From positions 62,001-126,000 of the forward strand of contig BGKB01000041.1 of assembly GCA_003116975.1 (NCBI GenBank): a stretch of 64,000 nt of DNA, in the 5' to 3' direction. How positions within the stretch are numbered: the first letter of the stretch is position 1; every line of letters starts with the position of its first letter. Below the pieces are notes generated by a model. The model was not told where the DNA came from and did not search any database. It saw only the letters and a list, made by a program, of their open reading frames with translations. A program made the translations under genes and the position numbers. This document shows, one piece after another, positions 1 through 64,000 of this stretch. The DNA comes from Aurantiochytrium sp. KH105 (Eukaryota; Sar; Bigyra; Thraustochytrida; Thraustochytriidae).

Positions 1-3000
1 TTGTCCAGCCAGCTGACTCGCGGGCGGCAGAAATGACCTTGTCGCGCGTGGGTTCCTTGAGGGCCTCCTCGGCCAGCTCGCCGACTTCGTCTTCGGCCTG
101 CTTGCCCAGCACAAGAGACTTGACGTGATCGTAGAGTTCCTTTTGCCGCTCCGTCATGGGGAAGCCCTCTTCGCGCAGGCGATCGGCGTCGCCAAGGTAT
201 GCCTCGGCCGTGTGTCGATCGAAATCAGGCGAAGTATTGTCTTCGATGTCCTCGAGCGTTTCAAAGTCTTCCTCGACGCTCTCCCACTGCTCGAGGCCAG
301 CATGCAACTTGCGCGCGGCTTCGAGAGAGGGAGGGTTGATGCGGAAGATGTTGCCGACGCTGCCGAGAATGTCGGGAACGTCGTCAATCGCAGTCTCGAG
401 GTCGACGAGGTCGGGCTCTTCGGCGTTCATGGCGTTCGTAAGTCCCTTTTCGGCCTTGATCAGGTTGCGACGCAGACGACGACCGAGGCCCAGACGCCAG
501 ACCGTCTGGATTCGCGGGACCACGGTGGCGAGCGCAAGGTTGCGGAGAAGCTCGAGCACCTTGTGGTCCTCAACGCGGTAGAGGATACGCGTCTCGCCAA
601 TCTGGACACCGGCAAAGGCCTGCGGGGAGGCCTCGAGGATCTCCCTGCAAAGAAGCTTGGGGTCCTCATGTGAATAAGCGTAGCCAACGTTGATGCAGCG
701 GTACCGTGCGGCGAACTCCTCGTGGAAGAGACGGAACGGGTAACCCGTTTTGCGAATCTCCACGGCTTCGAACACGCCCGAGGCGCGAAGCTGTTCGAGA
801 CACTTGCGGCCCTCGAACATGCTAGGCTTTTGCGCGTCGTTGGGCTTGATGCAGCGAATGTAGCGAGTCTCAGTCTTGCGCAGGATGGTCATGAGCTCGC
901 TGAGCTGAGCACGGAACTTGGCAGACTGCGAGATGACCTTGACGCGATCATCCTCATCAAGAGGAGGGAACAACATGCGCGTCATGTCGTCCTCGGAGTA
1001 CGAACAGACATTGTAGAGATCCTGGTAGAGCGTGTCCGAGTTCTTGGCCATGAAGCCACGAGCATCGTAGACGACCGTACCGGCAAAGTGCTTGATGGAA
1101 AAGGCGAGTTCATCGTCCTTGGAGCGGGCAACAGCGCGGTTCTTGGACGAGGCCGAGCCAAGGCCCTGGAAGCGCGGGTGATCCGCATGGACGGACTCAA
1201 TGCGGCCCATGAAGCGCTCGTCGGTGCCGCCGGGCACGAGGCACTCATCGTCAAGAAGGTTGAGAATACCATCGGGCCTCTTGTCAATGAGGTCCAAGAC
1301 AATCTGGTTGTCCTCAAAGTCAATATGGCGGAACTGAACGCGCTCCACCTCGTAAAGCTCCTCTTCGTCGCCAAAGGTTGTCTGGTTAAAGAGTTGCTGA
1401 AGACGCTCGTTGGCAAAGTTGATGCAGAGCTGCTCAAACGAGTTGTGTTCGAAGATCTCAAAGCCAAAGACATCGAGAATGCCAATGAACTTGCCCTCGG
1501 CCTCACCAAATGACTCGTTGATGCGATTCACGAGCCAGTCAAAGAGACGCGAGTAGATTGCCTTGGCGAGCGAGTCGCGCGCCTGGACAGCCTGGCGAAC
1601 CTTGAGGGGGATGACAGACTCCTCCCCACGCACCGTAATCGAGCGCCGCGTAAGCACACGCTCGAGGGCGGCATCCTGGATCTCGAGGAGCTCAGCGGCG
1701 TGCTCGAGCGCGATCCAGGCAGGTGGGCGGCTACCGCCCACCATGGAGAGATTGCGGTCGCCCTTGTCCCCGGACCCTTCAATGGACTCGGGGACGTCCG
1801 TGGTCGAGCCGTGGTCCGTGGCAGGACCGGTGTCGCCGACAAGCTTGCAGCCGCGCTGGCCGTCGGGCATTTTGATCTCTGAGAACTCGACATTGCCGAG
1901 GTGCAAGACGGCTGCCACAGTGCGAAAGAGCCACTCCTGCTCCTCCTCATCAACCTCAAGTTCCTCGAGGGCATCGACAACCTCGACGTAGTCGGCCTCG
2001 TCGTCGATGGTATCTGCTGTTGTGGCCTTGCTCTGGTTCAGGTAGCGGTAGTACTCTGGCGATTCCATAAGCATGTATTTGTCACGAACGGCCGGGTCGC
2101 TGAGAATTTGGTAAAACACGTGGTAATTGCGCTCGCCCTCGGCCAAAATAGTCACACGCGAGGATTCGAGCAAGAAGCTGGTGATGCTGGCACCGTTGAT
2201 TAGCTTGGTGTAGCGATCAAAGTAGACGGCGATCCACTTGCCAAAACGGGACGAGTTGTTGTTGCGCACTGTCTTGGCGTTGCCAAAGGCCTCGAGAACT
2301 GGATTGGCCACGAGGACCTTTTGCTCGACCTTGTGGTCGGCGCCCATGCTCGAGCTGGCGGCCATCATCTCAAAGCGGCCGTTGCCGCCACTCGCGGCCT
2401 TTTGGTCACTGCCCGCCACAAAGGCGAGATAGTCGAGGCAGGCCTTGGTAGAGTGCGTCTTGCCGGCGCCAGATTCGCCGCTAACGAGAATACTCTGGGA
2501 TTTATTTTCGAGCAGGAGCGACTCGAGCGCGTCGTTGGCGATGGCGAACACATGCGGCGCCATGCCGCCACCATTGCCCTCGGCGATGGCGCTCTGCTTT
2601 TGGACCTTCATGCGGTCCTCGCCGTAGAGAAAGAGGTCCTGGAACGGGTTAATGGAAATGAGCACATTGCGGCTCGATCCAACCCAGGTGTAAATGTCGT
2701 TGCTCTCGTAGCGCATGCGCAAGTTGTGCATGATCATACCTTCATCGAGGGCAGGAAGGGCGACAAGGTCCGCCTCGACGCGATCGAGCGCGGAGCGCTT
2801 GAGCGGCCAGAGAGGTACCTTTTGTGAGACGCCACCCGTGAGTTTGCCCTTCATGACGCGGATGTGGGGGATGCGCACGGTTTTGTTGTCAAAGAGACGC
2901 ACGACGACTTCGCCGGACTTTTCGCGAGACTTGACGCGCGCGGGCTGCCATACATTCTTGGGGTGCGGGACCCAGACCCATTCGGCCTCGTCCTCATCGA

Positions 3001-3304
3001 GCTCGTGCTGTGTCTTGAGGCTGTCGGGCTTGTCCCACGACACCATGCCGGTCTCATGCTCAAAGTAGTACAGACTGCCATCGAGGGCGTACCGGGGCTC
3101 CCATCCTGTCTTCTGCACCGGAAAGGACTCATGGCGCGATACGCGGTGGCCTGTGAACGCATTGAAGCGCGCCGACCATTTGCTGCCGCGACGTTCGCTC
3201 AGCGCGCGTCTTTCCTGGCGCACGCTCGCGCGTTTCCGTGCCTTCGTCTCGTCGGCCCAGTACGAGCTGCGCCGCACCTCGCCGGCATTGTTCGTCGTCG
3301 CCAT
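1..3304 (-). CDS. Myosin heavy chain with N-terminal WW domain (partial, C-terminus outside window)
   Basis: Actin-based ATP-driven motor. One open frame of about 1101 codons runs from an ATG at 3304 to the left edge with no stop, so the tail is missing. Motor motifs are in order and in frame: P-loop GESGAGKT (residues 276-283), switch I NNSSRFGKW (349-357), switch II DVFGFE (611-616), then an actin-binding-side segment with RYIRCIKPND. A basic IQ-like segment beginning IQTVWRLGLG lies near residue 930. Before the motor, W68, the aromatic trio YYF (79-81), W90 and P93 form a WW domain with the normal 22-residue tryptophan spacing; WW domains bind proline-rich peptides. The start is the first ATG giving a complete WW-motor protein. 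No intron is needed, since the frame is constant from the ATG through P-loop and switch II. Heterokont myosins are known for unusual accessory domains, but the class cannot be fixed without the tail. A long frame on the opposite strand in the same register is a codon-bias shadow. Confidence 0.93.
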   Translation of the reverse strand, partial: MATTNNAGEVRRSSYWADETKARKRASVRQERRALSERRGSKWSARFNAFTGHRVSRHESFPVQKTGWEPRYALDGSLYYFEHETGMVSWDKPDSLKTQHELDEDEAEWVWVPHPKNVWQPARVKSREKSGEVVVRLFDNKTVRIPHIRVMKGKLTGGVSQKVPLWPLKRSALDRVEADLVALPALDEGMIMHNLRMRYESNDIYTWVGSSRNVLISINPFQDLFLYGEDRMKVQKQSAIAEGNGGGMAPHVFAIANDALESLLLENKSQSILVSGESGAGKTHSTKACLDYLAFVAGSDQKAASGGNGRFEMMAASSSMGADHKVEQKVLVANPVLEAFGNAKTVRNNNSSRFGKWIAVYFDRYTKLINGASITSFLLESSRVTILAEGERNYHVFYQILSDPAVRDKYMLMESPEYYRYLNQSKATTADTIDDEADYVEVVDALEELEVDEEEQEWLFRTVAAVLHLGNVEFSEIKMPDGQRGCKLVGDTGPATDHGSTTDVPESIEGSGDKGDRNLSMVGGSRPPAWIALEHAAELLEIQDAALERVLTRRSITVRGEESVIPLKVRQAVQARDSLAKAIYSRLFDWLVNRINESFGEAEGKFIGILDVFGFEIFEHNSFEQLCINFANERLQQLFNQTTFGDEEELYEVERVQFRHIDFEDNQIVLDLIDKRPDGILNLLDDECLVPGGTDERFMGRIESVHADHPRFQGLGSASSKNRAVARSKDDELAFSIKHFAGTVVYDARGFMAKNSDTLYQDLYNVCSYSEDDMTRMLFPPLDEDDRVKVISQSAKFRAQLSELMTILRKTETRYIRCIKPNDAQKPSMFEGRKCLEQLRASGVFEAVEIRKTGYPFRLFHEEFAARYRCINVGYAYSHEDPKLLCREILEASPQAFAGVQIGETRILYRVEDHKVLELLRNLALATVVPRIQTVWRLGLGRRLRRNLIKAEKGLTNAMNAEEPDLVDLETAIDDVPDILGSVGNIFRINPPSLEAARKLHAGLEQWESVEEDFETLEDIEDNTSPDFDRHTAEAYLGDADRLREEGFPMTERQKELYDHVKSLVLGKQAEDEVGELAEEALKEPTRDKVISAARESAGWT

Positions 3305-5763
3305 CTTGTCCTCGACGACGTGCTCCCGCTGCCGCTGCTGCTGCTGCTACGCCCTCGCCTGCAGGCACAGGTCCAGCGCCGTGCACCTGGTCTGCGCTCT
3401 GCCTGGGCCAGCCCGGCGCTTGCCTTCCCTTGCTTGCCTTTACTCGCTAGCTTGTGCTGCAAGCAAGCTAGCTGGACTTTCTTTCCCTTGTCTTTTCGCG
3501 GCAGGACCGGCCAGAAGGGGGCAGCCAGCCCCGTGCTGCGCTGCGCTGTGCTGCGGCTCGGCTCCGCTCGGCCTTGCGAGGGTCGCGCGGCGGTTGCAGC
3601 TGCCCGGCGCGTTGGCTTGAGTTTGGGTCGGGTTGAGTTGAGAGATGCGAAGCGGTGAGAGGAGAGGAGATGAATGAGACAAATGCAAGCAATGCACACG
3701 CGCGCGCGTGCTCGCCTCGCTGCTTCTGGCGCCGCGCTTGCTTCCGGCGGGGCCGACCGCGCGCCGAGAGGGTGTATCGCGCGCGCCGCCGTCCCGCGCG
3801 CGCGCCGCCCTCGCCTCCTGCCTCGCGCCCTCGCTCCCTCGCTCCCCCGTCGCTCCGAGCGAGCGCTTGCTCGGCGCGCGCTCCTGGTTTCGACTTTGCG
3901 CTTTTCCTTCTTTCTTCTTTCTCCTCTTTCTGCCCCCTTCGCCTTTCCGCACTTGCGCGCGCGCTATAACCCACTTGCGCCCGCCGCTTTCGCCCTTGGC
4001 GCTGGCCCGCGTCGACGCGTGCGCGCTTGCACTGCACGTGCAGCACGTGCACGCCGCAGCCGCGCCGCTCGAGCTGCTCCCGCCCCTGCGACGCCGCGCC
4101 GCTCGCACCGCCGCGCCCGCGCTGCGCCCGCCTCCCGCCGCGCCGCGCGCCGCGACACCCACCCCAGCCCTGGCCCCCAGGACCACGACCACGACCAGGA
4201 CCGGGGCGGAGGAGCGGGCGTGCAAGCAGTGCACCAGGGCGTGCACGCGTGCACAAGCAAGTGGGCGTCCCTCAACGTGCGCGAAGGTATCGATACGTTC
4301 GTCCCAGGCGCCGCGGCACGGCGAGCGGGGGAGTGGCGCGGGCGCTCTTTCTCGGCAGGCCGGCGCGCCGGCCAGCCCGCGCTCGCTCGCCCGCTTCTCG
4401 TGCCGTTTCGTGTCGTGCCGTCTCGTCCCGAGAGAGGGAGGGAGGGAGGGCTGCGAAGCGTGCGCGCGCCACTGCCAACAAGAGGAGAGGCGCGCGCCGC
4501 ACTCACCGGTCGTGATTCCGTGCTAGCTGCAGCAGCAGCGCAGTGCAAGAGAAGGTATGGATGGGGTAAGACCTAGCTAGGCCTAGCGAGATTCATCGTT
4601 GGCACTGGCCGCAGCCGCTGGCCGAGGAGCTCGGGGCCTGCAAGTGCAAGAACGCTCCCTGGAGTCTCCCTGATCGCGGCCTTGGACGATGGGAAGTGAG
4701 AACTTCGATCGCATCAGTGGGAGCTGCACTGCAGCTGCAGCTTGCCGGTGTTACTGTTAGTAGGGTGCAGTGAAGCGCATGACGCGTGGTTGGTGAAGTT
4801 GAAGTTGTGTAGCCAAGCAGCTTTATTCCGGTTGTGATGAATTTTTTGCAGTTTGGGCGAAGATGAAGGGAGGTTTGGTGGTTTGAGCAAGGCCGACAAA
4901 CCCGCCTGGGCCTAGCCAGCTAGCCTAGTGGGAATTAATTAAAATCATGTACTCTTGACCTGCAAGATGTCACGCGTAGCTTGTGGGTGAACGCATACGC
5001 AAGCCAAGAAGAGGACGCGGCAATGAATAGAAAAATATTGATGTGCCATCGTCTGGATAGTACACAATAGGCCTACTGTATCATCTCTTCAATCCAGAGA
5101 TGATCTAGCTCTCGTTCAACGTGAGCCTTTTTCGCTTGTAAAACCGCTTCGAGCTGACTGGTGGTACAAGAGACGCCAAGCCGCTCAATGGCATCAGTAC
5201 AGGGCTGGGGCGACGACGAACGCAGCAAAGCAAACAAGCAATCGTTTCAATGTGATCACGCAAAACACTGCGATGGCAACGACGTGTCGCCGGTAGGCAA
5301 ACTTTTTAGCGGACAATATTAATGTGCTACGCGTATTCAAAGGGAGGCGGTAGTACAGTCACAGTCAGTGCCACACCAAGATTGCCACCAAACACGCGCC
5401 TTTCCTTTGCTCAGCGTTTTACGATCATTGGCATTCCGTCGTCTTTGTCGAGCGAGATATCGTCTCCACCAAAAAAAATGGGCCCCTTGGACCGCGGTCA
5501 CCATGGGTCGCACACAATAGGATTTCAAATGAGTAAAAAGGCACTTACTTGGCCATTTCTCCTTCTCTACATATTTGCAGCACACGAAGGAAGCGTTGAT
5601 GAGGCTTGGCACGATTCTAGCAGTTCTCCCCTCTTTGCAGCACAAAGGAGCGAGCAGCTGGTGCTTGGACAGTTTCAGTCTGTCTGTTTGTTGCTTGCGT
5701 GAGCGTGTGTGTCACACAATAAGAGAGTTGATGATTAAAACCCACTCTCCCTCGGGTCAACAT
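3305..5763. other. Intergenic region upstream of myosin
   Basis: About 2.4 kb without a supported gene. The first 1.2 kb is extremely GC-rich, with CGCG runs, C+T-rich stretches and several overlapping Arg/Ala/Pro-rich open frames on both strands, as expected from composition alone. It includes one copy of a GCGC-ATA-CACTTGCG element (3961-3981) also found upstream of LSM6. From about 4560 the DNA is less GC-rich and contains AGGCCT-centred palindromes. It probably holds the myosin promoter and 5' UTR plus the 3' flank of the glycosyltransferase-like gene. Confidence 0.6.
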
Positions 5764-7306
5764 TTAGTTCTCCATACTCATGCGGGGGAGTTGAATTTCG
5801 AAGCCGGCGTGATTGCAAAACCTGGGAGGTCGTTGGCGATGTGACTTCTCAATACTAACGAGCTGCTTTCCATTGACGCGTTTTTTCAAGTCAGGAAGAA
5901 GGCGCTGGCCATCGGTCCGGCCTCGGCCCAAACCGGCCTCGTTAATGAGCTTGACGTATTCGTAGGCAAGAATAGCGAGCGCAGCCTGGTCTCCTCGGCT
6001 GTGCGATTCGTAAGGGCGCGCGTGAGCGTGAGCGAGTGTTGTTAGTTTTCTGTTTATTTGTTTTGCCGAGCCAACGCAACGCTTTTTTGTTGGTTCGATG
6101 CACGGAGCCTTGTGTGTCACGGCGCGAGTCTGCAAGGAAAAGGAAAGACCATTTCCCTTTTCTATGTAAGCGTATGAGGATGAGCGCAGGAAAGAGAAGG
6201 AAAAGCAAATAAGCGACGGTATAGGGAAAGGAAGCAGAATAAGATGGAGCAAGCAAGGGAGGAAGCAAGAGGAGTGAAACGTACTGACAATGACCCTCGT
6301 AGTCCATTTTGCATTCGCCAAAGCCGGTGAACCCGCTGGCTCCCTCGGGAGCCATGCATTCCTTGACGAGGGCGCAATTGGCCCAGTCCTCCATGATCTG
6401 CATGACAACCTCATTGCCTGTGTACCAAATTTGAAAAGAGGCCGCGTACGATGGTACGCCTTCGTAGTCATGCATGTTTGCCGAGACCCGTCCACGCGTG
6501 AGGCGATTGAGCATTTTAAAGGTCATGGGGTGCGTAATGACCGGGATGGTCTCCCTGAAAACGTAAAGGTAGCCCGGCCATTCGTTGGTGATTGCAAGTC
6601 CGTTGTTGAGCGCCACTGAGTCCCAAACGCGCGTCTTAGAAAAGGCGGGGCCGAAGCGCACCGACGCATCGCACCAGAACACGACCTGGCAAGGCCCAAC
6701 TTCCTTGACGACGCGATGAATGGCGGTGGGCTTCCACAGGCTGTTGGTGAGGCCAAGAATGCGATTGTAGACGGTTTCGGTGAGGTCGTGGTCCTTGAAG
6801 CCAAGCCAAGAGTAGTCGAAGGCCTGCACGGTGACTTCAATGTCGCAGGCGGCCGTCAGGTAGGTATCGATGACGTCCTGCGGAACGTCGTCGCTGAGGA
6901 GAAAAATGTGAAGATGCAGTTTGTCCTTGTGCGCTGGGCCTGGGTTCCTGCGCGAGGTCCACATGCTCTGCAGGGATCCGATCATGTCGAGCACCTCTTC
7001 GACGTGGTTAAGCGTGCATGCGGTGACGACGTGAATGCCGCCGTGCGGGTCGTAGGTGCAGGTGTTGTTTTCCGGTTCCCTCCAGTGCAAGGACGGGCCC
7101 TGCGCCGACGTGTACGAGGGCGGGGGGTTCGCTCGCAGCGTGTAGTGCGCGCTCTCCACGGGCTGCCCGATGCCATCGTCGGGGAAGTTGCAGTTCCTCA
7201 AGGGCGACGCCGGGTGCATGGCTATGAGACACAGCAAGAGAAAGGTCACGGCGCAGACCGACACGAGCAGCCTCTGGATCAGTTGCCTTTTCCTCACGAA
7301 CTTCAT
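5764..7306 (-). CDS. Type II membrane glycosyltransferase-like protein, two exons
   Basis: Predicted single-pass Golgi/ER lumenal enzyme, possibly a sugar transferase. Exon 1 is 7306-6285 and exon 2 is 5998-5764. The 286-bp intron starts GTACGT and ends CACAG. The exons total 1257 bp, giving 418 residues in frame. Without splicing, the frame runs into a low-complexity intron tail; splicing restores the run GHCHRGDQAALAI, which reads like the acceptor-side motif of lumenal transferases. A hydrophobic signal anchor lies at residues 10-30 after a basic start (MKFVRKRQ). The lumenal part has a CDASVRF motif, which could be the metal or nucleotide-sugar site (WxDxSxR type), and cysteines likely to form disulphides. 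The family is not certain; a DUF1647-like relationship is a guess. The bases of the spliced junction are visible; the enzymatic role is inferred. Confidence 0.75.
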
Positions 7307-8089
7307 CTTCTCCCTCGGAGCGACTCTGTTCTGCAGCCGGCTCCCGGCGTCCTCGCTGGCCTCGGGCCTCGGCCTCGCCCGTCAGCCAGCTGCGAGGCTC
7401 GCTCCGAAGCGGCCTCCGCGTCCGAGCCGGGCTTGTCGTCTGCACCGGGTTGTCTGTTTGTCTGTTTGTTTGTTTCATCTACTTTCTCTGGTTTCTTCTT
7501 TGTCCCTCCGTTCGACTCGCGTCCTTGATTTCCAAGTCTGTCCTCAGTTTCCTTGTTCCTGCTCTGAGTATAGCTAGGCCTAGTTCTACTCCTACTACCA
7601 GCGCGGGAAAGGACGAAAGGGCGGGGAGGAAGTAAACGAGAAGGGAAGAAAAGGAAAGTCTACGTTCGCTAAAAAAGTTTACCTTGGAGTATACATTCGT
7701 CTCGAAAGCCGCGTCGGCCCGCTGCACAGCCTCGCTGGGCCGCGGGTCTACGTCCTCGCGCGGCTGAAGCCGTCTTTTATGGCAGGCCGGCTGGCCGGCT
7801 TTCCGCGCACGGCTAAGGCCATGCGACGGCGGGACGCTCGCGTCAAGGTCGCAATCTCGGGCGCTGTATCTTGCCGGGGTCCCTGCCGCGTCAGTGTGCT
7901 AGCTGGCTGCCGTCCTCGTCTCAGTCCCCGCAGCGACACGTGAACACCAGGGTGTCGGGCCTCTCGTGCATATTGCCACTGGTGCTGCGGGAAGCTGTGG
8001 GCCGACGAAGCTTGCTCAACATTTCGCGTCTGCTTCCTTTTGCGCAGTCGCCAGCGCGCGTCCGTCGATGCACAGACTGAGAGTGCGAC

Positions 8090-8164
<75 letters not shown>

Positions 8165-9933
8165 ACAAAGAAATAAGTGGGCAATCTCGGAAGCAGCCTG
8201 TGGACGTAGTAGACTGGCAGCTGCCTGCAGCTGGCTGATTCTAGGTATACGCCGCTGCGAGCCACGCTTGAGCCCCCTTTCCGGCCACCGCGCGTTGGTC
8301 TCTTTCTCTCCGCGTCCCTGTCGTTCCATACGTTTGCACCTAGGAAAGACGCCGCCGCCAGATCCGTGCCACCGCGTCTTCGCGGTCCGTTCCGGCCGGG
8401 CCCGCGGGCCGTCGCCACCGACATCACTGGCGGTGCGGCTGTCGCTTCTTTTTGCAATCACGGTCACCTAGGTCCGCCGTCGGCCATCCCGCCTCATTCC
8501 AAACCCAGCTCGGCTGCGGGAGTATATCTTCCCCGACGCCTCGCTGCGGGAGGCCGTCCCACCCATCCATCCCAACTCCCTTTCCCTTCTCTCCCCACAG
8601 CCAGCTTGTCGCGCAACCGCCCTCGCGCGCCAGCCGGGCTCACTGCTGCCTTCGCGCGCGCGGGCCCTCGCGGGCGGCCGCCGCGCCTGCTCCGCGCACG
8701 CGTCTCCGCCCGTCTCCGCCCTCACGCGCCGCCTCGGACGGGCCGCGACACCCCCGCGAGTCGCCGAGGGCTGCGTGCGTCCCAGCCAGGGTCTGGGCTG
8801 CGTCCCTGCTCCCTTTCACGTCGGGCGTCCGAGTCTGTCTTGGAAGCGCGCGGAACACCTGTGATGGAGTTACTTCCAACGCGCGGTGACGCAATCTTCA
8901 CGACAGTGTAGAATGGCAGGCGCTGGACACAGCGTGGACCTTCGCGCTGATGCGCGCTGTTCGAAAGGACGACGATGAGGGTGCTCGCATTGCGCGTAAC
9001 AGCAACCAAGGCAAGTTGCACTGATGCTGTTGCGTGCCGCGTGCGGTACCGGGGTCGTACGAGCGATGGATGGCGGTGGCTGTGAGAAAGAACAAAGCGA
9101 TTGGTTTTCGCTCGCCTTGTTTCGGGGGTGTATACGTGAATCAGCTGCAGATGCTAAGTGTTTCAGTATTTCGCGTCTTGTCCGCAACGACTGTGCCCAT
9201 CCCATGTGGCGGGATGAGGCAATCGTGAATGACCTTGTACCAGGCGACGTAAGTTACTCGAGTCGCGCTGACTCTTAGTTCTTGACGTCCCCACCGAGTC
9301 CACGAACATTCGAGTCCCACTGACCCTCACGGTCAGTTATTAACGTCCCCACCAATCCCTTCCCATGTTCACATTGTCCATTTAGGTGTGCCGGTTTGCA
9401 GTGCTGCTAAACTACGAACGAATTCTTTTTCTGGGGGGCTGCCCATGTGGCTGGCTGTATATTGTCCGCTGACAGTGGCGAAATTTGGCCAATGTATGTA
9501 AGCGTCAAGCTGCCAATGATCAAGCAGTGCTTTGCATAGTCGAGCAGGAAGAGAAGGGCGGTGGAAGAAAAAAGATATAGAGAAATACTTCAAACTTGCT
9601 AGATAGAGGTCTGTGAACCTGATATGATTGAGTAATGAATGAATGGATAAATGGATGGATAAACGGGTGGATGGATGAATGGAGAAGCGAGGCCAGGCTG
9701 CGCGCTCCTGGGTAACATCTGGCTCACCCTTTGTCTGGCCTCGCCCTACGCCCCTGCGCCCCTGCGCCCCTGCGCCCTTTTTCTTTTGTTTTTCCTTTTC
9801 ATGTTTTGGTGTATACGTAGTATCTTGTTGCTGTAATTGGTGTTGCGAAAAAGGCCCCCTGCCCTGGTGGCCAAGAAGAAAGAAGAAGGGAACAACGCGA
9901 CAAAGCACTACTAGGCTAGGCTTACCGGTGGAC
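7307..9933. other. Intergenic region, promoter of the glycosyltransferase-like gene plus 3' flank of the MYND gene
   Basis: About 2.6 kb without a convincing gene. It holds a (GAAA)n microsatellite, GC-rich low-complexity DNA at 8260-8860, a short duplicated phrase near 9284 and 9340 (ACGTCCCCACC), a degenerate ATGG/GGAT tract at 9635-9680 and three tandem CCCCTGCG copies at about 9750-9775. Open frames here are short, overlap on both strands and show no recognisable motif. Confidence 0.55.
8091..8164. repeat. (GAAA)n microsatellite
   Basis: About 18 perfect tetranucleotide units, purine-only on the + strand. It gives Lys/Glu/Arg-rich or Phe/Leu/Ser-rich translations in all frames, which should not be read as protein. 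Confidence 0.97.
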
Positions 9934-11240
9934 TCAGTTGTCCGCAGATGCCTCAGCAGCGGCCGCAGCGGCCAATTCCTTGCAAACCGACTTATGGCCG
10001 CCCTTCCAATGCTTGATCTGACACTCGCGGCTGCAGTACGACTGCTGAAGACACTGTGCACAGACCTTTTTAGCCGGCTTCTCACACGAAGGCTCACAGC
10101 ACGTCTCTTGCGGAAGCGCACGCACCGAGCCCGACGAGCGGGCCTTGGAAATATCCGCAGGCCGCGTCTTGGCCGGCGTCGTCAGTTCTGGATCGACATT
10201 AGCCTTTTCGTCAGCCGCGGCCGATGCCTCCGCGGGCTGGCTCGCGGTCTTCCCGCTCGACCCGTTAGCCTGATGCGGAGTCGTTGCCGTACCCGCTGCT
10301 GCGTTCGAGGTGTCCGAAAGAAGAGTGTCCGAGCTCGTATCCGCGTCGCCGTCCGCGCCCGCAACGGCGCTCGTGACCTGCTCGGCAATGGTTGCGACGG
10401 TGGCGGCAGCGGTCGTGGCAATCGAGGCGACCGCGGCGCCGACCCCCGTGCCGGCAGCATCCCCTTCATCGTCCTTTTTGGCCATCTCGACCTCGTCTGC
10501 TACTGGGGCCTCCTTGGCCGCATCCACATCCGCAGCTGGCGCGGCAGCGGGCGCAGGGGCTGGCGCGGCGTCGGCCACAATGTCCGACTCAGAGTCACGT
10601 GGCGTTGTCTCCACCACCTTGGCGTCGATTGGCTCAGGCTCCGTTGCTGTTGCCGTTGCCGCTGCTGCTGCTGCCGCCGCCGCACCTTCTCCCTGCCCGC
10701 CTTCGCTGGCCGGAAGAACCTCCTTGGCATCAGCACTGCTGCTCTCGCCCTCTGCCGGCGTCTCCACCGCCGTGGCGACGGGCGGAGAACTCAGCTCATC
10801 GGCCTGAGGCACTTCCTTCGCGTCTTCCTTTTCGGAGCTCTTGGCGCCGGCCTCTTCGGAGGCCTTGGTGGCCTCCGCAACGGCCTCGTCCGTGGCCTTC
10901 TTGACCTCCTCTGACGCCTTGATGGCCTCCTCGACTGCCTTCTCTGCAGTCTTCATCTCCTCGCCAGAGACATCGCCGGAAGCAGCTGCAGCAGCAGTAG
11001 AAGAAGAAGCGGCCGCGCCGTTGCCAGCCTCTGTCGCGGCGGGCTCCGCTTCGGCTTCGGCCTCTTCGCCGCCCTTGGCCTGCGCCTTGGGGTCCCCCTC
11101 CTCGTCCTTGGCCGCGGAGGTGGCCTTGTCCACGGCTTGCTGGGCCTCCTCGGCGCGCTGCTGCAGCGTCTCCGCCGCGTCCTCCGCCTTCTGCACGGCC
11201 TTCTGCACGGCCTGCGCCACGCCCTGCGCGCTCGCCCCGC

Positions 11241-11272
<32 letters not shown>

Positions 11273-11322
11273 GCCGGCCTCGCGGCCTCCGCCGCCGCCG
11301 ATTTGCCCACGCAGCCGCCCAT
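9934..11322 (-). CDS. MYND zinc-finger protein with myristoylation/palmitoylation-type N-terminus
   Basis: Length 462 residues from the ATG at 11322. That start is preferred because it opens MGGCVGKS, a consensus N-myristoylation signal (Gly2, small residue at 6) with Cys4 for palmitoylation; the frame stays open 171 codons further upstream, but that part is GC-driven Arg/Ala/Gly sequence. The middle is Ala/Glu/Lys-rich with heptad-like helical stretches (for example AVQKAVQKAEDAAE and AVEEAIKASEEVKKA) and Ala/Val/Thr/Pro-rich linkers. The C-terminus carries a MYND finger: C409, C413, C421, C424, C430, C434, H443 and C447, followed by an Ala-rich tail. MYND fingers bind proline-containing peptides. 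Inference: a membrane-tethered adaptor or scaffold. The low-complexity middle makes homology hard to judge. It is divergent from the thioredoxin-like gene across an 845-bp spacer. Confidence 0.78.
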
Positions 11323-12167
11323 CCTCGCCGCCGAGCCAGCCAGCCGAAAGCCGCCGCCCAGCCGCCGGCCTGCCGCGCCGCCGCCTCGCCCGGACGCGCC
11401 CAGCCGCTCGCCGCGTGCCTGCCCTCGCCGCGGCCGCGCCGCTGCCGCCCGCTCGCTCGCTTCCGGCTCTGCGCGACCGCGGTCGCCTCCTCGCCGAGCA
11501 GACCGCGGCGGGCAGGCAGGCAAAGGAGGCGGGCGCCCCTCGCGAGTAGCGGGAGCCGCGGCGTGCCGCCCGTGCCCCGCGCGCGCAGCCGCCGATCTTC
11601 GCCTCGAGCCAGGCTGCGCGCGCAGCCACGCTTGTATCGCCGCCTCCGACGCGCGCTTTGCAAGGCTGCTGCGTGCATACGGGGCCGTAGGGGACGCGAG
11701 GAGAGACTTGTAGCGGAGGCGGGAAACAGGGGCGATGGGGATGGGGGTATGCGTTACGTGCGGCTGGGGCACGAGCATTTGCGCTCGATCGTTCCAAGCC
11801 GGACCAGCGCGCGACCTCGTCGCCGTCGTCCGCACGGCTACGCTGAGGGCGGGGAAGAGAGGGAGGAAGCGACGAAGTCTCTAAGACTTCTCGCAAGCAA
11901 GGAAGCAGCTGCAGCTTGAGAGGCCCGGGCGAGTCCGGTAGTCAAACGGTACGCTGCGGAAGCGCCTCCGCAAGTTTAGGAGAAAACAGCGGCCACTCTC
12001 AGCTCGGAACTCCAACCAAGTGCCCGCAAGCGAGTGAGCAAGGTAAGCGATCAAAGCGAGCTTCCGGTCGACTCGTTGACTAAAACCTTCTTGCGCTTCT
12101 CGCTCGCGCGCGCGCGCAATCCGTGAAACAAGGCGCCTCGTGAAGTCGGAGCAACCGAGCACACACG
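11323..12167. promoter_or_regulatory. Divergent promoter region, MYND gene and thioredoxin-like gene
   Basis: GC-rich spacer between two genes pointing away from each other. The left half is open in the MYND gene frame but reads as Arg/Ala-rich shadow. It must contain both promoters and 5' UTRs. No TATA box or other defined core element was recognised. Confidence 0.5.
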
Positions 12168-12608
12168 ATGCGCGAGTGCGATCTGGCAACCTGGATGAGC
12201 GAGTCCAAGTCCGTCTCCATGGAAGAGGCAAGCCCACTGGACGCTGCGACGCGACAAGCAAGCCTCGAGATCGTCTGCCTGGTTGAGCGCAGCGATCCAG
12301 TGTGCGCTTTCGCAACGACACATCTCCGCAAAACACAAAAGGAGCTGCAGATCAAAGTCACCATTGTGGAGGTCGAGAGCTTTCAGGACACCATCTCCAA
12401 TCCTTATGGCGTGCATGCCTTTCCAGCGACTCTGCTGCTCTGTGATGGCCGTCCAATCAAGGTCTTGCGCTCAGGCTACCGTGAGAGCCTGGCACTCATT
12501 GGACCTGTATCATCGGAGAACCTCGTGGATTTTGTTCGTGACGCAAGAGACAAACTCATTGATGCCGAAGACCCCCTCGCCCTCGCGCCCGTTCCCGTGA
12601 GCTTTTAA
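12168..12608 (+). CDS. Thioredoxin-fold protein without a CxxC active site
   Basis: Length 146 residues, single exon. The C-terminal half shows the thioredoxin fold signature: a beta strand (IKVTIVEVES), then NPYGVHAFPATLLLCDG, in which P86 is the expected cis-proline before a beta strand, and a final helix (ENLVDFVRDARDKL). Where the redox motif should lie (about residues 40-49) there is only one cysteine, C46 (SDPVCAFA), so it cannot be a classical dithiol oxidoreductase. It may act as a binding module, a monothiol protein or a phosducin-like chaperone-type factor. Its stop is 117 bp from the stop of the oxidoreductase on the other strand, so the 3' UTRs probably overlap. The fold call is from motif reading only. 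Confidence 0.7.
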   Translation: MRECDLATWMSESKSVSMEEASPLDAATRQASLEIVCLVERSDPVCAFATTHLRKTQKELQIKVTIVEVESFQDTISNPYGVHAFPATLLLCDGRPIKVLRSGYRESLALIGPVSSENLVDFVRDARDKLIDAEDPLALAPVPVSF

Positions 12609-12725
12609 AAATGGTAATGACAATGCAATGTCGACTGTAATTTGATTTGTAAAAAAAGAAGTTGTATCAATTTCGACCCTTCTCATTAGCTTGCGCTCGA
12701 TAAAATAGAATGAAAATGGAACGCT

Positions 12726-13916
12726 TTACAACTTGTTGCATGTGAGGAGGAGCTTGCCCTTGGTGGCGCCAGACTCAAGCATGTGGTGCGCCTTGGAAGC
12801 TTGCTCGAGCGCAAGCTTCTCTTGCACAGTGACCTTGATCGAGCCATCCTTGATCCATCCAACGAGCATATCCATGCGCCGCTTCAGATCCTCCTGGCCC
12901 TCCAAGTATCCGTAAAGGCTCGGGCGCGTGAGGTAAATGGATCCCTGCGCAGTGAGCTCGAGCGGGTCAATGGGTGGCGTCGCTCCGCTAGCATTGCCAA
13001 AGACCACCAGCATTCCGCGCTTGCGAATGCACTGCATGGACATCTTGTACGTCTTTTTGCCGACGCCGTCGTAGGCAACATGGACGCCCTTGCCATCCGT
13101 CGCCTCCTTGACGCGCTTCACAACTTCTTCCTGGGAAAGCTCATCGTAGGGGAGCACGAGGTCGCATCCCACGCTCTTGGCGACTTCCACTTTGCCAGAG
13201 CTGCACGTACCAATGACGGTCGCGCCGAGGGCCTTGGCAATCTGCACGAGGATCTGGCCCGTGCCACCGGCCGCAGCCTGGACAAGGCAAACCTTGTCCG
13301 AGCTTAGAGGGTATGTCTCGCACGCAAGGTACTGCGCCGTGAGACCCTGAACCGCCAGCGTCAGCAAATCGTCCAGAGCCACGCCTTCAGGCACGGCGTA
13401 GCACATGTCGGCATCGACGGCTGAGTATTCGCAGTACGTCGGGTTTCCAAGGTACACGACGCGGTCGCCGAGCTTGGTGAACGTCTCAGGGACCTCGGAC
13501 CCAACGCCGACGACCTCGCCGGCGCCCTCTTGACCCAGACCAAAAGGCGCCGCCTTGGGATACAAGCCCGTGCGAAAGTATGTGTCGATAAAGTTCACAC
13601 CGGCGTACTCGTTGCGGACCAGCACCTGTCGCGGGCCGAGCGGCGTCTTCACGCCGGGCACCTCCGCATCGTTCTTCAAGCACGCGTCCAAGCCCTCCGC
13701 CTTTTCCACCACGCCGTCCAGGATCACGGCACGCTGCGTCTCGGGCAAGCCGTCTTGCATTCTCGCCGCCATGATGTTCGCAAGTCCTCGCGTCTGCGTT
13801 CCCGTTCCAGCTCCCGCTCCCGCTCTCGCTCCTGCTCTCCACCTCTGCGTCGCGAGCTCTGCTCCTCTGCAAATGCGAAGCGGTCTGCCCACGCGCGCGG
13901 CGGCCGCAACAAGCAT
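12726..13916 (-). CDS. NADPH:quinone oxidoreductase, zeta-crystallin type (MDR superfamily), probably mitochondrial
   Basis: Length 396 residues. It reduces quinones or enones using NADPH. The catalytic-domain start (VLVRNEYAGVNFIDTYFRTG), the glycine-rich segment FGLGQEGAGEVVGVG and the Rossmann motif VQAAAGGTGQILVQIAKALG are all diagnostic for QOR-type medium-chain dehydrogenases. The zinc-binding cysteines of alcohol dehydrogenases are absent, as normal for this branch. The first ~47 residues are rich in Arg and Ala with no acidic run until the domain starts, a likely mitochondrial presequence; Met48 would give a cytosolic form of usual length (~330-350). Single exon. It is divergent from the kinase-phosphatase gene at 14794 and convergent with the thioredoxin-like gene. 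Confidence 0.92.
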   Translation of the reverse strand: MLVAAAARVGRPLRICRGAELATQRWRAGARAGAGAGTGTQTRGLANIMAARMQDGLPETQRAVILDGVVEKAEGLDACLKNDAEVPGVKTPLGPRQVLVRNEYAGVNFIDTYFRTGLYPKAAPFGLGQEGAGEVVGVGSEVPETFTKLGDRVVYLGNPTYCEYSAVDADMCYAVPEGVALDDLLTLAVQGLTAQYLACETYPLSSDKVCLVQAAAGGTGQILVQIAKALGATVIGTCSSGKVEVAKSVGCDLVLPYDELSQEEVVKRVKEATDGKGVHVAYDGVGKKTYKMSMQCIRKRGMLVVFGNASGATPPIDPLELTAQGSIYLTRPSLYGYLEGQEDLKRRMDMLVGWIKDGSIKVTVQEKLALEQASKAHHMLESGATKGKLLLTCNKL

Positions 13917-14793
13917 CCTCGGCGTCTCTCGGGCTCTTCCCGACCGACCTCCACGGCGCCGAGTCCGGCACCTTTGCTGGATCGCTTCTGTCTCTGCATC
14001 TGTGATAAATGCGGTCGTGATGGGAGTAGCCCGGCCCCTTGCTTGGGTTCAATGCATGCGTTGGCCTTGATCTTCACGAATTCAGAGGCCTCGCAGACCT
14101 GGATCTCCGCGGCGTGGCCTTCTCGATCTTCCCGAATTCCGTTATCCCAAGGACGATGATAATCGTGATCAGCGGTCTCGAACTTCGAGGTCAAGAATCC
14201 TAGATTTTGCGCGCGTCTTTCTTTCCACCGTGACTCGGACAGTGGTGCAAACGACCAGACGATCGCTGGTGTCTTCTTTGACATCGACCATCTCGTCAGA
14301 ATCCGACGTAGAATTCACCCAATTGTAGCGCGACGGTCGCCCATCGCCTCCTCGCAGCAAACTTACGGTCACGCCAACATCTTTTCCACGCCACAAGGAA
14401 TAAGATGTTTGCTGTGTCGATTTCTCCGGCACTGCGGATGTCCAGGTATTGAGTCGTCGGCATCTCTTGCGGGAACTCTGCAATCTGCGTCTTTATGCAT
14501 CTTTAGCTCCGTGGTGCCGCTCGCGGTGGAATCTTCTCGCACTGCTCCGAACCCTGCACCGGGACACAGACACAGACTTTCGCGTCTTCACTCGGTGCTC
14601 TGCTCACTAGCACAGAACTTCTTCATAGACGTGCCCAATATGACACGTTTGCTTGATTTACACCACGAGGAGCGCGCTCGACAGCAGCCACATGCCAGCC
14701 TGGCAGCTGCAGCGCGCCGTTTCTCTCCAGCGCGTATACTATACTCCTCAATCGCAGTGTGCTCTTTTGCACACATGATTCCTCGAACGATGG
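13917..14793. promoter_or_regulatory. Divergent promoter region, quinone oxidoreductase and kinase-HAD fusion
   Basis: 877-bp spacer between divergently transcribed genes. The 150 bp next to the oxidoreductase start is GC-rich; the centre is mixed composition with no supported gene. No core promoter motif is certain. Confidence 0.5.
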
Positions 14794-16758
14794 ATGACAG
14801 ACCCCGAATCCGACGAAGACTTCAACAGCAACAGCAACTTGAAGAAGATGCCGAAGTGGGCGGTGGTGGACACCGGACAGCCGAACGTGCGACCTGCGCG
14901 CGAGCTCGTGTCAGAGCACCCGCGCGCAAGCCTGGACGAGGATGGGGAGATGGATTGGAGCCGCAGCGCGCTGCTGAGCCTGGATCTGGTCGACGCAGGG
15001 CGCTCGGGCGTGCTGCTGGTTCACGTGGAGGGGCGCGGGGTCGTGGTGATCAAAGCGACGACCAACCCGGCGCAGGAGCTTTTCGCGAGCCTGGCTGCGC
15101 CGGAAATGGGCGTGAGCGTGCCGCGCTGCCGGCTGGTCTCCCCGGGTGAACCCGAACACACCGCCATCCGGGAGCACGTTTCGGCGCTGCTGACGCCCAA
15201 CACATACGAGCACGGCATCATCTCCTGGACCTACCTCAAGCAGAACCTACTCCTCGTAATGGAGCTGGCCGCCGGGTACACCGTTCTCCCGCAAGTCGCC
15301 AGCGGCGCGATCGGCCGATCGGCGCTGCGTCGAATTGGGCAGGTGCTAGCGCTCGACGTGCTCCTGCACAACGGAGACCGTATCCCAATAGGCGATCTGT
15401 GGAACAACAATGGCAACCTAGCCAATGTGATGGTGTCAAACTCTGGCGACGGCGCCATCATGGCTGTCGATAATGTGGGTAGCAGCCCCACAAACGAGCA
15501 GCTTCGAGAGGGCTTCTTGCACCGCCTGCACTCCCTCCTCGAGTCCCGGAAGTCGCTTCTGCGTGGACTAGAGACCACGCTGGGTTGTCTCGGATCCAAG
15601 GTGGCCGCCCTGGAGGGAGGCGAAGCCGAGCAGCTCGAGGTCCTGGCCGATGGCATGGTGCAAGGTTTGGAGCGCATCCATACTCACCTGACGCCGCAGC
15701 GCCTTGGCGAGTTGCGAGCCAGGGTGGAAGACATGGGGTCCAACGGCGCGGTGTGGGAGTCCAGCTTGGACAGCGTTGCGGTGAACTTTATGACCGAGGT
15801 GTTCGCTATCGTCGAGGAGGTGCTCGCGACGGGCGACTTGCGGACATCATCGTTGTCTTCGAGCCCGGATAACGTGATGTTTCAACGCATCGAAGGGGCT
15901 GATGGATGCGGGGCGATGCTACAGGCACTGCCGGTGGATGAGCAGCTGGTCGTCTTCTTCGACTTTGACCGCACCCTGACCAACGGGTTCGCGCTACCCA
16001 CCGAGACGGCCTTGGAAACACGCGTACGCGGCGGAGAGGCCACTGTGCGAGGGTTAGCCCGCCTCCACCTGGCACAGGTGCCGCTATTCATCGTCACCGC
16101 GAGGCCTCCTCGAGAGCTGGTGGTGCTGCAACTCGCCGCCTCTCTCCGTGGACCGCAAAAGGAGATCGGGCGCTTCTTCCTTCCCACTGATGCGGAAGTC
16201 AGCGCCGAGGAGGTCTCCTTCGGCGACGTGCCCCTCGCCAGAGCAACCAATGCACGTCTCTACGCGTCGGACTATCAAAAGTCGATGGCCATCGCTCACG
16301 CTTTGGACGACCTCTTCCCCGCTGACGAGGAATCAAGAATCAGTAAGGTGACGGTGGTCTTCGTGGACGATGTGTACATGAATGCCCATGACGTTGGCAC
16401 AGGCACCGCGGTGGCTCTCCGTGACGCGGGCAGGACCGACCTTGCCGACGCCGTGTCCGTCCGTAGCGTCTGGTGGGACACCTTCTTGGAAGAAACCGGC
16501 GACGCACCGAGTATGGGGCTGGTCGCCAGCGACAACATCGAGAAGGGATACCCGGCCTATTCGCGTTCCGTACTCGCGGACTTTGGGCTCACCCCCGCCG
16601 AGGTGGACAGACGCATCGAGGTCTACGCCGCCGCTGAAAGGAATGCTGGTATTACCGTCGCTAGGGAGGCGCCCAAGCCACCGGGAAAGCTCAAGGCCGC
16701 CACTGCAGCGCAAATGAAGCTTGCCAGTTTCCTTTTTGGCGGTGGCAAGAAGCGATAA
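14794..16758 (+). CDS. Actin-fragmin-kinase-like domain fused to HAD-type phosphatase domain
   Basis: Length 654 residues, single exon. Residues ~55-340 resemble the actin-fragmin kinase (AFK) catalytic family: candidate ATP-binding K87 (VVVIKA), a hydrophobic hinge (LLLVMELAAGY, 152-162), then VLLHNGDRIPIGDLWNNNGN (189-208), where D195 is the likely catalytic base, and AVDN (224-227), with D226 in the metal-binding place. Residues ~384-560 form a HAD hydrolase core with every motif: FFDFDRTLT (nucleophile D390, acid D392), IVTARP (T434), K496 in YQKSMAI, and VVFVDD (D525/D526). AFK from Physarum phosphorylates actin bound to fragmin; HAD enzymes of this type usually remove phosphate. Inference: a bifunctional regulator of protein phosphorylation, perhaps of actin, which would suit a motile protist. 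The start could alternatively be Met19. Both active sites look intact. Confidence 0.8.
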   Translation: MTDPESDEDFNSNSNLKKMPKWAVVDTGQPNVRPARELVSEHPRASLDEDGEMDWSRSALLSLDLVDAGRSGVLLVHVEGRGVVVIKATTNPAQELFASLAAPEMGVSVPRCRLVSPGEPEHTAIREHVSALLTPNTYEHGIISWTYLKQNLLLVMELAAGYTVLPQVASGAIGRSALRRIGQVLALDVLLHNGDRIPIGDLWNNNGNLANVMVSNSGDGAIMAVDNVGSSPTNEQLREGFLHRLHSLLESRKSLLRGLETTLGCLGSKVAALEGGEAEQLEVLADGMVQGLERIHTHLTPQRLGELRARVEDMGSNGAVWESSLDSVAVNFMTEVFAIVEEVLATGDLRTSSLSSSPDNVMFQRIEGADGCGAMLQALPVDEQLVVFFDFDRTLTNGFALPTETALETRVRGGEATVRGLARLHLAQVPLFIVTARPPRELVVLQLAASLRGPQKEIGRFFLPTDAEVSAEEVSFGDVPLARATNARLYASDYQKSMAIAHALDDLFPADEESRISKVTVVFVDDVYMNAHDVGTGTAVALRDAGRTDLADAVSVRSVWWDTFLEETGDAPSMGLVASDNIEKGYPAYSRSVLADFGLTPAEVDRRIEVYAAAERNAGITVAREAPKPPGKLKAATAAQMKLASFLFGGGKKR

Positions 16759-16863
16759 GTGCGCAAGATCTCATGTCTTAGATTTGGTGCAGTACCTGTG
16801 GCGGGCTGAAGGCGTGTTCAGGCGTCACGAGGACCCAACCTGCTGCACCTACGTTTGGTGGGG

Positions 16864-18290
16864 AAGTGGGGCGTGACAATGAAACGGCTGTGCTTTCCTG
16901 CGGTCGTCATATTTCTGATCAACCTGTGGCTTCGACTGCGTACGGTGTCGGAGATGCAAAAGGCCAAGAAACACAAGGCTTGCCTGTTTTGGAACGATGA
17001 CGATGTCGTCGCAGAGTTGAGAGGCTGTTATGCTCGAACGGCGTGCACTGCAACCAGCCTGACCAGCACGCAAACGCATTGCTCGACAATGCAATCGACG
17101 TTCATCGACGAGGGCCAGGACATGTTCTGAGTGAGAATATTGAAGCGCTGCATCATCCTGATGGAGGGGCGGACGCTTTACCAGCTCGGGCATGCGTTTA
17201 TGGAGGTCGATCAGCCGACGATTGAGTCAGTTGGTGGACTTGCGATCACCTTTGCAAGCTTGAAGATCAAGACCACGAGGGTGTTTGCTGCCAACGTTAT
17301 GGCGCTGCTTGGCGCTGCTGGAGCAGCTGCTGATTGTGAACAGGTGCAAAAGGAGGAGAGCATCGTGGAGCTGCACGTGCAATTCTACTCTTCGGAGGTG
17401 TACAAGATCGACACGGTGCGCAAGTCTGCCAAGATCAAGCCCAGCTGCGGCGAGTTCCTCCGCCTTTTGACCTATGGTTTGTATACTCTTCGTCTTCCAC
17501 AGCTTCAATATCGCATATGTCGTCCCTGTGAAGGCAGACAAGAGCGGTTTCACCTTCTCTGTCTGCGAACGTGGCGCTTATTGCAGCTCGCCAGCAGCAA
17601 CAGAAACATCAAACAACGGTGAGGCATTGGGGAGTAAAGGGCGGTCCATCAGAAGCGACGCAACGAATGTTTTGGACGGCACCAAGACCGGCACCAAGAC
17701 TCGTACAAGATGTTCGAGTGCAGCTTCAAGACAGGGTCCAGCTGTCGCACGTCCAAAGAAGGGAGACCTTCACTTCTTGGATACAGTGCGAACATGCAAG
17801 TGATTGATGCTGGTGCGGCGCCGGAGAAGTAGCGCGCCATGCGAGACGATCCGGGTGTCCGCAGCTTCATGAAGGACCAGCAGAAGATGAACGTCGCATC
17901 GCCGTCGCAGACGTTAGTGTCTGACGCCAAGGACCTCCTTGAATGGATTGTAGGTGGAACTGGTCCGGTCGAAGAATCCTAGGAGGCCTGGTATGACCCG
18001 TTCATACCTCACCTGCTTGGGACGTTCCAGGAACCACCACACTGGCTGTTTGTCTCTTTTTTTCTTTTCTTTTTTTTTTCATGCGCAGGTTCTCTTCTTG
18101 CTGCGCTGTGAGAGGGAGAACCTGGGCGGCTACGAAGCGTCATCAAGCTCGAGGAGGCCGGTGTGCGGCCTGCGCAATATTGCAACGACAGGCTCCCGCT
18201 GGATGCCAGTAGACATGGGGGTGTGCGCGGCCGGGTACCCCTTCTCGGGTCGAACAACCTGGTGGCGGTGACCGCAGATACCCCTTTTCG
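16864..18290 (+). pseudogene. Gene-like debris, unrecognised
   Basis: Several short stretches on the + strand read like protein but lie in different frames, broken by stops. One spans 17131-17465 (for example VDQPTIESVGGLAITFASLK and SIVELHVQFYSSEVYKID). Another lies at 17838-17980 (DDPGVRSFMKDQQKMN, then KDLLEWIVGG, then a stop). Another follows a stop at 17982 (EAWYDPFIPHLLGTFQ). A C+T tract ending CATGCGCAG at 18050-18086 looks like an intron 3' end. It could be a decayed gene or a multi-exon gene whose structure I could not solve. I do not recognise the family. Confidence 0.3.
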
Positions 18291-18381
18291 TTAGTAGTAG
18301 TTCGTTACAGTTAAGGTATGAATAAGCCAGCACGAGAGGGTCTCCGCGCGAGGACCCTCTTCGACTTCTTCAAGCATTGCA

Positions 18382-19093
18382 TTGCAGTTAGAGAGCGTCA
18401 TGCGAATAAAGTATAAGGCTGAAAGAGAACTTGCGAGTGTGCGTAGTTGGCGAAAGGCGTTGTCGAGACTCTCGTCGTGGCGGTCTGTGGTCGGATGCAA
18501 GCAAACCTCGAACATCCAAAGTCCAATTGACGCACTCAAAAGACACCCGACCCACCTTCTGTGCACGTGCGCCAAAGATGGAGGGGAAAAGGAGACGAAA
18601 GATACCGTGGTGACGGCAAACGATGTGCAAGTCGTTGCTGCTGCGCGCAGAGAGGAGGAGGAAGAAGACCCGTCTTTTGACCGGCGCGTTGCCATTCGTG
18701 GCGGAGTACGTCTAATCTAGTCTTGTTTCACTTTGGCTTGCTTTGGGTTGGATTGAATTCCCTTGTCTTGCTGTGATTCAATTTGTTCTGTGCCGGACGA
18801 TGACTGACAGTTGACTATCAAAAATATAGAAACCTGGCGGAAAATACAAGAACGAGCGCTATTGCGGTTCAAAATCGTGGATCGTTGGTTGCCTTTTTTG
18901 CTTGCCTTGGTACGTTCGAATTCCTGAGCCCAAGACGCTCGTACTGCTAGTTTTTTATTGTCCCCACTGGTTCACCAACTCACTGACTGACTCACAATCC
19001 TATCTACACAGCGTATGTTGCTGCCCTTGCGACCACCGCGAAGTTTACTTTTCGCCCCCCAATGGGCGCAGAATTGTGCTCCAAAAGCTTTGA
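18382..19093 (+). CDS. Small Cys-rich protein, tandem family copy A (three exons)
   Basis: First of three tandem paralogues. Exon 1 is 18382-18705, exon 2 is 18830-18909 and exon 3 is 19012-19093, 161 residues in total. Intron 1 is phase 0 (donor GTACGT, acceptor ATAG) and intron 2 is phase 2 (GTACGT to ACACAG). Family signature: RVAIRGG at the exon 1 end, KPGGKYKNERYCG then a hydrophobic stretch (WIVGCLFCLPC) in exon 2, and VCCCPCDHREVYFSPPNGRR in exon 3. The start is uncertain: 18382 is the first in-frame ATG, but copies B and C have first exons of only 43-51 codons, so A may begin with an unrelated extension or have lost the ancestral start. No family recognised; the hydrophobic Cys-rich core suggests membrane association or palmitoylation. 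Confidence 0.65.
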
Positions 19094-19862
19094 GACATCT
19101 CAAGAGTATAAGTTTTGTTTACACAATATCGTTGTTGTTCTTGTTGCTGCTGTTTCTGTTGTTGATGTTGTTGTTGTTGTTGTTGTTATTGCCGATGTCG
19201 TTATCGTCGTCGTCTTCAATATACTCTGACCTTTTCTGAGCCACTGCAAAAAAAATAACGTGACGTCGTTCGTGTCATGTTGGAAGACTTGTCAAACCCA
19301 GATCCGCGAGCGATAACTCAGCTGAGCAACAGATTTTCTCCTAGCCTCCGCCCAGGTTTGCCCGTGAAGGTGCCTCGCCTTGCTCATCATAGCGAACTGA
19401 TCATGATCAGTCAGTCATCGGGCTCGCTCCATACGGCTGGCTGCACCACCCCATTTCCCCCCACCAGCGCACGCGCGCCTCGTCATCTCCAAGTAAACGC
19501 TAGCTGTGCATTGCCGACGGGGGGCTGCGTCTGTGCCCTCGTGTGCGCATCGACGCTTCGTGTCGTTCTGGACCCAAAGGGGGTAGCGAGCACGAAGTTT
19601 GAGGTACGCTTCTTCCGTGCTGGAACTCTGCAGCCATGGCAGAGGCAGGTGCAGCACGTGCCATCGAAAAACAAACACGAATCGCGCAGGGACGAGCGAG
19701 CGCGTTGAGCCCAGTTTGACCCCGCTCGCCCTGCGACACACGCGAGCCTGCCTGCGCGCGGACTGAGCCCGGGGTCTCAGGACTTCGCGCACCTACCTCG
19801 TTCTCCGGCCCGCCTTGCTTGACTGTCTGGGAAAGAGAGGGAGGGCTCGCTCACCCAACAAC
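19094..19862. other. Intergenic region between family copies A and B
   Basis: About 770 bp with no supported gene. It begins with a T+G-rich trinucleotide tract (TTG/TCG units, about 19131-19220), then mixed sequence and the likely promoter of copy B. Confidence 0.55.
19131..19220. repeat. Imperfect (TTG)n/(TCG)n trinucleotide tract
   Basis: Mostly TTG/CTG units followed by GTCGTC units just downstream of copy A. Interrupted repeats suggest an old microsatellite. Confidence 0.85.
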
Positions 19863-20356
19863 ATGGCCACCAACACCATCGACACCAAGAAGATTGATAA
19901 CGCCACGGACATCCCGGTCGCGGCGTTCGTGGAGGAGCCGCGGCCTGTGAGTCCGCAGCCGCAGCAGATTCAGTATGTACCTGGATCGGACCCGCGCGTA
20001 GCAATGCGTGGAGGTGTAAGTTCTTGAAGGAACGAGAAGGTGGTGCGCACATGCATGCCGGCTCGAACGACCAGAACGAAGGGGAGGCTTACTAACCTCG
20101 ATCATCATCGAGCAGCAACCTGGAGGCGTTTACAGTCGTGAACAGTACTGCGGCCCCATTTCGTGGATCATCTGCTGTGCCTTTTGCGCCCCGTGGTACG
20201 TTTATCTGGCTTTTTCAACCTATGCAATATTCCTGACACGCACATTTCTCTCATACGTCTCATATGATTTGTTTTCACAGCGCCATTTGCTGTCCCTGTG
20301 ACGAGCGCGAGGTCTACATTTCTCCGCCCGATGGTCGCCGTATCGTTCTCAGCTGA
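19863..20356 (+). CDS. Small Cys-rich protein, tandem family copy B (three exons)
   Basis: Exon 1 is 19863-20015, exon 2 is 20116-20195 and exon 3 is 20281-20356, 102 residues. Intron 1 is phase 0 (GTAAGT to AGCAG) and intron 2 is phase 2 (GTACGT to TTTCACAG), the same positions as in copies A and C. The N-terminus is polar (MATNTIDTKKIDNATD, then a Pro/Gln patch), followed by DPRVAMRGG. Exon 2 gives QPGGVYSREQYCGPISW then a Cys-rich hydrophobic run (IICCAFCAPC). Exon 3 gives AICCPCDEREVYISPPDGRR and ends IVLS. An alternative acceptor 3 bp upstream would add one Gln. The chosen boundaries are the only ones that align all three copies. Function unknown; the short hydrophobic Cys cluster flanked by charged residues suits a lipid-modified membrane-surface protein. 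Confidence 0.8.
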
Positions 20357-21058
20357 TATTTCTCTTTCTTTGGCTTGAGAAATACTTTTCCAACCGTGAT
20401 TATGTTTTACAAAGTCCCCAGAGATTGGATTGCTCATGCTTGACTGTATGCCAGCCAAAAAGGTGCCGTCATGTGATTCGGCCATCGCCTGGGGCACCCC
20501 CACGAGTCGCCCTATAAAGCTGACTTTTTGTCCCCGAAACTGTGATGCCTGGGGCCTGCCCTCCTCCAGGCAGGCAGGCAAGGAAGCATCGCCACAGTCC
20601 ATTCTAGTCCAATGTCAATGATCTTGTTCTTCTACCACTACCAGAAGGATTCCCCGTAAATCTTGGACCACACTCCAGATGGTCGTTTCCATCGATCAAT
20701 CACGGTGGATTGGTCCAAGCCAGCGAGCGAGTTCCGCGGGCGAAGTTGGACAGAGCCAGCGGACCCTGACTCCTGTCCTAGCCCTTGAGTTGGACACCAC
20801 CTGCCATGCGCAATGTGCACGCTGCCGCGTCAAGGGGGGTATCACAGGAGTGTTTCTCCTTCGTATACTCCGACTTGCTCGGTATTCAGTAACAAGGACG
20901 GGTCGATCAACGACCTCACGCTGGCAGGCAGAAACCAAACTCCCCTCGATTCACGCACGCTCGCTCGCTCGACTTCACGTACGCACAAGCGCACTTGCAC
21001 GCGTAGTACTAGCAGCAGCAGCAGCAGCAGCGGCAGCGAGAAACGGAAAAAGGACAAG
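20357..21058. other. Intergenic region between family copies B and C
   Basis: About 700 bp with no supported gene. Just before copy C there is an AGC trinucleotide run (about 21008-21032), probably in the 5' UTR. Confidence 0.5.
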
Positions 21059-21613
21059 ATGGAGAAGAACGTCCCCGTCATGGCCGAGCCAGTCGGCCAG
21101 TACAACATGCAGCAGCGGCAGCAGCCGCCGCAGCAGCAACAGCAACAGCAAGTCATGGTGGACCCACGCGTTGCCATGCGTGGAGGGGTACGTTGATGCG
21201 AAAAAGGATTCCGGAGTGTGGAGATAAATACGATCAAACCGGCTCAACAGTTCTTGAGTCTCGACTAACACTCCTACCTATACCTCTTCTTCGACGGCAA
21301 AACTTGTGCAAATAAACTTCATAAATCGCAGCAACCCGGTGGCCAATACGAACGCGAAAAGTACTGCGGACCCATGACGTGGATCATTGGCCTTTTCGTC
21401 TGTCCCTGGTACGTTTCGACGAGATCTCAAAAGAAAAAGGAATTGAAATCTTCTTTCTCTTTTCGCTCGCCTCTTATTCACAGCATCAATGTTGCTCACG
21501 TGCTTTGCTCTTTTTCTACGAACTTATTGGTAAACAGTGTTTGCTGCTGTCCTTGCGACGAGCGCGAGGTCTACTACTCGCCCCCAGACGGTCGCCGTAT
21601 CGTCCTCGGCTAA
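21059..21613 (+). CDS. Small Cys-rich protein, tandem family copy C (three exons)
   Basis: Exon 1 is 21059-21187, exon 2 is 21332-21408 and exon 3 is 21538-21613, 93 residues. Intron 1 is phase 0 (GTACGT to CGCAG) and intron 2 is phase 2 (GTACGT to AACAG). The N-terminus is Gln-rich (QQRQQPPQQQQQQQ), then VDPRVAMRGG. Exon 2 gives QPGGQYEREKYCGPMTW and a hydrophobic run (IIGLFVCPC). Exon 3 gives VCCCPCDEREVYYSPPDGRR and ends IVLG. A competing acceptor at 21484 leaves a different frame and is rejected by alignment to copies A and B. Copies B and C are closer to each other than to A (DEREVY versus DHREVY, PDG versus PNG). Function unknown. Confidence 0.8.
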
Positions 21614-22321
21614 TTCTCAAAGAGGATTAGACTGCTGTCGACTGTCGTGTGACAATTAGCTTCGATCCCCATGTTTCTTAGTAGGCCTATGTTGTACCCC
21701 CTTATCCCTTTTTTTCTTCCTGCCATTCTTTCTTGTTGAGCACCCCAAAATTCGATGATGTTCTCCTCAGGCTATTTCGCCGTATTGATATATCATTGTC
21801 GCAGGCAGCACACCTCCATCTCTTCTAGTGTGCCCCCTTTCAAAGACAGATGAGGCTATCCCGTTGTCCCTAATGATTAGAAAGCGACATCGCTTGGTGA
21901 TATGCACGCGATTTGCAACACACGCAGAGACAGGCATTCTTTGCTTTGCCTTTGCTTTGTTTTCTTATCGATATCGAGTCTCATCGCAGACACATCTATT
22001 GTTCGCGGCATGGATGCATTTCAAAGCCAGTATAAGGCCTTTGAGATCATCGCGGCGATCAAAGGCGTCTTCTTGAATGAGTTCCCCGCGTTCCCCAGCT
22101 TCACCTCCAAGTCGTCGCGCGACCTAACGACCGCTTGCTTGCAAGCAACAAGCAAACCGCCTGCTGTCTGCGCAGTCTGGCGCGGTCTGCGCGTAACCTC
22201 GAAAGGTCGCGGCCCGCGCGGAGGTCAGAGCGGAGAACGTTGTGTCTGCACCACCCGCCGTCGCCAGACCCCTTGCGCGCGAGCCGTACGCAAAGTCACG
22301 AAGACGCGTAGAGCTTGAACC
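21614..22321. other. Intergenic region upstream of MCM4
   Basis: About 700 bp, AT-richer near copy C and GC-richer toward MCM4. Contains an AGGCCT palindrome at about 21682. No gene supported; the MCM4 promoter lies here. Confidence 0.5.
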
Positions 22322-25300
22322 ATGGCGGACCCCGAGCAAGACAACCACGACGACCAGGAGATCGACCAGGGTCAGCAGGCACGCGCGCCAGGGGCTGCTT
22401 CGTCAAGGGCTGAGCCGCAAGACGCTCAGGCGCAACGACGCCACATTACCGATACTCTCGTGAGCTCGGACTCACTCCAAGACGATGATTTTGACATGGA
22501 CGAGGATGACCACAATGACGAGGGCAATGACTCTCAGCCGGCTCCAAGGTTACGTCGCATCACCGACACCGTCATCGAGTCCGAGGATCAAGATAACACG
22601 CAAGAGAATGACAATCTTCCCACAAGTCCAGCGCCGCAGCGTGAGATGCTTGATCTCGATGCGGTCATGAACGACGGGGCCTCCGTAAACCCGGCGGACT
22701 CGCCTGTTGATCCACTCGACTCCCCTCAGCGGGGACGACGTCCGGCACTTCCCCGTGGCGACCTCGCAGACGTCGCGCCGCGCCGTGCCCTCATGCCCGC
22801 AAGTCTGACGTCTTCCCCCTCCCCGCCAGGATCACCCTCGGGCGCTTCATCGCCGCCCCATTCACCTCGCCGAAACGCCGGAAACGAGCATGGCCATCGC
22901 CGTAGGAACGACAGTCTAGAGGACAATGAAATGGACCAAGGCGAAGCCAACGATCCCGTCGATGATCGCGCCAATCACGTGATCGCCCAGGTAGCACAAA
23001 TGGACCTCGACGATCAAGACGGTGAGGAGGCCGTCATTTTCGGCACCACTGTCCAGGTACAAGCCGCCATTGCATCTTTCCGCAAATTCCTGGACACCTT
23101 TAAAAAGTCGGACGCCGACGCACACGGGGAACCCTATTACCGGCGCCGCCTCACCGAGATTCACGAAACACGCAACCTCGTCATCAACATCGACTGCGAG
23201 GACCTGTACACGTCCGACCTCGAGTTTCTCATGCTGTACAAAAAGCTCGTCCAGTACCCGAACGAGATGATTCCGGCACTCGATCTCGCCGTCTACCAGC
23301 AGTTCATCACCATGTTCCCCGATGATCCCACTCTCGAATCCGGCGAGCGCATCCAGGTCCGAACCTTTAACTTGCACAAGCTTAGCCGCATGCGTCAGCT
23401 CGATCCAGAAGACATCGACATGATCGTCGCCCTACGCGGCATGGTCGTCCGCGTCTCCCCGGTCATCCCAGACATGAAGACGGCCAAGTTTCGCTGTACG
23501 CTCTGTAATGCCGAGGCGGAGGCCAGCATCGACCGAGGCGTCATCGAGGAACCGACAAAGTGCCCCCACTGCACCAAATCCCACGTCATGCAGCTCAACC
23601 ATAATCTCTGCCTCTTTAGCGACAAGCAAATGGTGAAACTGCAGGAAGCACCAGAGAACATCCCCGAAGGCGAGACGCCGCAAACTATTTCCATGTACGC
23701 CTACGACGGTCTCGTCGACGTCGCCAAACCGGGCGACCGCGTCGAGGTCACGGCCATCTTTCGCGCCTCTGCTGTGCGCAAGATCGCCACGCGTCGTACA
23801 ACCCAGGCAATCTACAAGACCTTTCTCGACGTCCTGCATTTCCGTCCCATTCAAAAGGGCGCCAATTTGGCACATCGTGACCTCAACCTCGAAACAATCC
23901 GCGCCCGTCTCGCGCGACGCGCCCAGGCTGGCCAGGGCGACCACGATGATGATAGTCGCGCGCGACGCCGTCTGCACGGCAATGATGACAACGAGGAGGA
24001 GGACAATGACGATATCATGGACCGCGATGACGACAGCAGCGATGGCGGCGACGATGGGCCTCGCGATGCGGATGGAACAGCGCTCATTGACGAGGCCGAA
24101 CAAGAGGCAGTCTTTCGCGAAATGGCCGCAGACCCCGATATCTACAGCAAACTTGCACATTCCGTAGCGCCCTCTATCTGGGAGCTTGATGACATCAAAA
24201 AGGGCGTTCTGCTGCAGCTCATGGGCGGCACAAACAAGGAGGCATCACAGCAGGCCGGCGAGGTGCGTTCTTCGCATCGTATGCGATCTCGCGGTGAGAT
24301 CAACGTCTTGCTCTGCGGAGACCCTGGTACGAGTAAGTCGCAAATTCTCGGATACGTTCATAAACTCGCCCCTCGAGGCATCTACACCTCTGGAAAGGGC
24401 AGCAGTGCTGTTGGACTTACAGCCTACATCACCAAAGACCCCGACACCAAGGAGCACATTCTCGAGAGCGGCGCGCTCGTGCTTAGCGATCGAGGCGTGT
24501 GTTGTATTGACGAGTTTGACAAGATGAGCGACACAACGCGTGCTATTCTACACGAGTGTATGGAGCAACAAACCATCTCTATCGCAAAAGCCGGCATCAT
24601 CGCAACCCTCAACGCGCGCACGTCCATTCTTGCCAGTGCGAATCCCGTCGAGAGTCGCTACAATCCGCGTCTCTCCATTGTGCAAAACATCCAGCTGCCA
24701 CCCACGCTGCTTTCCCGTTTCGATCTCATCTACCTTGTTCTCGACAAGCCAGACCCAAGCACGGATCGCCGCCTAGCGCGTCACCTCGTCCAGCTCTACT
24801 TCCGTAATCCCGTCGCGCGCGGAGCACTTGTCGACCGCACCACTTTGCGCGCCTACATTGCATACTGCCGACGCAAGTGCTTTCCGCAAATCAGCAATAG
24901 CGCTGTGCGTAAACTCGTCCAGGGCTATGTCGAAATGCGCCAAGCTGGCTCCTACAGCAATGGCAAAAAGACCATCTCTGCCACCCCGCGCCAGCTCGAG
25001 TCGCTCATTCGTCTCGCTGAAGCGCACGCAAAGTTGCATCTCTGCGACGTTGTCACAGAGACCAATGTCGACGAGGCCCTCCGACTCATGCATGTCGCAA
25101 CGCAAACTGCGGCCGTCGATCCTCGCACCGGCACGATCGACATGGATGCAATCACAACGGGCGTCGGCGCAACGGACCGGGCTCTCAATGAGGCGCTTGG
25201 TACCGAGCTTCTCGCGCTCATCCCAGGTGAAGGTATTCGTGCTTTTGCTCTCACTAGCAAAATGAATGAACAAGCCTCCACACCCGTCACTCAGGAACAG

Positions 25301-25384
25301 GTCATGAAGGCTGTTCACAGTCTTGTCGACGATGGCAAGGCTCAGTTGGACCTGCGCTCAGGGCTTATCCGCCCTCAAACGTGA
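22322..25384 (+). CDS. MCM4: DNA replication licensing factor MCM4
   Basis: Subunit of the MCM2-7 replicative helicase. Length 1020 residues, single exon. The acidic Ser/Pro-rich N-terminal tail contains two copies of a RRITDT-type phrase (RRHITDTLVSSDS and RLRRITDTVIESED) and SP/TP sites (SPSPPGSPSGASSPPHSPRR), the kind of tail that DDK and CDK phosphorylate in Mcm4. Zinc site C392, C395, C414, C417. AAA+ core: Walker A GDPGTSKS (666-673), Walker B CIDEFDKM with D730/E731, and arginine finger SRFD (R799). The run NPRLSIVQNIQLPPTLLSRF is typical of MCM4 rather than other MCM paralogues. An unusually acidic spacer (about residues 535-585, many Asp/Glu) separates the N-terminal domain from the AAA+ core. 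A C-terminal winged helix ends the protein. Confidence 0.97.
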   Translation: MADPEQDNHDDQEIDQGQQARAPGAASSRAEPQDAQAQRRHITDTLVSSDSLQDDDFDMDEDDHNDEGNDSQPAPRLRRITDTVIESEDQDNTQENDNLPTSPAPQREMLDLDAVMNDGASVNPADSPVDPLDSPQRGRRPALPRGDLADVAPRRALMPASLTSSPSPPGSPSGASSPPHSPRRNAGNEHGHRRRNDSLEDNEMDQGEANDPVDDRANHVIAQVAQMDLDDQDGEEAVIFGTTVQVQAAIASFRKFLDTFKKSDADAHGEPYYRRRLTEIHETRNLVINIDCEDLYTSDLEFLMLYKKLVQYPNEMIPALDLAVYQQFITMFPDDPTLESGERIQVRTFNLHKLSRMRQLDPEDIDMIVALRGMVVRVSPVIPDMKTAKFRCTLCNAEAEASIDRGVIEEPTKCPHCTKSHVMQLNHNLCLFSDKQMVKLQEAPENIPEGETPQTISMYAYDGLVDVAKPGDRVEVTAIFRASAVRKIATRRTTQAIYKTFLDVLHFRPIQKGANLAHRDLNLETIRARLARRAQAGQGDHDDDSRARRRLHGNDDNEEEDNDDIMDRDDDSSDGGDDGPRDADGTALIDEAEQEAVFREMAADPDIYSKLAHSVAPSIWELDDIKKGVLLQLMGGTNKEASQQAGEVRSSHRMRSRGEINVLLCGDPGTSKSQILGYVHKLAPRGIYTSGKGSSAVGLTAYITKDPDTKEHILESGALVLSDRGVCCIDEFDKMSDTTRAILHECMEQQTISIAKAGIIATLNARTSILASANPVESRYNPRLSIVQNIQLPPTLLSRFDLIYLVLDKPDPSTDRRLARHLVQLYFRNPVARGALVDRTTLRAYIAYCRRKCFPQISNSAVRKLVQGYVEMRQAGSYSNGKKTISATPRQLESLIRLAEAHAKLHLCDVVTETNVDEALRLMHVATQTAAVDPRTGTIDMDAITTGVGATDRALNEALGTELLALIPGEGIRAFALTSKMNEQASTPVTQEQVMKAVHSLVDDGKAQLDLRSGLIRPQT

Positions 25385-26012
25385 TAGTCAGTCGGTCAGC
25401 CAGTCAGCCAGCCAGCCACCGTTTCTTTTTCTACGTAACATCCCCTCTAGCTTCATCTAATATCATTTAGCTTGCTTCATACAACTCAAGTTTTCTCTTC
25501 CGTTTCTCGTGCAGCTAGCTAGCTAGCTAGCTAGCTATGTTTACTTTGGTTTATGTGGGGAATAATAATAAAGCAAGAAAGGTCTGGCGCATCAGCTCCG
25601 AAGAATGGCCACGAGACCGAGAAATCTGTACATCAAGCATAATCTTACGCTCTCTCGCGAGCGCATTTGCCGCTGTCTCTTGTCTCTGTCTCCGTTTTGC
25701 TGCTATTGAGGTATACCCTCCTTGTCGATTCTCTTTCCAACAAGCCACACCACGATAAGTCCACTTGCGCGACACGTGCTGATCTTCTTTCCGCAGGCCT
25801 AAAGGGGAAGAAAAAATCAACATTTGAGACATCAAGTCGATTCTGGCCTTCTATCCAAGCTGTTGTATGAAGATGAAGAGTTTTCTTCCCCCTCTTAGCG
25901 CAAACAAACAGCCAGCCCCTTGCTGGCTTGCTGGCTGGCTTGCTGGCTGGCTTGCTTGCTGGTAGCTAGCATGAGTCTGTAAGTGTATTCTGGGGAGAAA
26001 GCTTCGTCTAGT
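25385..26012. other. Convergent 3' region between MCM4 and the sugar transporter
   Basis: About 630 bp between two stop codons facing each other. It contains an (AGCT)n tract (25513-25536), CAGC/CAGT repeats right after the MCM4 stop, and a CTGG/CTTG tract at about 25918-25965. No gene supported. Confidence 0.6.
25513..25536. repeat. (AGCT)n self-complementary microsatellite
   Basis: Six AGCT units. Each unit is its own reverse complement, so the tract can form a hairpin on either strand of the DNA or in 3' UTR RNA. Confidence 0.95.
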
Positions 26013-26933
26013 CTACTCTGGAAGACCCTTCGCGCGTTTCGGGGCCTGCTCGTAGAAGAAAGCACACACCAGGCACATGAAAAGAGACATGATGCCTTCC
26101 GCCGTGGCGTGATTGTCCCAAATGAGAATATTCAAGCTCACCGTGATGACCTTGCACGTATTTCCCAGGACAGTAAATGAGGTCGCGGAGACTGCAGCAC
26201 GTGCCAGGAATGCAAAGTATGAAATGGCCACGCCACACGCGCAGCTCACCAAGAGCCAAAACTGCGAGTGAAGTGAAATCTCCATGCTCGAAAGCTTCTC
26301 GAATTCGCCCGTAAAGTACATGATGAAGAAAAGAGGGATGACAGGAAGAGCATTCGTGTAGTAGACACGTCCCCACGTTGTCATCTTCACAGTGTTGGTG
26401 ATGTGCTTGATGAAAATTTGATCAAACACAAAGATGCAATACCAGGCTGCCACCCAAAAATAAGACGTTGCCGTCATCGAGCCCTTTTCAAAGTAAAGAT
26501 ACATGAGCGCCCCCACAAGCAATCCAAAGAGGCAGACCCATGACTTGCGTGACGGTAGCTCCCGACCCATGAGCGCCCAGTCGAGCACAGATATGATGAT
26601 CGGCGTCGATGCTCGGAATGTGATAAACGTCTCAACGTTCGAATGTTGCAAGATCTTAATGTTCGCAAAGACCGTCATAAGAAAGGCGACCGGGACAATC
26701 CAGAACTTGCGCACCTTGTCAACGCTCAGAGGGTCGACCTCGATGTATCGAAGGCGGCCGGCGCCCCACGTGAAGACGGCCGATGCTGCCAGCTGGCACA
26801 AGAGCACGAATCCTGGAGTCGGCATGCTGTGCACGGCCAGCTTGTTCACCAGCAGCATGCCCGCGGAGCACGCCATGTACCCGAGGACCGCATAGGCCGT
26901 CGACAGCCCGCCGCCGCCCTTGCCCTTGCGCAT
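26013..26933 (-). CDS. Golgi nucleotide-sugar transporter (TPT/GDP-mannose transporter-like)
   Basis: Length 306 residues, a normal length for the family. About ten hydrophobic segments alternate with short polar loops, starting after a basic N-terminus (MRKGKGGGG). Family marks include LLVNKLAV in helix 1, a PTPGFVLLCQLAASAVFTWG stretch like the Vrg4/GONST helix 2, ETFITFRASTPIIISVLDW in the middle, and SATSFTVLGNTCKVITVSLN near the C-terminus. The GALNK substrate motif of true GDP-mannose carriers is replaced by GNTCK, so the sugar is uncertain. The C-terminus ends in a lysine/arginine-containing tail (APKRAKGLPE). Function inferred: exchange of cytosolic nucleotide sugar for lumenal nucleoside monophosphate to feed Golgi glycosylation, the pathway in which the 5764-7306 gene may also act. 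Confidence 0.87.
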   Translation of the reverse strand: MRKGKGGGGLSTAYAVLGYMACSAGMLLVNKLAVHSMPTPGFVLLCQLAASAVFTWGAGRLRYIEVDPLSVDKVRKFWIVPVAFLMTVFANIKILQHSNVETFITFRASTPIIISVLDWALMGRELPSRKSWVCLFGLLVGALMYLYFEKGSMTATSYFWVAAWYCIFVFDQIFIKHITNTVKMTTWGRVYYTNALPVIPLFFIMYFTGEFEKLSSMEISLHSQFWLLVSCACGVAISYFAFLARAAVSATSFTVLGNTCKVITVSLNILIWDNHATAEGIMSLFMCLVCAFFYEQAPKRAKGLPE

Positions 26934-27422
26934 CGTCGCCGCGCGAGGTCGCGGGGACGCGCGCTGTCTTCGAGCGACCGCGCGGCGTCCTCCCCCAAGG
27001 CCAGGAGAAGGCTCTTCCCGACGCGAGCCGGGCCGCGAGAGGCGTCCCGCTGGCCTGCGCGGACTCCCTCTGCTCCGCTCGCCCAGCCAGCCGGGTGCCG
27101 CGAGATCGGGTTATGCCTGCGCCGCGTCTCCGGCGACGCGGCGATCGTCGTGCTCGAGACGGACGACACGAACGAACGAGACGGCGACGGTTTGCAAGTG
27201 GGCTATGCGCCGCGCGCAAGTCGCGCAAACGGCGCCCGCAAGTGGCGTATAGCGCCGGCGGCCCTTTGGCGGCGGCGCATAGGTCACTTGCGCCGCCAGC
27301 GACGGAGCTGACGGGGAGGGGAAAGAAAGAAGGGAAGAGCAAACCTTGATCGCGGACGCGACTCGGCCGAGAAGTCCCAGCGCGAGAGCGCGCAGACGCG
27401 CTCTTTTCCCCTCGCCCGCACG
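26934..27422. promoter_or_regulatory. Divergent promoter, sugar transporter and LSM6, with three copies of a CACTTGCG element
   Basis: 489-bp spacer between start codons. Three copies of a related element lie at 27194-27211 and 27237-27256 (both inverted) and 27274-27294 (direct), consensus about GCGC-A/T-TA-N3/4-CACTTGCG. They sit about 130-230 bp from the LSM6 start. A fourth copy occurs at 3961-3981 in the region upstream of myosin. Candidate transcription-factor site; the factor is unknown. Confidence 0.5.
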
Positions 27423-27790
27423 ATGGCGGAGACGGCCGCGGAGACCCCGCAGGCCAAGCGCTCGCCCTCGGACTTTATCAAGCAGGTACGTTCGATGCGA
27501 GCCGCGCAGAGTTAAAACACTTGGGCGCGGCCTATCTTTGGCAGCTTTCTTGCTGCGGCGACGGCCACGGACTTTGCTGACGATACTCGCTCGCACAGGT
27601 TATTGGCCTTCCCGTTGTGGTCAAGCTCAACTCTGGCACCGAGTACCACGGGATCCTTAGCTGCCTCGATGGCTTCATGAACATCGCTCTCGAGCAAGCA
27701 GATGAGATTGTCGACGGCAAGAAGGAGCAGCACTACAACGAGTGCTTCTTGCGCGGAAACAACGTCCTGTACCTCAGCGCCGCATCATAA
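27423..27790 (+). CDS. LSM6: U6 snRNA-associated Sm-like protein LSM6, two exons
   Basis: Exon 1 is 27423-27485 and exon 2 is 27599-27790, 84 residues. The intron is phase 0, 113 bp, donor GTACGT and acceptor CGCACAG. LSM6 is part of the nuclear LSM2-8 ring that binds the U6 snRNA 3' end and the cytoplasmic LSM1-7 ring that promotes decapping. The protein is recognisable throughout: SPSDFIKQ before the fold, VIGLPVVVKLNSGTEYHG (Sm1), ILSCLDGFMNIALEQADE, and LRGNNVLYLS (Sm2, with the RGN RNA-binding loop). Length is typical. The first ATG in frame is used. Confidence 0.97.
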
Positions 27791-28181
27791 AGTATAGATT
27801 AGGAAAAACAAAACAACAAATCGAAACCAAAGAAAACATATCGCTTCTGCACGCATCATATCTCTTACTCTCTCTCTTCTTCACGTAGACGTATGTGGTG
27901 TGTCGTCTGGCCTCACAACAAAATCGCGTCTCGACCGTGCCGCAATTTTCATAGAGGCCGCGGCGGAAAAGCAAGAACTGCATTTCGAAACTGTCAGTGT
28001 ACATTCGGATCTCAAGAAATGCTTCCAGCCAACTTCCGCACAGAGTCAATGAAACGCGCAAGCACCAACCATCTCGCAGTTGAAAAGCAATACTTCAACA
28101 ACTTGCTGCAAAAACGATGGCCGCGTGGGTTCCTTCCATATCCACCAGTTTCCTTTTGTCTAAGTTAGCTACCTATACGAC
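27791..28181. other. Convergent 3' region between LSM6 and ARF-GEF
   Basis: 391 bp between facing stop codons, lower GC than coding DNA. No gene supported. Confidence 0.6.
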
Positions 28182-31100
28182 CTACACGACCTGAAGAGAA
28201 AAATCATCAAGGTCGTCGTTTACATTTCCGTCCTCCCTGCCTCTGTACTCCTCTTGATCTTGATCGCTCCGCGCCAGCACATTCTCGCCATGATGCGCAC
28301 GTTCTTGTGGCAGCTCTTGATTGTGCCTGCGGACCGCATGCACATCCTCGTTTTCGCCACCTTGCAAAACGTCTTGCCCTTGCTTATGGTGCCTCGAGCC
28401 TTGACTTTCCTCCAGGGCGCCCTGGACGTCCTCTACAACATTATTATGTGCCGCCTCTTCGTTTAGAGCAGCAGCGCCGGTTGCTTCATGAAGAGCGTCC
28501 TCGTTTGTACGTTCTTCAGATTCCGCGACCTGAGCGACTGCAGATGCAGCCGAGGTTGGCTGCACTGCTGGTGGCTGCTGGGCAGGCGGCGCCATTGCCG
28601 AGAGCGATTCCTCAATAAGTTCACGCACTCCCGGCGCTTCGGCTTCAAGAACTGACCAGGTGACCTCCCAGGTGTTCTCGTCAGACTTTTCCGAGACCTT
28701 TTGAAAAAGATTCTCGGCCTGCATGACCATCATGAGGTTGCGCAAGTTCTCGAGCGTGCTTTCGCGCACAGTTCCGCCCTTTGCAAGTAGCTTGCTTGTA
28801 ATTGTCACCGTTCGCAACCAAAGTGCGCCGAAATCAGAGGTCTGCCCCAGTACGCCAACATTGTGTAAAAAGGTGCGCATCAGCAAATTGATCGCGCGAA
28901 TCGATTTCTGCGGTGCAGAAGTCGCGTCCTGCCTCGCAGTGTCCTCGACCAGGGGAAAGAGAATCTTGTTGAAGATTTCGGGCCAACGGCGCTGCTCGAT
29001 CCGCTCCGGAGGCGACCATAGCGCAGACTGAAGGCTTTGCGTCGCTGCAGCAGCTACCTCGGGCCTCGGGTCTGCAAACCAGTATCGAAGCTGAAGCACA
29101 AGCAACATCCAGCACTTGTCCCGATCTGGAAGCAGCGATGCGTCAGGGCCTTCTACCACGTAGCTGCCATTGAGCATTCGGTGCATTGGGCTTGTAACGA
29201 AATTGTCCATCTCGAGGCCCTCTTCGCCGGAATCGCCAGCATCCTTTGCCTTTGCTGCCACGATGTGGCCATTCTCGGTCTCTGCAGAAGGCTGCTGTTC
29301 CAGCCCGTCGGAAGCAGCATTCAATCCTGCACTTGCAGCGCCGCTACCGGCAGCGGCCTCGACCTGCGCCAAGGAATCGATTGACGCGCAAAAGTCCGGA
29401 TCGCGAGAATATACCTGCCGAGAAATCTCGTAAATGAGCCCAACCGCTTCTGCGGCCCGGTCTCCGGGAGTCAAAGCGTCAGGATCCACGCCTGGGAGCG
29501 CTGCCCGCTCATCGTCCCGAATAAAGAGTCTGATTGTATCAACGATTGCATTCATGTTGATGCGGCTCACGTGGCCACTGCGCACGAGCGTGCAGACGAT
29601 GTGCCAGGTCGCGTCCACGGAGTCGCGAAAGTGCGCAAATCGGTCGAGCAACCGGCAAACGATGCGCCAATCTTGCGCGGCACTCACATTACCTGCATGG
29701 AAACGAAGAACCGTCGAGAGCCCAGAACCAATACGTGCCGCTAACGGAACGCATAGTTCATCTGAGAAATCGCCCAGCCAGCTTAATGCAGACAGCAAAT
29801 GTGACATGGTCTGAGGTTTGTCCAGAACCTGCACGCTAATGCGCAAAAGATTCACGACGACGCGCTCCACCACAAAAAGAGAGCACTTGCCCGCGCGTAC
29901 CACGCGTGCTGGACGGGGCCGCAATGGCGCTGGTGTGTCCCACGCTGCGGCGGCTTCGTCATCACCCTCGGGCAAGGCACCTGCGTTGACGAGAACTTGA
30001 CGAAAGGCACGATGCAGGAGCGGCCAAAAAGTCTCGATGGATTCTTTGTTGGCCAGCCCGACCTCTGTAAGGAGCTCTACGCAGAGAATGTTGTTTTGCT
30101 CAAACGAAGTGCCGTCATCAATGTCTTCCACCCCGGCCGCCACGGCGGCCTCCGCACTTAGCGTGGCATCCTCGAGCGGGACTAGCAGAGCATCAATCAG
30201 CAAAAGCAGCGAGGGCTGCGAGAGCGACTTTGATTTGGAGAAGACAGTGTTGAGCCGGCACGCCGTGAGCGTCTCGCGCACGAGTTCTCGGCACTCCAAA
30301 AAGTGTTCGTCAATGCCATCATCCTCGGACCAAATGAGCGAGGTGAGCGCGCTAAAAAAGCCGCCGCGCTTGGGAGCTTCTTTCACCTCTTCCTCGGCGG
30401 CCCCAACCCCACCTCTCGCTCCGGCACCACCCGCACGTTTGGCGTCTGTTTCAACAGAGAGAGCTCGATGACCGCGGGGGCGCCCACCTTGCTGCTGCTG
30501 TTGTTGTTGACGCTGGTGTTGCGAAGAACGATCTTCTTGCTGGAGTTGTTGCTGGTGCTGCAAAGGGTTGCCCTCGGTGGTATTCAGAGGATCAGACTGC
30601 GCCAAAAGCGCAGCGCTGGTGGGCAAACGATTGCCATGTTGATCAACGACGTCGTCCACTTCCACAAAGGAAGACGGTAGCATGTCGAGCTCGTGCATGA
30701 CTAGGAGCGTCTGTACAAAATTCCGCCACGACTCCCGCATGAGACTTCCGTATTGCTTGGTCAAAGACAGCAGCGCGCGAAAGGTCAACAGAGCCCGACA
30801 CGCCGGGTACGCCGCAAATCGCTCGCCCTTGGCCAAAGAAGCGGCCAATTTTTGCCGTTTCGATTTTCCTTGTGTCGAGTACACCGTGGCGTCGCGTAGG
30901 GCTTCCAAACCCTCAAGGTCCAGCTGCGTCTGCGCACCCTCTTGCAGTGCCGGAAAGAAGCGCACAAAGTACTTGCACAGGGTGATCATGATGCGATTAA
31001 AGTGCTCGAAAAGGCGAAAATAGACGGCAATCTTGCCCAGGTTCCGAAACCCCTCCAGAGCGCGCGCTGCCATCTTGCCGTCGCGTGTCATCTCAAACAT

Positions 31101-34088
31101 CACCGATATGGCCTGCATCGAGGAGTCAAAGAGAATCGTATACATGTCGCGCTCGTGCACGCCCGCGCGTAGAACGCCAAGGCGACCAAGCGCCCGTGGC
31201 GTAAAGAGGGCCTTGTCCACGACCTGCGAGTGCCGAAGGACCGTGTCCCACGTTGTGCCGACACCCGTGAGCGAGTTCCGCGACGGTGTGGCGGCGTCGG
31301 TCTGCTCGAGCTGTAAAGCCGACGAGTGCGCGTGCGGGTCGTAAAGCATGCGCATCTCCTCGTCGCGAATGGCTTCATACACGCTCGTGAGCAGAGACTC
31401 GGGCAAGTTCTCCCCGGCGTTGATGTTGCGGTTGTTGCGCACAAATTCATGGAGCTTCATCTTCTTCTCGGCTGTAATACCCTGATTGTGCAGGTCGGTA
31501 TGAAGCATAATGATGGAAAAGGCAAAGATATAGGCGGCGTCGGCAGAGCGAAAGATACACCGCGCGTCCTCATCGGCATCCTCGTGACCTTCGGGCGCAG
31601 GGGTCGTGTTTTGCGCGTAAAGTTGCTTGCCAAAGGCTTCCACCACACGGTCCACACGCTGTGCCTCGCCGGGAAGCCGAAAGCTCGCCAGAAACATGCG
31701 CAGGGCGCGGTCAATACGCACGCCCGCAAAATCAAAGCTCGCCAGGTATGCTTGCATCACCTCGTGATTAAAGGGTTTGTACGCTGGATCCTCTGACAGA
31801 TACTCGCCAACGGCTGCTTTGTCGAGCCCGGGCGTCTTCAGAAAGAAATCAGCGATATCCTTGGGGGTCACGGGCGTCGGCAAGACGTTCAAATCCTGGG
31901 CATATTCGAGCCAGTACATTTTGTTGGGCTTTTTGTTGAATTGACGCGCCGCCAAGAGCAGACGACGCTTCATTTGTTTTCGCTCCCGAAGCATCTCGGC
32001 GCGACGTTGCCGCGCGTTCGCCAGCCATTGCAAGTCCTCCTCGCCACCGTTTGTCTCGCTAAACGCGCTCCAGTCGACCGGAGAGGCCTGGCGTTCACGC
32101 GCGGTGGCCTGCGCCACAGCTGCTGCAATGGATTCTTGCGGCGGAGAATCGACGCAGCGACGCGCGATCGAGTCAATCACGGCCAGCACGCCCTCGAGCG
32201 CAACACCCTCGAGCACGGTGATGCCAGTGCTATCATCGTCAGGATCGAGATCTTCACTGAGTTCCATAATCAAATCGAGGCTCGAGGCAAAGTCTTCCGC
32301 GGACAATGCGGCGTTCTCTGGTCCCATGTCCTCGTCGGTGTCGAGCCCCGTGATGGACGCGATTCTGGCATTGTTGGCCAACACATGCAAAGGAATTGAA
32401 CACCGGCAAAGACACTTGCACAACGTCTCAAAGAGGTTTGTGCAGCGAAAGTCACAGTCATAGTTCGTGTAAAGGTCCAGCATGAGCGCCGGTTCACGGC
32501 AAAAGTCAAGCAAGGACTCCAGCGCCAGCTCCTTGCGTTCGTACGTCGCAGACGGCGACTCAGCAATACGCAAATGCACACTCGTGAGAAAGACCTCGAG
32601 CTGGACTTTCAGATGGCCCTTCATAGCATTGAATAAATTGAAGATAACACGCAATGTCAGTGACAGCACCGACAAGTCGGAAGATTGCGAGTTCTGCAGC
32701 AAGTGCTTGCACATATCCCCTTGCAAGACTGAAATAATCGGTGACGACTCCATCGGCGGGGCAGATACAGCAAGGTTGTCGCCTCCACTCTCTAGCACAA
32801 TATTGATGAGCTGCAGGGCGAATACGCGCGCAGACTCCGAGTTGAACGAAGGGTCTGTGAGCTGCGCCATAAAGTCCAGGACCTTGACCAGCACGGGAAG
32901 CCCATACGAATCGGCGCCACCTTGAAGGGCTTGCGAGCGAGCTGCAGAAGACGAGTTTCCAAATCGAATTGGCTGCAGCATTCGATAGAGCACCTCATCG
33001 GGGTCCTGATTTTGCCCTTGTCCTTGGCGCTGATGCCCTTGCACCCCTCGCGCTTGATGCGTCGCTTGCAGACCCTCTGAATATGTCAAGTTCCGTGCAG
33101 TCGAAACGATTGGAGACAACTGACCCGATAGTTGTGCTTGCCGTTCGCCCGAGTCTTCAAAGTCGCCCGTCGCACTTGTTGGCATCACGGTGACCTTTCC
33201 GCCCTCACTGGTAGAGCTCCCGTCCCAGGCCTCCGAGGCGGATTGGCCATCCTCGTTGAGCTCGCTCGTCGCGCCTCCCGAGTCTGGGCCGTCCTCGCCC
33301 TCATCATTGTCGTCGTCGTCCGTGGCTACGTCGTCTTCATCGAGAATATCTTCGCCCGCCTCACTGCGTCGTCGCGACCGCCCTTGCGTCATGATTGCCT
33401 CAAGGTAATCGTCACGCGAGCCGCTAAAGTTTTGCATGCGACGTTCCATCTCGGAGACTGCATCCACGGTAATGAGCTCTGAGGAACGCGAAAATAGCGT
33501 AAGAATAAGATGCGTGAGACTATTTGCTGCCGTGCTTCGAAGGAGCTGGCTCGTTCCCGACTCGGTCTTGAGTCGAAAACAGGTTTCCACCATCCTCCAC
33601 ACGTTGATGTCGCTAATGTAGCTTCCTGCCTGACATCGCAAAAGGTTCACAAGCACCTCCAAAAGTTGCATGAGAACGACTTCGTCGCTGTACGAGTTGG
33701 TGGCCTCGAATTTGCACTCCACCACGCTGGCGACAGCCAAATTGATGGCTTCGCGTCCACGTGGGGACTCCTTTGTCACGGCACCGTAGAGCAGAAATTT
33801 GTTCACGCTAGAGAGAGCTCGCCCCGTCATGGCGCCGTTCGTATTCGGAAAGGCGACAACGTCCAGGAAGGGCTGTAGATATGCCACGGCATCTACGTCG
33901 CTAATATCTTCAAAGGGTTGCAGGTAGTCATGCAGCGTGCGCAGCGACCTGATCATTGGGTTCTCGAAGTCGCTTGGGATCTCCCGCATGAAGCGTTCCT
34001 CGCTGGCCCATCGCCCGTTGCGCCGCATCGTCGAGAGCACATTATGGATCTCGCTGCGCACGCAGTTCAGGATTTGGGCGCCGTCCAT
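28182..34088 (-). CDS. Large ARF guanine-nucleotide exchange factor, GBF1/GNOM type (Sec7 domain)
   Basis: Length 1968 residues, single exon. It activates ARF GTPases for COPI coat recruitment at the Golgi. N-terminal DCB and HUS regions include the HUS box NYDCD (542-546). The Sec7 domain (~712-905) opens with FNKKPNKMYW and contains the catalytic glutamic finger E808 in FRLPGEAQ. HDS regions follow, including ERDMYTILFDSSMQAISVMF and GFRNLGKIAVYFRLFEHFN. GBF1/GNOM type is favoured over BIG type by the Sec7 flanks and HDS1 wording; this is a reading, not an alignment. Poly-Gln patches sit after Sec7 and the last ~150 residues are acidic and low-complexity. Residues matching the brefeldin-A contact positions read F, S, D, M (within FAFSIIMLHTD and KKMKLHEF), which suggests partial to full drug sensitivity. 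Confidence 0.93.
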   Translation of the reverse strand: MDGAQILNCVRSEIHNVLSTMRRNGRWASEERFMREIPSDFENPMIRSLRTLHDYLQPFEDISDVDAVAYLQPFLDVVAFPNTNGAMTGRALSSVNKFLLYGAVTKESPRGREAINLAVASVVECKFEATNSYSDEVVLMQLLEVLVNLLRCQAGSYISDINVWRMVETCFRLKTESGTSQLLRSTAANSLTHLILTLFSRSSELITVDAVSEMERRMQNFSGSRDDYLEAIMTQGRSRRRSEAGEDILDEDDVATDDDDNDEGEDGPDSGGATSELNEDGQSASEAWDGSSTSEGGKVTVMPTSATGDFEDSGERQAQLSGQLSPIVSTARNLTYSEGLQATHQARGVQGHQRQGQGQNQDPDEVLYRMLQPIRFGNSSSAARSQALQGGADSYGLPVLVKVLDFMAQLTDPSFNSESARVFALQLINIVLESGGDNLAVSAPPMESSPIISVLQGDMCKHLLQNSQSSDLSVLSLTLRVIFNLFNAMKGHLKVQLEVFLTSVHLRIAESPSATYERKELALESLLDFCREPALMLDLYTNYDCDFRCTNLFETLCKCLCRCSIPLHVLANNARIASITGLDTDEDMGPENAALSAEDFASSLDLIMELSEDLDPDDDSTGITVLEGVALEGVLAVIDSIARRCVDSPPQESIAAAVAQATARERQASPVDWSAFSETNGGEEDLQWLANARQRRAEMLRERKQMKRRLLLAARQFNKKPNKMYWLEYAQDLNVLPTPVTPKDIADFFLKTPGLDKAAVGEYLSEDPAYKPFNHEVMQAYLASFDFAGVRIDRALRMFLASFRLPGEAQRVDRVVEAFGKQLYAQNTTPAPEGHEDADEDARCIFRSADAAYIFAFSIIMLHTDLHNQGITAEKKMKLHEFVRNNRNINAGENLPESLLTSVYEAIRDEEMRMLYDPHAHSSALQLEQTDAATPSRNSLTGVGTTWDTVLRHSQVVDKALFTPRALGRLGVLRAGVHERDMYTILFDSSMQAISVMFEMTRDGKMAARALEGFRNLGKIAVYFRLFEHFNRIMITLCKYFVRFFPALQEGAQTQLDLEGLEALRDATVYSTQGKSKRQKLAASLAKGERFAAYPACRALLTFRALLSLTKQYGSLMRESWRNFVQTLLVMHELDMLPSSFVEVDDVVDQHGNRLPTSAALLAQSDPLNTTEGNPLQHQQQLQQEDRSSQHQRQQQQQQQGGRPRGHRALSVETDAKRAGGAGARGGVGAAEEEVKEAPKRGGFFSALTSLIWSEDDGIDEHFLECRELVRETLTACRLNTVFSKSKSLSQPSLLLLIDALLVPLEDATLSAEAAVAAGVEDIDDGTSFEQNNILCVELLTEVGLANKESIETFWPLLHRAFRQVLVNAGALPEGDDEAAAAWDTPAPLRPRPARVVRAGKCSLFVVERVVVNLLRISVQVLDKPQTMSHLLSALSWLGDFSDELCVPLAARIGSGLSTVLRFHAGNVSAAQDWRIVCRLLDRFAHFRDSVDATWHIVCTLVRSGHVSRINMNAIVDTIRLFIRDDERAALPGVDPDALTPGDRAAEAVGLIYEISRQVYSRDPDFCASIDSLAQVEAAAGSGAASAGLNAASDGLEQQPSAETENGHIVAAKAKDAGDSGEEGLEMDNFVTSPMHRMLNGSYVVEGPDASLLPDRDKCWMLLVLQLRYWFADPRPEVAAAATQSLQSALWSPPERIEQRRWPEIFNKILFPLVEDTARQDATSAPQKSIRAINLLMRTFLHNVGVLGQTSDFGALWLRTVTITSKLLAKGGTVRESTLENLRNLMMVMQAENLFQKVSEKSDENTWEVTWSVLEAEAPGVRELIEESLSAMAPPAQQPPAVQPTSAASAVAQVAESEERTNEDALHEATGAAALNEEAAHNNVVEDVQGALEESQGSRHHKQGQDVLQGGENEDVHAVRRHNQELPQERAHHGENVLARSDQDQEEYRGREDGNVNDDLDDFSLQVV

Positions 34089-34837
34089 CCTCTCGCTTTC
34101 GCTGTCGTCGCTTCAGTTCCGGTCTCGGCCGCCGCTGCCTTCGCCGCGCGCTTCCCTTTCTCGCTCGCCTCTGGCCGCCCAAGCTCTGCCGCCTCGTCGC
34201 GCACGAGGTCGTCGCGCTCGAGGTCGCGCTCGCGCTGCAGAATGCGCCGGCCACGTCAGCCGCCCACCTCGCCTCGCCTCGCCTCGCCTCGCAGCTGCGG
34301 CCCGCGTCTCCGGGCCGGCCGAGCCGCGCGCAGAGCCGCGCCGCGCGTCCCCTCCGGTCGCGACGCCTCGGACGCGCGCGCCGCGCTCTCGACCCGCGCG
34401 CCGCGTTCGCTTTTTGCGAGCAGGCCCGGCGCGAGGCCTCGAGGAGAAGGCCTTTTTGCCGTCGTTCTTCTTCTGGCGTCGAGCATCTCCTCGTTTCTTC
34501 CTCTCGTCAACTCGGTCCACACTGGGACCGTGCGGCATGGAGGACCACGTCATTCATTCCCTGGTGGCCATGTCGTGGACGCCGGGGATCGAGACTGTAG
34601 AGGAAGAGTGTACAGCTGAGCGGTGGACGAGGAAAAGAGCACAGAGAATGAGAGCATCTGGATGGTGATCGTTGGCGTCTGCGTTGCAGCTTCCCGATGT
34701 GCAAGTCTGTGTGACGAGATGCTGCTGTCCGGCTTCTTCTTTAGTGGACCTGATTACAACGTCCGTGTACGAAAGCTTACTCTCGGCATTAGGAAGGAAT
34801 CAAGCCACTCGCTTCTCAGAGATCAAGTTGTGCACGT
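34089..34837. promoter_or_regulatory. Upstream region of the ARF-GEF gene
   Basis: About 750 bp. The first 400 bp is very GC-rich (likely 5' UTR/promoter), then falls in GC. No supported gene before the phosphoglucomutase fragment. Confidence 0.5.
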
Positions 34838-35271
34838 GCATGTGAAGCAGAATTGGCGAGACCAAATTCGGCGACGGCTTCTCTGTTGAGGTCATTGACG
34901 CTTCGGAGACGTACGCGCAGCTCATGGACGAGGTTGTTCATCTCGGTAAGATCAAGAACTTTCTCAGTCGCGATGACTTTGTTCTTACCTATGACGCGAT
35001 GCACAGCGTCCCGGGACCCTTTGCGAAGCGTATCTTCCACGAGCAGCTCGGCGCGAAAATGCAGACCGAGCTCGTTGGCAAAGGAACTGCCGGTGCGACC
35101 ATGGTCAAGGCTGCCAAAGCGCGTCTCGTTCATCTTTCCGAGTCGCCTCTTAAAGGAGAATCGATGGCAGACCTCGCTACGGCTGCGAGCTCTGCAGTGG
35201 CTTGCTTTCAAGGTCCACTACTATCGCTAGACGCGATCAAAGAAGTACCTGACACTGGGGCATCAATTTGA
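34838..35271 (+). pseudogene. Phosphoglucomutase gene fragment fused to unrelated sequence
   Basis: Positions 34852-35058 translate to a near copy of residues ~172-238 of the intact phosphoglucomutase at 43210-44958. Both share the segments ETKFGD, FSVEVIDA, ETYAQLMDEV, FLSRDDFV, TYDAMH and GPFAKRIFHE; by eye about 85-90% of bases match over roughly 150 bp. The homology seems to continue a few bases upstream with one base missing, so the frame is broken there. The active-site serine and metal-binding loop are not included, so it cannot be an enzyme. After the homology the same frame stays open to 35271 with unrelated residues, making a chimeric open frame of unknown expression. It is on the opposite strand from the parent gene, about 8-10 kb away. 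Confidence 0.85.
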
Positions 35272-35597
35272 ATTGATCACTGCTGGTAAAGGCACAAACC
35301 CAGCTCGTGCTTGAGACATTTGTTCAGGACAGTAAGAAGAATGAATAAGAGCTTCAAAGTCTGTGAGGGAAGTTTGCATGCACATGCGCCAGCACTCGGC
35401 AAACTCAAGATGCGCCATCTGTGAACTTGAACAAACAGAAAGCAACATGAATGAAATATGGTTTTGGTACAGCCTCCACTTGCAAAGGTCTACTACATCT
35501 CTCAAATTCGCTTTCGCTTTCGCTTCGCCCATTCTCGATTATCTTCATCATTGTCACTGTCGCTGCTGCACAGGTCAACAATATCTTGGTCATCTTC
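35272..35597. other. 3' flank of the LRR-ROC-COR-TIR gene
   Basis: About 325 bp with no supported gene. It contains a CTTTCG-type repeat at about 35508-35528, which is probably 3' UTR. Confidence 0.5.
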
Positions 35598-38500
35598 CTA
35601 ATCAATCCTTCTCCGCTTTCCACGTGCTCCAGCGGCCTTCTCGTTCCCCTCGTCACCAAGTTCCATTTCTGCGGAAACGACGTTTCTCTCGTTATAATCA
35701 TCAGATCTGCTCGATACACTTGTGCTCGTGACTGCCATCTCCGCCGCAACCGACGTCTTCTCAACGTCCTCCGCATCATCACCATGATCCGCTGCTTCGA
35801 GAGGCTTCGTTGCATCCTCATGCAAGCCAACGACCTGTCTGATCGACCATACAAGAGCGTCCACCTCGTTTGGCTGGCCCCCATTCAGCATTCGAACATA
35901 CAAAGGATCACCACTCCACGATATCCCAAAACGCCCCTCCCACGTGCTTCTGTTCTCCATCTCTTTTTCCAAGACACATGGAATCATACTCGCGGGCTTT
36001 ATACGCTGAAGAGCATAACAGAACTCGGCTCGACAATTGTCAAGCTCTGTCCTCCCTTTATTGACGTTACTCATGTACTTCCGGGTCACGAAGACCACAA
36101 AAGCTTTGGAACGGTCAATGCCATCCGCCATCGAATCGAGAACCTCTGTGCCAATGTCTATCTCGTCGAGCCAACAGCGGATTCCGCGACTCTCAAGAGC
36201 ATCCGCGATGTCCTTTACCATTCCATGGACCTCCTTGTTCTCACCCCAGGCATGCGACAGGAAGACGTCGAAAGGCTTGGCATCACTAGTGACGGATGAA
36301 TACAAGCCTTGTGCGGCCTCACCATCCTCTACAAATGGCGAGAACAGTGCCAAAGAAAGACGTATTCCCCTTTGCAATGAGGGAACCTCGTTGTTTGTTG
36401 CATCTGCAAATGCATCGACAGAAGCACATGCATCTTCGCTTTCGGAGCCGTCAGAGCTAAGAAAGAGTTTCGGTTCAAGATTTCCCCTCATGAAAGACGC
36501 GTCGATGCTCTCGAGACAATGCTGGAGAATCTTGACGTGACTCTTCAGAGTTTTCTTCGCGGGTTTCTTGAAGTGAAGCGTCACTCGCCTGCCACTTGTT
36601 TCCAGGATCATGTCCGTATTTTCAAAGGCAATACTCGCAAAGTCGGAGAATACGACACCATTTCTCACGCCCACGAGGCCCGGCAAACTCTGTATGAGAC
36701 TGGCAATGAAGCGTTGAAACACACCTTTGGGGAGAACCTTAAAGTCGATGTAAGCTAAAGCGCGTTGCTCACCCAGGCCACAAAGTGCCTCTGTCCTTAC
36801 GCCATTCTTCACGGGTTGCAAAAGGCTCGGTATCAGGAGTGCACCATCCTTGTCGACATCCTCGATCCAAGGACTCGGGCATGCCAACATCATTGCGTAC
36901 ATCAGCTCAACGAGGTATTCGACCGGCTGTCCTTGCCATAGCCACTCTAATAGTTGCCGACTCGCAACTCCGCGTTTTGACCAGACATCGAGCGCATCTC
37001 GTAGATTACTCGGCAGTTTTTCTTGATGCAACAGCTTCTTCTTGTGCCTTTTCATGTGGTTCAGATCGCAGATGACACGCGATAAATGTTCCAATAGCCA
37101 TTGCGGCCGAACCACGACAATCTGCTGCAGTACGTCATGTTGGCCTGTCGTCAGGTGCACAAGCACGCCGAGTTCATGCATGTATTTGAGCATCTTGGAC
37201 ACGTCTTCTTTCGAAATGCGGCACTCTGTTGTTGCCAGTCTTTCAACATCATCCAGCGACAAGTAATCCTTGTCTTGCGAGAGCAGCTTCTCCAAGCAGT
37301 AAGACCATCGTAGAGGGACCTTCTCCTTGATAAAGTCCTTCTCAGCAACCGCCTTCGAAAGCGACTCGCGAAGCAACCTGACCCGATTGCGCTTGTCATC
37401 CCGACCGGTGTTGTCGATCGGGAAAAACCAGAGCTGTGCTTCGTCATTCAGCAGCACAACGGACTTCGCGCCGCAAGGTCCCAGCACCTCCTTTTCTAAG
37501 GTGTCTTCGATCTCCTCGTGCTCCTTAGAGTCCGGTACCTGGTCAAGATATGTCCCCACAAGGGCAATATTGGCATCCGGTGCGTGTAGACAAATGGAGT
37601 CGATCCAGAAGCGAAGCGTCTCCAACGACTCCTCTTGCGAGGCGAGCTCCGCGTACTCAGTCTCGTCAAGTTTATCTTTGAAACGCTCCTTGGTCAGAAC
37701 CTCGCGCATGTCAAAAACCAGCACGTAGACGCCGTATTGCGTCAAGAACAGATGGTGTAGGGCGTAAAAGACTTCCTGCCCACCATAATCCCAGATCGTG
37801 AAGCTGATCTCCTCGTCTGGCTTGTCGGCTTGCTTCTTTATATGGAGACGAAGCGGTGTACTCACGGCTTTTTCGATTTCCTCTTTGTCAAATGATGCCA
37901 TCGATGCGCGACTCGAAGTGGACTTTCGAGAAGATTTAGGGGGTTGCATCACATCACTTGACAAATGTCGGGAGAGACCCTCGACAACGTCCTGCCGACG
38001 GTATTTGTACTTTGCGCATTGCTCGCCAAGATCAGCGTCACCAAAGTTTTGGCGCTCTTTCCAGTCGCGCGTGCGAATCAACTTGAGTTCCACACCAATT
38101 GTCGAGTCATAATCGGGACTATACGGTTGTCCTAGAAGCGTGCGAATCGTCGATGTCTTGCCTGCGGCACCTTTGCCCACAACCATGAGCTTAGCGCGAC
38201 CCCAGCGTACCTTTTCATTAGCCAATAGTGCCTTATAGGCGGCTCTGGTGAGACCCTTCAGCTCGTTCTGCACGAGCTTGACTTGAGCCTTAATACGAGC
38301 GAAGATGTCGCGGGAAATACGGCGACGAGACAGACTGGTTTGAGTTCTCGGCTCGTGAGCATTCAGTTGTCATTTTATACATCGAGTGCCAAAGTGTCCG
38401 CATCATGAAACATACCCTAGTTCTTGAAGAATTTCGTTGCTCTCCAACGCAGTTGCTAGTGCTTCGGCTCCCGGGTTCCTAATTTTGTTGCTGATTAAGC

Positions 38501-41500
38501 TGTGGATTGGCGTAGCGAAAGTCAGCGGAACGCAGGCCGTGCCATGCCAAGTCTTTCTGAGACGTACCTTAAAATTTTCAACATCGTCTTGTTATTGGCC
38601 AGAGCATCCGCCAGCGCCTTTGCGCCATCATCGCCGATTTTGTTGGAATTCAGCCTGTGTTTGTTTATCAAAGCAAACGTACATGGCGTCGACCAAGAAC
38701 GAAAATCGACAGCGTTGAGCATCCGTTGGTACGATAAGGTGATATCAACGTGCTTGCTGGTCAGTCGTTCTTGCTCCTAGCGCATAGTATTTCAATCTTC
38801 ACTTTTACTTACCTGAGCGTCTGCAAGGACAAGTTCTTCGGAAGCGCATCTGCTAGCGCCTTTGCGCCATCATCGCCGATTTCGTTAGCACCAAGGCTGC
38901 GTTCGTGCGTCATGGACAATGTCACGAACCAAAATGTGCATGGCGTGGTGAAGAAACCATTGATAGCAGCATTATGCATCCGTTTGGTGTGATAAGATCA
39001 TTGCAACGTGCTTGCTGGTTAGTCGTTCTTGCTTACTCCCTCGGAGTCCTTCTTTCGTCACTCTTACTTACATCAAACGCTGCAGCGACGAGTTATTCGC
39101 GAGCGCATCTGCTAGCGCCTTTGCGCCATCATCGCCGATTTCGTTAGCACCAAGGCTGCGTTCGTGCGTCATGAACAATGTCACGAACCAAAATGTGCAT
39201 GGCGTGGTGAAGGAACCATTGAGTGCAGCATTATGCATCCATGTGGTGTGATAAGATTATTGCATCATGCTTGCTGATCAGTTATTCTTGCCCATAGAAC
39301 ACACAGTCCTTCGTTCCTCGGTGTCACTTACTCCAGCTGCTCCAATGATGTGTTATTCGCGAGCGCATCTGCTAGCGCCTTTGCGCCATCATCGCCGATT
39401 TCATTTTCCCCAAGCCTGCGTTTGTACATCATAGAAGAATGTCGTGAACAAAAATGTGCATGGCGCGGTGTAGAAACCATTGGTAGCAGTATCATGCATC
39501 CATTTGGTGTGATAAGATCATTGCAACGTGCTTGCTGGTTAGTCGTTCTTGCTTACTCCCTCGGAGTCCTTCTTTCATCACTCTTACTTACATCAGACGC
39601 TGCAGCGACAAGTTATTCGCGAGCGCATCTGCTAGCGCCTTTGCGCCACCAGGACCGATACCATTGCCCCCAAGCCTGCGTTCGAACGTTATGGTTGATA
39701 TCATAAACCAAAATGTGCATGGCGTAATGTAGAAACCATTGATAGCAGCATTATGCATCCGTTTGGTGTGATAAGATTGTTGTAACGCGCTTGCTGGTTA
39801 GTCGTCCTTGCTTACTCCCTCGAAGTCCTTCTTTCATCACTCTCACTTACATCAGCCACTGCAGCGACGAGCTATTCGCGAACGCATCTGCTAGCGCCTT
39901 TGCGCTATCATCGCCGATTTCGTTATCTTCAAGCCTGCGTTCGTGCGTCATGTACAATGTCACGAACCAAAATGTGCATGGCGTGGTGAAGAAACCATTG
40001 ATAGCAGCATTATGCATCCGTTTGGTGTGATAAGATCATTGCAACGTGCATGCTGGTTAGTCGTTCTTGCTTACTCCCTCGGATTTCTTCTTTCATCACT
40101 CTTACTTACATCAAACGCTGCAGCGACGAGTTATTCGCGAGCGCATCTGCTAGCGCCTTTGCGCCATCATCGCCGATTTCGTTAGCACCAAGGCTGCGTT
40201 CGTGCGTCGTGAATAATGTCATGAACCAAAATGTGCATGGCGTGGTGAAGAGACCATTGATAGCAGCATTATGCATCCGTTTGGTGTGATAAGATTATTG
40301 CATCGTGCTTGCTGGTTAGTCGTTCTTGCTTACTCCCTCGGAGTCCTTCTTTCATCACTCTTACTTACTCCAGTTCCTGCAGCGACGAGTTATTCGCGAG
40401 CGCATCTGCTAGCGCCTTTGCACCATCATCGCCGATCTCGTTATCATCAAGCCTGCGTTCGTGCGTCATGGACAATGTCATGAACCATAATGTGCATGGC
40501 GTGGTGTAAGTACCATTGACAGCAGCATCATGGATCAATTTGGTGTGAAAAGATTATTACATCGTGCTTGCTGATCAGTCGTTCTTGCTCACAGCACACA
40601 AAGTCCTTCTCTCCTTACTGTCACTTACTCTAGCTGCTGCAATGACGAGTTTTTCGCGAGCGCATTTGCTAGCGCCTTTGCATCATCAACGCCGATATTA
40701 TTGTCCCCAAGCCTGCGTTTGTACATCATAGTTGAATGTCGTGAACGAAAATGTGCAGGCGTGGTGTAGAAACCATTGATAGCAGCATCATGCATTCATT
40801 TGGTGTGATAAGATTATTGCATTGTGCTTGCTGGTCAGTCGCTCTTGCTCCTTGCATATAGTCCTTCTTTCCTCATTTTCACTTACTGTAGCATCTGCAG
40901 GGACGAATTTTTCGCGAGCGCATTTGCAAGCGCCTTTGAGCCACCAGGACCGATATAATTATTCGAAAGCCTGCGTTTGTGCGTCATGGACAATGCCATG
41001 AACCAAAATGTGCATGGCGTGGTGCAAGAACCATTGATATCAGCATTATGGATCCATTTAGTGTGAAAAAAATCATTGCATCGTGCTTGCTGATCAGTCG
41101 TTCTTGCTCATAGCATACATAGTCCTTCGGTGTCACTTACTCCAGCTGCTGCAATGACGAGTTTTTCGCGAGCGCATCAGCTAGCGCCTCTGTGCCATCA
41201 TCGCCGATTTTATTGGCATTAAGGCTGCATTCGTGCGTCATGGACAATGTCATGAACCAATATGTGCATGGCGGGGTGTAAGAAAAACAGACAACAGTAT
41301 CATGTATCCGTTTCGTGTGACAAGATTGTTGCAACGTGCTTACTGGTCAGTCGTTCTTGCTCTTCGCACAAAGTCTTTCTTTCCTCACTGTCACTTACTC
41401 TAGCGTCTGCAGGGACGAGTTTTTCGCGAGCGCATCTGCTAGCGCCTTTGCGCCATCATCGCCGATTTCATTTTCCCCAAGCCTGTGTTCGTGCGTCATG

Positions 41501-42463
41501 GACAATGCCGTGAACCAAAATGTGCACGGTGTGTTGTGGTGAACCATTTGCCGTGAAAAAAGTCATTGCATCGTTCTTGCTGGTCAGTCTTTCTTGCTCT
41601 GCGCACATAGTCCTTCGTTCCTCGTTGTCACTTACTCCAGCTGCTGCAATGACGAGTTTTTCGCGAGCGCATCTGCTAGTGCCTCTGTGCCATCATCGCC
41701 GATGTTATGAGTTTTAAGGCTGCGTTCGTGCGTCATGGACAATGTCATGAACCAATATGTGCATGGCGTGGTGTAAGAAACACAGACAACAGTATTATGT
41801 ATCCGTTTCGTGTGGCAAGATTGTTGCAACGTGCTTACTGGTCAGTCGTTCTTGCTCTTCGCACATAGTCTTTCTTTCCTCACTGTCACTTACTTTAGTG
41901 TCTGCAGGGACGAGTTTTTCGCGAGCGCATCTGCTAGCGCCTTTGCGCCATCATCGCCGACCATGCAATTCTTGAATCTGAGTTTTTACATTATAGATGA
42001 ACGTCGTGAACCAAACGGTGCAGAGCGAGGTGAAAGAATTATTGATAGCAGCATTATGCATCCGTTTGGGTGTTATAAGATTATTGCATCGTGCCTGCTG
42101 GTCAGTCGTTATTGCTGATAGCACACACAGTCTTTCTCTCATCACTGTCACTTACTCTAGCGTCTGCAGTGATGACTTTTTCACGAGCGCGTCAACAAGC
42201 GTCTTTACGTCACCAAAACTGGGTATATATATACACACGTCATGGACGATAAAGTAAAAACAGAAATGGTTGTGGAGAGTCACCAAAGAAGACAAGAAAT
42301 CATAGTCAAGCATACGTTTCACGAGGATATTTTCAGCCGCATGCCAGTCAGTGCATCTCATCTCCTGCAACTGCATGTTGTCTTTGACGTACGATAGTTT
42401 CTCCGCGACCTTGCACATCAATTTGGTCGTATGGTCGAAGCTCTCCAGGTCAAAATCTTCCAT
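35598..42463 (-). CDS. LRR-ROC-COR-TIR receptor-like protein, 17 exons
   Basis: Predicted 1435 residues. Exons: 42463-42156, 41977-41894, 41719-41636, 41482-41399, 41224-41141, 40970-40887, 40712-40629, 40452-40369, 40193-40110, 39934-39851, 39675-39592, 39415-39332, 39155-39072, 38896-38813, 38654-38568, 38499-38416, 38334-35598. All introns are phase 2 and the total is 4308 bp, in frame. Exon 1 gives a ~100-residue N-terminus (MEDFDLESFDH) and a partial repeat. Exons 2-16 each give one ribonuclease-inhibitor-type LRR, consensus IGDDGAKALADALAKNSSLQ. Exon 17 gives a ROC GTPase (P-loop GKGAAGKT 577-584; STIGV; DYGGQ 706-710), a COR region and a TIR domain from ~1210 (FDVFLSHAW), where E1294 in CRAEFCYAL is the candidate NADase glutamate. 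The tail is charged (GKRRRID). There is no kinase domain. Likely a cytosolic switch protein; role in immunity or cell death is inference. Confidence 0.88.
38416..41977 (-). repeat. Tandem array of 15 LRR exon cassettes (period ~260 bp)
   Basis: Thirteen exons of 84 bp, one of 87 bp (38568-38654) and a last of 84 bp (38416-38499). Exon-to-exon spacing is 237-260 bp for the upstream thirteen, then 245 and 152 bp. The introns are also repeats: most start GTAAGTGA and end with a shared ~45-bp stretch finishing ACGCACGAACGCAG. The 84-bp exons at 39072-39155 and 40110-40193 are identical, and their 5' flanking introns are nearly so. The two-unit block at 41399-41893 matches the block at 41141-41398 and beyond with a 495-bp offset. 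This shows growth by unequal crossing-over or gene conversion of whole exon-intron cassettes. Confidence 0.95.
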
Positions 42464-43209
42464 GGCAGCGAGGTGGCGTGAGATAGCAATGAAAGGTCAC
42501 TTTGACGCGCTGGGGCTCCTCGGGTGTCTTCAAAGATTGCAGGGCTCGCGGCTGGACGAGTCAAGAGCTTCAAAAAGGGTAGACGCGTGGTGAGGTCGCG
42601 TTCGGCAACACGACGTCAGACTCAATCCCCGAGCTCAGGGGAGCTACTTGTACGTCAAGCGAGACACAAAGAACCGCCTCGCAGTCGGCCTGACCCAGCG
42701 AGCAGACAGCGCGATAGGCAGGACAGGCTTAGCGGCACTTGCAGCACACCGGCGGTATTTGACAGGCAGGCTGTTCGATCTCGTACTGATGTCGATTTTT
42801 CTTGGAATGAGAATCAAAATGCGTTTTGCAGACCGCGGCGAAGATCCATGGAACTAACTGTAACAGTAAGAGGTCAAGGTCGCGCCGTTAAAATGTATAA
42901 TGTTGAGGAAACAACACGTCGTCAACAGTTGATCCTTTCTGAGCGCATTCTAGGTTTTGTCGGTCGAGTGAATCGTGCGGAGTGTGTGAGGAGCACAAGT
43001 ACATCCACTTGCAGCAATCTTACGTGAAGTCTCAGACCTGAGGCAAGATCTTGCACCTTAAAGTTTTACGTGCACGTATAACCATTTTTTTTGAGCGGAA
43101 GGTAATTTTTCTTTACTTTGCTTTGCTTTGTTTTTTGGAAAAAAGTATGCACGAGTTATTCAGGCAGTTAGTAAAGGAAGACAAGTCGGGACTTGCTTGT
43201 TCGCTGATT
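42464..43209. other. Upstream region of the LRR-ROC-COR-TIR gene, 3' flank of phosphoglucomutase
   Basis: About 745 bp between two same-strand genes. Short open frames on the + strand have no recognisable motif. Promoter expected here. Confidence 0.5.
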
Positions 43210-44958
43210 TTAGGTGATGACCGTAGGACCTTCGCGTCCCGTAATGGCATGGAGGTCAGAAAAGTCAAGCGCCAGCTGCACGAGCGACTCGAGCGCAGAG
43301 GCAGTCTCCTGCGACGTATCGTCCTTGCTGTACCGTTCAATGTAGAGACGAATCGTCGCGCCAACAGAACCAGTACCAGAAAGGCGAAAGACAAAGCGCG
43401 ATCCGTCTTCCATGAGAAAGCGCCAACCCTGATGCGGAGACACAGAGCCATCGACCTCGTCATGAAACTCAAACTCGTCGCAGTTCGCGAGCGTGAAGCC
43501 AGCACCAATGTCCACCGGAGCGCGGTTGGAAACCTCGAACATAAAGATGATGCCATTGAGGCGCGACATGACCTTTTGCGCAAGATCAGCATCGACATTC
43601 TCGTAGTCATAACGCGTGTAATAGTTGCGACCAAAGGTATCCCAGTGTTCGCGGACAACGTCCTCGACTGTGACGAGCGGAGCAGAAGGCTCGTTCTTGG
43701 CGGCAAGAATGTTGAGCCAGCACAAGACAGCGAAAATGCCGTCCTTCTCACGGATGTGGCTCGAGCCCGTTCCGAAAGACTCCTCGCCGCAAAGTACCGG
43801 ATTGTAGTCCTTCTTGCCGCCTGTCAGTTCCTTGGCGTCCATCAGGTTGCCAAAGTACTTCCAGCCCGTCGGCGTCTCAAAGAACTTCATGTCCTTTTCT
43901 TCAGCAACGCGGTCAGCGGCGCCAGAGGTGGGCATGCTGCGCGCCACGGTCTTGAGACCATTCTTAAAGTACTTGATGCACTCTGCGTTATTGGCAATGA
44001 CAGCCAGGGAGTCCGACGGAGTGACAAAGAACTGCTTGCCGAGAATCATGTTACGGTCCGCGTCACCATCTGCAGCGGCGCCAAAGTCAGGGAGACTCTC
44101 AGGGTCCACTCCTTTGAGCGGCATACCCTTTTGGTCAAGGCCCATGCACTCGACGAGGTCATGTGCGTAGGTAAGGTTCGGGTCAGGGTGGCCTCCGCCA
44201 AAGTCTTCGAGCGGTTCGCAGTTCAGGAGCTGCTCGAGCGGCACGCCGAGCTCCTCGTGGAAGATACGCTTCGCAAAGGGTCCCGCGACGCCGTGCATCG
44301 CATCATATGTAAAGACAAAGTCATCGCGACTAAGAAAGTCCTTGATCTCACCGAGATCAAAAACCTCGTCCATGAGCTGCGCGTACGTCTCTGTAGCGTC
44401 AATGACCTCGACAGAGAAGCTGTCGCCGAATTTGGTCTCGCCGATCTCGGCCAGATCAACTTCGGGGAGATCTGCGATCCTGTACTCGGAGATCGTCTTC
44501 GTCCGCTCGTAAATGGCGCTCGTGACGGACTCCGGCGCGGGTCCGCCGTTTCGCGAGTTGTACTTGATGCCGCAGTCCTCATTCGGGCCGGCCGGGTTGT
44601 GGCTCGCGGTCAAGATGAAGGCGCCTGCAGCCCCCTTGGATCGCACCAGGTGGCTCACGGCCGGCGTCGAGATGAGGCCGTGCTGGCCGACGAGAACCTT
44701 GGCGACGCCATTGGCGTACGCCATGCGAATGATCGTCTGCGTCATGTCCTTGTTAAAGTAGCGGCCATCGCCGCCAAGCACGAGCAGCTCGCCGGTCGTG
44801 TCGGCGTCCCCGTCGAGCACGTCAAAGGTGCTCTGCACGAAGTTCTCCACAAAGTTCTCCTGCATGAACGTCTTCGTCTTCTTCCGCAGGCCCGACGTCC
44901 CGGGCTTCTGGCCCTCGTACGGCTTCGTGCTCACCGTCTTCACATCCGGCCCGCCCAT
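43210..44958 (-). CDS. Phosphoglucomutase (alpha-D-glucose 1-phosphate/6-phosphate)
   Basis: Length 582 residues, single exon, normal for eukaryotic PGM1. Interconverts glucose-1-phosphate and glucose-6-phosphate in the cytosol, linking glycolysis to UDP-glucose and storage polysaccharide. Active-site phosphoserine S119 in LTASHNPAG; Mg2+ loop DGDADR (297-302); sugar-binding loop GEESFGTGSSH (391-401); C-terminal phosphate loop RLSGTGS. The N-terminus TKPYEGQKPGTSGLRKKT is the standard PGM1 opening. All key residues are intact, so this is the functional parent of the fragment at 34852-35058. It is divergent from the large channel-like gene at 46101. Confidence 0.98.
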   Translation of the reverse strand: MGGPDVKTVSTKPYEGQKPGTSGLRKKTKTFMQENFVENFVQSTFDVLDGDADTTGELLVLGGDGRYFNKDMTQTIIRMAYANGVAKVLVGQHGLISTPAVSHLVRSKGAAGAFILTASHNPAGPNEDCGIKYNSRNGGPAPESVTSAIYERTKTISEYRIADLPEVDLAEIGETKFGDSFSVEVIDATETYAQLMDEVFDLGEIKDFLSRDDFVFTYDAMHGVAGPFAKRIFHEELGVPLEQLLNCEPLEDFGGGHPDPNLTYAHDLVECMGLDQKGMPLKGVDPESLPDFGAAADGDADRNMILGKQFFVTPSDSLAVIANNAECIKYFKNGLKTVARSMPTSGAADRVAEEKDMKFFETPTGWKYFGNLMDAKELTGGKKDYNPVLCGEESFGTGSSHIREKDGIFAVLCWLNILAAKNEPSAPLVTVEDVVREHWDTFGRNYYTRYDYENVDADLAQKVMSRLNGIIFMFEVSNRAPVDIGAGFTLANCDEFEFHDEVDGSVSPHQGWRFLMEDGSRFVFRLSGTGSVGATIRLYIERYSKDDTSQETASALESLVQLALDFSDLHAITGREGPTVIT

Positions 44959-46100
44959 CGTGCCTCGCTCGCTCGCTCTGCTCGCTCCCTCCGTCGCTTT
45001 CCTCCTCCGCTCCGCCTGCTCCGCCGCTGCCGCGACCCGCGCTCTGCCTCCTGCTCTCGCCGCCCTGCTGCGTGCAGCTGATCGGGATTTGCTGCCGCGT
45101 CTTCATCCTCGTCACCCCGACAATCTTTTTCCACGCGCATCAACGCACACTCTCACTCTCTCTCTCTCTTGCACTCCAACAGAAGCAGCGCAAGCAGCAG
45201 CCTCGCCAGCTGGCTGCTGGCGTCCACGGCACTCCAGCAAGCTCCCGCGAGGACCGGCTGCGGACCTCCTCGCGAGCTCAAGCTGCCGCGGCAGCAGCGA
45301 CAGCTGCGACCTCGCTGCTCGGGCAGAGCGCCGTGAAGCCTCGGAGCAGGCGAGGAATCGGGATCGAGGATTCGTCCAACACCGGCACCTCCCGTGAGCA
45401 AGCCAGCAAGAGAGCAAAAAAGCAAGCAATCAAAAGAGCAATTTGCAAAAAAGCAAGCCAAAAAGTATACTATACTACTACTGCGCACACGCACACCCCA
45501 TGACTTCGCCGTCACCTCCCTCGCCGTCCTTGGCCCACCGTCGCGGCCGTCAAGGACTTTCTTCTCCATCTTGGACCTGCGCAGCCAAAAGTACTTTGCA
45601 GGGCCAAAAGTACTCTATGAATCATGTGGACGGCGGGAAGCCCGAGCACGGGAAGGAGCCTCGGGCTGGACCGAGGGGCATTTGTCGGGCGGCAGTCGGC
45701 CGGAGATTCGCATCTTTGACGATCTAGCCATACCGCAAGACGCGGATGGACTTTTCTTTCAAGCCGCGGCCGGTCGAGGACTTGGCATCGCACGTGTGAG
45801 CGCCCTGGCATGGACGCGGCCACGGAAACGGAGGGGATGTCTCGGTCACCCTCGAATCGAATATGCATAAAAGACCCAATGCAATAGAAGAGGGCTATTC
45901 GTAACGGCTCGCCACGAGTCAGCGGTGACCATCTTTGCTCGACGCCCCATGCATTTGTCCTTGGCGCTCGCGTGCGCGCTGGGCTGGAGAGAGGGGGTGG
46001 GGAGAGAGAGAGAGACAAAGGGAGAGACAAAGCACGGCCAGCCAGCTAGGGGCACTGGCACAGAGCCACTTGGGCACCGCTGACCGAACGTTTTCCCGCC
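44959..46100. promoter_or_regulatory. Divergent promoter region, phosphoglucomutase and channel-like gene
   Basis: 1142-bp spacer. Contains C+T-rich and A+G-rich tracts (about 45140-45180 and 46000-46030) and a 19-bp-spaced direct repeat GCCAAAAGTACT at 45584-45595 and 45603-45614. No gene supported. Confidence 0.5.
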
Positions 46101-49100
46101 ATGGCCGCCCCGAATCTGAAACATATTCCCTTGGCGGAAGGGTCCGCCAAGGTCTCGAATATGTTCCGCGCAAGAGACCGCAGCGCGCTAGTCATCGTTC
46201 ACGCGCAAGAGGACGTCGTCGCTCACGCCACCAACAGGGAGCAGGCGCTCTCCAGGCTTGACAGACTCCAGGACTCCGTCTACTTTCCCTCGACCTTTGT
46301 TGTTCTACGATGGCACCCCGCACGACACTGCTCGTTTGTGCAAAACCACCCTGGCGCGGACATCGGCGAAGTACGCTACTTGTTCGAGCTTGGCGACACG
46401 CAGCGCCTGCGCAATGAGGAGTGCGTCGCGGGCACCTTTGGAGTGACCCCCTTGCGTCTCGAGGTGTCCAACCACATTGTCTTTACCGGCACCGACCCAC
46501 GCCGCGACGCCTACTCGGCCTTCAAGGACGCTGGATCAGAAAAGCTCACATCCCTCTATAAAATACTCCACGCCAAGGCCATCGATGAGCTCTACATTTG
46601 CGGAGACTCCGACGCCGTGAGATTCACGGCCATGGACGCATGCAGCTTCCTTGACAAAGCACGCATCCACATCGTCACCGATGCCTGCGTCCAGAATGCG
46701 ACCTCTTTGAGTCGCCCAATCGGTACAGAAGACTCTCACAACTCACAGTACCACGTTCGCTATAGCCACGTTGACGACATCATCGCCTCGTTTGCGCCAC
46801 CACCTTCGCCCATGAGTTCACCCAAGCCAAGTCCTGGGGCAGCCCGAAACTTTAGTTTTGACGAGACGAGAGTGAACTCCGAGCTGTCCATTAGTCTTCT
46901 CGATGAGAGTGTTCTCATGCTTGCCGGCTCTTCGGGATCCTTGCTCACCGCAAGACGACTTGCCGAGGTGCCGGACATAAACGCCCCGTCATCTTTGTGT
47001 GGCCGCACAGTCCTCCACGCCTGCTGCTGGTCGGGCAATGTTGGAGCGATCGACACCTTGTGCGCTGCGCGACCCGAAATTGATCCAACGTGCCTTGACA
47101 ACAACGGCTTCACGCCTCTAGCCTTGGCCCTCCTATTCGCGCCGCGAGAAGCAAGAGTCGAAGTTACAAAGCGTCTCTTGGCCGTCTCTCCGAAATTGCG
47201 TGCCAAGATTCCCATGCAGCGCTTTGCGCCGCATCAGCAGACAGCACTCATGATTGCCAGCGAGAACGGCGACGCAGAAGTCGTGGATCTTCTTCTCGAG
47301 GTCGACGACTCCGAAGATCACATTCGCTGCATCGACGCCTGTGGGCGATCCGCCATCATGCTTTCCCTCTCGCAAGAAACCGAGTCTCACAATCGCGTCT
47401 CAAGGCTCTTGTTCGAAAGAATTCCGCTGCATTCGCGCATTAGTCTCCTCGAGGCCTCTGACAATGGCGGTTGGAACGCCCTCCACTATTCTGCTCGTAG
47501 TGGCGCCTTTGCCCATCTTTCCTGGCCTACTCTATTAGGCAACGCTAGTTATTTGTCTGCGTTGCCCGTGAACGCCCTCACGCAGGGCGCATTCACCTTT
47601 CTACACCTTGCAGCAGCAAACGGCAAGTTCGAGGTTATCCGTACGCTCGTGGAGCTCTCCAAGGACGGTGAACATCCATTCGATCGTTTGGCAGATATTA
47701 TCAAGGTCAATCTTACCGTGAACGCCCCGCTCGCCAGGACAGTGCGCGAGCAGCGCAAGACAGAACTCGATCTTGCGATTCAGCATGGTCATCTTGAGAC
47801 CGCGCGCATGCTCTTGCGCATCGGATGCCACGCTTCTGCAAATCGCGGCTACATGCAAGAGCTTTTGCATCGTCTCGTGCTCATGGGAGATGTCGAGGCG
47901 TGCGAAAACATCCTCGCGTTTCCGATGGAAAACGAAATTCGAATCGACCATGCTCTAGTCTCGCTCACAAAGCGCATCGAGGCTCCAGAGGTATGTACAT
48001 CTCGATGCTCCGACTTCAAGCCCGTCCTGCAGTTCGTGTATCATTGCGCCTCGTGCAATATCGACGTCTGTCTCGTGTGCAGGGAGCGCTGCCATGCGTC
48101 ATGCGCGCAGTCAATTACACCCAAGGGATTCGGCCTCGCGTTGTGCGGATGCAGCAGTCGTAACCGCTGGGCTTGCCACGCGTCTACGTCGATTGACCCG
48201 CGTGAGCGTGCTGCAATGGCGTTCGACCCGACTCCCCTCGACACAAGCATCGTCAGGCTCAGCGCTTCCACCGAGTCATTGGCCCGTCGGCTCGCACGGA
48301 ACATGCACAATGTCTGGTGCAAGATCAAGCTCGAGCAAGGCTGGCAGTACAGCCGCACTCGCGATGATGCGCGCAAGCTGCACCCGGCCTTGGTACCCTT
48401 TGAGAATCTCGCCCCAGAGGATGCAAAGTACAATACGCACATGTGCCAAGAGACGGTCAAGCTCATCATCCTCCTCGGATTCCGTCTCGAGTCGCCCTCC
48501 GAGACGCAGCTCGCCAACCAGTCCAAGACTTCGCCGTCCAATGTGCTCACCTCGCGGAGCAGGCAGGACTCGTTAAAGTATGCCGAGGAGCAATGGGACG
48601 AGTCAAAGCCGGGTTGCGCCCCCATCGACACGACAAAAGCGCCAGATACGCTTTCCAAACACCTCGAAGACCTTATTCGCTGCATCTCGGTGAACTCGCA
48701 CGAGGTTTGGGCACGCGAGAAGATCAATCAGGGGTGGCGCTACGCGCCCCAACGCAACATTGCTCGGAACCTCAAGCTCAACCCATCGCTCGTACCATAC
48801 GTCCAACTACACGAGGATGAACGCAACGCACTTCGCGAGGGCGTCGAGCAGACCATCAAATCAATCATGTCGCTCGGGTGGCACATTGAACCTCTCAGCG
48901 AGGTTGCAACTGCGAATACCCTGCGCCGAACGCAACAGCGAGCGGAGCGCGCCAGTGTCGACATGACCTGTGAGCGAATCGCATACCACAACGTCGACGA
49001 GATGCGTGTGCAACTCCTAAGCTCGTACCTCTTGGCCGCGGTGAGACGTGGACACCTTGACTCAATCAACATTATCCTCTCTCACTCCGCCCAGTACGAC

Positions 49101-52100
49101 GGCGCTGACCTCAACGCGACCGATCGCCAGGGCCGCTCTGGACTCTCCATCGCTGTGCTAGGGGGTCATTATGCCACTGCGCGTCACTTGCTGGCGCTCC
49201 ATGTGGATGCAAACGTTCAGGACCACAACGGCTTCACCGCGCTCGCATTCGCCGCCTATGTTGGCAACGTGGAGATGCTCAAGCTCCTCGTCGAGTCGGA
49301 GGTCGACGTGAATGTGCTCATACCAGACCATCTCGGTTTCACAGCTGTACACCACGCTGCGGCCAGAGGCCACTCCGATGCATGCGAGTACTTGGTGAAA
49401 CATTTGCAGCAGCTTTACCAGGCTGACGAGGTCGTCAATCTCAACCTCAACGGCGTCGCCTCTCTGGGTTTGACAAAGAAGATTTTGGAACAGTCGAGCC
49501 AAGATACGAGTGAGCCTCCTCAAGGCAGTGATGAGTCTTCCTATAAGCTTACACGCAGTTCCCAAGAATTCCTCCGCCCAATCGAGTCGCCAAATGCGCT
49601 AACTGGAACGCAAGACGGTGTCGATCCTGTCGACAAGGGCAACGATGGTGACAAGGAAGGAGACTCACCAAACAAAGCGCGACAAGGCTGGGGTGTCTTG
49701 GCGCCAAGACTTCCCAAAGCTTCGGTGTTTCCCCTGGGCCGCGGCGAGACGGATCGGCGTTTCAATGGCCCGAGGCTCTCCAAGTACTCGCCTCTCTCGC
49801 TCGCAGTTCAAAGCGGTCAACTTGGCACCGTCGAGACGCTCATCCGACTCGCCGCCAACCCGATTCTGGAAGAAGATCCAGAGCTGCATGACGTGACGTA
49901 CTCTTCCTACTACCGAGCTCTCGCTCAACATATTCGCATTGGCGACGATGTCCAGTGTGTATGCGCAGAAATTCAGGACCGGACCTTTGCCTGGACATTT
50001 CGAGCTGCAGGCCTTTCGCGGGCGTACCATCGCAAGTCCACGCGTGGTATCGAAGAGGTCGCCGCACCCAAACCCGTGGTCACGCAGCAGACGCACAGTT
50101 TCGAGCGCTGCCTTCCCGAAGTTCTGGCAGGTAAGAGCCTGCGCGAACTCCAACTCATACTCAGAGACCTCGAAGCGCGTTTTTCGGACTCGACGAGAAT
50201 GATCGACATGCTCAACCGTGCGCTTCCGGTGCGTCGCTGGCGCAACCAGCACGCCACCTGGCATTTTTTTCGCGAAACCACGGTCCTCATGGCCCTACTC
50301 ATTGTTTTTGCCATGATGGTCCCGCTCGCCCCAGACTATGACGTCGCCTCAGAGCGCGCCTGGCGCGTTAGCGTCGTCAGCGAGCTCCGCAACAGTCTCG
50401 AGAATGTCGACTCGTTTTCAAGCATGCAAGACTGGATCATCGAAGAGTTTCCAAAGATGCTGCGCTTCACAAACGAGGAAGGACTTTCAATTCTTGAGTT
50501 CAACCGTGTCATTGGTGCCATTCGCACGCAGCAAACCGTGAATTTTGTGCTGAGCAGTCACCTCTCGTGGACACAGGTTAGCAAGGTCGATATAAAGTCG
50601 ATCCCGAGCAATGTCACCTCGGCCCTCATTCCTCAGCGGCCCATCCCAGCCATGAAGCTTGCGCTCCAAGAGCACGCCCAACTCACTGACACGGATGGTC
50701 TCGAAAGTTTCGTAATGGAAATGAACGTGCACAATCCCCTGCACAACTTGCACGGCATTATCGATATCGGCATCTCCACATCGTACTTTGGTAGTTCGAC
50801 GGTGAGCGTTTCCGTCAACGAGTTTCGCATTGACTATGGTCGCTTCCCGCCGTCGCGCGCATTTCAAGTCACGCTCTTGGCCATGGTGAGCGTGTTGCTT
50901 CTACTGCTGGCGCGGTTCAAAAAGTACCGGACGCGCAAGACTCCCGCTCTGCTTGTCATTGCCGTTTGTCTGCTCATTGGAGTACTTGCCGTCGATCTCG
51001 TGGCCTTCAACAACACGCGGAATCTCAAGGAAAGCCTCGGCCGCGACGATTTTGTGTCGTGGCACCCGCATCTCAGAGTCTTGCAGATGGAGCGCAGAAC
51101 GGTGGCGGCACTCTTTTTCCTTAGCATCATTCCCTTACTTCAGTCTGCGCGAGCCATTCCCAACATCGGACCCGTGGTCGTAGCGCTGATCAATACGTTT
51201 GGAAATCTAGCTGTCCGCATCTATCTGGTCGTGGTTGCTGCGGCCTGCTTTCTGCTTAGTTTCACCTTTCACGTAGGATTTGGCAGCAGCGTGGCGGCTT
51301 GGAGCACGGTGCCAGGGACGTTTTACTCGCTCTTTTACACGCCCTTTATCGAGACTTGGGATCCGTATGACACGATTGGATCCGAGTCGTGGTCGGGCAT
51401 CATTGCCGCAGCGTGCTTCATTCTCTTTGCGACAATCAATCTGAACCTGCTCATTGCAATTGTTACCGATGTGTATCCCAAGGAACGCGAGGCGAGCGAC
51501 TCGATGTGGGAACAGCTCGTCACGGCAGGGATCGAAATGCGTCTACGTGCATACAATAAGCGCCGCTTTCATCTGCATACTGCTGAAATCTCCTATTGGG
51601 ATCCCGCAAAGATCCTCCCAGATGCAGCGCAGCGTGAATCCTCGTCTTCATCCGCATCCTCGACATCAAATGCATTTCCGGGGCAAATTGTTGGATCCGA
51701 GGACAAAACGACCTCAGAGGCGCTGAACGCGCAGTTTCAATTGAGGCAAGGTGCCATGGACGAGACGAGTGTCTCAGCGTTGTCTCCAGGAACAGCGCGC
51801 CCTCCCGTCCCCACATCAGATTCCTTTTACTCCTCCTCGACGACAACACTGCAGGCGGGTCCCACCAGTTGCGACCGTGCGTTGGAAAGACAGAGCTCAA
51901 GACTTGAAGCGCTTGAGCGCAAGCTCAATCTTGTGCTAGACCAGCTCACGCATGTTGCGCAAACACCAGGTCCTACGTCTTCATCCGAGCCTGCACAAAG
52001 TATACCAGAAGCAGCCACAAGCGTATTGCAAACAAGTCGTACACTTGCACCCAAGAGTGCACCAGCAGCAGAGCCTCCTATAGCTACGGCAGCAAAAGAT

Positions 52101-52448
52101 CGAGAAGACAAGCCTTCCGAAAGCCATTGGCCTATCTTAAACATCCCTTCCAAAGACCTCGATAGCCCAAAGCTCGCCGCCAAGACGCCTTCGCCCAAGA
52201 GCCAGCCAACGGCTCGGGCTGAAGACGATCGCTTGCGCAACCTCATCAGGGATGCATTGGCCAATGGCCCGGCAAGGCTGAGCATGATCAAGGATTCTGT
52301 TATTGATCACGGCTGGAGCTGGGATCGCGCGAGGGAATTGCGGCGCGATATGGGTGTTCTTCAGCATAAGCAAACTCTGGAAAACGGGCAGGTCGTGCGT
52401 ATGTGGGAGTACGCCGTCACCAAAGCCGCTGCTTCTCCATCGAAATAA
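46101..52448 (+). CDS. Giant channel-like fusion: pseudo-nicotinamidase, ankyrin, UBR-like finger, 2x RyR, ankyrin, polycystin/TRP-like pore
   Basis: Length 2115 residues, single exon. Residues ~28-200 have an isochorismatase/nicotinamidase fold (ALVIVHAQED; GTDPRRDAYSAF; LYICGDSDAVRFTAMDA), but all three catalytic positions are changed: Asp to H33, Lys to T129, and the nucleophilic Cys is missing after C167. Ankyrin repeats span ~300-590. A UBR-box-like zinc finger has C632, C636, C649, C652, C657, C660, C664, H665, C682 and C684. Two RyR repeats lie at ~731-797 (VWCKIKLEQGWQY) and ~851-930 (VWAREKINQGWRY). More ankyrin repeats lie at ~970-1117 and ~1227. Membrane part: TM1 ~1390; a ~180-residue extracellular loop as in polycystins/TRPML; further TMs at ~1590, ~1615, ~1672 and ~1700-1725; pore helix ~1737-1760; last TM ATINLNLLIAIVTDVY. 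C-terminus: coiled coil ~1920-1950 and a helical domain. Probably a cation channel gated through its cytosolic sensors. Confidence 0.85.
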   Translation: MAAPNLKHIPLAEGSAKVSNMFRARDRSALVIVHAQEDVVAHATNREQALSRLDRLQDSVYFPSTFVVLRWHPARHCSFVQNHPGADIGEVRYLFELGDTQRLRNEECVAGTFGVTPLRLEVSNHIVFTGTDPRRDAYSAFKDAGSEKLTSLYKILHAKAIDELYICGDSDAVRFTAMDACSFLDKARIHIVTDACVQNATSLSRPIGTEDSHNSQYHVRYSHVDDIIASFAPPPSPMSSPKPSPGAARNFSFDETRVNSELSISLLDESVLMLAGSSGSLLTARRLAEVPDINAPSSLCGRTVLHACCWSGNVGAIDTLCAARPEIDPTCLDNNGFTPLALALLFAPREARVEVTKRLLAVSPKLRAKIPMQRFAPHQQTALMIASENGDAEVVDLLLEVDDSEDHIRCIDACGRSAIMLSLSQETESHNRVSRLLFERIPLHSRISLLEASDNGGWNALHYSARSGAFAHLSWPTLLGNASYLSALPVNALTQGAFTFLHLAAANGKFEVIRTLVELSKDGEHPFDRLADIIKVNLTVNAPLARTVREQRKTELDLAIQHGHLETARMLLRIGCHASANRGYMQELLHRLVLMGDVEACENILAFPMENEIRIDHALVSLTKRIEAPEVCTSRCSDFKPVLQFVYHCASCNIDVCLVCRERCHASCAQSITPKGFGLALCGCSSRNRWACHASTSIDPRERAAMAFDPTPLDTSIVRLSASTESLARRLARNMHNVWCKIKLEQGWQYSRTRDDARKLHPALVPFENLAPEDAKYNTHMCQETVKLIILLGFRLESPSETQLANQSKTSPSNVLTSRSRQDSLKYAEEQWDESKPGCAPIDTTKAPDTLSKHLEDLIRCISVNSHEVWAREKINQGWRYAPQRNIARNLKLNPSLVPYVQLHEDERNALREGVEQTIKSIMSLGWHIEPLSEVATANTLRRTQQRAERASVDMTCERIAYHNVDEMRVQLLSSYLLAAVRRGHLDSINIILSHSAQYDGADLNATDRQGRSGLSIAVLGGHYATARHLLALHVDANVQDHNGFTALAFAAYVGNVEMLKLLVESEVDVNVLIPDHLGFTAVHHAAARGHSDACEYLVKHLQQLYQADEVVNLNLNGVASLGLTKKILEQSSQDTSEPPQGSDESSYKLTRSSQEFLRPIESPNALTGTQDGVDPVDKGNDGDKEGDSPNKARQGWGVLAPRLPKASVFPLGRGETDRRFNGPRLSKYSPLSLAVQSGQLGTVETLIRLAANPILEEDPELHDVTYSSYYRALAQHIRIGDDVQCVCAEIQDRTFAWTFRAAGLSRAYHRKSTRGIEEVAAPKPVVTQQTHSFERCLPEVLAGKSLRELQLILRDLEARFSDSTRMIDMLNRALPVRRWRNQHATWHFFRETTVLMALLIVFAMMVPLAPDYDVASERAWRVSVVSELRNSLENVDSFSSMQDWIIEEFPKMLRFTNEEGLSILEFNRVIGAIRTQQTVNFVLSSHLSWTQVSKVDIKSIPSNVTSALIPQRPIPAMKLALQEHAQLTDTDGLESFVMEMNVHNPLHNLHGIIDIGISTSYFGSSTVSVSVNEFRIDYGRFPPSRAFQVTLLAMVSVLLLLLARFKKYRTRKTPALLVIAVCLLIGVLAVDLVAFNNTRNLKESLGRDDFVSWHPHLRVLQMERRTVAALFFLSIIPLLQSARAIPNIGPVVVALINTFGNLAVRIYLVVVAAACFLLSFTFHVGFGSSVAAWSTVPGTFYSLFYTPFIETWDPYDTIGSESWSGIIAAACFILFATINLNLLIAIVTDVYPKEREASDSMWEQLVTAGIEMRLRAYNKRRFHLHTAEISYWDPAKILPDAAQRESSSSSASSTSNAFPGQIVGSEDKTTSEALNAQFQLRQGAMDETSVSALSPGTARPPVPTSDSFYSSSTTTLQAGPTSCDRALERQSSRLEALERKLNLVLDQLTHVAQTPGPTSSSEPAQSIPEAATSVLQTSRTLAPKSAPAAEPPIATAAKDREDKPSESHWPILNIPSKDLDSPKLAAKTPSPKSQPTARAEDDRLRNLIRDALANGPARLSMIKDSVIDHGWSWDRARELRRDMGVLQHKQTLENGQVVRMWEYAVTKAAASPSK

Positions 52449-52507
52449 GTGAAGAGAAAGCTGCGCTGCTTCGAACAGATAGAAAATAGGTCTACGATTA
52501 TTCACTG

Positions 52508-52981
52508 TTAGATGATGCCTCTGAACCGTGCCTTGGATGTTTGCGCTGAGTTCTGACCAGACTTGTCGAATGAGCCAGCGATGCAAGCAGAGTCCGCGTC
52601 AAGGTGCGCAACATGAAGAAAATTTCGCGTTGCTGGCGTTCGATTTAGCCATCCTTGGAACTTGCTGTTGACCCCATGTGCTTTGATGTGGAGGTAGATC
52701 TCGAGTGGTACATGCAATGCAGTTTGGCATATTACCTCGCCAGAGACCTCAAAGGGAACTTGGGCCTCAAAGGGGGACGTCCCAGATTTCTTGAAGGCTT
52801 TTGCAATACGCGTTTCTGCAGCGTCTTGAGTGCCCGGTGTTTGTGGCTGTCGAGAGAGGGAAGAAGAAGAAGAAGAAGAAGAAGAAGAAGAAGAAGAAGA
52901 AGGTGAAGGAGATAGAGGTGGAGATGGAGGTGAACTTTGCTCACGCTTGGTCTGCAAAGTGTCTATTGAAGGTACTGGCGC

Positions 52982-53019
<38 letters not shown>

Positions 53020-56000
53020 AAGGTGGTGGTGATCCTGTAGGACGATGCTCCATTGGAGGGGCCAGCGACGCAGACGAAATTGCTCGACGAAAACTAGGTG
53101 GAGATGTTGACGGTGCCCTCCTTGCAAGCTCCTGACTCGTTTGCGTTGCCATGGTGGCTTTTCTTACATGCTTGATTCGATGTCGGTGCATCCTTGACGT
53201 TTCCATAGTCGTCGGATGCGGCATGAGAAGAGGCGGCAAACTCTCAATCTCAGATGGCATTGAAGACAGCGGACGTGGTTTGGCTCGTGGTGGCGTGCTT
53301 GGTCTCAATGCCAGATTATCACGTGGCGCAACATCCAAGTCATCAACAGGTTCTCGAAGCGTGCTGGTGGCCAAAGGTGCACGACGCACGCGAAGCAGAA
53401 ACCTCCGTGCGGCAATTCCTGACGCTGCAGTGGGCTCGTCTTCGCTCTGAATGCTCTGCTCATCGTCGCTTCTGCTCTGTTCATCGTTCCCAACTTCGTG
53501 GACTTCTTCGTCGCTGTCTTCGCCATCTCCAGGTTTACCCTGGCCCAGACCCATGTTCGAGTTAGAAAATGTTTGAGTCAGAGCTTGTAACTCTTCTGTC
53601 GTTGGTCGTGCCGCAAGTGCACCTGCAATGTCTTCAAGGCGAGCAGCAAAGCCCCCGAGTGCATCGTGAAGTCTTGTCTCCTGCCGAACCTCTGCGTCGC
53701 GCTGTCTGGAATGCATGCGCTCAAGAGCCTTACACATGTCTTCATACTGGTCACGTAAGCGTCCGAGTATCTCGTGGGCTCTCTCGTCCGCAAGAGGCCG
53801 CGCGCGATCCTTTTGCAAAATACTTTGCTCAGCCTGAGGCCTTTGCTCAGCTTGAGGCCTTGAGAAAATCCAAGGGCTGGGATCGTCCGCGCTCGGACTT
53901 TCGCTCTCGCTTGCGGAAAAGTCCACATCCGAATGGCTACTCTCATCCTCATTTTCACAGCTTTCGGGTGCCGAGGTTGGATACGATCGAATACTTGCAA
54001 TTTCGCTGCTTTCCGAGCCCGCATCAACGCGAAGATCGTCAAGAAGCAACTCATGCTCTTCTTCTGTCGGGTCAGATACTTGCGAGGCTTGCGTCAGTTC
54101 TTCCATAGATAGACTTTCGTCAACGGTTCGACTCCTTTCGAGGTCGCCGTCGCCTTGATGGGGTCTTGCATCGTTTGCAGATCCACTTGCAGTATCGAAC
54201 GGTTCGCGGCTGCTTGAAGATAGCGATTCGGGTGGCGTTGATGGTGAGGCTATGAGACTACCCCCGACCTGGTCGGACGAAACCTCAGCGGGAACGTCGA
54301 CTTGAAGCTTGGACGCCGATGGAGATTTGTGATGGCTCTTTTCGTTTTCAAGAGAAGTTGGCCCTCCGAGCAGAACGTCCATTATTTCGACGAAGCGCTG
54401 ATCTCCAGTTTCGGCGCACTTGACCATCTCCCCTCCGGGAAGATACTGCGTCCTCCCATGCGAGCGCAAAAAGTCAGACAGCTGGGGATTGGTTTTTTGT
54501 GAAGTGGTAATGCGCCAGAATTGAAGAGCTAGACTTTGTAGCAAGGGCCGCCAAGCTGCGACAAAGGGCGAAATGGGGACATCGTCTCCGCATAAAACAT
54601 TGCGCCACGTCATTTTGCATCCTGAAGTCCACGCGAGAAGCAGTGCGAGTTTGCCAATGAAAATAGCCGGGTGAACTCTGCGAGACTGATTGACGTCGAC
54701 TCTTTGAGCTGAAAATGCAAAGCGGTCGACTTTGTCCTCGAAAACGGCCATGTCCAGGTCAACGAGAAGGATCCAAAGAAGCGCCATACACACTGCATCG
54801 GACTCTTTGGAGGTCTGCACGTGCAAAACAATGCGTGCGCAAGATTGGAGGTCGCGGACAACGAGCTGAGCGACAAGCTGGCGTTGAAAAATATCGGCGC
54901 GCTGCGAAGCTTCAAAGCGAGCGCGGACAGCCGAATGGGCAAGCGCGCTCAATGCGTGTCGCGGGTCTCGCGTCGAAGCAAGCACGCGATGGGCGATGTC
55001 AACGCCGTCAGCGGTCGCCAGGAACATGCCGGCCAGAGCCGGGTTCCAATCTGTCACGCGCTTGCTCTGACGCGCAAGGAGACCGAGATCGAGCCAGCGG
55101 ACGGACCTGCGTGTGGGGTGGGCACATGGACTCGGTACGGCAGCAAGATTTGGGTCGTTGAGAAATTCTGCGGCCATGACGGTGCCCAGAAGTCGAAGGG
55201 CGCCTTGATGAGCAGCCCGAGATTCCGCGTGCGCCCACCAGGTCCGTGCTGCCATGATCGCCTCTTTGAGATGCATGCGGCGAAGAAGGAGACACATGAG
55301 CGGATAGCTGCCGTCTGGATCTCGAGCATATGCAGCTTCGGCGTCCTCATATTGACCTGCAAGGAAATAATCGTCGCCTGAAGGAACATGTGCATGCGCC
55401 AGTCTGTTTCCTCGGAGGTCTTCCGCACCAATTTCGACGTTGGCTCTTCGCGAATACCGGGACTCGATGCGTTGCGCATCCCAGGCGACTTTACGCTGCT
55501 GCACGTATGCGAGCACAGCACGCGCCAATGCTTCATGTTCAGTCGAGGCAGCGTCTTTCGCAGCATTGCCTAGATCGGTCCACTGGCGGTCAAAGATTGT
55601 TCCATCCGACGCCGTTGTTTCTGCTGCAGCGTGCCGGAGCGAGGCTTCGGCAAAGCGCAAAAGGTGCAAGGCCAAATGAAAGTGTTCATCGCGCACGAGG
55701 CTGCGCACCATGTGTTCTGTGAGCATGACCGCATGTCGCGCACCTTGCGCGTGAGCCTGAGCGAGAGAGATAGCATGCGAGGCAGCCGCGAGGGCCTCGC
55801 GCGGCTGGTCTGCGAGAGCACGACGCACGGCATGTGCAGTGCAACGTGCCACAGTTGAGGCGAGCGCACGTTCTGCGGGTGTCCATACGAGTGGCCCCGC
55901 AAATGTGCACAGCGCCCACGCTTGCAACGCCCGCTCCACGTCGGATGAGTGTTTCGAGGCCGCTAAGCCTCGCACCGTGGGGGACAAATTGTTTGCTGCA

Positions 56001-57643
56001 TTATCAAGACCACTCTTTTGACATTGTTGGAAAAACGAAAGTGCGTCTTGGTCCTCTGAACGGTGCGCCTCGCCGGGTAAGCGCTCAATGAGCGCCCGCG
56101 CAACCGAAATGAAGGAATGGCCGAAACGAAGTGACGTGCGAACGCGCTGGGCGAGACGATGACCAGGGAGCATGAGGTGAACGAGGTTACGATTTCCGTC
56201 ACACCATGTGATTTCAGGCAGACTTGCGTGTCTTGCAAGAGCGAAATGAGGGTCAATCTTGCCGCTTGCTTCAAAAGGCTCGAGGCTGCGGAAAAAGAGC
56301 CGAGTGGCGAATCGCGGCCCGTGTGGTGTTGCTGCCAGCGCAATCGGGGTTCCACCACCTGTAAAGACACAGAGAGATCCGTCGGAAAGCGTCAACGCAA
56401 TAAAAGTTGCATCAAAGGTCCAGCAAAGGTCACATACACGTAAAGAGATGGCTTCCTGAGCAGACAAGCGTAAGGCCTCTTTGAGAGAGACAACGATGGC
56501 CTGGGTCGTTTGTGCAGAGGCAATAAGGAGCGTCGGATCCCTCTGCGTGTTTGAAGCAAAATTTACGGCGCAGGCCATCCGCTGGCCATCATTTTTCAAA
56601 GTTTGCACAGCGAGTCTGACCGAATGCACTGCATCGGCTCCAACCTCACGATGCGGAAGCGGTATTTGAAGGGCTCGTCCGTGTTCCCGTACGAACTCTG
56701 CGCGCCATGGGTCCCAGGCAGTTGCGAGGCAAGTGAGAGCAACAAGGGAACGCCTGCGCGCCACATCTGGGGAGACGAAAACTTGAGTGAGATTGACAGC
56801 AGTTCGCTCGGCATGAGTGGACAACCATTGAACTTTCGCGGCGCGGCAGCGCGCGCGATTCTCGGCGACGAGATGCCAAGCTGGACGCGCACGTTTTCGG
56901 GACATCAGCGGAACAGCCGGTTCGGACTCCTGAGGCGATGGCGGATGGTACATCCAGATTTGATTGCTTGGTGTTGAGAGGAGAACACAGCGAGCATTGT
57001 CGGAAATGGCGAGATGAACGGGAGCTGGATCGAGGGTCTCCGTTTTGGCGAGAGTCTCAGGGTAGGGGACTCTGGCGTAAAGTGGATGGTCAAGGTCATT
57101 GAGGTCAAAGATGTGGACCGCACGGTGATCGTGAAGTGCTGCGGCCGCGTAGCGCCCTGAGGTGGAGAGCGCGAGACAGGCGACCTTGCGAAGTTTGGTT
57201 TTTTGGCGAAAAACTTTGCTGGAGGCTGTCCCGGTATAGAGCGAATAGATGCGCGCCTCGCTCGATTTTTTGCAAGTGGCAACGATGGTGATTTTACGAG
57301 AGTCTGGGTCCTTGGCGTTGCCAGGTGTGCTGGTTTGGCACTCGTGATGATGATGATACGCAATGGCCTCGACCTTTTTCCAGAGCCTGGGTTTGTTTAC
57401 GGCAGCGGTCCCGGTCTCTATTTGATCATCATTGTCTGTGTCGCTGCGCCTTGGCTTGAGGCTTCTCGCCGCGTAGTGGACCTTGGCGAGCATCTCGGTT
57501 TTGCTCGAGATGAGCGCGTTCTGCTCTGTCACGAGCCCGAAGGCGGCCGACGTGCGTAGAAGAAGCACGCGAGGATCGCTCGTCCACGCGTACGCGCACG
57601 GCCCCGCCTGTCCGTCTGGGACTCGCGGCCCCGGGCCGCCCAC
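52508..57643 (-). CDS. Large WD40-type beta-propeller protein with helical repeats and Pro/Ser-rich tail
   Basis: Length 1711 residues, single exon. The N-terminal ~500 residues read as WD40-like strands (for example KVACLALSTSGRYAAAALHD, AVHIFDLNDLDHP, LCDLCWTFDATFIALTLSDG). Residues ~560-1130 are alpha-helical with TPR-like phrases (DYFLAGQYEDAEAAYARDP). Residues ~1150-1290 are acidic and Ser-rich. A coiled coil lies at about 1275-1345 (ILGRLRDQYEDMCKALERMH). Poly-Pro lies near 1541-1556 and poly-Ser near 1579-1595. The propeller plus helical layout is seen in trafficking, intraflagellar-transport and ciliary proteins, but no specific family was recognised. The stop codon is only 59 bp from the stop of the channel-like gene on the other strand. 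Confidence 0.8.
52861..52902. repeat. (AAG)n tract inside CDS (poly-Ser coding)
   Basis: Perfect AAG trinucleotide run on the + strand; on the coding (-) strand it reads as serine codons, length-variable in principle without frameshift. Confidence 0.95.
52983..53018. repeat. (GGC)n tract inside CDS (poly-Pro coding)
   Basis: Twelve GGC units on the + strand; on the coding strand they read as proline codons within a Pro/Ser-rich tail. Confidence 0.95.
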
Positions 57644-58552
57644 CGTCGGAGCGCGCCGCGAGCTCTTCCCGTCTTTGCATTAGCCTTCAAACGTCCGTTG
57701 CGAGGGCAGAGAGGGCTGCCGAGATTACTGAAGTGAGTGTCTTTCATTCACCGCATGTTGAGATGGCGTGAAAAAAGAGAGAGGCGATTGACATGTGAGT
57801 GGGGGTGGACGAGCTATGGCAGTCTCGTTTTCGCAGACCTACTCGCCATCGTAGCCGGAGTTCGGGGTGGAGAGCCGGATGATGCAAGTGAAAGAGCGAG
57901 ACGGATGGTGGATGTGTCGGTTTTTTGTCAGTCGTATACCATGGTATGGTATGGAAAAAGATGCTTGCAGAACACTTTGAGTCGCCTCATGCAGCGCAAC
58001 GACAAGCGAATCACTCTCGGAGATGGAAGGCGAGCGTCCAAGGAGGGTCAAGGGCATGTGAATCGCTGGCAGGCACATATGATCATAATCATTCTAGAAG
58101 GTCAGAAGCACAATCGATGTTTGCGAGAACGAATGCGCGAGAAAAAAGCTTTGCTTGCCGAGGCTTTGCGTGTCGAGTGGTAGTCATCATCTGTCATCAT
58201 CTGGAGCGCGAAGGTCTAAGCCATAACGTGTGGCACCTTGCGATCCGCGTCGCGTCGTGTTTGCTGTTTATCATCTCAAAAACTTGGTCTTTGGATCGAT
58301 GGGTTGGTCGATCGGGGTCAGTCTGTCTTGAAGGCGGGGTCTCGGAGGCATGTCGTTCATGCGAGGGGTAAGTTGTGCTTTGCTTGCTTGCTTGCTTGCG
58401 TGATGTGCGCGCGTGCGTGAGACTTGTTGGAAAGTAGATTGATCGGTTGGTTGAAAGAAAGAGAGAAAGGTTCGTAAAGTGCGGACTCTTGAAAAGCCAA
58501 TACTGGCCAGCTGGCTAGCTGGCTGGGGAGGTGGCAGGCAGGCGTAGAAGGA
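57644..58552. other. Intergenic region between WD40 gene and low-complexity protein gene
   Basis: About 900 bp, mixed composition, with CTTG/GGTTG repeats near 58375-58460. No gene supported; it holds the WD40 gene promoter and the 3' flank of the next gene. Confidence 0.5.
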
Positions 58553-60637
58553 TTACTGATTCCTACGCGAAGAGTGATGGTGGTGAGAAAAGTGCGCAGA
58601 GTCAGGGACCTGATTGTGGTGCGCCGAAGGCGATTGAAGTCCTTTGGGCGAGCTCGAAGACGTTGGACCTGCTGGCGCTGAGGACGAAGTGTACGTGGGA
58701 ATCTTGGAATCATCGGCCTCGTCACGTTCAATCTCAGCGTTGCCATCACTGTCTTCGTCGTGGGTAGCTGGGACCTGTTGACGAAAGTCGAGGTCATGAG
58801 GCTGGTGCGAATGCTGGTGCGCCATCGTAGAATTGAAGTGGCCCTGTTTATCTTCCTTCATGAGATCAAGCGAGGCTGTCCGGGGCACAGCTGACTCAGG
58901 CACACCAGGATAGCTTGCCTGTCCAATAGAAGCGTGCGACATGCCACGATCAATGAACGAGGAAGACGACGACGAGGAGGAGGAGCTCAAACCCATCATG
59001 CCTGTGTGGTAGTTGGGCGGCGCGCTTCCACGTCGATCTTTGACCCTAGCTCCTTGCGCACGGTGTTTGCGGATGGAAGCTGGCGACTCGGACGCAGGGC
59101 GCGGCGACTTTGCATTCGAAGGACTCAGCGCAGATGCGGGCCTCTTTCTGGACAGCGCACGTTTCTTGTTGACATGGCCATAGGGAGAAGAGGAGGAGGA
59201 AGAAGAAGAGGATGATGGTGACGAGACCGTCATCGTAGACCTTGCTGTGGCTCCCATGGAGAGCGGCGGAGGACGTGCCGCGCGCGCACGCGCGCCTGTA
59301 CCCGTACCTACAGCCGTGCCCACGGCAGCAGAGACCGCCGAGGAGGATGAGGAAGACATGGAGGACATGGCAGATCCCATGGACGAAGCCCCGGACGAGC
59401 CGAAGCGTGCCTGCGTGCTGAGCGCCGAAGGGACGGGCACGTTTTGTGCCTGCGCGCTGTGGCTGGAAGCATGACTGTCGTGGCCAGGCGTATTGCCATC
59501 CGTGTCCTGATCGGCTTCGACTTCGGCGTCGAGATCAGCATCGACGTCAACCTCGACTTCGGCACCGAAACTCTCGGCGGCCTCCATGCGAGTCCAGATT
59601 TGGCGCGCGAGCTTGGTGAAGTTGCTTCTGGAAATGTGGTATCCCTGCAAAAGGAGCGTCGACTCTTTGTGTTTGACGCCGTCAACGCGCTCGACGATTT
59701 CCACATTTTGGACATTGGACTTGACCAAGAAGCGATAGAGTCTTGTCATGAGAGCAGACCAGATGCAACTTTTGGGCGGCGCATTTTCGCGACTGGTGCG
59801 GTAAGCTTGCAAGACCATCTTGGTTGCTTCACGGAGCATGAAGACCCGGCGATCGCCATTGCAGGTGCTGCTTCGGGAAAAGGCTTGTGAGAAGGCGGTG
59901 GCATCGAACAAGAGACGTTGGTTCCCTCGGATCAGAAAGTTGAGGTCATCCTCAAAGAGCACTGCGTGACGGTGCTTGGCTTTGTCCCGAAGAGCCCAAT
60001 TTTCCAGGTCGTTGCGCTCCGCAGGGGTGAGCTGGTCCCTATGATAGGATTCGAGGGCGTCGAGGAACCAGTTTGCTTCTTTGGCGGTCATGTCTTCTGT
60101 GTCGGTCTCTTGGCGTGGGGACACGAGGCGTTCCGTCTGCTGCTGCTGCTGCTGCCGCTGGTCTTCAAAGGAAGATGATCCGCTCGATACAGCAGTGGCC
60201 CCTATTTCTCGGTCTGATAGCGGCGGCGGTGGTGGTGGCGGCGGTGGCGACGAGGGCGCGTGTGGGGTCATGTGATGAGACGGCAGTGGTGCTGATGTGG
60301 CTGCATCAAGGTCGCTGGTCAGCAGGTCTGCGTGGTCATGGTGATGTGGGGGGAGATGGTGGTGTTGTTGGTGGTAATGGTGTGGGTGATGAATGGGCCG
60401 GCGCCGACCCTGCTGCTGAAAGTGGCTATGACCTGGAATCTCGGAGACCTGCTGATTTGCTTGGCGTATGTGCGCTTCTTCGGATTCTGATCGTTCGCCG
60501 CTGGAGGCGGCGGCGGGCGTACGAGTACGCCCACCGCCGCGCTCGCTGCGGTCAAACCCGTCTTTGATGGTGTTTGCTGCGGTGGCCCCCCACGCTGCAA
60601 AGTCTTCTCGGATGGGACGCGGTGCGGTCAACAGCAT
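58553..60637 (-). CDS. Low-complexity protein with one globular core, function unknown
   Basis: Length 694 residues, single exon. Most of it is compositionally biased: a His-rich stretch (HHPHHYHQQHHHLPPHHHDH, about residues 82-101), poly-Pro, poly-Gln, long Ser runs, and a basic Ser/Pro patch with nuclear-signal-like KKRALSRKRP. One segment, about residues 183-355, looks globular: TAKEANWFLDALESYHRDQL, RNDLENWALRDKAKHRHAVL, FEDDLNFLIRGNQRLLFDAT, FMLREATKMVLQAYRT. I do not recognise the domain. Acidic (DVDADLDAEVEADQDTDG) and Ser/Thr-rich parts follow. A nuclear regulatory role is plausible but unsupported. The start at 60637 precedes a plausible N-terminus; later Met residues exist. Confidence 0.7.
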   Translation of the reverse strand: MLLTAPRPIREDFAAWGATAANTIKDGFDRSERGGGRTRTPAAASSGERSESEEAHIRQANQQVSEIPGHSHFQQQGRRRPIHHPHHYHQQHHHLPPHHHDHADLLTSDLDAATSAPLPSHHMTPHAPSSPPPPPPPPPLSDREIGATAVSSGSSSFEDQRQQQQQQTERLVSPRQETDTEDMTAKEANWFLDALESYHRDQLTPAERNDLENWALRDKAKHRHAVLFEDDLNFLIRGNQRLLFDATAFSQAFSRSSTCNGDRRVFMLREATKMVLQAYRTSRENAPPKSCIWSALMTRLYRFLVKSNVQNVEIVERVDGVKHKESTLLLQGYHISRSNFTKLARQIWTRMEAAESFGAEVEVDVDADLDAEVEADQDTDGNTPGHDSHASSHSAQAQNVPVPSALSTQARFGSSGASSMGSAMSSMSSSSSSAVSAAVGTAVGTGTGARARAARPPPLSMGATARSTMTVSSPSSSSSSSSSSPYGHVNKKRALSRKRPASALSPSNAKSPRPASESPASIRKHRAQGARVKDRRGSAPPNYHTGMMGLSSSSSSSSSSFIDRGMSHASIGQASYPGVPESAVPRTASLDLMKEDKQGHFNSTMAHQHSHQPHDLDFRQQVPATHDEDSDGNAEIERDEADDSKIPTYTSSSAPAGPTSSSSPKGLQSPSAHHNQVPDSAHFSHHHHSSRRNQ

Positions 60638-63600
60638 CGGCGGGCAAGCTCGCCCAAACGTTCAACGGCAAAGAGCAGATATACCCTCGACAGATTGGGT
60701 CGTCCAGACGCTTGTAGCTTCGGTCGGCTTGTCTTGTTGCTTACTTGTTGTGCTTCTGAAGAGTAGATTGCGGATCTGGGGCCGCAAGCTGTGCTGTTGG
60801 GCAGCTGTCTAGCCAGCTAGACAGTTGGTGAGGACGAAGATGGGACCCTATTGGAGGCGTGACTCTTGGTGCACCACTGAGCGATGGCAAGAAACGCCGG
60901 CCACAAGACGCACGCCACAATTAAAATGGGCCGCGCCGGCTCTGTCTCTTTTGTCTGTTTTGCTTGGCCGGCCTGCCGACCGACCGAGGTTGAAGGAAGC
61001 CCCCCCTCCCCCCCTTGCTGCGCTTGGAGATCCAGACTACAATTGATCAATTGATCAAGCAAGCACGCAAAGCCGTTCTGTCTTGGTTGGATTTTTTTGC
61101 TGACGCTTGGAAGACGGACGGAGGAAGAAGAGGGATCGTTTCAACGGGTGATCAATTAGTTGATCAAGACGCTTTTATTGCGCTTTTCTTCCCTGTAATG
61201 TGTGCAATCATGTCAAGAGCGCGCGTCAGTTAGTATTTTTGTTGTTGTTTTGAATGCAGACATTTCTGTCGCAAGCCAGCAAGAGTGATCCATTTCGCCC
61301 TTCTATTTCTTTTGTTCCAAACAAGGATCCAAGCCCCACACCTGACGTTGTTCGTCTGTCTCACTTGAAACGGGGAAAAGGGATGATGCGACGAAAAGAA
61401 GCACCCATTTTGCCCTGCCCTGCCTTGCCTTGCATGCATATCTCGCTTTAGCGTCCGTCCATCTTCATGGAGAGACGGTCTCGAGGAATGCTGGCCTGGC
61501 TTCCCCGCCGCTGCGCTAGAAGCCACCAGGCACGCACGTCCATGCCGGCGACGGCTCTGCCATATTGTTTTCCTTTTTGCTTTCGCAGAATGGACTCAGG
61601 GGCGATGCAATATGACTGACGCGCGACCGGAGGAAGAGACGGGCAGAACAGACGGCTCATGGTTTCTTTCCTTCTTTCTTTCGCCATGCGGGCCACCGAG
61701 GTGGCGTCGCGAGACTGCCCGCCTGCACGCCAGCCCGTACGCACGCACGCAGAGCCGAGTCGAGCATAGAAGGCACGCAAGGATGGATGGATGATTAAAG
61801 GGAGGGAGGGACAAGTAGACTTACCTTGTTGCGCAAATAGACGCGCGCGTCTTCGTTCGTTGCGGAACTGTCGGAACAGAGGGGGTGCACGTTCGCGGTG
61901 TTCGGAAAACCTTGTCCACCGGGTCCTATCGATGCGCGAGAAGGAAGCGGAACCGAGCAAGACGCTCGTCCGCTCGTACGCACGCGCGTGCAGGCCGTGT
62001 CCCGAAGCAAGGGCTTTGGGTCTTCTTGTCTGGGCCCAAACGCGGCGCGCCTCGGGCCGGCTCGTGGGCGCTGGCGCTTGCTGGCGTCGACCTCCGGTCT
62101 CGGGGCCGGCCGCGGGACGTATCAGTCGATCCGTCAACCAACGCGCCGATGGACGAGAATCCACTTCTGGCGATGCTGCTTATTTCTTTGGGAGCAAGAT
62201 TGGCGCTGGAAGACCGAGGCGCGAAAATGGACTCCTGTCTGGCCGGCTTCTCGCCGCACAGAGTCCCGCGGGAGCTTCTCGCTCGTTCGCTGGCTAGTGC
62301 AGGCAGAGAGGCGGGCGGGCAGAGGCAGACAGGCACAGCGCTCTCGCTGCGCACGCTGCCGCTAAACGTGGAAGCGCTTGCTTATTTGCTTGCTCGCCCG
62401 CTCGCTCGCTCGCCAAGCAGGCGAACGCGGCGTACCTGACTTTTTCTTCCTCTCTCTCTGTTTCCTGTGCTTCCCTGTTTTCTCTGTTTTCTCTGTCTCT
62501 CTTTTCAAGCTTGCTTGCTCGCTCGCTCGCTCGCTCGCTTTGCTTCGCTTCGCAACGCCAGCCCTGACGTCCAGGCCGCTCGGGACTTGCGGCGTGCGTG
62601 CGTACGTACGAGCGTGCGTACGAGAAGTGCCGCCGAGCGCTTGCTTTGTTGTTGCTGTTCTCCTCGTACGCTGCTGCTGCTGCTGGATCTTTTTTTTTTT
62701 TTTCCTTTTCTTTTTCTCCCCTTTCCGATTAATCGTTTGACTCACTGTGAGCCGGCGGGTCTTTCAAGCCCTTATTGGCCTCTAAGTCTCTCTCTCTCGC
62801 TCGCTCGCTCCTGCTTGGCTTGGCTTGGCCTGACAGCACAGCGCAGCGATGCGCGAGTCGCGGCCTGTCTGGCTCTGTTTCTGCGCGAGCGAGCTGACTT
62901 GAGGCGACCTCCTCTTCTACCCTCTCCTGTCCTCGCCTTGCCTTGCTACTGACCGATCGGAGACGACTCGACTCGACACGACAGACACAGTGTGCGCCGC
63001 GACGATTTTCCGACTTTCCGACCGCCTGCCGCGCCTCTTTCTTGCGAACGCTTGCGCGCGTGCACGCTGGCCCTCGCTGCTGCTCTCCCTCTCTCTCGAC
63101 CACTCGCTCGCCTTGCGGTCCGAGGGGCCGGGACGCGAGGCTCTCGACAAACGACGCGGGCAAAGGAAAAGGAAAAGGAAAGGAAAAGGAGACGTGCGGA
63201 GACGTGCGACGACACGCACAATGCCACGCGCTGTGCGTGCACTTGCTCGCTTTTCGCTTTTCGCTCTCGCGTTCGAGCGCGACGCGGGCAAGCTGGTGCT
63301 GGCGCTGGAATGCTAGCAGCTAGCGAGGTAGCGGGCTAGCTTTGGTTGGTCGGCTGGCCGTCCGTCTGGCTGGCTGGCTGGCTTGTGTGACGATTGCTCT
63401 GCTGGCTTGACCTGGGCTGGGCTGTCGGGACGTGCTCGCATGCACGACCCTGGCCGCCCTCAGCTGCCGCGCCCTCCCTTGGGTCGCGGCCTGCGCGCTC
63501 GCGGCTGTGCCAGCCCTCGCGGGTGGCGGACGCCGAGCGTGCGCGGGTGGTTTCTGGTCTGTCCCGGGCTCAACGCCTTCGCGTCGTGCTTGTTTCCTGA

Positions 63601-64000
63601 TCCAAACGCTGTGCAGAAGCAATACGATCGATGCCTTCGAGCACTGTCGATGCCAGTCCGGGAATGACTGACTTGCGGCTTTTGCGCCGCTCCCTCGCTG
63701 CGACGGAGGACGGTCGAGCTACAGGTCACCTCGGCTGTGCGTGCCTAGTATGCGGGCGCACGTCGAGACGAGACGAGACGAGACTAGACTAGACTAGACT
63801 AGACTAGACCAGACTTGTCCTGGTGTCGACTCCGTGCAGGCACGTGGCCGTCGCGGGGTCAAGTCTCGTCTTCTTTCGGCCTCGACTCTTTGGCTTTTCC
63901 CTCCGGACGCTGACCTAGTTGGTGTGTATTGTCTTGGCTTGGCTTGGTTTGTCTTGGCTGGTCTGCAGCGCGTGTATGCGTGTATGCGTGCGGTGGCCGT
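60638..64000. other. Intergenic region, no supported gene
   Basis: About 3.4 kb. The first 1 kb has mixed composition. From 61500 on, GC-rich low-complexity DNA alternates with GCTC/CTTG repeats (about 62510-62545 and 62800-62830), a T tract at 62688-62705 and a pentanucleotide repeat near the right edge. It resembles the GC-rich block upstream of myosin (3400-4500), so it may be promoter or 5' UTR of a gene beyond the window. Open frames on both strands are short and Arg/Ala/Ser-rich. Confidence 0.5.
63763..63810. repeat. Pentanucleotide repeat, GAGAC units passing into TAGAC units
   Basis: About four CGAGA/GAGAC units followed by about six TAGAC units, with one base change separating the two blocks. 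Noncoding. Confidence 0.93.

Follow-up and report, generated by a model that had tools for sequence, protein, structure and literature searches.

Bacteria encode proteins in which LRRs are followed by an AP-GTPase (ROC), a COR region and C-terminal effectors that include TIR, and these were predicted to be counter-invader systems (PMC8195603). LRR-ROC-COR is the usual ROCO order, and the LRR-ROCO proteins of brown algae (9-47 genes per species) have been described as candidate immune receptors, with positive selection at sites on the concave face of the LRRs; their LRR exon shuffling is attributed to Zambounis et al. 2012 (cited in PMC11378527). No TIR is reported for the brown-algal ROCOs in the available part of that study, their non-shuffling groups 3 and 4 carrying a C-terminal peptidase or DUF900, and a TPR-ROCO-TIR protein is given there for the red alga Chondrus crispus, with five ROCOs reported (PMC11378527). 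Moreover, TLR- and MyD88-like TIR proteins of Aplysia carry ROC-COR (PMC9334734).

Here we describe a locus within a 64,000-nucleotide window of the Aurantiochytrium sp. KH105 assembly (contig BGKB01000041.1), the minus strand of which splices between 42463 and 35598 into a single open frame of order LRR-ROC-COR-A-TIR. Judged on its sequence, this is a real gene encoding an immune-receptor-like chain of repeat sensor, GTP switch and TIR. Our main reading, to which we give a probability of roughly 0.6, is that it belongs to a large, fast-diversifying family of receptor-like ROCOs, an NLR-like repertoire with ROC-COR at its base and, probably, a TIR NADase as its output.

The gene resembles the bacterial LRR-AP-GTPase-COR proteins in domain order, fast-evolving LRRs and a TIR in the effector place. 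However, the bacterial proteins as described have no cassette-exon diversification and draw on at least 24 alternative C-terminal domains (PMC8195603), whereas a TIR lies downstream in at least 91 of the 124 COR-A matches in the KH105 assembly. With the brown-algal genes it shares the LRR-ROC-COR order and one LRR per phase-2 exon ahead of ROC, but these exons are 84/87 bp (a 28-residue repeat) and not 72 bp (PMC11378527). Chondrus crispus likewise joins ROC-COR to TIR in a eukaryote, with TPR in place of LRR (PMC11378527). The Aplysia proteins also hold ROC, COR and TIR in one chain, with LRR too in the TLR-like ones, yet they are a handful of animal proteins with extra accessory domains, for which the source as available reports neither expansion nor cassette exons (PMC9334734). 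The suggestion of a sequence-only reading that the architecture might be undescribed is therefore not upheld, since LRR-ROC-COR with TIR had been reported in bacteria, and ROC-COR joined to TIR in Chondrus and Aplysia. Every element has a precedent, brown-algal LRR exon shuffling included; the combination and its scale are new.

The preferred gene model has 18 exons and 1377 amino acids, with every junction in phase 2. The earlier model of 17 exons and 1435 residues had a reproducible phase-2 frame but fused exons 1 and 2, its additional 58 residues arising where exon 1 reads straight into exon 2. A GTACGT donor at window position 42393 ends exon 1, with phase 2, and aligns in all five family members compared, each of which has the same phase there; in 4/4 relatives a stop codon interrupts the read-through frame ahead of exon 2. 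Therefore, the read-through was ruled out and the 58 residues are probably intron. Exon 1 (42393..42463, minus strand as for all features below; 71 nt) supplies the start codon and a short N-terminal segment, and exon 2 (42156..42218, 63 nt, AG..GTAAGT, phase 2) encodes a first, partial LRR. Next come 13 LRR cassette exons, each 84 nt long, in an array (38813..41977) whose introns can be aligned among themselves and whose main tandem period is 259 bp. The cassettes lie at 41977-41894, 41719-41636, 41482-41399, 41224-41141, 40970-40887, 40712-40629, 40452-40369, 40193-40110, 39934-39851, 39675-39592, 39415-39332, 39155-39072 and 38896-38813. The penultimate repeat is on an 87-nt exon (38568..38654), a row with an 87-nt exon being found in 21 of 25 loci, and the last LRR exon (38416..38499, 84 nt) has the donor GTATGT. 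All 16 LRR exons ahead of the last exon (63 nt, 13 x 84, 87 and 84 nt) are preceded by AG, followed by GT and end in phase 2. The last exon (35598..38334, 2737 nt) sits within a 923-codon stop-to-stop frame and comprises linker, ROC, COR, TIR, tail and stop. Its start is most likely 38334, where the acceptor AG aligns in 9/9 loci; an earlier acceptor, giving a 1381-aa variant, is less likely.

A Pfam profile search of the full model returned all four domains (E-values: LRR 1e-70, ROC 4e-17, COR-A 6e-13, TIR 2e-18), bearing out the proposal that they share one chain. The ROC GTPase (37317..38204, about model residues 510-805, limits approximate) scored 63-65 bits against a cut-off of 27, and the GKGAAGKT and DYGGQ motifs claimed for it were found at residues 519 and 648, with GTYLDQ at 726. 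Nine GTPase motif residues (Walker A, switch, G4-type) are each kept in 22/22 aligned proteins, and the profile matches LRRK2 ROC chains as well as 3dpu/6hlu. COR-A (36819..37316, residues 806-971) directly follows ROC with 49-50 bits (cut-off 35.3), so the COR region was also rightly called; COR-B, expected next at residues 541-628 of the 923-codon frame, reached 17.7 bits and stayed below its cut-off of 27. The chain thus has what defines a ROCO protein, ROC with its motifs and COR-A after it. The 11 Pfam families matched by the full model (E <= 0.001) include no kinase, in agreement with the claim that TIR stands in its place, and neither NB-ARC nor NACHT; the switch is ROC. It is therefore no LRRK-type ROCO kinase, which has a protein kinase after COR: LRRK1 and LRRK2 share the LRR-ROC-COR core and the family profile matches both chains, but they carry a kinase where this chain carries TIR. 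The same reading had treated the kinase as a classical Roco feature, and according to the literature a kinase is not the rule among ROCO proteins. The likeness to TIR-NLRs (those of plants and the bacterial TIR-NB-ARC-TPR proteins) lies in repeat sensor, nucleotide switch and TIR output, the difference being a ROC-COR switch without NB-ARC/NACHT.

The LRRs are of RI type, one repeat to each symmetrical phase-2 exon, so that exon number can change without a frameshift. One-repeat-per-exon arrays were present in all 25 close-family loci read. A search through the 5′-side 1.75 kb of these loci found 135 LRR exon starts, 133 of them with a donor and two without any donor form sought. Although lengths anywhere between 60 and 130 nt were admitted, the 133 exons were 84 nt (111), 87 nt (20) or 75 nt (2) long and none was out of frame, a constancy that appears to be more than chance; 18 introns range from 153 to 177 nt. 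Substitutions were counted with 21 of the 28 LRR exons of the two haplotypes (20 unique in the concave-codon dN count). At concave-face codons dN was 0.74, compared with 0.09 elsewhere and 0.19 in introns, and at the four most variable codons 1.13, compared with 0.09 and 0.21; both codon sets were fixed after the exon peptides had been inspected. Synonymous divergence at these codons is likewise high (dS 1.08 in the concave set, 1.53 in the four-codon set), and hence dN/dS within them is below 1 (0.69 and 0.74). Moreover, synonymous sites elsewhere in the LRR exons exceed introns 1.6-fold, so that measured against them the four-codon excess is 3.5-fold, not 5.4. Outside the hypervariable codons dN/dS was 0.27 (bootstrap 0.21-0.32). 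These counts suggest that changes cluster on the concave face of the LRRs.

The two haplotypes carry 16 and 12 (C16) LRR exons, mostly not pairable with each other. Megablast, a weak test here, found no near-identical blocks, either at >=95% inside the LRR array or at >=93% from one haplotype to the other. Nucleotide identity between haplotypes is 97.9% in the neighbouring PGM gene and 90.2% in the last exon, with dN 0.005 and dS 0.076 in the former and dN 0.068 and dS 0.204 in the latter. The syntenic allele, at dS 0.204, is no nearer than a gene from a different locus, at 0.187; in the tree, the node bearing on these two has support of 91/89 and is not starred. Some fungal NLRs act in allorecognition, and the far stronger divergence of the receptor gene than of its PGM neighbour, the distance of the syntenic allele and the existence of a large sister family with WD40 propellers would all suit a self/non-self receptor whose allelic variants trigger death on fusion or contact. 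Pathogen-driven selection predicts the same pattern, however, and we regard allorecognition in place of pathogen recognition as unlikely, if the strongest of the alternatives.

The TIR domain (35865..36278) matched Pfam TIR_2 with 68 bits (cut-off 28) and PADLOC models PDC-S66 (2e-10) and ThsB (3e-9). Both FDVFLSHAW and a downstream Glu, as had been predicted, are present. The candidate Glu lies in NCRAEFCYAL, at residue 782 of the 923-codon frame and 1236 of the 1377-aa model. It is invariant in 22/22 aligned proteins and in 11/11 of a TIR set that includes three non-ROCO rows from the same genome, two of them near-identical, and it aligns with a Glu of three acidobacterial TIRs. In a low-confidence structure model (pLDDT 61) it falls within the helix predicted at 81-97, which is preceded by the third strand and then a short helix; a conserved Glu in an alpha-C-type helix is the catalytic position of TIR NADases. 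Foldseek/VIA rows for this model mixed TIR with other alpha/beta folds, and rows for prolyl-tRNA synthetase or flavodoxin-like folds were put down to an alpha/beta arrangement that such folds share with this weak model. The nearest solved TIR chains are bacterial (7uxr, 3h16, 8g83 [named NAD(+) hydrolase AbTIR] and 7uwg; E only 0.0007-0.004 in one of the searches). By sequence profile the domain is a TIR fold, and its output is probably NADase, although the Glu alone cannot establish activity. Some TIR domains are scaffolds, and the gene could encode a signalling ROCO whose TIR serves for oligomerisation or as an adaptor, without enzymatic activity, and whose LRR variation follows partner proteins. 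The plant-type context of the TIR Glu is WCxxE, of which the Trp is missing here (NCRAEF), and a dN/dS of 0.34 in the last exon is ordinary constraint. Against this stand the invariance of the Glu, also beyond ROCO proteins, and the naming of a solved relative as an NAD hydrolase, and we consider an adaptor role improbable.

Of the 124 COR-A matches in the assembly, 116 are over the curated cut-off and 8 under. A WD40 propeller lies upstream in at least 58, a count resting on the stronger WD40 rows listed, down to C101:17708. For five of the 25 LRR-type loci the matches listed include no TIR, but the alignment covers the TIR region of all five. NB-ARC matched only twice in the whole assembly. 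In-frame stops occur in 7/60 paralog segments, which may mean that some family members are in decay, and the brown-algal study suspects many ROCO pseudogenes. Nevertheless, a non-functional repeat expansion or pseudogene family is a very poor account of a gene whose copy at 35598-42463 is intact, whose family keeps frame in 133/133 LRR exons with a donor, and whose dN/dS is as low as given above both outside the hypervariable codons and in the last exon. That modelling merged two adjoining genes, one for the LRRs and one for ROC-COR-TIR, is hardly credible, as LRR exons directly precede the ROC exon in 25/25 loci, the donor of the last LRR exon and the acceptor of the ROC exon can each be aligned in nine loci, and LRR-ROC-COR is the usual ROCO order.

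Outside the assembly, a ROC-COR-TIR profile confirmed none of 184 short-pattern stretches in GTDB contigs and none of 32 in viral contigs; such pattern-based searches can miss distant relatives. With a TIR profile, 3/371 GTDB stretches, all acidobacterial, had TIR and TPR over cut-off, two of them with NB-ARC at 21.0 bits (below the cut-off of 23.5), and 0/115 viral stretches matched. A plasmid search matched 11 records, none of which covered 80% of the query; five were cyanobacterial and matched the ROC-COR part, and the other six matched just the TIR part.

Taken together, we favour a receptor-like ROCO that would work like a TIR-NLR, with ROC-COR replacing NB-ARC/NACHT as the switch. The receptor is probably intracellular, and we infer an immune role. 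A ligand or altered self would bind the variable concave LRR face and shift the ROC nucleotide state and a COR-dependent dimer or oligomer; the TIR domains so gathered would cleave NAD+ or produce a cyclic ADP-ribose-type signal, leading to cell death or alarm. Variety may arise as LRR cassette exons are duplicated, lost and exchanged, and alternative splicing might add to it. More tentatively, a eukaryote with almost no NB-ARC may have built its NLR-equivalent repertoire on a GTPase engine, one ROC-COR-TIR core being joined to two types of sensor, cassette LRR chains or WD40 propellers. In that case alleles and paralogs would exchange cassettes by recombination and splicing might mix them further, such that both germ line and single cells make variants.

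If our main reading is true, a eukaryote has put together the sensor, switch and TIR logic known from NLR immunity with a ROC-COR GTPase as the switch, and cassette-exon diversification of LRRs extends beyond brown algae to another repeat class and a TIR output. Moreover, an intact gene, a rearranged allele and many paralogs would form a compact system for how ROC-COR gates a TIR enzyme, which bears on the general ROCO mechanism, LRRK2 included.

The last exon, which codes for ROC, COR and TIR, lies within a 923-codon stop-to-stop frame in which Roc, COR-A and TIR_2 all exceed their Pfam cut-offs and COR-B gives a weak match, and upstream of this frame are 84-nt LRR exons, all in one phase. 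The receptor gene is on the minus strand, with its ATG at 42463 and its stop at 35598, and when spliced it has 18 exons encoding 1377 residues. A Pfam scan of this model matched LRR_6 (E = 1e-70), TIR_2 (2e-18), Roc (4e-17) and COR-A (6e-13) and found no kinase domain, in agreement with the sequence-only reading of a single LRR, Roc, COR and TIR chain with TIR in place of a kinase. The variable tail (35598-35865) ends in RGKRRRID/LD in 4 of 11 aligned members, an ending that by eye looks like a nuclear localisation signal. Structures 3dpu, 6hlu and 8r4b, labelled Rab family protein in the structure listing, are presumably the Chlorobium Roco protein.

The original model of 17 exons and 1435 residues, in which exon 1 was fused to exon 2, was replaced as the less likely one. 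GTACGT occurs at the identical place in all five aligned 5′ regions (the window gene and four relatives) and ends the first exon in phase 2 in each, whilst the read-through frame hits a stop before exon 2 in 4/4 relatives. For the last exon, the acceptor AG is aligned in nine loci (38334 in the window). When LRR exon lengths were left free across 25 loci, a donor was present for 133 of 135 exon starts, giving lengths of 84 nt (n = 111), 87 nt (n = 20) and 75 nt (n = 2); the other two starts had none of the donor forms sought.

The window (contig C41, 62001-126000) comes from an assembly (76 Mb, 367 contigs) where many matches are paired across different contigs. This assembly seems to contain both haplotypes, and therefore we infer that copy numbers per haploid genome are about half of those given here. 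A ROC-COR-TIR protein query recovered at least 60 segments (49 of the 247 candidates were scored); an in-frame stop is present in 7 of these 60. COR-A has 124 matches, 116 above cut-off, and by coordinates at least 91 of the 124 have TIR_2 downstream on the same strand. All 25 close-family loci read, including the window gene, carry LRR exons directly upstream. Moreover, at least 58/124 COR-A matches are preceded by a homologue of the WD40 propeller in the contig C60 copy (C60:4000-8500, one long frame), the copy covered by full reading and domain scan; the others were assigned by this homology. Among the matches listed, 56 of these 58 also have TIR, and 41/124 fall outside both classes. According to a 2024 survey, brown algae have 9 to 47 ROCO genes, compared with ≤4 in the other SAR species examined (PMC11378527).

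Seven further TIR matches lack COR-A, in frames of 1406-1905 codons (C24:13190, C51:47683, C9:55203, C21:1034177, C68:8065, C185:19561 and C40:131819); WD40 repeats lie in frames that match theirs in contig and length, and the seven are perhaps a further TIR-x-WD40 family. Elsewhere are an ankyrin-TIR protein (C36:461611-464991) and a 633-aa protein whose sole Pfam match is a TIR at the C-terminus (C8:193482-196823). NB-ARC has 2 matches in the whole assembly and NACHT 17. Within the window, a 2115-aa plus-strand frame (46101-52448), in which RyR domains and ankyrin repeats accompany an ion-transport match, is, by domain content, related to ryanodine-receptor-like channels.

The suggestion of an undescribed protist receptor stands in part. 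In the literature searched, where subscription papers were thinly covered, no protist was reported to have an LRR- or WD40-ROC-COR-TIR family, but the architecture has precedents. TIR is among at least 24 C-terminal domains of bacterial LRR-AP-GTPase-COR proteins, predicted to be counter-invader systems (PMC8195603), and eukaryotic precedents are the Chondrus TPR-ROCO-TIR (PMC11378527) and Aplysia ROCO/TIR proteins (PMC9334734). Brown-algal LRR-ROCO genes likewise have one LRR per phase-2 exon; however, their exons are 72 bp and no TIR is reported there (PMC11378527). An Acaryochloris plasmid (NZ_CP071723.1, 3061-5852) carries consecutive LRR, ROC-COR and DUF4062 genes on one strand, the DUF4062 match (22.5 bits) being below the cut-off of 24.7. 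DUF4062 is described as a TIR-like NADase family (PMC13174449), and this gene row may be a bacterial counterpart in split form.

On contig C16, the allele of the receptor gene from the other haplotype (the C16 copy) adjoins a phosphoglucomutase gene 97.9% identical in nucleotides to the one beside the window gene. The last exons share 90.2% DNA identity (dN 0.068, dS 0.204; phosphoglucomutase, dN 0.005, dS 0.076). The window gene has 16 LRR exons and C16 12; in a comparison covering all but one C16 exon and exon 2 of both, the outermost exons pair at 84-92%, and most inner exons have no one-to-one partner, some matching one or two exons at 89-95%. The window copy is no nearer to C16 (dS 0.204) than to the C21 copy (0.187), and a tree groups C16 with C21/C5 at support (91/89) below the starred level. 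Inter-locus exchange is a likely cause of this pattern. On both haplotypes, a second copy of ~200 bp from the phosphoglucomutase gene lies past the receptor gene 3′ end (34852-35053; 92% identity to the gene).

Selection was examined in 21 LRR units from the two haplotypes. At codons 2, 3, 5 and 26, picked from an earlier per-codon profile of the same data, dN is 1.13, against 0.09 at the remaining codons and an intron distance of 0.21; the ratio is 5.4 relative to introns (bootstrap 4.1-7.5) and 3.5 (2.9-4.1) relative to the synonymous sites of the other exon codons, the intervals being a rough guide since the units are related to each other. A second set, fixed before the profile but after the exon peptides were seen, consists of five positions that the LRR consensus places on the concave face; there dN is 0.74 versus 0.09 elsewhere and 0.19 in introns. 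dS is also high at the variable codons (1.53 in the four-codon set, 1.08 at the concave positions), and thus dN/dS there is below 1. With that ratio, the data suggest, short of proof, diversifying selection at the variable LRR codons.
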